Positions 1 through 64,000 of a stretch of DNA of 64,000 nucleotides are shown here, piece after piece (within the stretch, counting starts at the first letter, position 1; each line of letters starts with the position of its first letter). The notes under the pieces were generated by a model, which saw only the letters and a list, made by a program, of their open reading frames with translations, was not told where the DNA came from and ran no database searches. The stretch comes from Actinomycetota bacterium (GTDB lineage: Bacteria > Actinomycetota > Actinomycetes > Actinomycetales > Microbacteriaceae). The translations under genes were made by a program, and so were the position numbers. Location of the stretch: contig JAUZFP010000094.1 of the NCBI GenBank assembly GCA_030838475.1, forward strand, positions 1 through 64,000. The letters are read 5' to 3'.

Positions 1-1
1 G

Positions 2-472
2 ACCGGAACCGCGCCCGCTGGGGTTGTCATCGACACCGGGTCGGCCGGGATCATCCCGGGGATCCAGGACCAGACTCTTACCTACCAGGTCACCAATAGC
101 GGCAGCTCGGCGACACCCGCCGCGATCGGCTCCATCCACGTCGTCAGCACGAGCGTCACCGATACGACGCGGTGGGCGGACATCCGCCCCTATCTCTCGG
201 TCACCGTCGCAGTAAACGGGGGTGCGGCAATTACCGTGCCGTCGAGCGCGATCACGTCGACCGGGATCGACGCGACGCTGTCGTTCAGCGCCAACGTTCA
301 ACCCGGCGCGACGGTACCGGTGGTCGTCGAGCTCACAATTCCGGCATCCGCAGGCACGATCGACCTGTTGCGAACCCTGCAACCCGATCGGAGCACCGGT
401 CTGACGATCGCTTCGATCATCGCAATCGCACCGGTGTTCACTCTCACGCAGACCTCGATTGCGGCACCATGA
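2..472 (+). CDS. Partial exported/surface protein (C-terminal part; 5' end outside window)
   Basis: Frame 2 is open from the window edge to the TGA at 470-472, reading TGTAPAGVVIDTGSAGIIPGIQDQTLTYQVTNSGSSATPAAIG...; Thr/Ser/Val-rich beta-type composition; overlaps the next ATG. Confidence 0.6.
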   Translation, partial: TGTAPAGVVIDTGSAGIIPGIQDQTLTYQVTNSGSSATPAAIGSIHVVSTSVTDTTRWADIRPYLSVTVAVNGGAAITVPSSAITSTGIDATLSFSANVQPGATVPVVVELTIPASAGTIDLLRTLQPDRSTGLTIASIIAIAPVFTLTQTSIAAP

Positions 473-1467
473 GGCAGCGACGCGGACTCCGGATGATGCG
501 TCCCGTCGCGCTCGCGGTCGGGTTTGCGGTACTGCTGATGGCAATCCCCGCGAACGGAACCGGCGCGACCTGGACGACGACCACAACCGCCACGACCGCG
601 GCAGCCGGGACGGGACAATGGTGCGCGGCACCGGATCCGAGTGAGGTCGGCGCGCGCTTCATCCGACTGAGCACGGTGACGACGAACGTCGGAACCAACC
701 AGCAGATGGCCATCATCCCCGTCGCGAACAACGCGGCCTGGGGCGGGGGAACCGGAGTGAAAACGCTGAACGTGCGCCTGTGGGGTTGTCAGACGGCGCC
801 GGTTGGGAGTCTTCGCGTGACCGCGTGGTCGAATCCGTCTACCGCCCTCGGTATGACCTGGCTCGCGGGAGGCGCCGTAGCGCCAGCTTCGCGGCTCAAT
901 CCGGCGAGCGCCGCTGGGATTGACCTGAAGACTCGTGCGCAGTTGGCAACGGTCACCGGAGCGCCGCCTCCGCTGCTCGGCAGTCCGTCGGGTGATGTGC
1001 GACGCTACAGCTGGATTATCGCGGGCGGACGCACAAATGCGTCTTCGGCCGCCGAGGCTACCGATCCCCCGCAGTGCACCTACTTCACAAACCTGCTCGG
1101 TAGTGCCGCCTGCCCCGTAGACATCACCAACTCGTTGGGCGGGGATAGCGCCTTCGCGAACCTTTTCAATGTCACTCCATGGAGCGGATCGACAATCAGC
1201 TCAGTCACATACACGGCGCACACCTGGGCCACCCAGTCGGCGACCGGTTGGGGGACCGCAAACGGCTGGCTCAATGTGACCTGTGGCGTCCTTGCGCTTC
1301 TCGAGTGCGGGACAAATGTCACCACAACCTTCCTGAACGGGACTTCGGCGTCGGATGCTTCGCTGCTTGCCAGCTCCAATGGCAATCTCCTGCAATGGGT
1401 GGTCGTTCAGTGGACGGGGACGACCCCGCCGCCCTCCGACCTCGTGCTCGAGGTGTTTCTGCAGTGA
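469..1467 (+). CDS. Exported protein of unknown function (signal peptide MRPVALAVGFAVLLMAIPANGTGA)
   Basis: ORF in track; start chosen at ATG 469 (ATGA overlap with previous stop) rather than 172; hydrophobic N-terminus. Confidence 0.6.
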   Translation: MRQRRGLRMMRPVALAVGFAVLLMAIPANGTGATWTTTTTATTAAAGTGQWCAAPDPSEVGARFIRLSTVTTNVGTNQQMAIIPVANNAAWGGGTGVKTLNVRLWGCQTAPVGSLRVTAWSNPSTALGMTWLAGGAVAPASRLNPASAAGIDLKTRAQLATVTGAPPPLLGSPSGDVRRYSWIIAGGRTNASSAAEATDPPQCTYFTNLLGSAACPVDITNSLGGDSAFANLFNVTPWSGSTISSVTYTAHTWATQSATGWGTANGWLNVTCGVLALLECGTNVTTTFLNGTSASDASLLASSNGNLLQWVVVQWTGTTPPPSDLVLEVFLQ

Positions 1468-2105
1468 ACGTTCTGGGTGTGCTGATGGCGATCGTGATTG
1501 CGGCGACGCCGTCACCGACCACCACCGACTGGACGGTCACTCCCGTGTTCGGGCCCGCCATTTCGGCGCCAGGAACAAGCATGAACCCCGCCCTGGTTCC
1601 CGGGCAGTCAAGCACGAGCGGCTACCTGATTACTCACACCGATGCCATCCACGGACCCCTGGATGTGACCGCCGCGTCGACGGATGCCGCAAGTAGTTTC
1701 GAGGACCACCTTCTGGTGACGGTCGCGGTGAACGGCGTCGTGGGGCAGACGACGACGCTCGGCCAACTGCTGCGGCACTCCGGTGTCGTGCGGGGGACCA
1801 CCGCCCTCCCGAGTGGTCCCGCGATGCTGACCGTGACGGTGGAACTCGATCCGGCCTCGACCTCCGTGCAGCGACTCCGCCTCGTCGACTTCACCCTCTT
1901 TGTCACCGTGAGTGACGAGGTCGTGCCACTCGCGGGGCCGCCGAGCGATCCGACGAGGGGACTTCCGGGGCTCCCGATCACGGGCCAGACGGTTTCGCTC
2001 GCGGCCATCCTGCTCGGCGGTTTACTCATCGTCGGCGGGACCGTTCTCGTCCTTCGCAGGCGGCGGAGAAAGCCCGTCGCGAACATAGCGCAGGCGACCG
2101 ACTGA
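1464..2105 (+). CDS. LPXTG-type cell-wall anchored protein
   Basis: GTG start overlapping previous stop; C-terminus LPITGQTVSLAAILLGGLLIVGGTVLVLRRRRRK = sorting signal, TM helix, basic tail. Confidence 0.75.
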   Translation: MNVLGVLMAIVIAATPSPTTTDWTVTPVFGPAISAPGTSMNPALVPGQSSTSGYLITHTDAIHGPLDVTAASTDAASSFEDHLLVTVAVNGVVGQTTTLGQLLRHSGVVRGTTALPSGPAMLTVTVELDPASTSVQRLRLVDFTLFVTVSDEVVPLAGPPSDPTRGLPGLPITGQTVSLAAILLGGLLIVGGTVLVLRRRRRKPVANIAQATD

Positions 2106-2133
2106 GGTCGGAGCCGCCGACTATCCTTTAGGG

Positions 2134-4062
2134 GTGGCCACTGCCCTGTATCGCCGGTATCGTCCGGAGACGTTCGCCGAGTTGATCGGCCAGTCGCAGG
2201 TGACCGATCCGCTTCGCACGGCGTTGCGCACCGACCGGGTGAACCACGCCTATCTCTTCAGCGGGCCCCGTGGATGCGGCAAGACCACCTCCGCACGCAT
2301 CCTCGCGCGGTGCCTGAACTGTGTTGAGGGTCCGACAGACACGCCGTGCGGCAAGTGCCCCAGCTGCATCGAGCTGTCGCGCGACGGCGGGGGATCGCTG
2401 GACGTCGTCGAGATCGATGCCGCGTCCCACAACGGTGTCGATGACGCGCGAGACCTTCGCGAGCGTGCGGTGTTCGCACCCGCCCGGGATCGCTACAAGA
2501 TCTTCATCCTCGACGAAGCGCACATGGTCACGCCGCAGGGGTTCAACGCGCTCCTGAAAATCGTCGAAGAGCCACCGGAGCACGTGAAGTTCATCTTCGC
2601 GACGACCGAGCCCGAGAAGGTCATCGGCACGATCCGGTCGCGCACGCACCACTACCCGTTCCGGCTGGTGCCGCCCGCGCAGATGCTCGAGTACACGCAG
2701 ACGCTCTGCGATGCCGAGGGCATCACTGTCGCGCCCGGAGTACTGTCGCTCGTGGTTCGTGCCGGCGGCGGCTCGGTACGCGACACGCTCTCGCTGCTCG
2801 ACCAGCTCATGGCCGGGTCCGATCCTTCGACGAGCACAGGCACGGTACACATCGAGTACGAGCGCGCGGTCGCGCTGCTCGGCTACACCAACAGCGCCCT
2901 CCTCGACGAGGTCATCGACTCGATCGGCGCTCGCGACTCCGCCGCCGCGTTCACCGCGGTCGATCGCGTCATCCAGACCGGGCAGGATCCGCGACGGTTC
3001 GTCGAAGACCTGCTCGAACGCTTCCGCGACCTGATCGTCGTCGCGGCTACGACGGCCGAGGGTGCGGCGGCGGTGCTTCGCGGTGTCCCGCAGGACGAGC
3101 TCGACCGCATGGCCGTGCAGGCCAAGAAGTTCGGCGATGCCGAACTGTCGAGGGCAGCGGATGTCGCCAACGCGGCGCTCACGGAGATGACGGGCGCGAC
3201 ATCCCCGCGTCTCCACCTCGAACTGATGGTCGCGCGCATCCTCGTTCCCGAAAGCGACGAATCCGAGCGCGGTGCGCTCGCTCGCGTCGAGCGGCTCGAG
3301 CGACGGATCGGGGTGGATGGCTCGGCCGTTGCCGCTCCGCCGACCACTCCCGTCGCGCCGGTCGCAAAGACAGCACCGCCGACGGCCAAAGCGCCCGAGC
3401 GGCCTGTGCCCGAGCCGGTTGCGCCCGCGCCAGCTGCGCCCGCGCCGACGCCCGCCGTAATCGAGGCCGTCGCCGAAGCCAAAACCGTCAGCCTGCAGCA
3501 AATGCGCGACTCCTGGCCAGAAATTCTCGAGTCAGTTAAAGAGAAGCGCAACGCGTGGATGGTCGTCTACACGAGCCAGGCCCGCGCCCTCGAGGGCGAC
3601 GTACTGACCCTGACCTTTCCCAACGAGACGGATGTCGCGAGCTTTAAGAAACCGCAGGGTCCAGGCGAGAGCGTTAGCGAGATCCTCCGGAGCGCCATCC
3701 TGTCGATTCTCGGTCTCCGCGTGAAATTCATCGCGAAGGTCGAGCCGACGATGGCCGCGGTGGCGGAGGAGATCGCCGTGTCCGAAGCCGATGCGCCGGA
3801 GCCAACGGAACCCGACTCCGAGCCCCCCGTAGATGAGGCCGGATGGGCGGTCGCCGAGATCCCCGGATCCGTCGAGGCAGAACCTGTAGCCACGGCGAAG
3901 TCTGACCGGGCGCCAAAAGCTAGCGTGCCAGCTAAATCATCCACACCGGCGAGCGTCGCCGAGTCCCAGCGCTACGGCGAGTCGGTGGTGCGCGAGATCC
4001 TCGGCGCCAGCTTCATCGAAGAGCAGGCCGTCGTCCCCCGAGTGACCCCGAGAGACAACTAA
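2134..4062 (+). CDS. dnaX: DNA polymerase III subunit gamma/tau
   Basis: MATALYRRYRPETFAELIGQSQVTDPLRTAL, Walker A GPRGCGKTTSARILARCLNC, Zn-binding cysteines, Pro/Ala-rich linker. Confidence 0.97.
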   Translation: MATALYRRYRPETFAELIGQSQVTDPLRTALRTDRVNHAYLFSGPRGCGKTTSARILARCLNCVEGPTDTPCGKCPSCIELSRDGGGSLDVVEIDAASHNGVDDARDLRERAVFAPARDRYKIFILDEAHMVTPQGFNALLKIVEEPPEHVKFIFATTEPEKVIGTIRSRTHHYPFRLVPPAQMLEYTQTLCDAEGITVAPGVLSLVVRAGGGSVRDTLSLLDQLMAGSDPSTSTGTVHIEYERAVALLGYTNSALLDEVIDSIGARDSAAAFTAVDRVIQTGQDPRRFVEDLLERFRDLIVVAATTAEGAAAVLRGVPQDELDRMAVQAKKFGDAELSRAADVANAALTEMTGATSPRLHLELMVARILVPESDESERGALARVERLERRIGVDGSAVAAPPTTPVAPVAKTAPPTAKAPERPVPEPVAPAPAAPAPTPAVIEAVAEAKTVSLQQMRDSWPEILESVKEKRNAWMVVYTSQARALEGDVLTLTFPNETDVASFKKPQGPGESVSEILRSAILSILGLRVKFIAKVEPTMAAVAEEIAVSEADAPEPTEPDSEPPVDEAGWAVAEIPGSVEAEPVATAKSDRAPKASVPAKSSTPASVAESQRYGESVVREILGASFIEEQAVVPRVTPRDN

Positions 4063-4065
4063 CCC

Positions 4066-4665
4066 GTGTACGAGGGAATCGTGCAGGACCTGATCGACGA
4101 ACTCGGTCGGCTGCCCGGAATCGGGCCGAAGTCGGCGCAGCGCATCGCGTTCCACATCCTGACCACCGAGAGCTTCGATGTCACTCACCTTGCCGAGGTG
4201 TTGATGACGGTCAAGGAGAAGGTGCGCTTCTGCGAGATCTGCGGCAACGTCACCGAGGAAGAGAAGTGCAACATCTGCCGTGACCCGCGGCGCTCTGCGG
4301 CGACCATCTGCGTCGTCGAGGAGGCGAAGGATGTCCAGGCCATTGAGCGCACTCGGGAATTCCGCGGCCTGTACCACGTGCTCGGCGGCGCGATCAGCCC
4401 GATCGATGGCATCGGACCGGACGACCTCAACATCCGCAAGCTGGTGCAGCGTCTCGCCGATGGCACGGTGACCGAGGTCATCATCGCGACCGACCCGAAC
4501 CTCGAGGGCGAGGCGACGGCGACATATCTGAGCCGACTGCTCGTGCAGCCCAACCTCACGGTGACGCGCCTCGCATCCGGTCTCCCGGTCGGCGGCGACC
4601 TCGAGTACGCAGACGAAGTCACGCTCGGCAGGGCCTTCGAGGGACGCCGGCTCGTCGAGCAATAG
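4066..4665 (+). CDS. recR: Recombination mediator protein RecR
   Basis: [50 protein letters not shown] zinc finger, Toprim; downstream of dnaX. Confidence 0.97.
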
Positions 4666-4739
4666 TTCCGCGTCGGAGCGCCAGTTTTCGGGACATTACA
4701 CTGAAGGCTGCACAATTTCGTCGTCCCCAGGAGTGCCGC

Positions 4740-7087
<2,348 letters not shown>

Positions 7088-7095
7088 CCCTCCCC

Positions 7096-7145
7096 GCTCA
7101 ACAGGACGAATTCGGCCTCGGGGTTACTCAACAGGAGAATTCGGG
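7096..7145. repeat. Left pair of 20-bp repeats: GCTCAACAGGACGAATTCGG - 10 bp - ACTCAACAGGAGAATTCGGG
   Basis: Read directly at 7096-7115 and 7126-7145; inverted counterparts at 8130-8179. Confidence 0.85.
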
Positions 7146-8029
7146 AGTGTTGTGCTGACCGCTCCTGTTACGTCGACTTCAGGTCGACCGGACCTGAGCC
7201 GGGCGAGGATGACGTCGATGCACCACTCCAGTTCGAATTGGATGAGCTGATAGTCGAAGCGGAGGCTGCCGAAGCTGCCAAGGACGGCGTTTCCGTCTCG
7301 CACCCGGTCCCGATGCTGGCTACTGGGCGGGTCGTGGAACTGACGGCTATCGACTTCGACGATAAGCCAGTCGTCTATCAGCAGGTCCACGAAGCCCACT
7401 CGATTGATCGCCGCTTGCGGTTCGACCTTCAGCCCGGCTGCCGCGCATGCAACGCGAAGTTTCGACTCAGTGCCGGACATGGATCGACTATCCAGCTCTC
7501 GACGCATCCCGCGAAGATGCCCCGGCAGCGCTTCGAGAAGGAGACCGAGCCCGGCCGCACTCAGCATCCGCTGATGTAAGGCGCTGTCGACTGACGCCAC
7601 GAGGGACGGCCGGTCGACCGCTCTCGCGTGCTGCACGAGCGCGTCGATGAGACTGACTCGCCACTGTCGATCGCCCGTGTTCGGGAACCGCGTGATCGCC
7701 CAGATTCGTCGCTCCCCACTCGCAACGGGTGGCAAACGGCTGGCGCTTGGCTGGGTTGCGACGACGAGGTCCTCTCCGTCAGACCAAACACCGTAGCTCT
7801 GCAAGGCCGAATGGCCGCCGAGAATTCCGCCCAACTCGAGCGCCCTCATCGCGTCGACCGGCGCGAGAGGAGAGCTGAGCCACCCGCGCCGGGGCACCGC
7901 CACTTTGCCGGCCGCGATGGCTTGTGCGATCGACCTGGTCGACACGCCCATGGAGATCAGTTGCGACCTGCGTGCAATGCCCCCGAACCGGCTCAGGTCT
8001 CGCGAAATGTCTCGTGCCACGGGGTCCAC
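7124..8029 (-). CDS. AbiEi-like N-terminal domain plus DUF559-like (Vsr/PD-(D/E)XK-type) C-terminal domain protein
   Basis: RFGGIARRSQLISMGVSTRSIAQAIAAGKVAVPRRGWLS winged-helix-like start, C-terminal VDLLIDDWLIVEVDSRQFHDPPSSQHRDRVRD; start chosen at GTG 8029 (VDPVARDISRDLSRFGG) rather than the track ATG 8248. Confidence 0.7.
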   Translation of the reverse strand: MDPVARDISRDLSRFGGIARRSQLISMGVSTRSIAQAIAAGKVAVPRRGWLSSPLAPVDAMRALELGGILGGHSALQSYGVWSDGEDLVVATQPSASRLPPVASGERRIWAITRFPNTGDRQWRVSLIDALVQHARAVDRPSLVASVDSALHQRMLSAAGLGLLLEALPGHLRGMRRELDSRSMSGTESKLRVACAAAGLKVEPQAAINRVGFVDLLIDDWLIVEVDSRQFHDPPSSQHRDRVRDGNAVLGSFGSLRFDYQLIQFELEWCIDVILARLRSGRPEVDVTGAVSTTLPNSPVE

Positions 8030-8129
8030 GGTGAAGGATATTTGACGGCAAGAACCTGCCAATGGCGATTCTGTGGAGGTGATCGACGCAGACTGGGATG
8101 TGTTCGACAGGAGGCGACTCCGGGCATGA

Positions 8130-8179
8130 CCGGAATCGTCCTGTTGATCGAGCCAGACACCGAATTTCTCCTGTTGAGT
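8130..8179. repeat. Right pair of repeats, inverted relative to 7096-7145
   Basis: Minus strand reads ACTCAACAGGAGAAATTCGG (8179-8160) - 10 bp - GATCAACAGGACGATTCCGG (8149-8130). Confidence 0.85.
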
Positions 8180-8246
8180 CCGAATGTGGCCGAATCGGAA
8201 CACAAAATGGGGCCGCCGTTCAGGGGAGCGGTGTCGAATAGCTGTC

Positions 8247-8825
8247 ATGAGCGAAGCCCGGGTCGCCTTCTACGGCGACTCATACACACTCGGCGTCGGC
8301 GCAACGAGTCCGGTGCGGCGGTGGTCGACGATCGTCTGCGCCGCGCGCGGGTGGCGAGAGTTCAACCCGAGCGTCAACGGCCTCGGCTTCGTGCGGAACC
8401 GCACAAACTTCGGCGACGGCGACCTGCCAAGCCAGATCGTCGCGAGCAGACCCGACATCGTGTTCGTCGCGATGGGCCTCAACGACAACTTCGGATTCGC
8501 CACCGACTCCGATCGGATCCGGGTGCAGGTCTCGACCGACCTCGAATACCTGCGGCTCGCACTGCCGATGGCGCGCTTCATCGTTGTCGAGCCGTTCTGG
8601 TACACGGATGACCGTCCGGACTCACTCAGCGTGATCACCGGTTGGATCAAGGCGGCGGCCGAGTTCATCGACGCCGACTACATCATCGGGGCCTCCCACT
8701 GGCTCGAGCACCACCCGGAGTGGATGGCCGCCGACGGGCTGCACCCGAACGTCGACGGCTACGCGCGTATGGCCGAACTGATGGATGTCGCGCTCGCCGC
8801 GCTGCGACTGCCGGCCCTGGTCTGA
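8247..8825 (+). CDS. SGNH/GDSL-type hydrolase
   Basis: VAFYGDSYTLGVGA (GDS block), GLNDNFG block, DGLHPNVDGYARMAE catalytic DxxH. Confidence 0.85.
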   Translation: MSEARVAFYGDSYTLGVGATSPVRRWSTIVCAARGWREFNPSVNGLGFVRNRTNFGDGDLPSQIVASRPDIVFVAMGLNDNFGFATDSDRIRVQVSTDLEYLRLALPMARFIVVEPFWYTDDRPDSLSVITGWIKAAAEFIDADYIIGASHWLEHHPEWMAADGLHPNVDGYARMAELMDVALAALRLPALV

Positions 8826-8868
8826 CCGGCGGCCGAGACTCCGGCGTGCGAATCGATAAACTGAGGCA

Positions 8869-10338
8869 GTGAACAAACCCATCGACGTTGCCCTCATCGG
8901 TGGCGGGATCATGAGTGCCACCCTCGGGACCCTGCTCAAGCAACTTGAACCCACCTGGCACATCCAAATTTTCGAGCGACTCTCCGAGGTTGCCCTCGAA
9001 AGCTCGAACCCGTGGAACAACGCCGGCACCGGCCACTCCGCGCTCTGCGAACTGAACTACACGCCGGAACTCCCGGACGGAACGATCGACATCTCTGGTG
9101 CGGTCAAGGTCAACGAGCAGTTCCAGGTGTCACGGCAGTTCTGGTCGCACCTGCTCGAGGTGGGCGCCCTGCCCGATCCGAGTGCGTTCATCAACTCGAC
9201 CCCGCACATGAGCTTCGTCTGGGGCGAGGACAACGTCGAGTATCTGCGCAAGCGTTACGAGGCTCTCAAGGATCACCCGCTGTTCGCGGGGATGGAGTTC
9301 AGTACGGACGCGGCCGTGATTCGCGGCTGGGCACCCCTGCTGATTCCCGGCCGCCGGAAGGACCAGCCGATCGCCGCCACGCACATCGCGGCGGGAACGG
9401 ACGTCGACTTCGGTGCCCTGACCCACCTGCTCACGGATTACCTGACCGGAAACGGCGCCGCCCTCATTCTCGAAGAGAGCGTTACGAACCTGAAGCGTAA
9501 GAACGGGCTGTGGCGCATCAGCACTCGGCACACCGTCGGGAACACGCCCGAGGTCTACGACGCCAGGTTCGTCTTCGTCGGGGCGGGCGGCTACGCGCTC
9601 GGCCTGCTGCAGAAGTCCGGCATCAAGGAGATTCGCGGTTTCGGCGGGTTCCCGGTGAGCGGCGAGTTCCTGCGAACGGACAATCAGGCTCTGGTGAAGA
9701 AGCACCAGGCGAAGGTCTACGGCAAACCGGCGCTCGGCGCACCGCCGATGTCTGTGCCCCACTTGGACACCCGCGTCGTCGACGGGCAGGCCAGCCTGAT
9801 GTTCGGGCCGTACGCGGGCTTCAGCCCCAAGTTCCTGAAGAGCGGATCGGCGTTCGACCTGATCCGATCCATCCGCTGGCACAACCTGATTCCGATGATT
9901 GCTGCTGGTGCGAGCAACCTGGGGCTCGTGCGCTATCTGGTCAGCCAACTGCTCGCCCTGCCGTCAACGAAGTTCGACGCGCTGCGGGAGTTCTTCCCCG
10001 ACGGCGACCCCGCCGACTGGTATCGGATCACCGCGGGCCAGCGCGTGCAAGTCATCAAGAAGGACGCCAGGAAGGGCGGCGTTTTGCAGTTTGGCACCGA
10101 GGTTGTCGCGGCGACCGACGGCAGCATCGCCGGCCTGCTCGGCGCATCGCCAGGGGCGTCGACCGCCGTCCCGATCATGCTCGGCCTGGTCGAGAAGTGC
10201 TTCCCCGGTTCGATGGATGCGTGGCGGCCGAAGCTCGCAAAGATGGTGCCGAGCTATGGCAAGCAGCTCTCCGACAATGCGACCTTCGCCGCGAAGACGA
10301 TGACCGAGACGGCGAAGGAACTCCAGATCGCTCGCTAA
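8869..10338 (+). CDS. mqo: Malate:quinone oxidoreductase
   Basis: DVALIGGGIMSATLGTLLKQLEPTWHIQIFERLSEVALESSNPWNNAGTGHSALCELNYTP is characteristic of Mqo. Confidence 0.96.
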   Translation: MNKPIDVALIGGGIMSATLGTLLKQLEPTWHIQIFERLSEVALESSNPWNNAGTGHSALCELNYTPELPDGTIDISGAVKVNEQFQVSRQFWSHLLEVGALPDPSAFINSTPHMSFVWGEDNVEYLRKRYEALKDHPLFAGMEFSTDAAVIRGWAPLLIPGRRKDQPIAATHIAAGTDVDFGALTHLLTDYLTGNGAALILEESVTNLKRKNGLWRISTRHTVGNTPEVYDARFVFVGAGGYALGLLQKSGIKEIRGFGGFPVSGEFLRTDNQALVKKHQAKVYGKPALGAPPMSVPHLDTRVVDGQASLMFGPYAGFSPKFLKSGSAFDLIRSIRWHNLIPMIAAGASNLGLVRYLVSQLLALPSTKFDALREFFPDGDPADWYRITAGQRVQVIKKDARKGGVLQFGTEVVAATDGSIAGLLGASPGASTAVPIMLGLVEKCFPGSMDAWRPKLAKMVPSYGKQLSDNATFAAKTMTETAKELQIAR

Positions 10339-10370
10339 ACCTCGGGTCGAGCTTGTGAGACCTTGACGGA

Positions 10371-10392
10371 CATTCGAATGTATGTTCGAATG
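10371..10392. promoter_or_regulatory. Candidate LexA/SOS box, CATTCGAA-TGTATG-TTCGAATG
   Basis: Perfect 8-bp arms, 6-bp spacer; one base from the actinobacterial SOS consensus TCGAAC-N4-GTTCGA; 6 bp before the CDS start. Confidence 0.65.
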
Positions 10393-10397
10393 ACTGG

Positions 10398-11432
10398 ATG
10401 CGGTGGCAAGGCCAGGAACTGAACGTCGACCAGGCGGAGACGCTGCCCGGTCTCGCGCGACTGAGCAATCTGGTGCGCTCCGTGCAGACGCCGGAGTTCG
10501 CGGGAATCACCTTCCACGAGGTGCTCGCGAAGTCTGCACTTAACCACGTCCCCGGGCAGAGCGCGCTGCCGTTCGGCTGGACGATCAACCCGTACCGCGG
10601 CTGCAGCCACGCCTGCGTCTACTGCTTTGCGCGGAACACCCACACCTACCTCGAGCTCGACGCGGGCAAAGACTTCGACAACCAGATCATCGTGAAGGTG
10701 AACGTCGCCGAGGTCCTCGGCCGAGAGCTAGCGAAACCAAGCTGGGGACGGCATCCGGTCGCACTCGGCACCAACACCGATCCCTACCAGCGCGCCGAGG
10801 GGCGCTACCAGCTCATGCCCGGCATCATCGCCGCCCTGGCGAACAGTGGAACGCCCTTCAGCATCCTCACGAAGGGCAGCCTCATTCGTCGCGACCTCCC
10901 GCTGCTTGCGGCCGCGAATGAGACGGTTCCTGTGGATCTCGCGATGTCGATCGCGGTCTACGACGACGAGCTGCAACAGTCGGTGGAACCGGGCACTCCC
11001 AGCACCGCGGCACGGCTCGCGACGGTGACGGCCGCACGGGAGCAGGGTCTACCGGTAACCGTGTTCCTGATGCCGATCCTCCCGTACCTCACCGACACGA
11101 GGGCCCACCTGGATGCCGCGCTCGAGCGAGTGGCCGCGGCGGGGGCGTCCGGGGTGATGCATACGGCACTGCACCTGCGTCCGGGCACGAAGGAGTGGTT
11201 CATGCAGTGGCTCGCGGCCGAGCATCCGGAGCTTGTTGCCCGGTACGAGGCGATGTACAAATTCAGTGCATACGCGCCCAAGGAGTATCGCAAGTGGCTG
11301 GCGGACAAGTTCCGCCCGCTCGCGCGCAAGCATGGCCTCGGCCGCGCGACCCCGGATCCGGTGACGGGGACCGTCAGGTCGAGGGCGCTCCGACCCGCTG
11401 CCGCCTACGACGCCGAACCGACCCTCTTCTAA
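10398..11432 (+). CDS. Rv2578c-family radical SAM protein (spore photoproduct lyase-like)
   Basis: INPYRGCSHACVYCFARNTHTYL (CxxxCxxC), GTNTDPYQRAEG. Confidence 0.88.
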   Translation: MRWQGQELNVDQAETLPGLARLSNLVRSVQTPEFAGITFHEVLAKSALNHVPGQSALPFGWTINPYRGCSHACVYCFARNTHTYLELDAGKDFDNQIIVKVNVAEVLGRELAKPSWGRHPVALGTNTDPYQRAEGRYQLMPGIIAALANSGTPFSILTKGSLIRRDLPLLAAANETVPVDLAMSIAVYDDELQQSVEPGTPSTAARLATVTAAREQGLPVTVFLMPILPYLTDTRAHLDAALERVAAAGASGVMHTALHLRPGTKEWFMQWLAAEHPELVARYEAMYKFSAYAPKEYRKWLADKFRPLARKHGLGRATPDPVTGTVRSRALRPAAAYDAEPTLF

Positions 11433-11545
11433 CTCCCGAAATGGGGGCGATGGCTGACGCAACGCGCCCACAACACGGGGTACTCGACCGTTCGGTGCAG
11501 TGCGATACTGCGGGTAGCGAGACCGTTCGCCCCTAAGGAGTATCC

Positions 11546-12754
11546 GTGTCGCAGGGCCAGTCACAGCACGTTGGCCTGTTAGCGGTGAATCGCGCCTTTA
11601 GCAGGTTCGCCCACGTCACCGGCTACGTCTGCCTGATCGGTGCATTCTGCGAGGTGGCCGGGTATCAGGCTGCCGCGCCCCAATCGCCGATCTGGCCCGT
11701 CCTATTGCTGCTCGCGGTTACGCTCGTCCTCCTCGTCTTCCTCGACCGCTGGCGTACAACGATCTACTCGGTCTTGTTCCTGGTTGTCGGCGGGCTCACG
11801 CAGTACTGGCTGTCCTTCTCGCTGCTGAGCGCGTTTTCGTCGTTGCGGTCCAGCCATACGCTGGTTCTGTCGCTCGTCACGGTCGCACTCGTGCTCGTCT
11901 GTGGCCCCGGCTTCGTCCCCACGTCGACCATCGTCTGGGGCCTCATCGGCTTCGTCATCGCCCAGGCGGTTTCGCTGGCCGCACTGCTGTCGACCGGAGC
12001 GCCGTTCCAGCTGGATGCAATTTCGCTTGTGGTCGTGATTGGCCTCGTCCTCGTCGAGTCGACGGACGCCATCACGCGAAGTCGTCGACTGGCTGTGCGG
12101 CCCGAACTCGACCGTGCCGTCCTCGACGAGGAGCTTTCCGTGCTGCGCTACCGCACCGAGGTCAGAGCGGCCGCCCTCATGCACGACACCATACTCGGCC
12201 ATCTCGCGGGTGTCGCCACGAGCCCGGATGGCTCACTGTCGCCGCGCCTGACCAGCGAGATCCAGCGAGACCTTGGAATCCTGATCGGCGAGGACTGGCT
12301 GAACGAGCCGGCCCCCGCGGCAGATGACCAGACCCGTGCCGACTGGCGCCGCAGTGCGCTCATGTTGGCCGTGCAGGAAGCGCGTGATCTTTCGTTGACG
12401 GTGGATGTCACGGGTGACCTCGGTGCGATTGGTCGACTGACCGAGGAACGGGATGTCGCGGTCGGGCTGGCCGCCAAACAGTGTCTCGTGAATGTGCTTC
12501 GGCACGCGCAGGTCGCGCGAGCCGAGGTCGTCATCATCGGCTCGGAGTCGGATGTGTCGGTGATGGTGATCGACGCGGGCAGGGGTTTTTCGGAGGAGCT
12601 GGTCGCCTCCGATCGTCTCGGGTTGCGGCAGTCGGTTCGGCGACGTATTGAGAGTGTCGGCGGCGACGTGCGGCTGTGGTCGACGCCGGGTCGTGGCACG
12701 TCGATCCTGATTCGGGTGCCCGCCGATCGCCTCAGGGACGGCACCGATGAGTAA
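11546..12754 (+). CDS. Two-component sensor histidine kinase (DesK/NarX-like)
   Basis: Multi-TM N-terminus, H-box ALMHDTILGHL, N-box KQCLVNVLRHAQ, G-box VIDAGRGFSEE. Confidence 0.85.
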   Translation: MSQGQSQHVGLLAVNRAFSRFAHVTGYVCLIGAFCEVAGYQAAAPQSPIWPVLLLLAVTLVLLVFLDRWRTTIYSVLFLVVGGLTQYWLSFSLLSAFSSLRSSHTLVLSLVTVALVLVCGPGFVPTSTIVWGLIGFVIAQAVSLAALLSTGAPFQLDAISLVVVIGLVLVESTDAITRSRRLAVRPELDRAVLDEELSVLRYRTEVRAAALMHDTILGHLAGVATSPDGSLSPRLTSEIQRDLGILIGEDWLNEPAPAADDQTRADWRRSALMLAVQEARDLSLTVDVTGDLGAIGRLTEERDVAVGLAAKQCLVNVLRHAQVARAEVVIIGSESDVSVMVIDAGRGFSEELVASDRLGLRQSVRRRIESVGGDVRLWSTPGRGTSILIRVPADRLRDGTDE

Positions 12755-13910
12755 CCCGGGCCTGTCGTACCAGCAGCTGGACCCGGTCGGCAGCTATGGC
12801 TCGCGACCGATCACCCTGGTCATGTCCCTGGGCGTCGTCGGTCTCGCCGCCGGGGGTACCGCGCTGAGTTGGCCCGTCGTTTCGGACCCCCTGACCGCTT
12901 TTCTCGCCATCGTGGCCACGGCTGTTTCCGCGCTCGGGATTACCTTCTGGTCGAGCCCGCTGCGCGCACCGTTCCGCTGGTCCGGGTTCGTTATTGTGAT
13001 GATCTCCGCGGGGCTGAGCCTCGTGCTGTCGGCTCTGTCGACCTGGAATGCGTCGACCGACCTCGACGACCAGTGGTCGCCGATCACGGTTGGCCTCATC
13101 CTCGTGCAGCTCAGTTCGTACCGGCCGGCTCGCGAGCTCGTCGCCGCGACGGTGCTCGGAGGGATCCTCGCCGGATTCGTGGCGGTACTGCATCCGACTT
13201 TCGGCAGCTCGACGCTCCCCGCGCTCGTCAGGGTGCTGGATGCCGCGCTCCCCTTAATTGCGCTTGGAGCGGGCGCGACGGCATACTCCTCGGTTCTGGT
13301 TCGGTCGCTCGGCCAGTGGTACGCACCCCCCGGCGCGAGCGACCGATCGGAGAGCGCCGCGATCGCGGAGCGGATCGTGCGCTCCGTGCAAGACGACAGG
13401 GTCACCATCCTGAATGACACGGTCGTGCCATTCCTCACGGGCATGCTGGAGCGCGACGACGTCACCGAGGCGGACCGATCCCGTGCCCGATCGATTGCGG
13501 ACACGATTCGCTCGGCGATGGTCGCGGACGTCGATCGCAGTTGGCTGGACGTGATCATGGATCACCTGGCGCTGGAGCGAGGCGACGCGACGCTCCCGGG
13601 CTCCGAGGTCGTGCAGGACCCCGACCGCGCCGCGTCCGACATGACAACGGAGCAGCGGATCGTCATCCGAGCCGTCGTGCTCGCTCTCGTCGATCATCCG
13701 GGCTTCGACCCGGATGGTTTCGCGATCTCGATCGCGCGTGGGGACACCGCGGCGGTGGTCACCCTGGCCGCGAAACTGGACGACGACGAGTCGATCACGC
13801 GTTCGGGCCTCGCCCCGTACCTTGCCGTGCTGCGAATCGCTTTTGGGGACCTTCACGTCGCGTTTCAACGCCCGGCGCTGACACTAAGGTTCTCGTATGA
13901 GCAGAAGTGA
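12747..13910 (+). CDS. Membrane protein with degenerate histidine-kinase-like C-terminal region
   Basis: N-terminal TM segments; AERIVRSVQDDRVTILNDTVVPFL and TTEQRIVIRAVVLALVDHPGFDPDGFAISIA resemble DHp/HATPase segments without clear H, N or G boxes. Confidence 0.55.
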   Translation: MSNPGLSYQQLDPVGSYGSRPITLVMSLGVVGLAAGGTALSWPVVSDPLTAFLAIVATAVSALGITFWSSPLRAPFRWSGFVIVMISAGLSLVLSALSTWNASTDLDDQWSPITVGLILVQLSSYRPARELVAATVLGGILAGFVAVLHPTFGSSTLPALVRVLDAALPLIALGAGATAYSSVLVRSLGQWYAPPGASDRSESAAIAERIVRSVQDDRVTILNDTVVPFLTGMLERDDVTEADRSRARSIADTIRSAMVADVDRSWLDVIMDHLALERGDATLPGSEVVQDPDRAASDMTTEQRIVIRAVVLALVDHPGFDPDGFAISIARGDTAAVVTLAAKLDDDESITRSGLAPYLAVLRIAFGDLHVAFQRPALTLRFSYEQK

Positions 13911-14589
13911 CGTTGTTATTACGCCGTCACTCGTGGCCGGAGGGGCGGTTCCCCGGGTGCGGCTTGCCCTCCTCGACGACCACGAGGTTTTGCTCGACAG
14001 CCTGGGCAGCTGGATCGAGGCCAACGCCCCCGACTTCGACCTGGTGCTGAGTGCAAGCACGTGGCTGCAACTCGTGCACAGCGACAACTTTCCGACCGAT
14101 CTGGTCTTCATCGACTTCCAACTCAAGGAGCCGGTGTCGATCGAGGCGCGCGTGCGCACCTGCAGGGCGGCGGGCGCGAAGGTGATCGTGTTGTCGGCCC
14201 TGGACTCGCAGGAGTCGCGCGATCGCGCCATCGCCGCCGGGGCGGCGGCGTTCCTCACCAAGTCTTTGCCGATGCGCGAAGTCATGGATGCCGCGCGGCA
14301 GGTTATGGGCGTCGAGCGCAACGCCAGCATCCCGCTCGACCGGCACTCCAGCCAGGATGGCGACTTCACGAAGTCGCGCCCGAAGCTCAGCGCGGGGGAG
14401 TTGGACGCACTCAAGCTGTATGTCGCCGGTTACAGCACCGAGGAGGTCGCCGCCCAGTTGAACGTTCGATACGAGACCGCGAAGACCTACCTCAGGCGGG
14501 TACGCGAGAAGTATGCGAAAGTGAATCGACCGGCCGGGAAGAAGGCCGATCTTATTCGGCGTGCGGCAGAAGATGGGTACCTTCACTAG
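13897..14589 (+). CDS. LuxR/NarL-type response regulator
   Basis: VRLALLDDHEVLLDSL, phosphoacceptor VFIDFQLKEP, C-terminal HTH AAQLNVRYETAKTYLRRVREKY. Confidence 0.88.
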   Translation: MSRSDVVITPSLVAGGAVPRVRLALLDDHEVLLDSLGSWIEANAPDFDLVLSASTWLQLVHSDNFPTDLVFIDFQLKEPVSIEARVRTCRAAGAKVIVLSALDSQESRDRAIAAGAAAFLTKSLPMREVMDAARQVMGVERNASIPLDRHSSQDGDFTKSRPKLSAGELDALKLYVAGYSTEEVAAQLNVRYETAKTYLRRVREKYAKVNRPAGKKADLIRRAAEDGYLH

Positions 14590-15254
14590 TGTCAAAGCTT
14601 TATTTCCGTCATGGGGCGATGAACAGCGGCAAAAGCACCGCGCTCCTCCAGGCGGCGTTCAACTATGAGGAGCGCGGCCAGCAGGTGCTGGTCGCCAAGC
14701 CCCAGATCGACACGAAGGGCAAGTCCTTCATCGTGTCGCGGCTCGGGGTGGAGCGTGCGGTCGACTTCACCGTCGCGCCGGAGGAGGACATCTACGTCGC
14801 GTTCGCGGCGCAGCGCGAGCGTGTCATTCGCGAGTTCGGAGTCGACGTGAGCTGCCTGCTCCTCGACGAGGCGCAGTTCCTCAGCGAGAGCCAGGTGGAT
14901 GACCTGCTGCGAATCGCCATCCAGGAGGATGTTCCCGTGCTGGCCTATGGCATCCGTACCGACTTCCAGACGGTCGCGTTTCCGGGCAGCCGCCGTCTGC
15001 TCGAGATCGCGCATTCTCTCGAGGAACTGAAGACGATCTGCCGCTGCGGCCGCAAGGCCATGTTTAACGCGCGGCTGGTGGATGGCGTCTTCGTGTTCGA
15101 TGGGGACCAGGTTGCAATAGATCAAGGACGTGTGACCTACGAGTCACTCTGCGGGGCGTGCTACCTCGAGGAGAGCGGCGGCATCCTGAATAACGGCCGT
15201 CGTTCGAAAGTCGACTTCAGCTACACCGGTGGCCCTGACCCGGACTTCAGCTAG
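14589..15254 (+). CDS. tdk: Thymidine kinase
   Basis: KLYFRHGAMNSGKSTALLQAAFNYEERGQQVLVAKP, LLLDEAQFLSESQVDDL, Zn-ribbon cysteines; GTG start overlapping previous stop. Confidence 0.93.
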   Translation: MSKLYFRHGAMNSGKSTALLQAAFNYEERGQQVLVAKPQIDTKGKSFIVSRLGVERAVDFTVAPEEDIYVAFAAQRERVIREFGVDVSCLLLDEAQFLSESQVDDLLRIAIQEDVPVLAYGIRTDFQTVAFPGSRRLLEIAHSLEELKTICRCGRKAMFNARLVDGVFVFDGDQVAIDQGRVTYESLCGACYLEESGGILNNGRRSKVDFSYTGGPDPDFS

Positions 15255-15258
15255 GCCG

Positions 15259-17040
15259 TCAGTACAGCGGATTGGCGAGCATCAGTTCGGTGTTGCGATC
15301 GAGCGCTGTCCCGTCGTGGCTCGCCACGTAGTTCGGGTCGTTGAACGAGAACTCCCGGTAGAGCGAACCCAGCGCCGACTGGCTATCGTCCGAGTATGAG
15401 GCCTGGTATGGCGCCGCCGATTCGATCAGGGTCGTGAAGAGGGATAGTGTGCCATCCCGGTTGTCGCACACGTCGATGATTCGTGCCTGCTGCGGGAACT
15501 CGATGTGCGACGCGGTGTTGATCTCCCAGAAGCTTCGTTCTCGGGTGGGTCCGGGATGCGGCGTAATCGCATTCGAGTGGGTGTGCCCGTTCACCCAGGC
15601 CAGAACGGTCGGGTAGCGCTGCACGAGTCCGACGATCTCGGGGCCGAGGTGCCGCGTCTCGTGCGGCGCAGCAGGATCCGGCTGCGCGTTATCCATGGTC
15701 CGGGTCGTGTGATGGCTGAACAGCACGAAGTAGGTGTCGTTCACGATGTGTTTCACCGCGTTGCCCGCGGCATCGAAATAGGTACTCGTGCCTGCCTTGA
15801 GCGTCTCCTCCAGCCAGCGCAGCTGCGCCGTTCCGAGCGAGCCGCGCACGAAGCCCGCGCGATTGGTCGAGTCGAGGGCGATGCCGGTCACGCCCGGCGC
15901 GATCTGGAACGAGTAGTACGACCTCCCGGTTGCGACCGAATCCGTGTCGAAGCCGTGCCCGACCGGACCGGGACCCGTTGCCCCTTCGGTGAGGTGGGCG
16001 GCCATGAACTCGGTGGGCGTGAACGGGACGCGGCGTTCATCCGGCGTCACCCGCCAGCGTTTGCTTGGGATTGCGTTGAAGTCGAGCGGAACCGGGCGTC
16101 CGCTCCGAAACGCCGCCGTCAGCTCGAGGTTCGCCTTGTGCGACTCGAACCCGGTGAACTTGACGTCGCCGGTGTACAGCTCGTCCAGCGCCGTGTAGCT
16201 CGCGGGCATGATCCCGCTGATGGAGTCGTCGTGATTGCCGAACACGCAGTACCAGGGCGTGCGGAGGCCCGCGCTGTGGTGCGTGCGGGTCGCACGGGCA
16301 AAGTAGCGCTCGATCTGCGGGAAGCCGACCCGCTTGTAGTGGTCCGGAAGGTCGAGCTCCGGGTTGTAGTAGGCGGCACCCCCGCCGGATTGCACGCCCT
16401 CCCAGACCGTGGCGTCGCCGGTGGACGGGGTGATCGCCCCGCCGTTCATCACCGTGAGGAACCAGTCGAGTTCGACGGTCTCGTTGTTGTCCGTGTTGTC
16501 ACCCGTCGAAACGACGCAGTCGAACGGGCGGCCGCTGAACGGGCCCTCGCCAAGACGATTGATTCGCGCGACGAGTTGGGCGGCGGCGTGGGTGCCGAGG
16601 GCCTCGTGCGGGCGAAAGGCGATGGGATCGACGTCGATCAGATACTCGAAGCGCATCGGCGACTGGGCATCCATGATGTGCAGGTCGGTGATCTGCACGA
16701 TCGACGCAAGGGCCTCCCGCGTGTCGTCTCGGCGCGCACCCGCCTCGGCGAGGTCCTGGCGGACCTCCAGGGGAAAGCCGGGACCCGCGGCCAGCCGGCG
16801 GTAGCCGCTCATCCCGCTCGGGGTGGCGGCGTGCTCGAGGGTGGTGCCCTTCGTCGAGAGGGCTCGGGACGCCGTCGTGGCGAGAGCCCGATCCGTCGCC
16901 ACCGCGGTTGCCTCACCCCCGAGAGCGATTAGTGCGAGCCCACCCGTACAGGCGAGCAGTAAGGAACGACGTGTGACCTGTGCCACGGTGCTCACTTTCG
17001 TCAGCGCACGCGCTGGTCGAAGAAGTCCGGAGGCCACCAT
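15259..17040 (-). CDS. TIGR03767-like secreted metallophosphoesterase
   Basis: VQITDLHIMD, VVSTGDNTDNNETVELDWFL, FGNHDDS, GHTHSN; RRSLLLACTGG twin-Arg-like signal. Confidence 0.8.
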   Translation of the reverse strand: MVASGLLRPARALTKVSTVAQVTRRSLLLACTGGLALIALGGEATAVATDRALATTASRALSTKGTTLEHAATPSGMSGYRRLAAGPGFPLEVRQDLAEAGARRDDTREALASIVQITDLHIMDAQSPMRFEYLIDVDPIAFRPHEALGTHAAAQLVARINRLGEGPFSGRPFDCVVSTGDNTDNNETVELDWFLTVMNGGAITPSTGDATVWEGVQSGGGAAYYNPELDLPDHYKRVGFPQIERYFARATRTHHSAGLRTPWYCVFGNHDDSISGIMPASYTALDELYTGDVKFTGFESHKANLELTAAFRSGRPVPLDFNAIPSKRWRVTPDERRVPFTPTEFMAAHLTEGATGPGPVGHGFDTDSVATGRSYYSFQIAPGVTGIALDSTNRAGFVRGSLGTAQLRWLEETLKAGTSTYFDAAGNAVKHIVNDTYFVLFSHHTTRTMDNAQPDPAAPHETRHLGPEIVGLVQRYPTVLAWVNGHTHSNAITPHPGPTRERSFWEINTASHIEFPQQARIIDVCDNRDGTLSLFTTLIESAAPYQASYSDDSQSALGSLYREFSFNDPNYVASHDGTALDRNTELMLANPLY

Positions 17041-17091
17041 CCCGCGCCGAGTTGGACGCCTGGTGAATTCCGCGACCGTGTCGCGTAAACA

Positions 17092-18768
17092 TCAGCCGAC
17101 CGGTTGCATCACCGCGGAAGCCGCCGTTCCGTTGGCCCTCAGAATTACCTTTTCACCCCGCGACTTGGTGAAGTCGAACATGTTCTGGAGGGTGCCCGCA
17201 CGTGCGTCGAAGGAGGCGTCACCGAGGCGTCCGGTCGTCCAGTTGTTCTCGATGAAGGCGGGGATGGACGCCTGCTCGGTGGGAGTGTCGTCGATGTAGT
17301 TGGCCTTCGCGAACGGCGAGATCACCAGCAGGGGCAGGCGCGGTCCCGGGCCGCAGCGGTCGGCGTATCCGCCGCTCACACCGACCTTCGGATCGGCGGC
17401 CGCCGAGACGCACATCGGCTGGTCGCCGACCAGGGAATTGACGACGTGCTGGTCGTTGGAGCCGTTGAGAACCGGTGAGCTCTTCTGGTCGTACCAGCCA
17501 TCCGAGTCGTCGTACGCGATGACAATCGCGGTCGTGGCCCAGTACTTTGAGCTCTCGATGGCGTTGATCTCGCTCACCAGAAAGTGCTGCTCGTCGAGCG
17601 GGTCTGAGTTGGCGGCGTGCCCATTCTGATAGGCGGCGGGCTTCAGGAAGCTGACCGAGGGCAGCACCCCGGCCTTGAGTGCGGCGTCGAATTCTGTCAG
17701 GTCGTAGTTGTGATTGGCCTGGTCAGTCTCGCCGATGGCCGACGTCGAGCTGGGCGGGAGGTGATGCGGATTGGAAGTAGAGGTGTAGTAGGCAAACGGA
17801 TTGTGATGCGGGACGTAGTCCTTCGAACTCACCCTGTCGACGTTGTCGTGGCGTGCGTCACACTTGGCGATCGAGCCGCTCGTGGCGTTGTACGGCGTCG
17901 TCGGTGCGAAACCGCCCTGGAACCACCCCCACGAAACGTGCTGGGCGTTCAGAAGGTCGCCCACATTCTTCCCGGTCATCGTGGCGAGCGGGACAGGCGA
18001 GGTGTGGTCGTTCCCGGAGCAGTCGTCGAACGCGGGATCGACGTCCCCCGTGTCGGTTCCGACGTTGTCGGCGTTCGTCGACGAAACGACCAGCGACTTC
18101 GGCAGGACCGCCCCCGAGTGAGGATCGACGGCGGTCATCCCGTGGGTCTGGCCGGCGGCAAGGTTGAGTGCTCCGGGGGTGGACGGCCCAAATGTCGAGC
18201 CGTACGAGTTGTCGTTCATCGCGTAGTGCTGGGCGTACGACCACAGCGCCGTTACGGTGTTGCCGTCGTAGTAGCCCATGGTCAGGCCGGTGGTCGAGAA
18301 CGCACCACCGATTCCGCAGCTGTCACCCGAGGTGAACTGCACGGCCTTGTCGTTCTTGCCGTTGTCCGCAGCCTCCTGCTCCGGCCCGTAGCTGTGATCC
18401 TGATCGCACGTGACGGCCTCGGACGGGGTTAGTCGGAGCGGATTGAACTCGTTGGGGTTCTTCGTGAGCAGGTCGTTCTGCAGCAGGTTCACCGGCGTCG
18501 GTGTCCCGGGGATCGCTGTAAATTTCACGCCATCCGTGTTCGCCGCCTTCGGATAGGTGCCGAAGTAGTGGTCGAAGGAGACGTTCTCGTCATAGATGAC
18601 CACGAGGTGCTTGATCGGTGTGGTCGTCTGCGGGTTCGGGCTGGCCGACGCGCTGACGCCGGGGGATGCGCTGGGCATGGCCGAACTGTCGGCGACACAC
18701 GCCGTCAGTAGTCCCAGCATGGTGACCGCCGTGAGACCGGCAAAGACGACACTCGATCGGGTACGCAC
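17092..18768 (-). CDS. Secreted phospholipase C / acid phosphatase family phosphoesterase (lipoprotein signal)
   Basis: LLTACVADS lipobox; IKHLVVIYDENVSFDHYFGTYP; DSDGWYDQ; PRLPLLVISPFAKANYID. Confidence 0.85.
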   Translation of the reverse strand: MRTRSSVVFAGLTAVTMLGLLTACVADSSAMPSASPGVSASASPNPQTTTPIKHLVVIYDENVSFDHYFGTYPKAANTDGVKFTAIPGTPTPVNLLQNDLLTKNPNEFNPLRLTPSEAVTCDQDHSYGPEQEAADNGKNDKAVQFTSGDSCGIGGAFSTTGLTMGYYDGNTVTALWSYAQHYAMNDNSYGSTFGPSTPGALNLAAGQTHGMTAVDPHSGAVLPKSLVVSSTNADNVGTDTGDVDPAFDDCSGNDHTSPVPLATMTGKNVGDLLNAQHVSWGWFQGGFAPTTPYNATSGSIAKCDARHDNVDRVSSKDYVPHHNPFAYYTSTSNPHHLPPSSTSAIGETDQANHNYDLTEFDAALKAGVLPSVSFLKPAAYQNGHAANSDPLDEQHFLVSEINAIESSKYWATTAIVIAYDDSDGWYDQKSSPVLNGSNDQHVVNSLVGDQPMCVSAAADPKVGVSGGYADRCGPGPRLPLLVISPFAKANYIDDTPTEQASIPAFIENNWTTGRLGDASFDARAGTLQNMFDFTKSRGEKVILRANGTAASAVMQPVG

Positions 18769-18797
18769 GGGTGAATCCTAAGGTCAGTCCACCTTGC

Positions 18798-18863
18798 AAA
18801 TGTGCCCGTTTGGGACAAATTGGCCCGCGCGCGCAGGCGAAATTGTCCCAAACGGGCACATTT
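18798..18863. repeat. 66-bp palindromic element (copy A) downstream of tRNA-Pro
   Basis: AAATGTGCCCGTTTGGGACAA...TTGTCCCAAACGGGCACATTT, 21-bp perfect outer arms with a GC-rich CGCGCGCG core. Confidence 0.9.
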
Positions 18864-18873
18864 ATCAAATTTG

Positions 18874-18947
<74 letters not shown>

Positions 18948-18996
18948 ATTGCTTCACCCGGCTGTGCCTCTTACAACACCGCGCGAATGAACCTCG

Positions 18997-19977
18997 TCAA
19001 GAATAGCCGATATCGTCCTCGGTCACGTCCGAGGCCAGAAGCGTGACCAGCACGGCCTCCGGCGGGCAGGCGAAGCGCACCGGTGCGTAGATCGAGGTTC
19101 CGATTCCCGCCGAGACGTTGAGGGCCGCCGAACGGCCGGCGTGGGTCCAGGTGCTGAGACCCTGAGCCTGGTCACGCGGAATGTCACAGTTCGTGACCAG
19201 CGCCGGCAGACCGGGGATTCGAACCTGCCCGCCGTGGGTGTGGCCGGCAAAGATGGCTTGCGCGCCGTAGGTCACGAAGGCGTCGAGCACACGGCGGTAC
19301 GGAGCGTGGGTGACACCGAGAGTGACCGTATTGCCGCCCGCGGCATCCTCGCTCTCGCGCACTTCGTCAATTGCTCCGGGCAGCAGGTCGAGGCGGTCCC
19401 ACTGGCGGTGCGCGTCGTTGACCCCGATGAACTCCACGGTGGTGTCGCCAATGGCGAGTGCCAGCGCCGTGTTGTTCAGGTTTGACCAGCCAAGGGCGTC
19501 GTCGAAGTAGGCCTCGAGCGCATCCGTGTCCAGGTCCGCGGGCCGGTACTCGCGCTTGCGTTCCGGTGTGAAGTAGTTGAGCGGATTCTTCAGCACCGGA
19601 CCGAAGTAATCATTGGATCCGTTCACGTACACGCCCGGAATGCCGGCGAAAGGTTCGAACGCGCGCTCAATACCCTCGAGGCCATCGACGTGGCCGAGGT
19701 TGTCGCCGGTGTCGATGATGAGGTCGGGTTCGAGCGCAGCAAGCGATCGAATCCATTCCTGTTTAGCGGACTGCCAGGGCGCCATGTGGGCGTCCGCCAA
19801 TTGGAGCACCGTGAGTGGCGCCGACCCGGGCTGGAGGACGGCGAGATACTCGCGACGAACGGTGAACCGGTTTCGTTCGATTACGCTGCCCCACGCGAAC
19901 GCGGCAACCCCAACCGCTGCTGCCGCGCCAATCGCGGAAGCAGTACTCCTACCAGCCCGTCCCCGGGCTACGGACAC
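18997..19977 (-). CDS. Membrane-associated metallophosphoesterase
   Basis: LTVLQLADAHMAP, LIIDTGDNLG, NGSNDYFGP, FAGHTHGGQVRIP. Confidence 0.85.
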   Translation of the reverse strand: MSVARGRAGRSTASAIGAAAAVGVAAFAWGSVIERNRFTVRREYLAVLQPGSAPLTVLQLADAHMAPWQSAKQEWIRSLAALEPDLIIDTGDNLGHVDGLEGIERAFEPFAGIPGVYVNGSNDYFGPVLKNPLNYFTPERKREYRPADLDTDALEAYFDDALGWSNLNNTALALAIGDTTVEFIGVNDAHRQWDRLDLLPGAIDEVRESEDAAGGNTVTLGVTHAPYRRVLDAFVTYGAQAIFAGHTHGGQVRIPGLPALVTNCDIPRDQAQGLSTWTHAGRSAALNVSAGIGTSIYAPVRFACPPEAVLVTLLASDVTEDDIGYS

Positions 19978-22550
19978 GAGCCCAACTTGCCGATCTCGAC
20001 GGTGACCTTAGTCGCCGCGGGGCCCTGCCAACCCTCGATCGGGTTGGTCGAGATCGCCTTTCCCACCTTCGTTGGGTCGGCAGTGACCACACAACCCTGG
20101 ACGGCATCCGTGGTAAATCCGGCCGCGGCGATCGCCCCCTTTGCCGCGGGGAACGGGAGGCCCGTTACATTCGGCACGGTTTTCGATTGGGTTCCGTCGC
20201 TGACGTAGATATTGATCAGGTAGCCGGGCGCGTACTTTCCGCCCGCGCCCGGGTCGGTGTACGCGACGGTACCTTCGGGCTGTGCCGACGGGATCTCGCC
20301 AGCGACGACGTTGACGTCGAAGCCGAGCGCCTGGAGTTGGGCCGTTGCGGCGGTGACGGTCTGACCCGCGTAGTCCGCGAGTGCGACCGTCGTGCCGTTG
20401 AGGTACTGGGCGGGAGCTGGCGGGAACTTGCCCGGGGGGTAGGCCGCGTCGATCGCTTCCATCGTGTGCTTGAACACACAGTTACGGAGCGTCGCCACCT
20501 GGTTCGCCGTTCCGGGGCAGTGAACCGGTGGACGGGTCAAACGGGTTGGCACCTGTCCGGTGGCGTTGCCGACCCAGACGGCCGTGGACACCCTCGTGGT
20601 CGAACCGACGGTCCACGTCTCGAGCGACTTGTTCGTCGTACCGGTCTTACCGAGGACGGCTACTCCGGCGGGCCGTGCGGCGCCTGCGGTACCACCGCTG
20701 AACACGCCCTGCATGGCGACACCGACCGCAGCGTCAATGCCGGGATCGAGCGCCGGCGAGCAGTCCTTCGCCTGGCCGGGAAGCTTTTGGCCCTCGGGAG
20801 AGATGACCGAGTCGATCGCGACCGGCTTGCAGAAGACGCCGCCGTTCGCGATTCCGGCGTACGCGGCCGCCATGGTCAGCGGTGCGACCGAGTTGGTACC
20901 GAGGATTGCGGACGGCTGGTGCTGCAGCTGCAGGAATCCGCTGGGATCCGAGGTGTCCGTGTGACCCTGGTGCACGCCGAACGCGATCGCATCGTCGCGG
21001 GTGTCGCACTGGTCGAGTTCCTTGCCCATATTGAGGAACACGCCGTTGACGGATTGCGCCGTCGCGCGCATCACGGTAAACGGGCCCTTCTCGCCCTCGT
21101 CATTGGTGTACTTGCCGTACGTGCCGCCATAGCCGCCGGGCTCGCAGCGGTCCTTGAACTTGGACAGGTCCAGATTCGGGTTCGGCGTCGCATCCACGAT
21201 GTCGTTGAGGCCGTGGCCGTGCTGGAGCCAGTTCATGAGGGTGAACGGCTTGTAGGTCGATCCGGCCTGGAAACCGTAGGCGCTGCCGCCGTTCTTCTGG
21301 TCGACGGCGTAGTTGATCGCCGTCGTGCCTGCGACCTTGGATGTGCTCTCGTTGAACTTCCGGTTCTCGACCATCACGAGTATTCGCCCGGTTCCGACTT
21401 CGACGGATGTGGTCGCCCCACCGATGTCCATCGTCGGCAGGGTCGCCGGGACCCACTGGTTTTCGACCCCCTGTGCCGACGCCTGCAGGCCGACGTCGAG
21501 GGTCGTGTAGATCTTGTATCCGCCGATCTTCCAGTTCTTCGCCCGTTCGGCGGCGGTGCTTCCGAACGCAGTGAGACTTGGGTACAGCGTCTTGATGTAC
21601 GCGCACCAGAACTGGGCGTTGTCGATGGCGGCGGTGCAGCCCTGGCTCGGTGGGATGTTCTTGATGGTCTTCGACGACTCGACGACCTTGATTCCGGCGT
21701 CGTACTGCGCCTGAGTGATGTGCTTCGCGGCGAGCATCTGGCCGAGAATGGCGTTGCGTCGGGGAGTGTTCGCGGCGTAACCGGCTTTACCGGTTGGTGC
21801 CTTCTGGTTGGGGTTCTGGACAATCGCGACCAGTGTCGCCGACTCGAGGGGTGTGAGTTTCGCTGCTGTCGTTCCGTAGTAGCGCTGCGCGGCGGCCTCG
21901 ATGCCGTACGTCGTGCCACCGAACGGTGCGATGTTGAGGTAGGCGAGAAGGATGTCCTGCTTGCTGTACTTCTTCTCAAGCGAGATGGCCAGCTTGGCCT
22001 CCTGGAGCTTACGGTTGAGCGTCGGAGCGATTGCGTCGTTGATCTTTTGGTTCTGCTGCTTGAGTGTCGGCGCCTGCAGCGCATCCTGAATCGCGAGGTT
22101 CTTCACCAGCTGCTGCGCGATCGTGGATGCGCCCTGTTGGCTCCCGCTCGATGCGCCGAGACCGGACAGCGCGGCGCGGATGATACCGGTGGGGTCGACG
22201 GCACCATGGGTATAAAAGCGGCGGTCCTCGCCGTCAACGGTGGCATTCTTTGCACCGGTCGAGATCTTGTCCCACGCCACCTGCTGGCGGTTCTCATCGA
22301 AAATGGTCGCGACCGGCACTTCTTTTCCGGCGGACAGCGCGTAAATGGTGTTCGGACCGGGCAGCTTGCCGATCGAAATGTAGCTTGGCAGGTTGTTGAA
22401 GATGCCGATGGCGCTTTGGGCCGTGACGCTGGAAACAGCGATCATGGGTGTCACGCTCGCGGTCACGAGAACCGCTGCGACCGCGCTAAACGCGATCATG
22501 CCGAGGACGGCCGAAAACATCGGGCCGCGCGGGGTATTTTGGGCAGACAT
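19968..22550 (-). CDS. Bifunctional transglycosylase/transpeptidase penicillin-binding protein with PASTA domain
   Basis: GT51 motif EDRRFYTHGAVDPTGIIRA, transpeptidase FQAGSTYKPFT and LGKTGTTN, C-terminal PASTA-like repeats; start set at MSAQNTPRGP. Confidence 0.92.
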   Translation of the reverse strand: MSAQNTPRGPMFSAVLGMIAFSAVAAVLVTASVTPMIAVSSVTAQSAIGIFNNLPSYISIGKLPGPNTIYALSAGKEVPVATIFDENRQQVAWDKISTGAKNATVDGEDRRFYTHGAVDPTGIIRAALSGLGASSGSQQGASTIAQQLVKNLAIQDALQAPTLKQQNQKINDAIAPTLNRKLQEAKLAISLEKKYSKQDILLAYLNIAPFGGTTYGIEAAAQRYYGTTAAKLTPLESATLVAIVQNPNQKAPTGKAGYAANTPRRNAILGQMLAAKHITQAQYDAGIKVVESSKTIKNIPPSQGCTAAIDNAQFWCAYIKTLYPSLTAFGSTAAERAKNWKIGGYKIYTTLDVGLQASAQGVENQWVPATLPTMDIGGATTSVEVGTGRILVMVENRKFNESTSKVAGTTAINYAVDQKNGGSAYGFQAGSTYKPFTLMNWLQHGHGLNDIVDATPNPNLDLSKFKDRCEPGGYGGTYGKYTNDEGEKGPFTVMRATAQSVNGVFLNMGKELDQCDTRDDAIAFGVHQGHTDTSDPSGFLQLQHQPSAILGTNSVAPLTMAAAYAGIANGGVFCKPVAIDSVISPEGQKLPGQAKDCSPALDPGIDAAVGVAMQGVFSGGTAGAARPAGVAVLGKTGTTNKSLETWTVGSTTRVSTAVWVGNATGQVPTRLTRPPVHCPGTANQVATLRNCVFKHTMEAIDAAYPPGKFPPAPAQYLNGTTVALADYAGQTVTAATAQLQALGFDVNVVAGEIPSAQPEGTVAYTDPGAGGKYAPGYLINIYVSDGTQSKTVPNVTGLPFPAAKGAIAAAGFTTDAVQGCVVTADPTKVGKAISTNPIEGWQGPAATKVTVEIGKLGSCP

Positions 22551-22602
22551 AGGATAAAGGCTACGCGATGGTCGCAATCCCACCCTGAACGAGAGCCGAC
22601 AA

Positions 22603-22764
22603 ATGCCAATCTGGGAGTACATGACGACTCCGCTCATCGTTCACAACACCGCAGCGATCCTCAACAACTGGGGCTCGGAGGGCTGGGAGCTGGTGCAGGT
22701 CGTTGTCGGTCCGGAGGGCGGACTCGTGGCCTATCTAAAGCGTGAGAAAAGGGAAGACCTCTGA
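22603..22764 (+). CDS. Small DUF4177-like protein (53 aa)
   Basis: Absent from the track (below 60 aa): MPIWEYMTTPLIVHNTAAILNNWGSEGWELVQVVVGPEGGLVAYLKREKREDL; TGATG overlap with ridA. Confidence 0.75.
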   Translation: MPIWEYMTTPLIVHNTAAILNNWGSEGWELVQVVVGPEGGLVAYLKREKREDL

Positions 22765-23225
22765 TGCCAAGCGTTGACGAACGACTCGCCGAACTCGGAC
22801 TCTCCCTGCCGGATGTGGCAAAGCCGGCCGGCGCCTATGTCCCGGCGATCACGACCGGCAACCTCGTCTTCACCGCCGGACAGCTTCCGTCGACGGCCGG
22901 GGTCCTGCCGGCAACGGGAAAGGTTGGTGCCGAGGTGACACCGGAGGATGCCAAGCAGTACGCGCGCATCTGCGTGCTCAACGGGCTGGCTGCCGCCCAG
23001 AGCGTGATCGGCTCGCTCGATCGAATCGTCAAGGTCGTCAAGGTCGTCGGGTTCGTCGCATCCGACCCGGCGTTCACCGGACAGCCCGGCGTGATAAACG
23101 GGGCCTCCGAGCTTCTGGGCGAGATATTTGGCGACGCGGGAGCGCACGCGCGCAGCGCCGTCGGGGTCGCCGTGCTGCCCCTGGATGCGCCCGTCGAGGT
23201 CGAGTTCGTCTTCGAATTCGAGTGA
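22764..23225 (+). CDS. RidA family protein
   Basis: MPSVDERLAELGLSLPDVAKPAGAYVPAITTGNLVFTAGQLP, Rid family pattern. Confidence 0.92.
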   Translation: MPSVDERLAELGLSLPDVAKPAGAYVPAITTGNLVFTAGQLPSTAGVLPATGKVGAEVTPEDAKQYARICVLNGLAAAQSVIGSLDRIVKVVKVVGFVASDPAFTGQPGVINGASELLGEIFGDAGAHARSAVGVAVLPLDAPVEVEFVFEFE

Positions 23226-23354
23226 AAAAAACCGCGCGTCGCGCGAAAATTAGAGTCAACTGAAGGTAGCCTCGGAGTGTCCCCCGAAGACGGGTGTTTT
23301 CATTGCTAAGGTTGCCCTCCTTTGGGTTACACTGATCCGTAGTCAAATGAGAAT

Positions 23355-23440
23355 TTGACGCGCAACGCCGTACGATTCCCCCCAATCAGGCGTTGCTGTG
23401 GCGGCGCCTGTTCCCCCCAATAGGCGCCGCCCCTCTTGTT
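23355..23440 (+). ncRNA. Candidate 6C RNA: two hairpins, each with a loop of six cytosines
   Basis: CAACGCC-gtacgattCCCCCCaatca-GGCGTTG (23363-23395) and GGCGGCGCC-tgttCCCCCCaata-GGCGCCGCC (23400-23431). Confidence 0.85.
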
Positions 23441-23793
23441 TAAGGTGCTTCTCCGATGTAACTCGTCGGTGAGAGTTATTTCCTGCACTTCGGGCGCCGC
23501 GGGCGCCCGGTGGGATTACTGTGCGTACGCCCCGGGCGCCAGCCGTGCATTCCCGCTGACCAACCTTCGGGAGGACTATTCCGTGGGGATGGGGTAGCGG
23601 AGGAGTATTTCGTCTCGAGTTCGACCAATCTCCGCCCAAGGCCGACCCGGGAGCGACAGCCATGCCACTTTTTGGTTCGGGGACACCCCGCCCGCCACCC
23701 ACACCTCCCTCACCGTCGACGGGAACAGGTCGGTCGCCGCCGTTGTGGCCGCTCCGGCTCCGGGCGCGGGCCCGTGCCCCTAGCCTCTGAACG

Positions 23794-24813
23794 GTGACCT
23801 CGCCCGAGACCCGTTTTGTCGCCCGACGGCCCGGCGCCTCCGAACTCGAGCGGCCGACGCCAACGATGCGGCGGGGGCGCGACGGCGGATACCCCGTGGA
23901 GTTCGGACCGCTGGCCGAGCTCGTGGCGGACCCGAGCGTCACCGACATCTTCGTCAACGGGCGGGATGGGGTCTGGGTGGATCGCGGCGACGGAACCATC
24001 GCGGTGGACGACATCGCACTTTCCGAGACCGAACGTCGAGCGCTGGCCGTGCAGTTACTCTCGCTCGGCGGCCGTCACATCGACGAGGCCACGCCCTGCA
24101 TCGACGCCCGGCTCGAGGATGGCATCCGCGTCCACGCCGTGCTTCCACCCGTCTCGCCGACGGGAACGCTTCTGTCCATTCGACTGCCGCGCATCGAATA
24201 CGCGACTCTCGATTTGCTCGAGAGCGCGGGCTTCTTCGAACTGGTTGCGCGCGACCGGGTCGAGGTACTGATTGAACGACGCGAGAACCTGCTCATCACG
24301 GGGGCCAGCGGTGCGGGCAAGACGACGTTTCTGTCGGCGATCCTCAGCGCTGCTCCGGCCAGTGAGCGGATCGTCGCAATCGAGGAGACCTACGAACTGC
24401 GCGTTCGCCATCCCCACTACCTGTCCCTGGAGGCACGCCAGGCGAACCTCGAGGGAGCGGGCGGCATCGGCCTGGAGCGCCTCGTCCGCGAGGCCCTGCG
24501 AATGCGCCCCGACCGGCTTGTGTTGGGCGAATGTCGTGGGGCGGAACTGCGCGAACTGCTCGCCGCGCTCAACACCGGCCACGATGGCGGCGCAGGAACA
24601 CTGCACGCGAACTCGCTCGAGCATGTCCCCGCGCGGCTGGAGGCCCTCGGAGCGCTGGGCGGGATGACCGCGGTCGCCGTCGCTCGACAGAGCGTAAGCG
24701 CGATCGGCAGCGTCCTGCATGTCACGCGCGGCGCATCCGGACGACGACTCGCACAGCTGGGATCCCTCGCTCTTGATCGTCGCGGTCGCCTCTCGATTGT
24801 GTTGGCATCATGA
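23794..24813 (+). CDS. tadA: TadA/CpaF family secretion ATPase
   Basis: VTDIFVNGRDGVWVDRGDG, Walker A ITGASGAGKTTFLSAIL, LGECRGAELRELLAALNTGHDGGAGTLHANS. Confidence 0.9.
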   Translation: MTSPETRFVARRPGASELERPTPTMRRGRDGGYPVEFGPLAELVADPSVTDIFVNGRDGVWVDRGDGTIAVDDIALSETERRALAVQLLSLGGRHIDEATPCIDARLEDGIRVHAVLPPVSPTGTLLSIRLPRIEYATLDLLESAGFFELVARDRVEVLIERRENLLITGASGAGKTTFLSAILSAAPASERIVAIEETYELRVRHPHYLSLEARQANLEGAGGIGLERLVREALRMRPDRLVLGECRGAELRELLAALNTGHDGGAGTLHANSLEHVPARLEALGALGGMTAVAVARQSVSAIGSVLHVTRGASGRRLAQLGSLALDRRGRLSIVLAS

Positions 24814-25724
24814 GGCCGCACGAACCGAACCTGGCCGCGATAGCGGCAACCGTCCAGCGGCTCGCGGTGCTGCTGAGTGCCGGTGTACCTCCGTCCTCCG
24901 CGTGGGGTTACCTCAGCGACGGCCCCCTGACGGATGCGGTCGCCGCCGCCGGCGTGGCCGGAAGCACGATTCCGGCCGCAATCGTCGATGCAGCATCCCA
25001 CCACGCCGTCCCCGGCGAACGGGATGCCTGGTTCGGACTTGCCACCGCGTGGGCGGTGGCGTCGGATGCCGGGGCACCGCTGGCCGCGACCCTGCGCGAT
25101 TTCGCCGAATCGCTTCGCGGCCTCGCGCAGGCGCAACGTGAGATTGCGATCGCGCTCGCGTCACCGAAGGCGACGGCGCGACTGGTGCTGGCTCTCCCTC
25201 TGGTCGGGGTGCTGTTCGGAGTGCTCCTCGGCTTCGACTCGCTCGGTACCCTGTTGACGACGCCGCCCGGATGGCTGTGCGTCGTCGTCGGCACGGCTCT
25301 CATGCTGCTCGCCTGGCGCTGGAACGGGCGGCTGGTCCGTCGCGCTCAGCCGAACAACCTCACGCCGGGACTCGGCTTCGACCTGCTCGCGATCGCCGTA
25401 TCGGGCGGCGGATCGCTCGACCGCGCACGAGGGAGTGTGACGGCGGCGCTGTCCCGCTTCGGACTCGGCGCGCTCGACGACGAGCCCGGCATTGAGGCGA
25501 CCCTTGAGCTGTCCGCCCGCGCTGGTGTTCCCGCGGCAGAACTTCTGCGCAGCGAAGCTCGCGAGCGGCGGCGGGATGCATTGGCGGCGGCCCAGTCGGG
25601 CGCCCAGACCCTCTCCGTGCGTCTCATGATCCCGTTGGGCGTCTGCGTGCTGCCCGCCTTCATGATCCTCAGCGTGGTGCCTCTGCTCCTGGCGGTCCTC
25701 GGACAGACATCGCTGTCCCGCTGA
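24810..25724 (+). CDS. Type II secretion F-domain membrane protein, probable TadB-TadC fusion
   Basis: Two F-like halves each ending in a hydrophobic block (LVLALPLVGVLFGVLLG and LMIPLGVCVLPAFMILSVVPLLL); ATGA overlap with tadA. Confidence 0.75.
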   Translation: MRPHEPNLAAIAATVQRLAVLLSAGVPPSSAWGYLSDGPLTDAVAAAGVAGSTIPAAIVDAASHHAVPGERDAWFGLATAWAVASDAGAPLAATLRDFAESLRGLAQAQREIAIALASPKATARLVLALPLVGVLFGVLLGFDSLGTLLTTPPGWLCVVVGTALMLLAWRWNGRLVRRAQPNNLTPGLGFDLLAIAVSGGGSLDRARGSVTAALSRFGLGALDDEPGIEATLELSARAGVPAAELLRSEARERRRDALAAAQSGAQTLSVRLMIPLGVCVLPAFMILSVVPLLLAVLGQTSLSR

Positions 25725-25844
25725 GTCCCCTTCCCCACAGTCGTTGCTCGCGGGGTTGCCCAGCCCGGTCCGATCCGTTCGCCGGTCGCCGACACCGGGC
25801 GAGCGAGACTTAGCGGGTCGTGCCGCCCAGTTCAACGGAGGACC

Positions 25845-26033
25845 ATGAGACGCCACTCGATCTTCGGCGGGATTCGCGCTCGCGCACGCGACGACGCGGG
25901 GTCAGCGACCGCGGAGTATGCCATTGCGACGCTGGCCGCTGTCGGATTCGCCGGCCTCCTCGTCGTGATCCTGCGAAGCGATGCGGTCCGCGGGATGCTG
26001 ACCAGCCTCATCCAGCATGCGCTTTCGTTTTAG
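25845..26033 (+). CDS. DUF4244-like / Flp-type pilin
   Basis: DDAGSATAEYAIATLAAVGFAGLLVVIL class III prepilin-like motif. Confidence 0.85.
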   Translation: MRRHSIFGGIRARARDDAGSATAEYAIATLAAVGFAGLLVVILRSDAVRGMLTSLIQHALSF

Positions 26034-26358
26034 GGCCGACGCGGGTGCAGTCACCGCGGAGTTCGCGGCCGCGATGCCCGCGGTCGTTCTCGTCCTTGCC
26101 TGTGCGCTCGGAGCGATCGGCCTGGGCGGGGAGCAACTTCGACTGCAGGGCGCAGCCTTTGACGCGGCTCGGCTCCTCGGTCGCGGCGATCCCGGTGCGC
26201 TCGCCATCGTTCGGTCGGTGTCTCCGGTTGCGACGCTCACCACCCGAACCTCGGGCGTGACGATTTGCGCGGACGCGAGTGCCGTGGTCTCGCTCGGGGT
26301 ATTGTCCGGAATCGCTCTTCACGCCACCTCCTGCGCGCTCGATGACGCCGGGTCCTGA
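26017..26358 (+). CDS. TadE family pilus protein
   Basis: ADAGAVTAEFAAAMPAVVLVLACALGAIGLGGEQLRLQGAAFDAARLLGRGD. Confidence 0.8.
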   Translation: MRFRFRADAGAVTAEFAAAMPAVVLVLACALGAIGLGGEQLRLQGAAFDAARLLGRGDPGALAIVRSVSPVATLTTRTSGVTICADASAVVSLGVLSGIALHATSCALDDAGS

Positions 26359-26707
26359 GGCTCGACCGGGCGAAGCCGGATCGGGGTCACTGCTCGCGGT
26401 TGCGGTCATCGGCGCGACCATCGCTTCGATCGCGCTGGGGATTCCGCTTCTTGTCGGTATCGGCATTCGCCAGTTCGTCGAGGGCGCCGCGGACGCCTCC
26501 GCGCTCGCCGGAGCGGACGTCGCAGCCGGCAGCTATCCCGGCTCACCGTGCGTGGTCGCGGCCGCCGTTGCGAGGGCAAACGGGGCGCGACTGGCCGGCT
26601 GCGCGGTGGACGGACTTGTCGTCACGGTACGTGCCAGCGCCGAATTCCTGGGCCTTCCGCTCGCCGCGAGCGCAACGGCCGGCCCGCCAGTCGTGGGAAC
26701 GAATTAG
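26342..26707 (+). CDS. TadG/Rv3654c-like pilus-associated protein
   Basis: EAGSGSLLAVAVIGATIASIALGIPLLVGIGIRQFVEGAADASALAGADVAAG; start chosen at 26342. Confidence 0.7.
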   Translation: MTPGPEARPGEAGSGSLLAVAVIGATIASIALGIPLLVGIGIRQFVEGAADASALAGADVAAGSYPGSPCVVAAAVARANGARLAGCAVDGLVVTVRASAEFLGLPLAASATAGPPVVGTN

Positions 26708-26803
26708 GAGATAGACGGGTTGACGTGTGTATGGTGTCGCTGACGGAGCCAGCAACCCGTCGCACAGTTCTGTTCCAAGAGCGCATCGATTAAGAGGAGT
26801 CAC

Positions 26804-29611
26804 GTGCCAGGCACGAAGAAGCTGGTCATCGTCGAGTCGCCCGCAAAGGCGAAGACGATCGGCCAGTATCTCGGGGACGACTATGAGGTTCAGGCCTCTG
26901 TCGGTCACATCCGCGACCTGATCGAGCCCAAAAACCTCCCGCCCGAGCTGAAGAAGGGATCGCTCGGCAAGTTCTCCGTCGATGTCGAAAACAACTTCGA
27001 GCCCTACTACGTGGTCTCGGATGCGAAGAAGAAGACGGTCGCCGACCTGAAGAAGGCGCTCGCCGGAGCCTCAGAGCTCTACCTCGCAACTGATGAGGAC
27101 CGCGAGGGGGAGGCCATCGCGTGGCACCTCCTGCAGGTGCTGAAGCCCAAGGTTCCCGTGCACCGCATGGTCTTTCACGAGATCACGAAGGATGCGATCC
27201 AGGAGGCCAAGAACAACACCCGCGAACTCGACACCGCCCTCGTTGACGCGCAGGAGACTCGTCGCATCCTTGACCGGCTGTACGGATACGAGGTTTCGCC
27301 TGTGCTCTGGCGCAAGGTCGGGCCTGGCCTGTCCGCCGGTCGAGTTCAGTCCGCCGCGACGCGGCTCGTCGTCGACCGCGAGCGGGAGCGACTCGCCTTC
27401 ACGGCCGCGAGCTATTGGGACCTGATCGCCCAGCTCACTCCGGCGGCGACCGAAAACCAGGACTTCGAATCGCGTCTCGTCCGTATTAATGGAACGCGGG
27501 TTGCCGTTGGCCGGGACTTCGACGACAAGGGCGCCCTCAAGTCGGACGCGATCGCGCTCGACGAGACCGCGGCCGAGTTGCTCGCAACCGCCCTTCGCGA
27601 CGCCGACGTTGCGATCACCGTCACCTCGGTCGAGTCGAAGCCGTACACGCGTCGTCCGGCGGCGCCGTTCACGACCTCAACGCTCCAGCAGGAGGCGGCA
27701 CGCAAGCTGCGCTTCTCCGCCCGCCAGACGATGAGCGTCGCGCAGTCGCTGTACGAAAACGGGTACATCACCTATATGCGAACGGACTCGCCCACGCTGT
27801 CGCAGCAGGCGCTCAACGCGGCGCGAACCCAGGCCGCTCACCTGTACGGAGCCGAGACGGTTCCGGCGTCCTCTCGCCTCTACTCCGGCAAGAACAAGAG
27901 TGCCCAGGAGGCCCACGAGGCGATTCGTCCGTCCGGCGAAACCTTCCGCACACCGGCCGAGCTGCAGTCGACCCTCCGTGGCAACGACTGGAAACTGTAC
28001 GACCTGATCTGGAAGCGCACCGTCGCATCCCAGATGGCGGACGCCAAGGGCTCGACCGCGACGGTGACGATCGCCGCCGCCCGACCCGCGGGGGAGCTGG
28101 TGACCACGACGGTGACCGGACCTGTCCAGCTGGCCGAGTTGACGGCGAGTGGCACTGTCATTACCTTCCGCGGCTTCATGTCCGCCTACGAGGAAGGCCA
28201 CGACGAGGAGCGCAACGAGTCGACCGACGCGGTCGAGGCCAAGCTTCCGCCGCTGACGGAGGGGCAGAGCCTGCGGCTCGTCGAGCTCGAGGCAAAGGGC
28301 CACGAAACGAGCGCTCCGCCCCGCTACACTGAGGCCAGCCTCGTGAAGACGCTCGAAGAGCTCGGTATCGGGCGCCCCTCGACGTACGCCGCGATCATCT
28401 CGACCATCATCGACCGCGGTTACGTCACGCCGCGCGGAACCGCCCTCGTTCCCAACTGGATCGCGTTCTCGGTGGTGCGCCTTCTCGAGGAGTACTTCGC
28501 CGACCTGGTGCAGTATGACTTCACCGCGGAAATGGAAGACGACCTTGACCGCATCGCCGGGGGCGAAGAGGACCGGGTCGAGTGGCTCACCGGTTTCTAC
28601 TTCGGCAACGCGAAGCAGCGCGGTCTCCGAACCGTCATCGACAACCTCGGCGAGATCGACGCGCGCGAAATCAACTCCGTTCGGATCGATGACGACATAA
28701 CGCTGCGCATCGGCAAGTACGGTCCGTACCTCGAGGTACCGACCGATGATCCGGCGACGCCGCGCCGCGTCAACATCCCCGGCGAACTTGCCCCGGATGA
28801 GTTGACCGCGGCTAAGGCTCGCGAGCTGATCGATGCTCCGGTCGTGACCGACCGCGTGATCGGTACCAACCCGGCGAACGGCAAGCTGGTTCTTGCGAAG
28901 GATGGTCGCTACGGCCCCTACGTGACCGAGGCCGACCCAGAGCCCGAGGTGGACGAGGCCGCGGTTGCCGCTGCAGCTGCCGTCGCCGCCGAGGCCGCCG
29001 CCGCGGCCGAGGTCGAGGTCATCGACCCGAAGACCGGCGAGATTAAGAAACCTAAGAAGAAGGTCGTCAAGAAGCCGGCCGTCGTGAAGCAGCGCACCGC
29101 ATCCATCTTCAAGAGCATGGATCTGGCGACCATCGACATTGAGACGGCGTTGCGCCTGCTCGACCTCCCGCGCGTGGTGGGCATCGACCCGGAGACGGGC
29201 GTCGAGATCCTGTCGCAGAACGGCAAGTTCGGCGCATACCTGAAGAAGGGCACGGACACCCGGTCGCTGCCGAGCGAGGAGTTGATCTTCGATATCGACC
29301 TGGCCGGAGCGCTCGAGCTGTACGCGCAGCCCAAGTACGGTGGCCGTTCGGCATCGAGCGCTCTGAAAGAGTTCGAGGCCGATCCGGAGAGTGGAAAGCC
29401 GATCCGGATCAAGGACGGCCGCTTCGGCGCCTACGTGACCGACGGCACGACGAACGCGACAATCCCGCGCGGCGAGGACATCGAGGACATCGACTTCGAG
29501 CGGGCGGTTCAACTTCTCGCCGACAAGCGGGCGAAGGGCCCCGCCAAGCCGAAGGCGAAGGCGCCCGCGAAGCGTCCCGCGGCGAAGCGAGCTCCAGCCA
29601 AGAAGGCCTAG
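26804..29611 (+). CDS. topA: DNA topoisomerase I
   Basis: KKLVIVESPAKAKTIGQYLGDDYEVQASVGHIRDL, active site YITYMRTDSP, Lys/Ala/Pro-rich actinobacterial tail. Confidence 0.98.
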   Translation: MPGTKKLVIVESPAKAKTIGQYLGDDYEVQASVGHIRDLIEPKNLPPELKKGSLGKFSVDVENNFEPYYVVSDAKKKTVADLKKALAGASELYLATDEDREGEAIAWHLLQVLKPKVPVHRMVFHEITKDAIQEAKNNTRELDTALVDAQETRRILDRLYGYEVSPVLWRKVGPGLSAGRVQSAATRLVVDRERERLAFTAASYWDLIAQLTPAATENQDFESRLVRINGTRVAVGRDFDDKGALKSDAIALDETAAELLATALRDADVAITVTSVESKPYTRRPAAPFTTSTLQQEAARKLRFSARQTMSVAQSLYENGYITYMRTDSPTLSQQALNAARTQAAHLYGAETVPASSRLYSGKNKSAQEAHEAIRPSGETFRTPAELQSTLRGNDWKLYDLIWKRTVASQMADAKGSTATVTIAAARPAGELVTTTVTGPVQLAELTASGTVITFRGFMSAYEEGHDEERNESTDAVEAKLPPLTEGQSLRLVELEAKGHETSAPPRYTEASLVKTLEELGIGRPSTYAAIISTIIDRGYVTPRGTALVPNWIAFSVVRLLEEYFADLVQYDFTAEMEDDLDRIAGGEEDRVEWLTGFYFGNAKQRGLRTVIDNLGEIDAREINSVRIDDDITLRIGKYGPYLEVPTDDPATPRRVNIPGELAPDELTAAKARELIDAPVVTDRVIGTNPANGKLVLAKDGRYGPYVTEADPEPEVDEAAVAAAAAVAAEAAAAAEVEVIDPKTGEIKKPKKKVVKKPAVVKQRTASIFKSMDLATIDIETALRLLDLPRVVGIDPETGVEILSQNGKFGAYLKKGTDTRSLPSEELIFDIDLAGALELYAQPKYGGRSASSALKEFEADPESGKPIRIKDGRFGAYVTDGTTNATIPRGEDIEDIDFERAVQLLADKRAKGPAKPKAKAPAKRPAAKRAPAKKA

Positions 29612-29612
29612 C

Positions 29613-30227
29613 GTGACGGGTCTGTTTCTGACGATCGAGGGCGGCGACGGGTCGGGCAAGTCGACCCAGTCGGCTCTGCTCGCCGAGTGGCTCGAGGCGC
29701 AGGGTCGCACCGTGGTGCTCACCCGCGAGCCCGGCGGCACCGACTTCGGGCTCGAGGTCCGCGACCTCGTGCTGCACTGGCACGGCGACATCTCGCCGCG
29801 TGCTGAGGCTCTGCTCTACGCCGCCGATCGCGCCCATCACATTGCGACCAAGGTGCGCCCGGCACTCGATCGCGGTGAGATCGTGCTGCAGGATCGCTAT
29901 CTCGATTCGTCGGTCGCCTACCAAGGCGCCGGACGCGTGCTGGAGCCGGCCGAGATACGAAACCTTTCGCTGTGGGCGACGGAGGGTTTGCTGCCCGACC
30001 TGACGATCCTGCTCGACCTCGACGAATCGATCGGTCGCGACCGGCTCAAGGAGCGGACGAAGTACGACCGGCTCGAGGCCGAGGAGCAAGCCTTCCACGC
30101 CCGCGTTCGCGTGGGATACCTGGCGCTGGCGACGGCGGAGCCCGACCGGTTCCTGGTTCTCGACGCATCCGACGACCTGGATTCGCTCGCCTCGGCTATT
30201 CGCGAGCGTGTCAGCAAGCTCCTCTAG
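29613..30227 (+). CDS. tmk: Thymidylate kinase
   Basis: LFLTIEGGDGSGKSTQSALLAEWL; YLDSSVAYQGAGR. Confidence 0.97.
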   Translation: MTGLFLTIEGGDGSGKSTQSALLAEWLEAQGRTVVLTREPGGTDFGLEVRDLVLHWHGDISPRAEALLYAADRAHHIATKVRPALDRGEIVLQDRYLDSSVAYQGAGRVLEPAEIRNLSLWATEGLLPDLTILLDLDESIGRDRLKERTKYDRLEAEEQAFHARVRVGYLALATAEPDRFLVLDASDDLDSLASAIRERVSKLL

Positions 30228-30236
30228 GCTCGCAGC

Positions 30237-31382
30237 ATGGGCGTGTGGGATGAGCTGACCGGCCAGGCCGAAGCAATTGAGGTCTTCGCCGCCGCGGCCG
30301 CGGCCGGGGCGACCGGGTCAGCCATGACCCACGCCTGGCTCATCACCGGACCGCCTGGTTCGGGGCGATCCAACCTCGCGTACGCCTTCGCCGCGGCGCT
30401 CCTGTCGCGAGACGCGGGCGACCTCGACGCGACCGAGCGGCAGGTGGCCGCGCGAACGCATCCCGATCTCGGTGTTCTGAGCACTGAGCGCGTGATCATC
30501 AGCATCGAGGAGGTTCGCCAGCTGGTCACCTCGTCGCAGTTTTCGCCATCCGTGGGCCGTTTCCGTGTGATGGTGATCGAGGATGCCGACCGGATGAGCG
30601 AGCGCACCTCGAACGTGCTGCTGAAGGCCCTCGAGGAGCCGCCGCCGCGCACCGTCTGGATCCTCTGTGCCCCCAGCGAGGCCGACCTGATTCCGACCAT
30701 CCGTTCGCGGGTGCGCAGCGTTCGGCTTCGCGTGCCGAGCGTGGACGAGGTCGCCGAACTCATCTCCCGACGCGACGGCGTCGACCTTCCGACGGCGACA
30801 CGTGCCGCGCGGGAATCCCAGAGCCACATCGGTATGGCACACCGCCTCGCGACCAACGACGAGGCGCGGGCGCGCCGCGAACAGACTCTCCAGATCGCCC
30901 TCGGTATCCGCACCGTGGGGGATGCGGTGCGCGCGGCCGGGGTACTGCTCGACCTCGCCGGCGACGACGCGAAGGCGATCACCGAGGAGCGAGACGCCGA
31001 GGAGCGCGAGGGTGCCCTCCGGTCCCTCGGTATCGAGCCCGGCGGCACAATTCCCCCCGCGCTGCGGTCGCAACTGAAGAATCTTGAGGAAGACCAGAAG
31101 CGCCGGGCCACCCGCAGCCTGCGCGACGGCCTCGACCGGATCATGGTCGATCTGCTCTCGCTGTACCGCGACATCCTGCTCCTGCAGCTCGGAGCAACCA
31201 TCGAGCCAATCAATCTGAGCATCCAATCCGAACTGATTGCCGCGGGTGGCAGATCGACATCCGCAGAAACTCTGGCCACAATGGATGCCATTGCAATTGC
31301 ACGCCGCAGAATCGACGGCAACGTGAGTCCGGCACTCGCACTCGAGGCCATGCTCATTTCCACAGCTACGAATGGACCGTAA
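30237..31382 (+). CDS. holB: DNA polymerase III subunit delta'
   Basis: AWLITGPPGSGRSNLAYAFA; EDADRMSERTSNVLLKALEEPPPRTVWIL; follows tmk. Confidence 0.93.
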   Translation: MGVWDELTGQAEAIEVFAAAAAAGATGSAMTHAWLITGPPGSGRSNLAYAFAAALLSRDAGDLDATERQVAARTHPDLGVLSTERVIISIEEVRQLVTSSQFSPSVGRFRVMVIEDADRMSERTSNVLLKALEEPPPRTVWILCAPSEADLIPTIRSRVRSVRLRVPSVDEVAELISRRDGVDLPTATRAARESQSHIGMAHRLATNDEARARREQTLQIALGIRTVGDAVRAAGVLLDLAGDDAKAITEERDAEEREGALRSLGIEPGGTIPPALRSQLKNLEEDQKRRATRSLRDGLDRIMVDLLSLYRDILLLQLGATIEPINLSIQSELIAAGGRSTSAETLATMDAIAIARRRIDGNVSPALALEAMLISTATNGP

Positions 31383-31385
31383 CCA

Positions 31386-32957
31386 ATGAGACGTGCACCG
31401 TCAGACGCGCACCATAGATCCCTCCGGGCTGGCCTCATCGCCGCCCTCGTCGGCGTTTCCCTCGTCCTGAGTGGATGCTCGTCACTGTTCCTTCCGCAGA
31501 GCGTGACGTCGACGCCGACGGGTGAGTCGGTTTCGGCCGACCTGGCGCCCTACTACCACCAGGTGCTTACGTGGAAGTCCTGCGACGACGGCATGCAGTG
31601 CGCGACGGCGAAGGCCCCGCTCGACTGGAGCAAGCCGGCCGGTGCATCGATATCTCTGGCGCTCATTCGGCACCGTGCGACGAACGGTCATCCACTCGGC
31701 TCGCTGCTGGTGAACCCGGGCGGCCCCGGCGCATCCGGTGTCGACTTCGTCAAGAACAGCCTCACCTTCGCGGTCGACAAGACTCTGGAGTCCAACTACG
31801 ACATCGTCGGTTTCGACCCTCGTGGTGTGAATCATTCGAGCGCGATCAAGTGCTACACCGACCCGGCAACGTTCGACACCTACATCTACGGTCTGCCCAA
31901 GGGCACGATTGGTTCCGACCAGTGGATCAACGAGGTCGAGCAGCAGAACAAGGCGTTTGGCGAGGCGTGCGCCAAGGACACCGGTGCCCTCCTCGGCCAC
32001 GTCGATACCGACAGTGCCGCCAGGGATCTCGATCTGCTTCGTGCCGCGCTCGGCGACAAGAAGCTCGACTACCTCGGCTACTCGTACGGGACACTGCTCG
32101 GCCAGACCTACGCGAACCTGTTCCCGAAGAAGACCGGACGCCTCGTGCTTGACGGTGTCGTCGATCCTACGGTTTCGCCCTTCGAACTCAGCGCCGACCA
32201 AGCGAAGGGTTTCGAATTGGACCTTCGCGCGTTTCTCGCCGAGTGTCCGAAAATTAAGGACTGTCCCTTCACGGGCACGGTCGACCAGTCGATGACGAGC
32301 ATTCGTGGGCTATTGGACAAGTTGGACCGGTCACCGATTCGCAACAGCGACGGTCGAATGCTCGGTAGCCAGACGATGTTCACCGCGATCATCTACCCGC
32401 TGTACAACACGACGAGCTGGCCGTATCTGGTGGACCTGTTCAACGACGTCGATAACGGCAGCGCAAAGATCGCGTTCTCCTTCGCGGATGCCTACAACGA
32501 TCGCAACGCGAATGGTACGTACGCCTCCAACGAGACTGAGGCGTTCATCGCAATCAACTGCCTCGACTACCCGTCGGACCCGAACGTTTCCACCATGCGA
32601 ACGCAGGAGGCGCAGCTTGACAAGCTCGCGCCGGTCTTCGGGCACGAGATGGCCTGGGGCGGGACATCCTGCTTCGACTGGCCCTACAAGCCGACGCGCA
32701 CCGCCGGTGCTCTCGCGGCCAAGGGCTCCGCGCCCATCATTGTGATCGGAACGACGGGTGACCCGGCGACCCCGTATGCGATGGCGCAGCATGTGGCGAC
32801 GCTCCTTCAGAACGGCCACCTGATCACGTACCACGGCAACGGCCACACGGCGTATAACAAGGACACGACGCCGGCCGACCAGTGCGTCAATACGGCCGTC
32901 GATGCCTTCTTCATCCACGGGACTGTTCCGCAGAGCGACCCGCAGTGTGGTGCCTGA
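31386..32957 (+). CDS. Alpha/beta hydrolase lipoprotein (TAP-like C-terminus)
   Basis: LVLSGCSS lipobox, VNPGGPGASG, GYSYGTLLGQTYANLFP, APIIVIGTTGDPATPYAMA. Confidence 0.9.
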   Translation: MRRAPSDAHHRSLRAGLIAALVGVSLVLSGCSSLFLPQSVTSTPTGESVSADLAPYYHQVLTWKSCDDGMQCATAKAPLDWSKPAGASISLALIRHRATNGHPLGSLLVNPGGPGASGVDFVKNSLTFAVDKTLESNYDIVGFDPRGVNHSSAIKCYTDPATFDTYIYGLPKGTIGSDQWINEVEQQNKAFGEACAKDTGALLGHVDTDSAARDLDLLRAALGDKKLDYLGYSYGTLLGQTYANLFPKKTGRLVLDGVVDPTVSPFELSADQAKGFELDLRAFLAECPKIKDCPFTGTVDQSMTSIRGLLDKLDRSPIRNSDGRMLGSQTMFTAIIYPLYNTTSWPYLVDLFNDVDNGSAKIAFSFADAYNDRNANGTYASNETEAFIAINCLDYPSDPNVSTMRTQEAQLDKLAPVFGHEMAWGGTSCFDWPYKPTRTAGALAAKGSAPIIVIGTTGDPATPYAMAQHVATLLQNGHLITYHGNGHTAYNKDTTPADQCVNTAVDAFFIHGTVPQSDPQCGA

Positions 32958-33004
32958 TCCGTCCAAATCAAGTGCAACATTGCAGACTATGCAATAATTG
33001 AGGT

Positions 33005-33652
33005 ATGCCCGCAGCTGAAATTCCGGGGCTCCGCGAGCGCAAGCGCATCGCCACCCGTCAGGCAATCCAGCGCGCCGTTTTGCGTCTTGCCCTCGATCGG
33101 GGACTCGAACACGTCACGGTCGAGGAGATCAGTCGGGAAGCCGACATTTCGCCGCGGACCTTCTTCAACTACTTCGTCTCGAAGGAGGCGGCGATGACGG
33201 GAGACTCTCCCGCCCTCCTCGAAGAAGACCGCATCTCAGAGTTCATTGCCGGCGGTCCCACGGGGGATCTGCTGCGCGACCTCGGTGAGCTCATTGCGAC
33301 CTCGGCGGAGACGGCTTCGGAGAGCAGGGAGACGCTGCTCCTGCGTCGGGACCTGCACAACCGCTATCCACACCTCTTCGCTCTGCGTCTCGCGGGAATG
33401 AAGGCGTTCGAGGACGAGCTCGCGCTGCTCGTCGAGTCGCGTCTGGTGCACGACGATCCCGCGCTCGCTGAGGACAAGGCGGCGCTCAAATCGCGGGCCA
33501 GGTTCATTACCCTCGTCGCGTTCGCTGCCCTTCGTCACGCCTGGACCGAATGGGCCGAACCGGGTGGCGAACAGAGCGAGGGCCTCGCACCGCGGCTCCG
33601 AGATTCGTTCGACCAGCTCGAGACTCTTCTCGTGCAATCGTCCCGGGCCTGA
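33005..33652 (+). CDS. TetR family transcriptional regulator
   Basis: RKRIATRQAIQRAVLRLALDRGLEHVTVEEISREADISPRTFFNYFVSKEAA. Confidence 0.93.
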   Translation: MPAAEIPGLRERKRIATRQAIQRAVLRLALDRGLEHVTVEEISREADISPRTFFNYFVSKEAAMTGDSPALLEEDRISEFIAGGPTGDLLRDLGELIATSAETASESRETLLLRRDLHNRYPHLFALRLAGMKAFEDELALLVESRLVHDDPALAEDKAALKSRARFITLVAFAALRHAWTEWAEPGGEQSEGLAPRLRDSFDQLETLLVQSSRA

Positions 33653-33694
33653 TCGGCTAGGCTTTCATGCTGTGCCGGGGCTCGCTCCGCACGC

Positions 33695-33767
33695 GCCGCC
33701 TTAGCTCAGTCGGTAGAGCATCTCACTCGTAATGAGAAGGTCATCAGTTCGATTCTGATAGGCGGCT
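33695..33767 (+). tRNA. tRNA-Thr (anticodon CGT)
   Basis: GCCGCCTTAGCTCAGTCGGTAGAGCATCTCACTCGTAATGAGAAGGTCATCAGTTCGATTCTGATAGGCGGCT. Confidence 0.95.
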
Positions 33768-33783
33768 CCGTCAGCCCCGCGAC

Positions 33784-33845
33784 TTGTTCCGTTTGGGACA
33801 ACTTTGCCTGCGCGCGCAGAACAGATCGTCCCAAGTGGGCGAAAT
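33784..33845. repeat. Palindromic element (copy B) downstream of tRNA-Thr
   Basis: TTGTTCCGTTTGGGACAACTTTGCCTGCGCGCGCAGAACAGATCGTCCCAAGTGGGCGAA; aligns with copy A in the tRNA direction. Confidence 0.85.
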
Positions 33846-34058
33846 AGCCGACCCACTGAGTTCATTGAGAAGGCTGGCTGAGGTCGCTTCGGTTTGCTGT
33901 TTCGGTCCCCCATAAGGCGGACATCGGTAGCCGATTTCGCCCCCAGTTCGAGGGGAGAAGCAACGGTTTTGTCCCCCCTGCGGGTTGCGCTCGTAGCCGG
34001 AGGAGCCTAACTTACCCCTAAGCACTGGTTTCAAATGGGGGGACAGTGCAAACGTTGT

Positions 34059-34973
34059 ATGGGGGTACAAACGTTGAAAAATGCTGTAATTCTGGCGACC
34101 GCACTTGTCGCTACAGTGATTCTTATCCAGGGGGCCGCACCGGCGAGCACCGTCGTTTCGTCGCGGCTCAGCGCCAACATCGTGGCCGGCTCCGTCGCGT
34201 CGAGCAGTACTTCCGGCGCCATGTCCAAGCTTCTGCAAAGCGTGGCGCCCGCCGGGGCGCCCGCCACGGCGACTGACACTGCGGCCACCGCGAGTAGTGG
34301 CACGGTCGCGACGAATCCTGCCCAGGTCGCTCCGACTCAGGCGAGCTCGGTTTCCGCGACGTCCGCGAGTGCGGATGTTTCCGGTCGCACGTTTTCGACG
34401 ACGCCGGCGACGGTCTCGGTGACGCCGACTCCGACGCCGACTCCAACACCGCCGCCCGCACCCGTGTGCCCCGCGGCGATCGGTGGATCAACTGCTGGCG
34501 CACCAGGAGCATCGGACCCGAGCGGCATCCCCGGGACCTCGTCCGCGGACCTCGCATCGTTTGCCTCGCAGTACAACGCGATTCGCGTCGCGAACTGCCT
34601 GACGCCGATCCCCTTCGCGAACATCAGGTACAGCTCCTGTCTCCAGCAACGCATGTGGTGGATGGCCGACGACCCGAGCACGAACTCGGCCAGCGCATGG
34701 GGGCATACGAGTACGGCTGTTCGAAGTGACGGAGTCCCCATTGTCGGGTGCGACGGCGACCTCGCGGGCGGATCCGGATATACCTCGGCATCGGTCGCCA
34801 CCGCGTGGTGGAACTCGGCTGATCACCGGGCATCGCTCTTCCAGCCGCCGTACTCAGGAAACGTTGCCGGCGTGTGCATCGCCTTCGCCATGACACACGG
34901 CGGAGTAAACGTCCCCGCCCCGAACGAACCCGCTTCGTTCGTCCGCGCCGCCGCGTACTGGTACGGCTGCTAG
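34059..34973 (+). CDS. Secreted CAP/SCP-like protein with Ser/Thr/Pro linker
   Basis: TM/signal NAVILATALVATVILIQGAAPAS, TPTPTPTPTPPP linker, C-terminal FASQYNAIRVANCLTPIPF...AWGHTST...VATAWWNSADHRASLF. Start could be 34035. Confidence 0.75.
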   Translation: MGVQTLKNAVILATALVATVILIQGAAPASTVVSSRLSANIVAGSVASSSTSGAMSKLLQSVAPAGAPATATDTAATASSGTVATNPAQVAPTQASSVSATSASADVSGRTFSTTPATVSVTPTPTPTPTPPPAPVCPAAIGGSTAGAPGASDPSGIPGTSSADLASFASQYNAIRVANCLTPIPFANIRYSSCLQQRMWWMADDPSTNSASAWGHTSTAVRSDGVPIVGCDGDLAGGSGYTSASVATAWWNSADHRASLFQPPYSGNVAGVCIAFAMTHGGVNVPAPNEPASFVRAAAYWYGC

Positions 34974-34988
34974 CAGGGGCTACCATTG

Positions 34989-35021
34989 CCTTCGGCGGCT
35001 CGGGAGGTGAGCCGCCGAAGG
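34989..35021. promoter_or_regulatory. Perfect 13-bp stem-loop with Shine-Dalgarno-like loop directly before the next CDS
   Basis: CCTTCGGCGGCTC-GGGAGGT-GAGCCGCCGAAGG. Confidence 0.75.
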
Positions 35022-35022
35022 G

Positions 35023-36021
35023 ATGGGTACTGTGTCAGATTCGCTTCGCTGGGGCATTCTTGGAACGGGCTGGATTGCGTCGGAGTTCACGCAGGACCTG
35101 CTCGCCAACGGCATGACGATCACGGCCGTCGGGTCGCGCACCCAGGAGTCGGCCGACGCCTATGCCGCGAAGTACGGGATCGCTACGGCCCATCCGAGCT
35201 ACGAGGCACTCGTCGCGGATCCGAACGTCGACGCCATCTACATCTCGACACCGCATCCGTTCCACTATGACAATGCCAAGCTCGTGCTCGGCGCGGGCAA
35301 GCACGCTCTCGTCGAGAAGCCCTTCACGTTGAACGCGGGAGAGGCTCGCGAGGTCGTTGCGCTGGCCGCAGAGAAGAAGCTCGTGGTGCTCGAGGCGATG
35401 TGGACACGATGGTTGCCACACATGATCCGGGTGCGCGAGATCATCGCCGCCGGCACGCTGGGGGATGTCCGTACCGTCATTGCCGACCACGACCAGGACC
35501 TTCCGGACGACCCGAAGCACCGCATCCTGAACCCCGATCTCGGTGGCGGTGCGCTCCTCGACCTCGGTATCTACCCGGTCTCGCTCGCCTGGGACATCTT
35601 CGGCAAGCCGACATCAGTGACTGCGATTTCTAGTGCCTCCCCGATCACGGGCGTCGACCGTCAGACCGCGATCCTGCTCGGATACGACGGCGGGCAGCAG
35701 GCCGTGCTGCATACGGCGCTCGACACGCTCGGCCCCAACACGGCGGCCATCATCGGCACTAAGGGCCGGATAGAGATCGACTCGGTCTGGTACACGGCGA
35801 CCAGCTTCACCGTGTACGACGAGAACAACACCGTGGTCGAGAAGTACAACCAGCCGGTGGTCAGTCGAGGCATGCAGTACGAGGCGGTAGCCCTTGAGCA
35901 GATCGTTGCGGCCGGCGCGCTCGAGGGTCGGGAACTTCCGCCGAGCGAGACGGTCGAAATCATGGAGACTCTGGATGAGATCCGTCGCCAGATCGGGCTG
36001 AGGTACGCTGCGGAGCACTAG
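35023..36021 (+). CDS. Gfo/Idh/MocA family oxidoreductase
   Basis: LRWGILGTGWIASEFTQDLLANGMTITAVGSRTQESA; HALVEKPFTLNAGEARE. Start may be GTG 35032. Confidence 0.93.
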   Translation: MGTVSDSLRWGILGTGWIASEFTQDLLANGMTITAVGSRTQESADAYAAKYGIATAHPSYEALVADPNVDAIYISTPHPFHYDNAKLVLGAGKHALVEKPFTLNAGEAREVVALAAEKKLVVLEAMWTRWLPHMIRVREIIAAGTLGDVRTVIADHDQDLPDDPKHRILNPDLGGGALLDLGIYPVSLAWDIFGKPTSVTAISSASPITGVDRQTAILLGYDGGQQAVLHTALDTLGPNTAAIIGTKGRIEIDSVWYTATSFTVYDENNTVVEKYNQPVVSRGMQYEAVALEQIVAAGALEGRELPPSETVEIMETLDEIRRQIGLRYAAEH

Positions 36022-36064
36022 CCCTTTCGGCTCGTCCGCAGCCACCCGCCAGTAGTATTGCTGG

Positions 36065-37513
36065 GTGAGCGACCTCCAACCTCCGACCAGTCGACGGGCT
36101 GCTCGGGAGGCATCTAAGCCCACTTCCGGGGTCCGCACTCCTCCCCCGGTCGCTTCGGGTGACGGATCGGGTCCACGATTCAGCCGGGTCCAGTTGGGAC
36201 TCGTCATCGGCGCGGGCGCCCTGGTCTTTGTGCTGCTCGCGGTCGGTTCGGTGTTCTTCGGGATCTCCGTGGGTCGCAACGCGGCGAGTACGGTACCCGT
36301 CCCACAATCGTCATCGCCGACACGAGCCACCCCCGCGAGCGTTGTGCAGCCGACCGCCATCCCGACCTGCTCCCTCGACAGCCTGGCGAGCGCACCGGCC
36401 CTCATCAAGCTCTACGGTTCCGTGGTCGAGACCGCCAGCGGCAATTCGCTCTACTCAAACAACGACACGACCGCGCAACGTCCGGCGAGTGTCCTGAAAG
36501 TCCTGACCGCAGCAGCGGCGCTCTCTGTGCTCGGTCCCACCTACCAAATCACGACCAGTGTGGATGCCGGCGCCGTCCCCGGGACGGTCGCGCTCGTCGG
36601 CCAGGGCGACGCCACCCTCAGCAGTGTCGCGCACAACGTGTACTCGGGAGCGCCTACCCTGTCATCCCTGGCGAGCCAGACGATTACCCAGTACTACGCG
36701 GATCCGGACAACACCGGTCACCCGATCAATCACGTCGTGCTCGATTCGACCTACTGGGATCCGAACGATAACTGGGACACCTCAGTTCCGCGATCTGAGC
36801 AGACGGGTGGGTATCTCTCCGAGAGCACCGCGCTGCAGGTCGACGGAGATCGAGCCAACCCCGCCGTCCAACGCAGCCCGCGCAGCACCGATCCGGTTAC
36901 CGCTGCCGGTAACGCATTCGTGACCGCTCTCAAAGCCGCAGACCCAACGATCACCACCGTCACCCTCACCAAGGCAGCGGCGGAGAATGGTGCGACCGTC
37001 CTCGCCTCGGTCAAGTCGCAGCCCGTGTCGACGCTGATCAAGCAGATGCTCGCGCAGAGTGACAACACGCTCGCGGAGATGCTGGCCAGAATCGTCTCCG
37101 TCAAACAGAACCTCGGCGGCACGGGAGGCTCCATCCAGCAGTCCACGACCGCGGCGCTCGGGAAGTACGGCCTCGACACCGCCGGTCTGACCATCGAAGA
37201 CGGCTCAGGGGAGAGCGACGAGTCGCTCATCACGCCGCTCTTCATGAGCAAGTTCATGTCGCTCGTGAGCACCAAGGCGCTCGGGCTGCAGGATGTCGCC
37301 GCTGGCATCCCCGTGGTCGGGAAGTACACCGCAAAGGCGGGAGTCATCGCAAGCGCGTACACGCTGAGCGGGTACACGACCGCCGCCGACGGCACGGGGG
37401 AGTCGTTCACCTTCTTCGCGGAGGGCCCCGGCATTACCGCGGCCGCGCAACCCGCTCTGGCAGCGCTCGCGAACGCGGTGTACACCTGCGGTAAGAACAT
37501 TACGAACAACTGA
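36065..37513 (+). CDS. dacB: D-alanyl-D-alanine carboxypeptidase/endopeptidase (PBP4 family)
   Basis: RPASVLKVLTAAAAL (SxxK), LAQSDNTLAEMLAR (SxN), single N-terminal TM. Confidence 0.88.
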   Translation: MSDLQPPTSRRAAREASKPTSGVRTPPPVASGDGSGPRFSRVQLGLVIGAGALVFVLLAVGSVFFGISVGRNAASTVPVPQSSSPTRATPASVVQPTAIPTCSLDSLASAPALIKLYGSVVETASGNSLYSNNDTTAQRPASVLKVLTAAAALSVLGPTYQITTSVDAGAVPGTVALVGQGDATLSSVAHNVYSGAPTLSSLASQTITQYYADPDNTGHPINHVVLDSTYWDPNDNWDTSVPRSEQTGGYLSESTALQVDGDRANPAVQRSPRSTDPVTAAGNAFVTALKAADPTITTVTLTKAAAENGATVLASVKSQPVSTLIKQMLAQSDNTLAEMLARIVSVKQNLGGTGGSIQQSTTAALGKYGLDTAGLTIEDGSGESDESLITPLFMSKFMSLVSTKALGLQDVAAGIPVVGKYTAKAGVIASAYTLSGYTTAADGTGESFTFFAEGPGITAAAQPALAALANAVYTCGKNITNN

Positions 37514-37532
37514 TTGGATCGTACGTAAAGCC

Positions 37533-38117
37533 ATGCGCGCACTCTTCATCGTCGACGTTCAGAATGACTTCACGGAGGGCGGTGCGTTGGGTGTCGAGGG
37601 TGGCGCCGCCGTCGCGGCGGATGTCACGAGCTACCTCCGCGCCCACCACAGCGACTACGACGGGGTGTTCGCTTCCCGCGACTGGCACGACGCGACGGGC
37701 GACAACGGCGGTCACTTCGCCACCACGTCGGCACCGGACTTCGTGGTGACCTGGCCCCGGCACTGCGTCGCGGGCACCCCGGGCGCGGAATACCACCCGG
37801 CTCTCGACACATCCCTTATCGACATTCACATCCGCAAGGGTCAGGGCGTTCCCGCCTATTCGATTTTCGAAGGCACGGCGGATGACAGCGAGACCGTGCT
37901 GCAGAAACTTGATGAACTAGACGTCGCGGATGTCGATGTCGTCGGAATCGCCACGGACTACTGCGTGCGGGCATCCGCGCTGGATGCACTCGCGGCGCAC
38001 CGGCGAGTGCGTGTGCTCACCGACCTGGTCGCGGGCGTCGCGGCCGATTCGAGTGCCGCCGCGCTGAGTGAACTGAAAGACGCAGGCGTCACTGTCGTCG
38101 CCTCGAACGGAGAATAA
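37533..38117 (+). CDS. pncA: Nicotinamidase / isochorismatase family
   Basis: RALFIVDVQNDFTEGGALGVEGG; VDVVGIATDYCVRASALDA. Confidence 0.92.
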   Translation: MRALFIVDVQNDFTEGGALGVEGGAAVAADVTSYLRAHHSDYDGVFASRDWHDATGDNGGHFATTSAPDFVVTWPRHCVAGTPGAEYHPALDTSLIDIHIRKGQGVPAYSIFEGTADDSETVLQKLDELDVADVDVVGIATDYCVRASALDALAAHRRVRVLTDLVAGVAADSSAAALSELKDAGVTVVASNGE

Positions 38118-38119
38118 CC

Positions 38120-39592
38120 ATGTCATCCTCGTCAGAAACCGCGCTCCTCGCCCGAGTTCCCGACCAGCTGTTCATTGGCGGGCAGTGGGTCGACTCAACC
38201 TCGGGGCGCAGCATCGACGTTCGGGATCCGGCTACGGGTCTGGTGCTCAAGACGATCGCCGACGCTTCCGTCGCCGACGCCCGCCGAGCGATGGATGTCG
38301 CGGCGGAGACCCAGGCCTCGTGGGCGGCGACCGCTCCGCGGGTCCGCGGTGAGATCCTGCGGGGTGCCTTTGATCTGCTGCAGGAGCGGCTCGAGGACTT
38401 CGCCCTGTTGATGACCTTGGAGATGGGCAAGCCGCTTGCGGAGGCGCGCGGCGAGGTGGGCTACGGCGGCGAGTTCCTGCGCTGGTTCAGCGAGGAGGCC
38501 GTCCGCATCCACGGCCGTTACGGGACGAGCCCCGAGGGCACCGGTCGGATGATTGTCACTCAAGTTCCTGTCGGTCCTTCGTATCTCATCACCCCGTGGA
38601 ACTTTCCGCTCGCGATGGCGACGCGCAAGATCGCGCCGGCGCTCGCCGCAGGATGCACCGCCATCATCAAGCCGGCCGCGCTCACTCCGCTGACGACGTT
38701 GTACTTTGCGAAGCTCCTGCAGGATGCCGGGCTGCCGGATGGTGTGCTTGGCGTGCTGACGACGTCGACGTCGGGCGAGATCACGACCCCGATCCTTGCC
38801 GATCCGCGACTGCGCAAGCTGAGCTTCACCGGCTCGACCCCGGTCGGTGTTTCCCTGCTCAAGGAGGCGGCGAACAACGTTCTTCGTACCTCGATGGAAC
38901 TCGGCGGCAACGCCCCGTTCCTGGTGTTCGAGGACGCCGATCTCGACAAGGCGGTGGACGGCGCGATGCTGGCGAAGTTCCGCAACATCGGTGAGGCCTG
39001 CACCGCGGCGAACCGGTTCATCGTGCACGAGTCGATCGCGGACGAGTTTGCGAAGCGGGTGACCGAGCGGGTTAAGGCCTTCACGATCGGTCGCGGCACG
39101 GAGGACGGTGTGACGATCGGGCCGCTGATCAACGAGGCGGCCGTGGCGAAGGCAACGTCACTCGTGGCGGACGCCGTCAAGCGCGGCGCGACGCTTCTGG
39201 TCGGCGGATCCGCGGTCGAGGGAGATGGGACGTTCTTCCAACCGACCGTCGTTTCGGGGGTCCAACCGGGCAGCGACATCCTGCGTGAGGAGATCTTCGG
39301 GCCGGTGCTCTCGATCATCCCGTTCACGGACGAGGCGGATGCGGTAGCTAAGGCCAACGACACCGAGTACGGCCTGGTCGGGTACGTGTACACGAAGGAT
39401 CTGGCTCGAGGCCAACGCCTGATCGAGAGCCTGCAAACCGGCATGATGGGGCTCAACGTCGGCGTGGTGTCCAATGCCGCCGCCCCATTCGGCGGTGTCA
39501 AGCAGTCCGGGCTCGGCCGCGAGGGCGGCTCAGAGGGCATCAACGAGTACCTTTCGACGAAGTACACACTGACGCCCAATCCGTTCAATTGA
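38120..39592 (+). CDS. gabD: NAD(P)-dependent succinate-semialdehyde dehydrogenase
   Basis: LFIGGQWVDSTSGRSIDVRDPATG; MELGGNAPFLVFEDADLD; GEACTAANRFIVHE. Confidence 0.92.
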   Translation: MSSSSETALLARVPDQLFIGGQWVDSTSGRSIDVRDPATGLVLKTIADASVADARRAMDVAAETQASWAATAPRVRGEILRGAFDLLQERLEDFALLMTLEMGKPLAEARGEVGYGGEFLRWFSEEAVRIHGRYGTSPEGTGRMIVTQVPVGPSYLITPWNFPLAMATRKIAPALAAGCTAIIKPAALTPLTTLYFAKLLQDAGLPDGVLGVLTTSTSGEITTPILADPRLRKLSFTGSTPVGVSLLKEAANNVLRTSMELGGNAPFLVFEDADLDKAVDGAMLAKFRNIGEACTAANRFIVHESIADEFAKRVTERVKAFTIGRGTEDGVTIGPLINEAAVAKATSLVADAVKRGATLLVGGSAVEGDGTFFQPTVVSGVQPGSDILREEIFGPVLSIIPFTDEADAVAKANDTEYGLVGYVYTKDLARGQRLIESLQTGMMGLNVGVVSNAAAPFGGVKQSGLGREGGSEGINEYLSTKYTLTPNPFN

Positions 39593-40380
39593 CGGTTATC
39601 GAGATCTCGTCGCTGGACGATCCTCGACTGGTCGACTACTCGCACCTGACCGACGTTGCTCTCAAGAAATCGGGTGGCGGCCTCTACATCGCGGAGTCGC
39701 TCCTCGTACTCGAGCGTGCAATCGCGGCGGGGCACCGCCCGCGTTCCGTGCTCGCGCTCGGCGCGTCGGTCGCGGACGCCGTGAGGGCGACAGCGGGTAT
39801 CGACGTCCCGATTTTCTCTGGTCCTTCCGAGTTGCTCGAGGAGCTCACCGGATACCTGCTCCATCGTGGTCTCATCGCGGCGATGCATCGACCCGGGTTG
39901 CCCAGCGCCGCAACTCTGCTGCGAGGCACCCGACGGGTCGTCATCCTGGAGAACGTGGTGGACCCAACCAACGTTGGTGCGATCTTTCGGTCGGTCGCCG
40001 CAATCGGTGCGGATGCGGTGCTTGTGACACCCCGGTGCTCGGACCCGTTCTACCGTCGCGCCATCCGGGTGAGCATGGGCACCGTCCTGCAGGTGCCCTG
40101 GACGCGCGTCGGGGACTGGGCATCCACTCGCGAGTTGCTCACCGCATCCGGATTTCACCTTGCCGCGCTTGCGCTCGCGGACGATGCGGTGGACCTCAAG
40201 GAGTTCGCGGCGACCGCGCCCGAACGCGTGGCGCTGGTGCTCGGGACGGAGGGCGAGGGACTCACGAGGGAAGCGATCGAGGCCGCCGACACCGTGGTCA
40301 CCATTCCCATGGCGCATGGCATCGACAGCCTCAATGTGGCGGCGACCGCGGCGGTCGCGATGTACGCGCTCCTGCCTTAG
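39589..40380 (+). CDS. TrmH/SpoU family RNA methyltransferase
   Basis: VVDPTNVGAIFRSVAAIGADAVLV; LVLGTEGEGL; IPMAHGIDSLNVAATAAVAMY. Confidence 0.93.
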   Translation: MTVIEISSLDDPRLVDYSHLTDVALKKSGGGLYIAESLLVLERAIAAGHRPRSVLALGASVADAVRATAGIDVPIFSGPSELLEELTGYLLHRGLIAAMHRPGLPSAATLLRGTRRVVILENVVDPTNVGAIFRSVAAIGADAVLVTPRCSDPFYRRAIRVSMGTVLQVPWTRVGDWASTRELLTASGFHLAALALADDAVDLKEFAATAPERVALVLGTEGEGLTREAIEAADTVVTIPMAHGIDSLNVAATAAVAMYALLP

Positions 40381-40821
40381 CTAGTCGAGCGGTGGGACCG
40401 GCAGGTGGGTTGGAATTGCGATCCTGTTCCACAGATTGATCGTTCCGATGGCAAGGATCAGGTCACCGAGACCCTTCTCGCCGAACCCCGTTCTGCCGCG
40501 GTCCCAGAGGCCGTCGCTCACTCCACCCGCAATGTGGGTGACCGCGTCGGTCAGCTCGAACGCGAGACGCTCCCGGTCCGTGAACAGGGTGGACTCCTCC
40601 CATGTTGAAACCGCGGTGACCTTGCGAACCGGCACCCCGCTCTTGATGAGATCGGTCGAGTGCGCGTCCACGCAGTAGTTGCACCCGTTGATGAACGAGG
40701 CGCGGAGATAGACCAGATTCACGAGCTCGAAGTCGATGTTTTCGGTGACGTACGCATCCAGGTCGACGACCTTGCGATATCCCTCACGTGACGACTTCCC
40801 GATGGCGGTGCGAGCGCTCAT
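40381..40821 (-). CDS. Carboxymuconolactone decarboxylase (AhpD-like) family protein
   Basis: LVYLRASFINGCNYCVDAHSTDLIKSG CxxC-xxx-H motif. Confidence 0.93.
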   Translation of the reverse strand: MSARTAIGKSSREGYRKVVDLDAYVTENIDFELVNLVYLRASFINGCNYCVDAHSTDLIKSGVPVRKVTAVSTWEESTLFTDRERLAFELTDAVTHIAGGVSDGLWDRGRTGFGEKGLGDLILAIGTINLWNRIAIPTHLPVPPLD

Positions 40822-40880
40822 GTGACTATTCCCTTTCGTTGTGTTGCCTCAAACCTACGAGCGCGAGTGGCCCAGTCAAA

Positions 40881-40912
40881 GAGCCAATCTGAGCCAATTT
40901 AACTGGTCCAAT
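40881..40912. promoter_or_regulatory. Candidate MocR operator: GAGCCAAT-N2-GAGCCAAT ... GGTCCAAT
   Basis: Direct repeats in the divergent promoter between the AhpD-like gene and the MocR gene. Confidence 0.5.
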
Positions 40913-40925
40913 GTAGGGTGACGAA

Positions 40926-42362
40926 ATGGATGTCCACCTCACGCTCGGCGCGGTTGGGGAGCGAACTGACGGCATCTACCGCCAGCTGTCCGCGGCAATC
41001 ATCGAGGGCAGGCTCGCGGCCGGGGAGGCATTGCCGCCCAGCCGAGCTCTCGCGGCGACCCTCGGCGTTTCCCGAACCACGGTCGCCGTCGCCTATGACC
41101 GACTCGCAGCCGAGGGCTTCACGGTGACCCGCAGGGGCGCGGGGACGTTCGTCGCCGAGGCCAGGGCATCCGGACAGGCTCGGCGGGCACCCCACGGCCG
41201 GACGGTAACGGCTCGCCCGGTATGGGCAGGCAGGACCGTCCCGTCGACCGAGCGCGCGCCGGCCGCGTTCGACTTCGGGATCGGCATCCCCGACCCCGCG
41301 CTGTTCCCGCTGGCCGCGTGGCGTCGTCAGGTGGCAAATGAGCTGCAACTCGGTTCCGCCCTGCTCAACGGCTATGCGCATCCCCCCGGTCTACCGCGAC
41401 TTCGCGCGGCGATCGCCAGACACGTCGGGGTCTCGCGGTCGGTGCGGGCCGGTGCCGACGACGTGATTGTCACCTCCGGTGCACAACAGGCGTTCGATCT
41501 TGCCACGCGCGTTCTGGTCGGGCCCGGGGATGTGATCGCGGTCGAGGAGCCGGGCTATCCACCGGTCCGATCGCTGTTCGAGAGCCTCGGGGCAACCGTC
41601 GTCGGAGTGCGGGTCGACGAACACGGCATCGTCGTCAGCGAGATACCCCCCCGCGCAAGGCTCGTCTACACGACGCCCTCACACCAGTTTCCTACCGGCG
41701 TTCGCACGTCGCTCACTCGACGACTCGAACTGCTGGCCTGGGCGGAGACGGCTAACGCCGTGATTATCGAGGACGACTACGACAGCGAGTTCCACTACGG
41801 CGGTGGTGCGCTCGATCCGCTGCAGAGTCTCGATCGCGCCGGCCGGGTGCTCTACGTCGGGACGTTCTCCAAGACCCTTGTACCGGGCCTGCGCATCGGA
41901 TTTCTGGTCGCGCCGGAGTCACTGCATCAGCCGCTCGCCGTCGCGAAACGGCTGAGCGACTGGCACACCGACACCGTCACCCAGGGCGCTCTCGCTCGCC
42001 TCCTCGACGAGGGCATCTTTGCTGCCCACGTTCGTCGCGCAAACCGGGTCTACGCGGGTCGGCGCGAGCGGATCATCGAGGGTGTTGAGCGCGAGCTCTC
42101 GCGGTGGCTCGACGTGGTGCCCTCCGTCGCCGGTCTGCACCTGTTCGCACAACTGCGCGCGGACGTGCCGCTACGGGTTACCGCGGTGACGGACGCGGCG
42201 GCCGCCGCAGGGGTGGGGATCCAGTCGATCGCGCGATTCGCCCACAACGAGGACAGCGAGCAAGCGCGGCGCGGGTTTGTGCTCGGATACGGCGCAATCG
42301 AGGAGGCCAGCATCGACCACGGCCTCCGTCGCCTGCGGGACGTGCTGACGCGTCTGACCTAG
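40926..42362 (+). CDS. MocR/PdxR-like GntR-aminotransferase fusion regulator
   Basis: GntR HTH IYRQLSAAIIEGRLAAGEALPPSRALAATLGVSRTTVAVAYDRLAAEGF plus class I aminotransferase region VLYVGTFSKTLVPGLRIGFLVAP. Confidence 0.95.
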   Translation: MDVHLTLGAVGERTDGIYRQLSAAIIEGRLAAGEALPPSRALAATLGVSRTTVAVAYDRLAAEGFTVTRRGAGTFVAEARASGQARRAPHGRTVTARPVWAGRTVPSTERAPAAFDFGIGIPDPALFPLAAWRRQVANELQLGSALLNGYAHPPGLPRLRAAIARHVGVSRSVRAGADDVIVTSGAQQAFDLATRVLVGPGDVIAVEEPGYPPVRSLFESLGATVVGVRVDEHGIVVSEIPPRARLVYTTPSHQFPTGVRTSLTRRLELLAWAETANAVIIEDDYDSEFHYGGGALDPLQSLDRAGRVLYVGTFSKTLVPGLRIGFLVAPESLHQPLAVAKRLSDWHTDTVTQGALARLLDEGIFAAHVRRANRVYAGRRERIIEGVERELSRWLDVVPSVAGLHLFAQLRADVPLRVTAVTDAAAAAGVGIQSIARFAHNEDSEQARRGFVLGYGAIEEASIDHGLRRLRDVLTRLT

Positions 42363-44260
42363 ACGAGCAGCTGGTGCTTCGCGAGATCCTTGTAGAGCGG
42401 CGTCGACTTGATGAGCTCGGAGTGGGTTCCGACGCCGACCACGCGACCGTGATCAAGAACCACGATTTGGTCGGAGTCGACCACGGTCGACAGCCGGTGG
42501 GCAATGACAATGAGGGTGCGATTTTCGGAGACCGCGTCGATCGCCTCACGCAGCAGTTGCTCGTTGAGACCGTCGAGCGACGACGTCGACTCGTCCAGCA
42601 GCAGGATGGGCGGTGCAACAAGCAGCGTCCTCGCAATGGCCAGGCGCTGGCGTTCGCCGCCGGACAGCATCACGCCATCCTCGCCGACCGGCGCCTCGAG
42701 CCCCAGCTCGTTGCGCTCGAGCACCTCGGTCAGGTTGACGGCGTGCAGCACGTCGATGCACTGCTGGTCGGTAGCCTCGGGTGCGCCGAGCGTGAGGTTC
42801 TCCCGGATCGTGCCGGCGAGTACGGGGGCATCCTGTTCGACATATCCGATCTGGCCCCGCAGCTCGGTGCGGTCAAGGCCGCGGATGTCGACGCCGCCGA
42901 GTCGCACAACCCCCGCGGTGGGGTCGTAGAACCGCTCGATGAGGGCAAGGATCGTGCTCTTGCCCGCTCCGGACGGACCGACGAGTGCGGTGCGCTTGCC
43001 GCGCGGCGCAGTGAACGAGACCCCGTGGAGCACGGTGCGATCGTGGGTTTCGACACCATCCGTTTCCTCGTGTCCCTCGAGCGCGTCGGGAACCGGGACG
43101 CCCGACGCGGCCAGCAGCTTGGCCGCCTCCGACTTGTGCGCCTTCTCCGGGTAGGTGAACGCGACGTTCTCGAACCCGACCGCGTCGTCCTGCTCGATGG
43201 CGGCGACCGGCGTGACACCGGCATCCTGCTCGCTCTCGCCGGGCAGATCGATGATCTCCTGGATCCGACCGAGGGCGCCGAGCGCCTGGCTCACCGAGGT
43301 GACCGCACCGAAGGCGGAGCCAAGCGGGGCGATCATGGTGAACAACAGGATGACGAACGCGATGAGTGTCGCAATGGTCAGGGTGCCGCTCGCGACCTGC
43401 AGACCACCGACACCCAGCACGGCGAGCACCGAGACCTGGAGCGCGATCCCCGCGATCGGAACGACGAGGGCGGACGCACGAGCGACCTTGAATCCCATGT
43501 TCCGTGCGCCGAGCGCGTCGTCCTGGACCGCATCGATCTCACGCTCGGTCGCGTTGGATGCCCGGATCGTTCGAATCGCGCCGACCGCGCGCGCAACACT
43601 CGCACCCAGTTCGCCGACCTTGGTCTGCTGGCCCTGGCTGGCGATCCGGATGCGCCCCGACAGTGAACCGACTCCCACGATGGACAGTCCGATCACCACG
43701 ACCGTGATGCCCAGCAGCAGCGGGTCGATGAACGCCATCGCGATCAGCGACCCCACGAATTGGAGCGCGCCGCCGATCGAGCTGACGAGTCCCTGGGTCA
43801 TCACGGAGTAGAGCAGCGTGGTGTCGGAGCCGACCCGGGAGACCAGATCGCCCGTGCGACGGGTATCGAACTCGCTGATCGGAAGCCCCAGAAGTCGGCG
43901 CACCAGCACCTTGCGAACCGAGAAGACGATATTCGTCCCCATCCGCTGCAGCAGGTACTGCTGGAAGGCGGTGACGAGTGCGGTCGCGACGAGAAGCACG
44001 AGTACGAGGACCGCGATTGCGGTGAACGGCTGCTTGTCCTGGAAATTGGTGATGCCCTGGCGCACGAGGAGTGGCTGCGCGACGGTCGCGACGGATCCGA
44101 TCACGCTGAGGACGACGACCACGGCAATGAGCGGCTTGTTTTGCAGGAGGTAGGGCAGCAGCTGGCTGAACTTTGCGCGCGGCCCGTCGTCTCCGGCCGC
44201 TGAGCGACGGCGTCCGAAGAGGCCGCCGCGTGCCGGGCGCTGTGAAGTCTCTGTGCTCAT
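42359..44260 (-). CDS. ABC transporter, fused permease and ATP-binding (exporter type)
   Basis: Six-TM N-terminus; Walker A LVGPSGAGKSTILALIERFYDP; signature LSGGERQRLAIARTLL; start at MSTETSQRPARGG. Confidence 0.93.
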   Translation of the reverse strand: MSTETSQRPARGGLFGRRRSAAGDDGPRAKFSQLLPYLLQNKPLIAVVVVLSVIGSVATVAQPLLVRQGITNFQDKQPFTAIAVLVLVLLVATALVTAFQQYLLQRMGTNIVFSVRKVLVRRLLGLPISEFDTRRTGDLVSRVGSDTTLLYSVMTQGLVSSIGGALQFVGSLIAMAFIDPLLLGITVVVIGLSIVGVGSLSGRIRIASQGQQTKVGELGASVARAVGAIRTIRASNATEREIDAVQDDALGARNMGFKVARASALVVPIAGIALQVSVLAVLGVGGLQVASGTLTIATLIAFVILLFTMIAPLGSAFGAVTSVSQALGALGRIQEIIDLPGESEQDAGVTPVAAIEQDDAVGFENVAFTYPEKAHKSEAAKLLAASGVPVPDALEGHEETDGVETHDRTVLHGVSFTAPRGKRTALVGPSGAGKSTILALIERFYDPTAGVVRLGGVDIRGLDRTELRGQIGYVEQDAPVLAGTIRENLTLGAPEATDQQCIDVLHAVNLTEVLERNELGLEAPVGEDGVMLSGGERQRLAIARTLLVAPPILLLDESTSSLDGLNEQLLREAIDAVSENRTLIVIAHRLSTVVDSDQIVVLDHGRVVGVGTHSELIKSTPLYKDLAKHQLLV

Positions 44261-44264
44261 GGTC

Positions 44265-44477
44265 TTAGCTTCGTCCGTACTTCTTGTGAACTGCCTGTTT
44301 GGATACGCCGAGCGCGAGCGCAATCAGCTGCCAGGACGCGTTGGCGTTGCGGGCGCGGCGAACCGCGACGGCCTCCACGCGGTCGACTTCCTTGCGGAGT
44401 TTTTCAATCGCTCGTAGCGCCACGATCGGGTCATCCGAGTTTGCGGCATCCGCAAGCGTCAGCATGAGATGTTCCAT
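44265..44477 (-). CDS. Small HTH DNA-binding protein
   Basis: C-terminal HTH ASWQLIALALGVSKQAVHKKYGRS; start chosen at ATG 44477 (MEHLMLTLADAANSD) so both palindromes lie upstream. Confidence 0.75.
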   Translation of the reverse strand: MEHLMLTLADAANSDDPIVALRAIEKLRKEVDRVEAVAVRRARNANASWQLIALALGVSKQAVHKKYGRS

Positions 44478-44480
44478 GCC

Positions 44481-44524
44481 GTCAACCGTAGTTGACGAGA
44501 TTTGGGATGTCAACTTTGGTTGAC
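44481..44524. promoter_or_regulatory. Two operators: GTCAAC-CGTA-GTTGAC and GTCAAC-TTTG-GTTGAC
   Basis: Perfect 6-bp inverted arms with 4-bp spacers at 44481-44496 and 44509-44524, 28 bp apart. Confidence 0.85.
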
Positions 44525-44571
44525 TTTGGACTCATCTTGGTGGGTCGGCGGTCTGGTCTAGGCTCGAAATC

Positions 44572-45498
44572 GTGCCAGAAGCCGTCATCACCGCCTCCTT
44601 GCTGACCAAGAAGTACAAGGACTTTGCGGCGGTTGACGGAATTTCGTTCGAGGTGGCGCCCGGCGAATCGTTCGGACTGCTCGGACCGAACGGGGCGGGA
44701 AAGTCCACCACCATGCGAATGGTCGGCGCGGTGTCGACGCGCACCAGCGGGGACCTGTCGATCCTCGGTCTCGACCCAAACGAACATGGCCCGGAGATTC
44801 GAGCCCAGCTCGGAGTCGTGCCGCAAGCGGACAACCTCGACCAGGAGCTTCGCGTTCGCGACAACCTCATCGTCTATGGCCGGTACTTCGGTATCCCGCG
44901 CCGGCAGGTGGCCAAGCGAGCGGACGAGCTCTTGGAGTTCGCCCAGCTGAGCGACCGGGCGAAGTCCCGGGTCGACGACCTCTCCGGCGGAATGAAGCGG
45001 CGACTCACCATCGCGCGCGCGCTCGTGAATGATCCCCGCATCCTGCTGCTGGATGAGCCCACGACCGGCCTCGATCCGCAGGCCCGGCACATCCTCTGGG
45101 ATCGGCTCTTTCGACTCAAGGAACAGGGAACGACGCTCGTGCTCACGACGCATTACATGGATGAGGCCGAGCAGTTGTGCGATCGCCTGGTCGTGGTCGA
45201 CAAGGGCACGATCATGGCGGAGGGGTCGCCGGCGGCCCTCATCAAGCAATACTCGACCCGCGAAGTCGTCGAGGTTCGCTTCGGTTCGGAGAAGAATGCG
45301 AACGTGGCAAAACAGCTCAAGGGCATCGGTGATCGCGTCGAGGTACTGCCGGATCGCATCCTGATCTACAGCGACAACGGCGAGGCGGAGTTGAGCGAGA
45401 TCATCAGGCGCGGACTCAACCCGATCACGAGTCTCGTGCGCCGCTCGAGCCTCGAGGATGTGTTCCTGCGGCTGACCGGGCGGAGCCTGATCGAATGA
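44572..45498 (+). CDS. ABC transporter ATP-binding protein (DrrA-like)
   Basis: LLGPNGAGKSTTMRMVGAVS; LSGGMKRRLTIARALVNDPRILLLDEPTTGLDPQARH. Confidence 0.93.
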   Translation: MPEAVITASLLTKKYKDFAAVDGISFEVAPGESFGLLGPNGAGKSTTMRMVGAVSTRTSGDLSILGLDPNEHGPEIRAQLGVVPQADNLDQELRVRDNLIVYGRYFGIPRRQVAKRADELLEFAQLSDRAKSRVDDLSGGMKRRLTIARALVNDPRILLLDEPTTGLDPQARHILWDRLFRLKEQGTTLVLTTHYMDEAEQLCDRLVVVDKGTIMAEGSPAALIKQYSTREVVEVRFGSEKNANVAKQLKGIGDRVEVLPDRILIYSDNGEAELSEIIRRGLNPITSLVRRSSLEDVFLRLTGRSLIE

Positions 45499-46307
45499 CC
45501 GCGTCGATCGAACGGCTGACTTCCGCTGGCGAGAAGCCGCGCCGGTGGGGATCGTTCTACGTCGCCGAGCACCGCCTGTACGCCATGCGGGCTTACCTGC
45601 AAACGCTCCTCGTTACGGGTTTCGGCAACCCGCTTCTCTACCTGTTCGGCCTCGGGGTCGGGCTCGCTCGTCTCGTCAACGTGCCCGTCGGAGGCGCCAC
45701 CTACCTCGAATTCGTCGCGCCCGCGCTCCTCGCCTCCGCGGCGGTGACGGTCGCGGGGGAGGAGTTCTCCTACCCCGTGCTGATGGGCTTTAAGTGGAAC
45801 CCGATCTTCTTCGGGATGAATGCCGCGCCGCTCTCGGGTCTCCAGATCGTCAACGGCATGATCATCAGCGTCTTCGTGCGGATGTTTCCGACCGTCGCGA
45901 TCTACTACGCCTTCATGCTGATCTTCGGGGCCGTGCCGCACTGGTCGGGAGTGTTCGACATCCTCGTCGCGGTGCTGGTCGGGATGTCGGTCGGCATCAT
46001 GATCATGGCGTACACGTCGACCATCACCGAGGATCACGGACAGATGGCGATCATCCAGCGCTTCATCCTGATGCCGATGTTCCTGTTCTCCGGCACGTTC
46101 TTCCCCATCACGAACCTACCGATCTACCTTCAATGGATCGGCTGGATCTCGCCGTTGTGGCACGGCACCCAGCTGGGCCGGGTGCTCAGCTACGGCCTGG
46201 TCGAACCCGGGTGGCTCACTCTCGTCCACGTCGTCTACCTGCTGGCGCTCGCCACGACCGGCTGGACTCTGGCTGCTCGGCAGTTTAGAAAGAGGCTGGG
46301 CTCGTGA
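45495..46307 (+). CDS. ABC-2 type permease
   Basis: Multiple TM segments; ATGA overlap with ATPase gene; LYLQWIGWISPLWHGTQL. Confidence 0.88.
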   Translation: MTASIERLTSAGEKPRRWGSFYVAEHRLYAMRAYLQTLLVTGFGNPLLYLFGLGVGLARLVNVPVGGATYLEFVAPALLASAAVTVAGEEFSYPVLMGFKWNPIFFGMNAAPLSGLQIVNGMIISVFVRMFPTVAIYYAFMLIFGAVPHWSGVFDILVAVLVGMSVGIMIMAYTSTITEDHGQMAIIQRFILMPMFLFSGTFFPITNLPIYLQWIGWISPLWHGTQLGRVLSYGLVEPGWLTLVHVVYLLALATTGWTLAARQFRKRLGS

Positions 46308-47143
46308 CTGCGACAGTGCCGACGTCCCCGGCGCTGGTGACTGCCCAGTCCCGCAGTCGGTTCCTTGGTGCGATCTACGCGGGCAACTCGCGCGCCATCC
46401 TCGGTCGCGGGCTCCTCGCGACGCGCACGTCAAACTATTGGGTCGTACTCAGCGGATTCTTCGAGCCCGTTCTCTACCTGCTCTCGCTCGGGATCGGTCT
46501 CGGCTCGCTAATCGGCACCGTAACGACGTCGACCGGCCAGCAGGTACCGTACGCCGCATACATCGCGCCGGCACTTCTCGCGGTCTCGGCCATGAACGGG
46601 GCGATCTACGACTCGACCTGGAACGTCTTCTTCAAGATGAACTACGGAAAGTTGTACGAGGGGATGCTCGCCACATCCATCGGTCCTTTTGACGTCGCGC
46701 TGGGCGAGATCGCGTTCGCACTTCTGCGCGGACTCCTCTACGCGGTCGGGTTCATGATCGTGATGCAGGTCTTTGGCCTGAACCTGGCCTGGACCGCGAT
46801 CCTCGCGCTGCCGGCCGTGGTCCTCATCGCCTTCGGTTTCGCAAGCCTCGGGATGGCGATCACCAGTTACATGAAGACGTTCCAGCAGATGGACTGGATC
46901 AACTTCGTTATGCTGCCGATGTTCATCTTCTCGGCCACGTTCTACCCGATCACCGTCTACCCGCCGATCATGCAGTACATCATCGAGGCGCTCCCGCTGT
47001 GGCACGGCGTTGAGCTGATTCGCGGCCTGACCACGGGTGCGCTGAGCTGGGGACTGCTCTGGCACGTGCTGTACTTTGCGGTGATGATCACGATTGGCCT
47101 GATCTTCACCACCAAGCGACTCCGCGCGCTGTTCCTCGCCTGA
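46304..47143 (+). CDS. ABC-2 type permease
   Basis: Paralogous to preceding gene; FIFSATFYPITVYPPIMQYIIEALPLWHGVELIRGL. Confidence 0.88.
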   Translation: MTATVPTSPALVTAQSRSRFLGAIYAGNSRAILGRGLLATRTSNYWVVLSGFFEPVLYLLSLGIGLGSLIGTVTTSTGQQVPYAAYIAPALLAVSAMNGAIYDSTWNVFFKMNYGKLYEGMLATSIGPFDVALGEIAFALLRGLLYAVGFMIVMQVFGLNLAWTAILALPAVVLIAFGFASLGMAITSYMKTFQQMDWINFVMLPMFIFSATFYPITVYPPIMQYIIEALPLWHGVELIRGLTTGALSWGLLWHVLYFAVMITIGLIFTTKRLRALFLA

Positions 47144-47781
47144 TGGCGAAGCGCAGGCGCTCCCGGCGCAAGCCGCGCCGCGACAGCCGGGTCTGGCTGA
47201 GGGTGCTGGTTCCCGTCGTGCTGCTTCTCGTGGTCGTTGGCGGAGCGTTCGTGTTGCTCCGTCCCGTTGCGGCGCCGCCGCTCGAGCCTCCCTCCATCCC
47301 CGCCTGCCCGGTCGTTCAGAAGGTGACGGTGGGTTCGTACCTAGTGCCGGCCGGTCCGATTGCCGGATTCTGCCAGTCGCAACTCGTGAACGCCGCACAG
47401 GTTCTTCGCGCCGCGCAGTCCTACGGGCTCAGCGTGCACGGCCAGGAGATTGGCGTGATGACGGCGATCGGCGAATCGAGCCTTCGCAATGTCAACTACG
47501 GAGACACCGCCGGACCGGACAGCCGAGGCATCTTCCAGCAGCGCAGCAACTACGGCGAGCTGGCAAATCGCATGGACCCGTATACGGCGGCTCGCGCGTT
47601 CTTCCTGCGGATGCAGGGGATCGTGAGTTGGGAGACCCTGCCGCCGACCGTGGTCGCGCACACAGTGCAGCGCAATGCCGACCCCGACTACTACACGCAG
47701 TACTGGCAGCGGGCGGTCACGATCGTCACCGCGCTCAATCGCACGATCGTGCCCAGCGCCGTGCCGCCGCCCGTGTCGTAG
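47143..47781 (+). CDS. Membrane-anchored lytic-transglycosylase-like protein
   Basis: Basic N-terminus and TM; VHGQEIGVMTAIGESSLRNVNYGDTAGPDSRGIFQQRSNYG. Confidence 0.6.
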   Translation: MAKRRRSRRKPRRDSRVWLRVLVPVVLLLVVVGGAFVLLRPVAAPPLEPPSIPACPVVQKVTVGSYLVPAGPIAGFCQSQLVNAAQVLRAAQSYGLSVHGQEIGVMTAIGESSLRNVNYGDTAGPDSRGIFQQRSNYGELANRMDPYTAARAFFLRMQGIVSWETLPPTVVAHTVQRNADPDYYTQYWQRAVTIVTALNRTIVPSAVPPPVS

Positions 47782-47830
47782 CAGGTCCGTCATCGACAGG
47801 ACAGAGGGGTCTACGCGGGCCTAGCACACG

Positions 47831-47905
47831 GCAATTCGGCGAAAGTCACGAATTGCTATGAAGATGCCGTTTGTTTACCTGCCGTCTTGTTGCCGTGAAA
47901 GTGGC
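47831..47905. promoter_or_regulatory. Candidate regulatory region: inverted repeat plus three 11-bp PHO-box-like units
   Basis: GCAATTCG-N10-CGAATTGC at 47831-47856; GTTTACCTGCC/GTCTTGTTGCC/GTGAAAGTGGC at 47873-47905. Confidence 0.4.
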
Positions 47906-48004
47906 CGACTCGGCTGATTAATTGCCCGTCCGTAGCTTTCGTGACGAGGAACCGGCCGCCGCCCGATCGGCCACTCCCGAAACCCCGATAGAAAGTGCGC
48001 CACG

Positions 48005-48478
48005 ATGACTGTGCAACCGCGTGTCATTTTCACCAGATTTGCGGGTGTCGAGAATCCGGAGTTGGGCCCATGGTTGGCGCACGTGAGCCGGGTGCTCGGC
48101 AAACGTGCGCCAACCGTGGTGAAAGTGGCCGAACCAAGCGTGTGGCAGCTCGTCTCGGCGAACAATCGGGAGCTCGCGCGAAGCGCCGGGATCTTCGCCG
48201 GATTCAGGGCGGCATCGGATGCGGCGGCCGCGACGGTCGCCAGTCTCGCCTCCGCCATTGTTCGCCCCGTCGTTGACGACGCCCGCGGACTTCAGGGCTG
48301 GTATCTCTCCATCGACGGCGAGCCCGCCGTGGTGTGCTCGCGTTGGTACCTGGCCGATCGAGAACGATCGCAGTCGGTGAGTCTCGCCGTGTCGTCGCTG
48401 AAGGTTGCGGTCTTCGGCGACGGCGCCCGCCTGGCGCCCGATCGCTCGGCTAAGGAGAACAGCCTTCGTGTCCGGTGA
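48005..48478 (+). CDS. Hypothetical 157-aa protein, first gene of the Pst-like locus
   Basis: Intact ORF with ATG; RBS and GTG of pstC overlap its end. Confidence 0.65.
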   Translation: MTVQPRVIFTRFAGVENPELGPWLAHVSRVLGKRAPTVVKVAEPSVWQLVSANNRELARSAGIFAGFRAASDAAAATVASLASAIVRPVVDDARGLQGWYLSIDGEPAVVCSRWYLADRERSQSVSLAVSSLKVAVFGDGARLAPDRSAKENSLRVR

Positions 48479-49481
48479 CCTTCTCGTCGATCAGCCGCGA
48501 ACGCTGACGACAAAGCATGATCGCAGCGACGTCCCGTTCCGCCTCGGCACCCGCTCCGCGAGTTTCGTTGTGCTCGGGATCATGTCCCTCGCGGGGGTAT
48601 TCCTGCTCCTGCAGGGCGGGCAGGCGCTCGGGGCCGACGGTCCCAAGTTTCTGACGACCCAGGCCTGGGACCCCAACTCCGGCGTCTTTGGCATCGCGGC
48701 AGTGCTGCTCGGCACGATCTTTGTCGCGTTAACCGCCATCGTCATCGCGGTACCGCTTGCGACGGGTACCGCGCTGTACATCAGCGAGTACGCGCCGCGC
48801 CAGATCAGGCAGACCCTCATCACGCTTGTTGACCTGATGGCTGCGGTGCCCAGCGTGGTGTACGGGCTGTGGGGGCTGTTTCTTCTCCAGCCGGGGATCC
48901 AGAATGTCTCGCCGGGAATCGTGGATGTCTCGCAGTTTCTCGCGACCTGGTTCGGCTGGATTCCCATCTTTCACGTCGACGGGTTCGACCCGTCGGATCC
49001 GCTCACGACCAAGACGATCTTTACGGCATCCACCTTCGTCGCCGGAATTGTCGTCGCCATGATGGTCGCCCCGATCATCTGCTCCATCATGCGCGAGGTG
49101 TTCACGCAGGCGCCGTTGGGTGAGCGCGAGGGTGCACTCGCGCTCGGCGCGACCCGCTGGGGAATGATTCGAAGTGTCGTGCTCCCCTTCGGACGGGCCG
49201 GCATGATCGGCGGCACAATGCTCGGCCTGGGTCGAGCACTCGGGGAGACGATCGCGGTCTACCTGATCATCAGCCCGATCTTTACGATCCAGCCACACAT
49301 CCTGCAGAGCGGCGCGAACTCGATCTCCGCGCTCATCGCGCTTCGCTACAGCGAGGCATCCCCGTTCGAGATCTCCGCGCTCATGGCGGCCGGGCTCGCC
49401 CTCTTCATCATGACCCTTATCGTCAACTTCGGCGCATCCATCATCATCTCCCGGTCCCGGTCCGGAGCATCGAGCGACTGA
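48468..49481 (+). CDS. pstC: Phosphate-type ABC transporter permease PstC
   Basis: GTG 48468 preceded by AAGGAGA; YGLWGLFLLQPG, EREGALALGATRWGMIRSVVLPFGRAGMIGGTMLGLGRALGETIAV. Confidence 0.9.
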   Translation: MSGDLLVDQPRTLTTKHDRSDVPFRLGTRSASFVVLGIMSLAGVFLLLQGGQALGADGPKFLTTQAWDPNSGVFGIAAVLLGTIFVALTAIVIAVPLATGTALYISEYAPRQIRQTLITLVDLMAAVPSVVYGLWGLFLLQPGIQNVSPGIVDVSQFLATWFGWIPIFHVDGFDPSDPLTTKTIFTASTFVAGIVVAMMVAPIICSIMREVFTQAPLGEREGALALGATRWGMIRSVVLPFGRAGMIGGTMLGLGRALGETIAVYLIISPIFTIQPHILQSGANSISALIALRYSEASPFEISALMAAGLALFIMTLIVNFGASIIISRSRSGASSD

Positions 49482-50728
49482 TGACGACGACCATTGCGCC
49501 ACCCCCGTCTCCCGCGCCGCCGCAAGAGCTCGGCGAGGGTGAGCTCGTCGAGGTCCGGCGCAGCACCGGGGCGATCCGTCGCTCCGATACCTTCGGCATC
49601 CTCGGCTCGGCGATCGCGGCCGTGTCCCTGTCGGCGTGGCTGATGACCCAGCTGCTCATCTTCCAGGGGATCCTGCCGTTTATCGGGTTCGCCTATGTCT
49701 TCTTCGTGCTGTTTTACGGAATCGTCACGAGGTTCGACGAGTCGGGCATGGCGGTTCGGGATCGTCTGGTCGCGGTTCTGGTGCATTCCCTCGCGATCCT
49801 GCTCTTCATCGCCCTTGGCGCGGTGGTCATCTTCACCTTCGTGAAGGGGTACTCGGCGTTTTGGCACCTCAACTTCTTCACCGCGGACATGAGCGCTGCG
49901 GGTCCGCTCGATCCGCTCACCGACGGTGGGATCCTGCACGCGATCGCCGGGACGCTGATCATGATCACGATGGCCCTGGCCATCAGCATTCCCCTCGGTC
50001 TCGCGACAGCGGTCTACCTCAGCGAATTTCCCGGCAGGTACGCGCGACTGGTTCGAACGGTGGTCGAAGCGATGACCGCCCTCCCCTCGATCGTCGCCGG
50101 TCTGTTCATCTACGCGACAGTCATCCTGACCCTTGGGGTTCCGCGCTCCGGTTTCGCGGCCTCACTCGCAATCACGGTAATGATGCTCCCGATCATCATT
50201 CGCTCGTCCGACGTCGTGCTGCGGCTTGTCCCCGCGGGTCTCAAGGAGGCGTCTCAGGCGCTCGGATCGAACCGCTGGCGCACCGTCTGGAATGTGACAC
50301 TGCCGACCGCCCGCTCCGGACTGACGACCGCCATCATTCTGGGAACCGCGCGCGGGATCGGCGAGACGTCGCCGGTGCTACTCACCGCCGGACTCACGAG
50401 CTTCTTCAATTTCAACCCGTTCTCGGGTCCGATGGTGTCACTGCCACTTGCGACCTTCAGCTTCGTCAAGTCACCGGAGCCCAACTACATCGCGCGGGGG
50501 TTCGGCAGTGCGGCAGTTCTCATGCTGCTGGTGCTCGTGCTGTTCATCATCGCCCGACTGATCGGCGGGCGCGGCCCGGGCGTACTCACCGCGGGCCAGC
50601 TTCGGCGGCGGCTGCAGCAGTCTCGACAGGATGACTACCGCATCCGGGCTCGCGAACTCGGGATGTTCGCCACAACACCGCAATCCGTACGGCCTCGGCG
50701 CCGACGCACCCCGGGCGGAGACTCGTGA
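49481..50728 (+). CDS. pstA: Phosphate-type ABC transporter permease PstA
   Basis: EAMTALPSIVAGLFIYA; EASQALGSNRWRTVWNVTLPTARSGLTTAIILGTARGIGETSPVLLTAG. Confidence 0.9.
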   Translation: MTTTIAPPPSPAPPQELGEGELVEVRRSTGAIRRSDTFGILGSAIAAVSLSAWLMTQLLIFQGILPFIGFAYVFFVLFYGIVTRFDESGMAVRDRLVAVLVHSLAILLFIALGAVVIFTFVKGYSAFWHLNFFTADMSAAGPLDPLTDGGILHAIAGTLIMITMALAISIPLGLATAVYLSEFPGRYARLVRTVVEAMTALPSIVAGLFIYATVILTLGVPRSGFAASLAITVMMLPIIIRSSDVVLRLVPAGLKEASQALGSNRWRTVWNVTLPTARSGLTTAIILGTARGIGETSPVLLTAGLTSFFNFNPFSGPMVSLPLATFSFVKSPEPNYIARGFGSAAVLMLLVLVLFIIARLIGGRGPGVLTAGQLRRRLQQSRQDDYRIRARELGMFATTPQSVRPRRRRTPGGDS

Positions 50729-52470
50729 TGAGGAGACATGTCGCCGCGGCGACCCTCGCGGCATTGGCGATTATCGGCGTTGTCGGTAGCGGTGTCGGTG
50801 GTGCGCCGGCGGCGGCGAGTCGGACGGACGTCGGTGCCAGCTACGCGACGATCTCCGGCATCGGCTCGACCTGGTCGGCCAACGCCATCCAGCAGTGGGC
50901 CCGAAACGTGCTGAGCAACTACCAGTGGAAGGTCAACTACTCGGATGCCGGGTCCTCGGCCGGGCGCCAGGCGTTTGCCCTCCCGAACGGTGGCGCCGAC
51001 TTCGCCGTCTCCGAGATCCCGTACGCACTGAAGAACAGCGACAGCGTCGATCCGGTGCCGCCGCGGCACTTCGCGTACATGCCGTTCGTCGCCGGTGGCA
51101 CGTCCTTCATGTACAACCTGGTGATCGGCGGCAAGCGGGTCACCAACCTGCGACTCAGTGGTGCAACCGTGTCGAAGATCTTCTCCGACGCGATCACCAA
51201 GTGGAATGACCCCGCGATCGCCGCCGACAATCCCTCCCTCGCCCTTCCGGCCATCCCGATCGTCCCGGTCGTTCGCTCGGACGGGTCGGGTACTTCGGCG
51301 CAGCTGACCGCGTGGATGCGATCACAGTTCCCCGACGTCTATGCTGACCTCTGCCAGAAGGCAGGCAAGCCCGGGGTCGGGGGATCGAGCCTGTGCGGCA
51401 TCACCTCGAACTTTCCCGCGTTGCCGGGATTCAAAGCCCAGTCGGGTTCAAACGGCGTTGCCGGCTACGTCGCGCAGCCGCAGTATGTCGGTTCGATCAC
51501 CTACGTCGAATACTCGTACGCGCTGAATTCGCACTTCCCGGTCGCGAAGATCCTGAACGCCGCCGGCTATTACACCGAGCCGACCGCGGGAAACGTCGCG
51601 GTCGCGCTCCTGAAGGCGCAGATCAACGAGGACCAGAGCTCGACGGACTACCTCACTCAAATTCTCGGTGGCGTCTACACGAACCCGGATCCGCGCACCT
51701 ACCCGCTCTCGTCCTATTCATACATGCTGGTACCCACCGCGCTCGAGTACGGCTTCACCCTGAACAAGGGGAAGACGCTCGCCGCCTTCGCCAACTACTT
51801 CCTCTGCCAGGGACAGCAGGATGCGGACGTGCTGGGTTACTCGGCGCTACCCATCAACCTCGCGCAGGCGGGCCTCGACCAGGTGCTGAAGATACCCGGC
51901 GGCGATCCGACGAGTGTCAACATCGCGAAGTGCAACAACCCGACGTTCTCCTCGGACGGGTCCAACCGGCTTGCGACCACGGCTGCGCAACCCCAGGCGT
52001 GCGACAAGCAGGGCACGACGCAGTGCGCGACGGGGACCGGCGGAGCCGCGAATGTGTCGACCGCGGGCAGCAAGGGCGGTTCCGGATCGTCCGGTTCGTC
52101 CGGCGCCTCGGGCTCTGGCAGCCCGTCGGACGGGAGCTCAGACAGTAGCTCCGGGGGTGGCGGCGTCGCCACCTCGGATGTCTCGTCGGATACCCGGCCG
52201 CTCACCGTCGCCGGCAAGCCGATGACGATTCCGACATCCACGGTGACCGCGACGCCCGGCCTGATGGCGGCCGCGGTGGCCGTGCTGCTGGTGCTCGGTG
52301 CGATCTTCGGCCCGCCCATCAGGTCTCGCCTCCGCCCGCGGGATCGTCCGCGTAGGGGGTCCCCCGAGCGACCCAAACGGCGAGCGGCCGGATTCGCGAT
52401 ACCGAAAATTCACCTGCGGTCCGTACGTAGGGAACGTGCTCCTAGCCCAAGCTCGACGGAAGGCTCCTAG
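50725..52470 (+). CDS. PstS-like substrate-binding protein with Gly/Ser linker and C-terminal TM anchor
   Basis: SVDPVPPRHFAYMPFVAGGTSFMYNLVIGGKRVTNLRLSG; VVRSDGSGTSAQLTAWM; C-terminal GLMAAAVAVLLVLGAIFGPPIRSRLRPRDR. Confidence 0.85.
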   Translation: MMRRHVAAATLAALAIIGVVGSGVGGAPAAASRTDVGASYATISGIGSTWSANAIQQWARNVLSNYQWKVNYSDAGSSAGRQAFALPNGGADFAVSEIPYALKNSDSVDPVPPRHFAYMPFVAGGTSFMYNLVIGGKRVTNLRLSGATVSKIFSDAITKWNDPAIAADNPSLALPAIPIVPVVRSDGSGTSAQLTAWMRSQFPDVYADLCQKAGKPGVGGSSLCGITSNFPALPGFKAQSGSNGVAGYVAQPQYVGSITYVEYSYALNSHFPVAKILNAAGYYTEPTAGNVAVALLKAQINEDQSSTDYLTQILGGVYTNPDPRTYPLSSYSYMLVPTALEYGFTLNKGKTLAAFANYFLCQGQQDADVLGYSALPINLAQAGLDQVLKIPGGDPTSVNIAKCNNPTFSSDGSNRLATTAAQPQACDKQGTTQCATGTGGAANVSTAGSKGGSGSSGSSGASGSGSPSDGSSDSSSGGGGVATSDVSSDTRPLTVAGKPMTIPTSTVTATPGLMAAAVAVLLVLGAIFGPPIRSRLRPRDRPRRGSPERPKRRAAGFAIPKIHLRSVRRERAPSPSSTEGS

Positions 52471-52471
52471 C

Positions 52472-55132
52472 GTGCACAGCGTGCTTCCCCCCACCATCCG
52501 AGTCCAGGGCAATCGACGCGCCCTCGTCGTCCGCATCGCGTGCGTGCTCATCGCGGTGGCGTCCTTGGGCGGGATCGCATTCAGCGGCACCCTGTCGGCG
52601 AAAGCGGATGCCAACGCCGACTCGTCGCTGACCGTCAGCTGGACCGGTGACACGGGTTCCGCAGCATCCATCCAGCCGACCCGCGACACCAGTGGCTTCG
52701 AATACAACGAGTTCAAGAACATCAAGGTCACCGTCGAACAGACCCAAAACCTGATCGACCAGGCGGTGCGGGTCGACGTCTCGGGATTCTCCGGTGGTAC
52801 TCAGAGTGCAGCGGACGGCACCGGCCAAATCTGGTCGACGGCGACGAACTTCGTCCAGGCGATGCAGTGCTGGGGGGACCCCAGCTCGCCGAACTTTCGC
52901 CAGACCTGTGAGTGGGGCGGCCGTTTCGCCGCCAACAACGGTCTTGGTTCCTCGGTCTACGGCGACAACGTCTACCGCATCGCCGCGCGCGACGTGTCTC
53001 CGACCGCCGACCACACCACGGACAATCCGTTTGTCGCCCGCGACGGGGGGTCCTTCCCGGCCTACCAGGTACCGGACGACTCGGGCAACAAGGAATATCC
53101 CATCGCCGAGGAGTTCGGCGTCGACTCGAGCAATGAACAAAACGGTGCTCGGATCAAGGACGACGGAACCGGGAGCTTCGACTTCGAGATGCAGTCCTCC
53201 ATCCAGGCGCCGCACCTCGGCTGCGGTAGCAGCACGAGCACCCTGAAGTGTTACCTCGTGCTGGTTCCCCGCGGCACCGTGTACGGCGGCCACGACGCCT
53301 CCTGCAGCGCGATCTACGCCCCCGGCGGCGCTCCGTACACCTACGGACTCAGCCCCGCGATCCAGGCCGGCAGCCCCATGAACCCCGGGTGCGACTACTG
53401 GAAAAACCGGATCGTCGTGCCGCTGCAGTTCAACCCGGTTGCCGGCGTGTGCGCCGGGGGCGCAGAGGAGAACGTGATCGGGTCCCAGCTTCTGATCAGC
53501 GCGATGGCGAGTTGGCAGCCGACGCTGTGCACCACGGTGGGGACGCCGATCAGCTTCAACACCAACCCCGACTCGGTCGCCCGCGCCCAGCTGCTGGAGG
53601 GCAAGGCCGATGCGGCGTTCACCTCGTACCCGATCACGAGGGACGAACTCCAGGATCCCGACGATCAATCGGCCTTTGACCATACGACGGTGGCATATGC
53701 GCCCGTCGCCATCGGCGGCGTGGCAGTCTCGTTTCTCGCGGACGGCGTCAACGGGCAGATTGACCATCTGAACCTGTCGCCCCGGCTGCTGGCCAAGCTG
53801 CTCACACAGTCGTACCTGTTCGAGCTTCCCCTCGACGGCACCGATCAGGGGAACGCCGACTACGCGCAGCTCGGAGCAGTGAACCAGAGCTACACCTACC
53901 TGTTCCAGGACCCCGACTTCCAGGCGTTGAACCCCAACTCGGACGACTTCATCACCAACCCGTCCCTCGTCCTCCCCGGCCCGTCGGATGCGGACGCGAT
54001 CGCCCAGATCTGGAAGTGGATCCAGTCCGATGCCGCTGCTCGGGACTTCCTGAACGGGAAGCCCGACCCGTGGGGCATGACGGTCAATCCGAACTACCTT
54101 CCCGCGGGCGACCCCGCGGCCCACGTGCCGCAGTTCGACCCAACGACGGGAGCAAAGCTCTCGACGCAGAAAGCCGTCGGATTCAGCAACCTCGACGGAT
54201 CGCCGCTTTCGCTCGCAACCGCGCCGGTCAACTACTTTCCCAAGGCCGATGAATCCGAGGTGCCACACGTGCTGGGCGTCGAGTCGAGCCGCTACGACTC
54301 GATCCAGTCCTCGCCGTACGTCGATGACTTCGTCAAGTCTGCGGTGGTCGCCTTCCGAGCAAACCCGGGAGCGAAGACCGGATGGGATCCGTCGGCGACG
54401 AAGCCCGACGGCAGTCGTGGGGACTGGGTATCCGGCGGTCCGCAGATTCCGGGACGGCGTTTTGTCATCGCGGTGACGGATGTCGCGGCGACCCTGCGCT
54501 ACGACCTCGACTCGGTGGGTCTCCAGGCAGCGAACGGGACGACGGTAACTGTCCCAACGCCGGCCACCATGTCGGCCGCGATCTCGTCCGGGCTCGTCGC
54601 GACGAGTAATCCGGCGGTCAGGCAGGTTGACCCCGAGAAGGTGTCGGGCGACGGCTATCCGCTGACCACGGTCGTGTATGCCGCCGTCAACCTCTCCGGC
54701 AGTTCGTCCGCGGCTCGCACCTCCATGGCGAAGATGCTGACGTACATCGTCGGCGACGGCCAGACCGAGGGGACCCAGGTCGGCCAGCTCCCCGACGGAT
54801 ACCTCCCGCTGTCCGGCGACCTGCAGTCCCAGGCCAAGGCCGCGGCGACCGCGATTGCGATGTACACGGGTTCGACGAATTCTCCGGACGACGGCACGAA
54901 CGTCGGTGGCTCCAACAACGGGTTCGGTGATGGCGGTGGCGACTCGGGATCCGGCCCGAGCGGATCATCCAGTTCCGGACCACACATCGTGTCGCTCGGA
55001 ACGAGCAAGGAGGGGATGACGCCCGCCGACTCGAGCACACCCTTCGGCCAGCTCTTCCTCGGGATCGCATTGATCGTTGGCCTCGTCGGCGCAGTTTTCG
55101 CGCCGCTCGTCGTCGGATTGGGTCGCAGATGA
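52472..55132 (+). CDS. Large (886 aa) PstS-like protein with N-terminal extra region and C-terminal TM
   Basis: VVPLQFNPVAGVCAGGAEENVIGSQLLISAMASWQP; AQLLEGKADAAFTSYPITRDEL; C-terminal FGQLFLGIALIVGLVGAVFAPLVVGLGRR; GTG start at 52472. Confidence 0.75.
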   Translation: MHSVLPPTIRVQGNRRALVVRIACVLIAVASLGGIAFSGTLSAKADANADSSLTVSWTGDTGSAASIQPTRDTSGFEYNEFKNIKVTVEQTQNLIDQAVRVDVSGFSGGTQSAADGTGQIWSTATNFVQAMQCWGDPSSPNFRQTCEWGGRFAANNGLGSSVYGDNVYRIAARDVSPTADHTTDNPFVARDGGSFPAYQVPDDSGNKEYPIAEEFGVDSSNEQNGARIKDDGTGSFDFEMQSSIQAPHLGCGSSTSTLKCYLVLVPRGTVYGGHDASCSAIYAPGGAPYTYGLSPAIQAGSPMNPGCDYWKNRIVVPLQFNPVAGVCAGGAEENVIGSQLLISAMASWQPTLCTTVGTPISFNTNPDSVARAQLLEGKADAAFTSYPITRDELQDPDDQSAFDHTTVAYAPVAIGGVAVSFLADGVNGQIDHLNLSPRLLAKLLTQSYLFELPLDGTDQGNADYAQLGAVNQSYTYLFQDPDFQALNPNSDDFITNPSLVLPGPSDADAIAQIWKWIQSDAAARDFLNGKPDPWGMTVNPNYLPAGDPAAHVPQFDPTTGAKLSTQKAVGFSNLDGSPLSLATAPVNYFPKADESEVPHVLGVESSRYDSIQSSPYVDDFVKSAVVAFRANPGAKTGWDPSATKPDGSRGDWVSGGPQIPGRRFVIAVTDVAATLRYDLDSVGLQAANGTTVTVPTPATMSAAISSGLVATSNPAVRQVDPEKVSGDGYPLTTVVYAAVNLSGSSSAARTSMAKMLTYIVGDGQTEGTQVGQLPDGYLPLSGDLQSQAKAAATAIAMYTGSTNSPDDGTNVGGSNNGFGDGGGDSGSGPSGSSSSGPHIVSLGTSKEGMTPADSSTPFGQLFLGIALIVGLVGAVFAPLVVGLGRR

Positions 55133-55262
55133 CCCCCACAAAACTTCCGTTCCGAAACGCCCAGGAACGGAAAATCCCCCCGCCAAAGTGTGAGACCCCG
55201 GCGAGGGGAGCGTCCGTTTGGACGGAAACGCATGGGCAGAATAACAAAGAAAGCTGGCAGCA

Positions 55263-56369
55263 ATGCTAAAGAAGAATAAGCTGCGCCTCGGCGCGGCGGC
55301 GGTCGCGGCAGCCTGTGCCGTGGCCATGGCTGTTTCGGCGTCGCCCGCGTTCGCTGACCCAACCGGATTCAAGACGCTCTCTGGTGTTGGTTCTGACACC
55401 ATCCAGGACGTCATGAACGGAATGGGTTCGGCAGTCCCCGCGATCGGCTCTTACGACGCCGTCGATCCCGTGACCGGCGTGGGCGGTGGCAACATCATCA
55501 CCAAGTCGGGTGGACCTGCCTACGTCCGTCCGAACGGTTCGGGTGACGGTGTCAAGGCGCTCAGCGACTCGATCGAGGGTGGAACTCACCTGTGGAACAG
55601 CGTGAACATCGCCGGTCAGGTTGACTTCGCTCGTGCCTCTGGTTTCCAGGGCTCGACCGGAACCGACGTCACCTACATCCCGTTCGCACTCGACGCAGTG
55701 ACCTACGCGGTCAACGCCGGCAGCGACTTCCCGCGCAATATTCCGCTGGGCAGCGCGGCCGACGCACACTCACGCCTGTCGCTGTACAACATCTACAACT
55801 GCTTCAAGACGACCTACCAGAACAGCGACGGCGACTCGATCACGATTCACCCGCTCGTCCCGCAGTCGGGCTCCGGTACCGCGAAGTTCTGGGCGTCCAC
55901 ACTGGGCTTCAGTGACACCGCTCTTCCGAGCTGCGTCAAGCGAGTGAACACCGACACCGTCCCCGTGACGGTCGAGGAGCACAACGGCACCTCGATCGAC
56001 GACGCGGGTGACATCGTCCCGTTCTCGATCGCACAGTACATCGCACAGGGCAACCACGCGTCGATCGCCCAGGCGTTCGGTGTGAGCGTGCTGGAGCGCC
56101 GCGGCAACGTTGCGCTGGGTTCGATTGGTGGCCAGGCGCCGATCCGCGAGAGCGGCACGACGACGGTCATGAACCCGTCGTTCCCCGTCACCCGCCAGGT
56201 GTTCAACGTCGTGTCGAGCGCACTCGTGAGCCCCGCCGGTCCGATCAAGACCACCTTCGTCGGCGCGTCGAGCGCGGTTTGCTCGCAGTCCGCGCTGATC
56301 GAGGCGTTCGGATTCCAGACGATCTCGAACTGCGGCGACACCTCGCTGCAGGGCGCGTTCACCCAGTAG
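55263..56369 (+). CDS. Secreted PstS-like substrate-binding-domain protein, no anchor or lipobox
   Basis: Signal peptide to SPAFA|DP; FKTLSGVGSDTIQDVMNGM; RPNGSGDGVKALSDSIEGG; IHPLVPQSGSGTAKFWASTLGF. Confidence 0.8.
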   Translation: MLKKNKLRLGAAAVAAACAVAMAVSASPAFADPTGFKTLSGVGSDTIQDVMNGMGSAVPAIGSYDAVDPVTGVGGGNIITKSGGPAYVRPNGSGDGVKALSDSIEGGTHLWNSVNIAGQVDFARASGFQGSTGTDVTYIPFALDAVTYAVNAGSDFPRNIPLGSAADAHSRLSLYNIYNCFKTTYQNSDGDSITIHPLVPQSGSGTAKFWASTLGFSDTALPSCVKRVNTDTVPVTVEEHNGTSIDDAGDIVPFSIAQYIAQGNHASIAQAFGVSVLERRGNVALGSIGGQAPIRESGTTTVMNPSFPVTRQVFNVVSSALVSPAGPIKTTFVGASSAVCSQSALIEAFGFQTISNCGDTSLQGAFTQ

Positions 56370-56422
56370 TTCCCTCCTTACCGTTCACATCGATTCACCA
56401 ACTCACAAAGGAAAAGAATCTA

Positions 56423-57802
56423 ATGAATAAGTTCTCGCGGCGTTTTGCCGCAGTACTCGTCACGGGCGCACTCGTCGTCGCCGGTGCGACGCTCACGGCC
56501 TCGGCCGCGAACGCCGATTCAATTACCGGCAACATCAAGCTGTTCACAACGGGATCGAATGTCGGCACCATTGCCGCCAAGCAGGTCACCGCTGGCAGCT
56601 CCACCACCAACCCGATGATCTACGGAATCACGGTCGACCAGGCGTGCCCCGCCGGGTTCCGTGGTGCGGCGATCTTCACCGTGTTCCAGGGTGGAGTCAA
56701 GGTCGGAACGCTCGGTTCAACCGGTTTCGTTGCTGACGACGGAGTTGAGGGCACGAACGGCCTCAGCCCCGCCGACACCTCGATCGCGATGGACGAGTCC
56801 TCGACGCTGCCCGCCCAGAACCCCAAGGTGGACAACAACAAGTCGCTCGAGGTTGCGGCACCAACGCTGGCGACAGGCTCGTTCGAGCTTCGTTACTACT
56901 GCGGTGCTGACTCGCTCGGCCAGTTCGACTTCGTGAACGACAAGTACTTCGTTCTGACGTTGAACTTCGACAAGACGGCTCACACCTGGTCGACTCCGGT
57001 TGCCAAGATCAACACCACAACGTCGATCACGGCTTCGGCCGACCAGGTCGCCAAGACCGCGACGATCAACACGCAGATCAAGAACGCTGCCGACGGCACC
57101 AACGCCGCCACGGCAACGGGAACGGCGACGGTCAACCAGACCGCCCCGTCCGCTGCGACGCTCGGCACGGCAACGATTGCGGCCGGTGTTGCAACCTTCA
57201 CGACCGGCTCGCTGTCCCCCGGTGTATACACCTTCACGGTGACCTACGCCGGTGACACCGCGTTCAACGGCTCCATGTCGTCGACCGCAACGATCAGCAT
57301 CAACGGCTCCAACACTGGCGCAACGAACATCACATTCGATGTTCTTGCTGGTGCCAACCCGGGTGGCCTCGTGCTCTCGAATGTCCCGACCTCGGTCGAC
57401 CTCGGCTCCGCCACCTACAACAGTGGCCTGCTGACGGCGAGCAACCCGACGGGCTTCTCCGGCATCACGGTCACCGACAACCGTTCACTGGACGCGGCCG
57501 CCTGGTCGCTCACCGGATCGGTGTCCGACTTCACGGCCGGCGCCAAGACGTTGAGCGGTAAGTACCTGGGTTGGACCCCGTCGCTCACGAGCGGCCCGAC
57601 GGGTGCGGCGGCTGGCGCCACCGTGCTTCCGGCGGTCCAGGCGGCGCCCACCGGCGGCCTCAAGGCGGTCAGCCAGCTGGCGTCCGCCCCGGTCGTTGAC
57701 GGCAGCCCGGTCACCGTTGTGAAGGCTGGACTGAACGTGGCGATCCCGGCGAACTCCGCCACCGGTCACTACTCGGCCCTGCTGACGCTGACGCTTGCGT
57801 AA
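56423..57802 (+). CDS. Secreted protein with Ig-like repeat and C-terminal WxL-like domain
   Basis: Signal peptide to ANA|DS; C-terminal VTDNRSLDAAAWSLTGSVSDFTAGAKTLSGKYLGWTPSL matches the WxL pattern; start at ATG 56423. Confidence 0.75.
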   Translation: MNKFSRRFAAVLVTGALVVAGATLTASAANADSITGNIKLFTTGSNVGTIAAKQVTAGSSTTNPMIYGITVDQACPAGFRGAAIFTVFQGGVKVGTLGSTGFVADDGVEGTNGLSPADTSIAMDESSTLPAQNPKVDNNKSLEVAAPTLATGSFELRYYCGADSLGQFDFVNDKYFVLTLNFDKTAHTWSTPVAKINTTTSITASADQVAKTATINTQIKNAADGTNAATATGTATVNQTAPSAATLGTATIAAGVATFTTGSLSPGVYTFTVTYAGDTAFNGSMSSTATISINGSNTGATNITFDVLAGANPGGLVLSNVPTSVDLGSATYNSGLLTASNPTGFSGITVTDNRSLDAAAWSLTGSVSDFTAGAKTLSGKYLGWTPSLTSGPTGAAAGATVLPAVQAAPTGGLKAVSQLASAPVVDGSPVTVVKAGLNVAIPANSATGHYSALLTLTLA

Positions 57803-57921
57803 CGGAAACTGAGTCACCCCGGGCCGGGGTCGGACGTTCTCGTCCGGCCCCGGCTCATCCGGCGTTCTCGTCCCATCACCACCTATCAACTGCACCCTCG
57901 TAGAAATCTCTGGTCCACATC

Positions 57922-64000: not shown

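Follow-up and report, generated by a model that had tools for sequence, protein, structure and literature searches.

Nuclease genes bracketed by their own inverted repeat doublets in actinobacterial genomes

The AbiEi/DUF559-like nuclease gene in the window (the whole stretch of DNA that was analysed, 64 kb) is flanked on both sides by an inverted repeat module, and inverted repeats, mostly with a sequence particular to the locus, likewise stand on both sides of its homologs in the same genome and in sister genomes. Modules without a gene are scattered through the genomes. We find it probable that a system similar to REPIN/RAYT is at work here, with an unrelated nuclease as its enzyme, and that this nuclease recognises DNA in double-stranded form.

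The cassette in the window and its protein

Four units of 20 bp, read from the window sequence, surround the gene, two at each end and in opposite orientation, and the start-to-start spacing of the units is 30 bp on the left and on the right alike (Table 1). The sequence-only reading had described these paired and inverted repeats with their period around the gene, and the description was correct at every position. The four units are the sole matches to CTCAACAGGANNAATTCGG with at most 3 mismatches within the 64 kb; over 100 dinucleotide shuffles the mean was 0.13, and four matches were never reached. At each end there is also a third unit, A', which is degenerate and inverted and lies 35 bp further inward from A2. 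The repeat unit is a two-site inverted doublet, with a three-site version in the window, and to call it a simple terminal repeat is wrong. A simple terminal-inverted-repeat transposon was considered and ruled out: the ends are two- or three-site modules, copies without a gene are frequent, and there is no target-site duplication.

Table 1. Features of the cassette, in window positions.
Feature	Position	Strand	Basis or remark
Left outer repeat unit (A1)	7096-7115	+	Direct sequence reading, shuffle test
AbiEi-like + DUF559/Vsr-fold nuclease gene (predicted)	7124-8029, ORF open to 8248	-	Probable start GTG 8029
Left inner repeat unit (A2), overlapping the final codons of the gene	7126-7145	+	Direct reading, shuffle test
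Left inverted third unit (A')	7163-7171	-	7/9 match to TCCTGTTGA
Predicted Vsr-like nuclease domain, residues 184-283	7181-7480	-	Structure model; residues E188/D215/E225/D227/H232/D241/D245
Predicted AbiEi-like part, winged helix = residues 1-56	7469-8029	-	Extent taken from homolog model, residues 1-187
Right inverted third unit (A'), strand opposite to right A units	8104-8112	+	8/9 match
Right inner repeat unit (A2)	8130-8149	-	Direct reading, shuffle test
Right outer repeat unit (A1)	8160-8179	-	Direct reading, shuffle test

It had also been proposed that the inner left unit supplies the last codons and the stop of the gene (NSPVE*), and the open reading frame (7124-8248, minus strand) confirms this. 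A C-terminal tail encoded by the downstream doublet is seen in several of the proteins, those of loci L028, L033, L034 and L040 and that of the window (7124-7145). A search of Rfam gave no RNA element at the repeats, and its sole match was elsewhere, a ZMP/ZTP riboswitch at L014:6039-6122.

The GTG is probably the start of the gene rather than the ATG at 8248, since the alignment of the homologs points there. As for the name AbiEi/DUF559-like, the single protein gives it weak support in Pfam, where DUF559 had an E-value of 0.089 and AbiEi_4 was below the cut-off (E 8e-4), but the family profile and the structure model back it. The profile matches the DUF559 structure PDB 3hrl with E 2.4e-9, and in the model of the window protein (pLDDT 65.8) the nuclease domain resembles 3hrl (Z 11.5, rmsd 2.0, 89 residues), the homing endonuclease I-Bth0305I (3r3p, Z 11.3) and Vsr (1cw0, Z 10.5). 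The model of a homolog was better (pLDDT 74.3), and its residues 1-187 match AbiEi 6y8q with a middling Z of 6.6 (rmsd 4.7, 172 residues). The window protein carries all the residues listed in Table 1, and E188, D215, D241 and D245 are invariant across the 14-row alignment; L122, which has stops, and L117, by choice, were omitted from the alignments used for folding. As modelled, the protein is an AbiEi-like part fused to a Vsr-fold PD-(D/E)XK nuclease, the activity of which is predicted.

Pfam scans of the proteins gave AbiEi_4, MTES_1575, DUF559, AbiEi_3_N and a weak FCD match, and no match to the Y1 family (HUH/Y1 domain). PHROGs and NCBIfam gave no useful name. TnsA was also in the list of structure matches, with a Z of 6.5 that is too weak to build upon. 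At the window locus there is no partner gene within the bracket, no AbiEii/DUF1814 toxin gene beside the nuclease gene and no sign of an intron; the neighbours are asd and a GDSL lipase gene.

Brackets, dispersed copies and specificity

A family profile built from 14 homologs matched in 137 of 199 genomes sampled from the bacterial family, in 58 of 78 genera, and in a sample across the phylum it matched in 19 of 396 genomes, 10 of which are outside the family. The homolog loci include Glaciihabitans, Lacisediminihabitans, Rhodoglobus, Frigoribacterium and Microbacteriaceae. The bracket test looked for a word of 15 letters that forms an inverted doublet, spaced by 30-130 bp, on both sides of the gene, with a maximum score of 45. 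The set of 80 unique loci consisted of the window itself, 70 loci that the family search had supplied and 9 from the search of the genus; they were picked among the best-scoring matches and are not a random sample. A score of at least 38 was reached by 55 of them, at least 40 by 43 and at least 42 by 36, leaving 25 below the threshold. In the control run, made with 79 loci including two duplicates, 56 of the 79 reached 38; displaced windows did so in 1 of 80 cases and shuffled flanks in 0 of 79. When upstream and downstream flanks of different loci were paired, 10 of 79 reached 38, because many families share a CAGGA-like core. The window cassette itself scores 34 and fails this generic doublet test, since its arrangement is triple and the third units are degenerate. 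Among loci outside the bacterial family 5 of 13 reached 38, and in some of them the repeats are unrelated ones, for instance GATCGTACTGACCCG, GATAAACCCCGGCTT and GAGCAGACGTAAAAG, where the gap is equal on both sides (58, 38 and 41 bp).

The sequence-only reading had suggested looking for further copies of the repeat and for DUF559 genes beside them. Copies are plentiful in the own genome of the window (G000, 3.23 Mb in 173 contigs, 86% complete): the A unit has 53 matches with at most 3 mismatches, where the reversed control has 7, and with at most 2 mismatches there are 21 A-type sites as compared to 0, 2, 2, 3 and 1 in five sister genomes. The full A-A-A' triple is present in 13 further dispersed regions (14 were examined, and L020, with a single unit only, was excluded). 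With the two cassette ends included there are 15 triples, and the distance from A1 to A2 is 30 bp in every one. From A2 to A' it is 35 bp in 13 triples, among them both cassette ends and 11 of the 13 dispersed copies; the other 2 have 36 bp. Of the 15 triples, 14 have an A' unit with 8 or 9 of its 9 letters matching, as compared to 0.8% of shuffles, and the letters between the units vary. The dispersed copies are not beside DUF559 genes. The DUF559 genes of this genome are on contigs C8, C24 and C81 only, and therefore none of the 13 dispersed triples adjoins one; the contig of the window was found to hold none of the dispersed A-type triples. Repeats that are widespread with no link to DUF559 genes had been named as a finding that would count against a mobile cassette. 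The idea survives, because 55 of the 80 homologs have a bracket of their own. The link is that every gene has a repeat type of its own, and that genomes holding the gene are enriched in this type.

Many of the A triples (L010-L012, L014-L017, L021 and L022) are followed by a similar second module, in which a GGAGGAGATTTT-like unit occurs two times at a distance of about 30 bp and then in inverted form, and several of these composites are bounded by AAAAGCAGCACGGAT and ATCCATGCTGCTTTT. It was considered whether this B module is a separate family with a gene of its own, and this was rejected: the 57 matches in the own genome (13 for the reversed control) were mostly scattered singles and gave no indication of a second gene. 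A second and apparently broken homolog with its own inverted repeat is found on the same contig as the window but outside it (G000:C81:69058-69889).

The specificity of the repeats is also seen between genomes. The genomes G003, G004 and G005, which hold the corresponding gene, have 24, 31 and 22 sites of TTCGGAAATTCAGGAG, while G000 has 6 and G001 and G002 have none, and the reversed control gave 0 in all of them. In G451, a single-contig genome from another family, there are four doublets of the gene's repeat, all with a gap of 58 bp, two at the gene and two elsewhere, and four related genomes have 0-3 isolated matches. The single-contig genome G174 has three doublets, all with a gap of 72 bp, two at the gene and one elsewhere; its repeat forms two doublets in the congener G073 and has one isolated match in total in five other genomes. 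Across 52 loci the similarity of the repeats correlates with the identity of the proteins (Mantel r 0.363, the highest of 5000 permutations being 0.313). Most protein pairs with at least 50% identity have the repeat in common, and pairs below 40% mostly do not. It is likely that the protein reads its own doublet, a binding that is predicted here.

Spacing, position and turnover of the doublets

The distance between the two arms of a doublet varies in steps of about 11 bp, or one turn of the DNA. In the regions of G003-G005, gene-flanking doublets included, 35 doublets had gaps of 82 bp (20), 71 (4), 92 (3), 104 (3), 81 (2), and 70, 103 and 138 (1 each). We compared the gaps on the two sides of the gene for the 40 loci with a score of at least 40 and like orientation. 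They differ by 0-2 bp in 31 of the 40, and in the remaining nine the differences are 10, 11, 11, 11, 11, 13, 22, 23 and 43 bp (p 3e-4 against uniform). The arms are about 23 bp long, the pairing fades further out and the stem is not fully paired. Spacing by whole helical turns suggests that the proteins would sit on one face of duplex DNA. PMC7319586 describes two AbiEi-type proteins that bind inverted repeats of 23 bp, the gap being 3 bp for one and 13 bp for the other.

The copies are mostly found at the 3' side of genes. Of 41 copies classified, 7 were inside genes and 2 at contig edges, and these were excluded. Convergent gene pairs hold 18 of the remaining 32 intergenic copies against 34 of 231 background pairs (p 8.5e-7), and divergent pairs hold 1 of the 32; genes were called here by a simple script based on codon scores, and background pairs were taken at any distance. 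With doublets counted by hand, clustering near the gene was significant in G003 (p 2e-5) and G004 (p 4e-5), and it was not seen for the A type. Some doublets lie within coding genes and are apparently in frame, at the same place of an FtsJ-like methyltransferase gene in three species (L127:1811, L137:1962, L142:2027) and at the same place of an FGGY kinase gene in two (L130:2019, L138:1963).

At a single intergenic site followed across eight species a doublet is present in six and the site is empty in G003 and L119. The doublets have gaps of 82, 104 and other lengths, and once there are two of them. A copied pair in G005 has spacers 83% identical and ends at its arms, the 70-bp flanks being at background level (0.63, 0.66). 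In most dispersed copies the arms are common and the spacers are not, which suggests that many are old or kept by selection, and not freshly copied. No target-site duplication was found at 24 dispersed doublets (direct repeats of the flanks 2.67, null 2.86). The two members of the copied pair, near-identical doublets of gap 104 at L140:2031-2931, are separated by about 660 bp, an arrangement that might allow DNA other than the gene to be bracketed, and no trace of a decayed nuclease was found between them. The gene of L034/L139 (G005:C80) has one flank in common with the L027/L031 locus and the other with the L033/L040 locus, which suggests a rearrangement between two such loci.

A look for empty sites in close strains had been suggested, and one was found: in the close sister G002 the junction of asd and the GDSL gene is 127 bp long and without the nuclease gene. 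Four other sisters have neither a nuclease nor a GDSL gene match beside asd. The empty site of G002 (L144:1441-1567) holds a different inverted pair (GTTTGCCCC ... GGGGCAAAC). Of the compact mobile or selfish cassette of about 1.08 kb that was first proposed, the bracket is real and G002 is without the gene; its movement as a unit is putative. No transposition between strains was observed, and the signs of mobility are presence and absence between species and the one copied pair.

A model for the doublets and its alternatives

In the model that we favour, the protein would recognise its own repeat of about 20-24 bp by the winged helix, and two inverted repeats on one face of the duplex would form the working site, so that the spacing is fixed or shifted by whole helical turns. 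In the A type a third site in direct orientation would be added 30 bp further out. The gene would stand between two working sites, with gene-less sites scattered through the genome, mostly 3' of genes. The bound nuclease would then cut the DNA, and repair would copy the doublet, and at times the bracketed gene, into new intergenic places; binding, cleavage and copying driven by cleavage are what we infer here. That the nuclease is what spreads the doublets has about an even chance of being right. Tentatively, this could be a separate class of actinobacterial miniature mobile DNA, in which a Vsr-fold nuclease with a complete AbiEi-like reader propagates phased doublets and its own gene by cut-and-repair copying; the REPIN/RAYT life style would then have arisen independently, and with no transposase.

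The doublets could instead be operators, with the protein as an AbiEi-like autorepressor and the dispersed doublets as its regulon. Doublets do occur upstream of the nuclease genes, with conserved arms and unconserved spacers, and AbiEi proteins are described as binding inverted 23-bp repeats in their own promoter, with gaps 10 bp apart between two of them (PMC7319586). However, the same doublet is also downstream of the gene, the dispersed copies prefer convergent 3' regions and are almost never divergent (1 of 32), some are inside the FtsJ-like and FGGY kinase genes, and their position turns over among species. The fused nuclease would also be left without a role, and we consider this explanation unlikely. 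The size of the doublets, which is like that of REPs, and their 3' position could also mean that they are passive hairpins, either terminators or REPs, that owe their movement to an unrelated transposase, for instance a RAYT, with the nuclease gene merely caught between two. It is hard to see, then, why every nuclease gene is flanked on either side by a repeat type of its own, why the repeat tracks protein similarity, and why the spacing is locked to about 11 bp when the stem is not fully paired; we give this little credence.

A role in defence or addiction would agree with the AbiEi homology and the Vsr-fold nuclease. Its own doublets would then restrain or direct the nuclease, which would attack DNA that has or lacks them, the dispersed sites being protective or decoys. 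But the PADLOC match to AbiEi is weak (E 0.012) and the bracket in the window has no partner gene, only asd and a GDSL lipase as neighbours, and such a role seems very improbable. That the arrangement is an artefact of assembly or binning in a fragmented metagenome-assembled genome is hardly credible: G000 is in 173 contigs and 86% complete, but the same anatomy is seen in the single-contig genomes G451 and G174 and in other families.

The preferred reading, a nuclease that reads its own doublets, gives a testable role to a gene family of actinobacteria that is large (137 of 199 sampled family genomes) and poorly annotated, and it suggests that REPIN-like repeat populations have two origins with enzymes that are unrelated. 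A target of its own is predicted for every gene, and there are therefore dozens of natural protein-DNA specificity pairs for tests of binding and cleavage. In one open-licence library of papers, none was found that ties DUF559 or AbiEi to such repeats.

REP/RAYT had been named as a precedent, and the organisation fits the comparison. As in REPIN/RAYT systems, each repeat type goes with a single-copy gene that has inverted doublets on its flanks, and gene-less doublets with conserved arms and variable spacers are dispersed extragenically; spacings of 71 and 110 bp are given for Pseudomonas REPINs in PMC3116915. The system is not a RAYT, since enzyme and tag were tested and differ. The enzyme is an AbiEi-like part with a Vsr-fold nuclease and no HUH/Y1 domain match, and no GTAG/CGTC tag, as defined in PMC3733652, is common in the list of repeats, where a CAGGA-type core is common to many families. 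Unlike in REPINs, the steps of about 11 bp point to duplex DNA and not to a single-stranded hairpin. The CGTC-tagged REPs without known transposase are likewise dispersed palindromic repeats unexplained by RAYTs, but their tag differs, and as far as the description in PMC3733652 goes no association with a nuclease is reported. A classical insertion sequence differs by its target-site duplication, of which the 24 doublets showed none.

The resemblance to the autoregulating antitoxins AbiEi and Rv2827c of type IV toxin-antitoxin systems lies in the winged helix with a second domain, predicted from the 6y8q match of the homolog model, and in inverted repeats of about 23 bp, for which PMC7319586 gives a gap that differs by 10 bp between two such proteins. 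The proteins here differ in the fused nuclease, in having no adjacent toxin gene in the window, and in repeats that stand on both sides and are dispersed. With Vsr, I-Bth0305I and DUF559 they share the predicted nuclease fold (Z 10.5-11.5) and the conserved E/D/H/D positions. They differ from these in the fused AbiEi-like part and in the bracket of their own repeats, and the window locus shows no sign of an intron.
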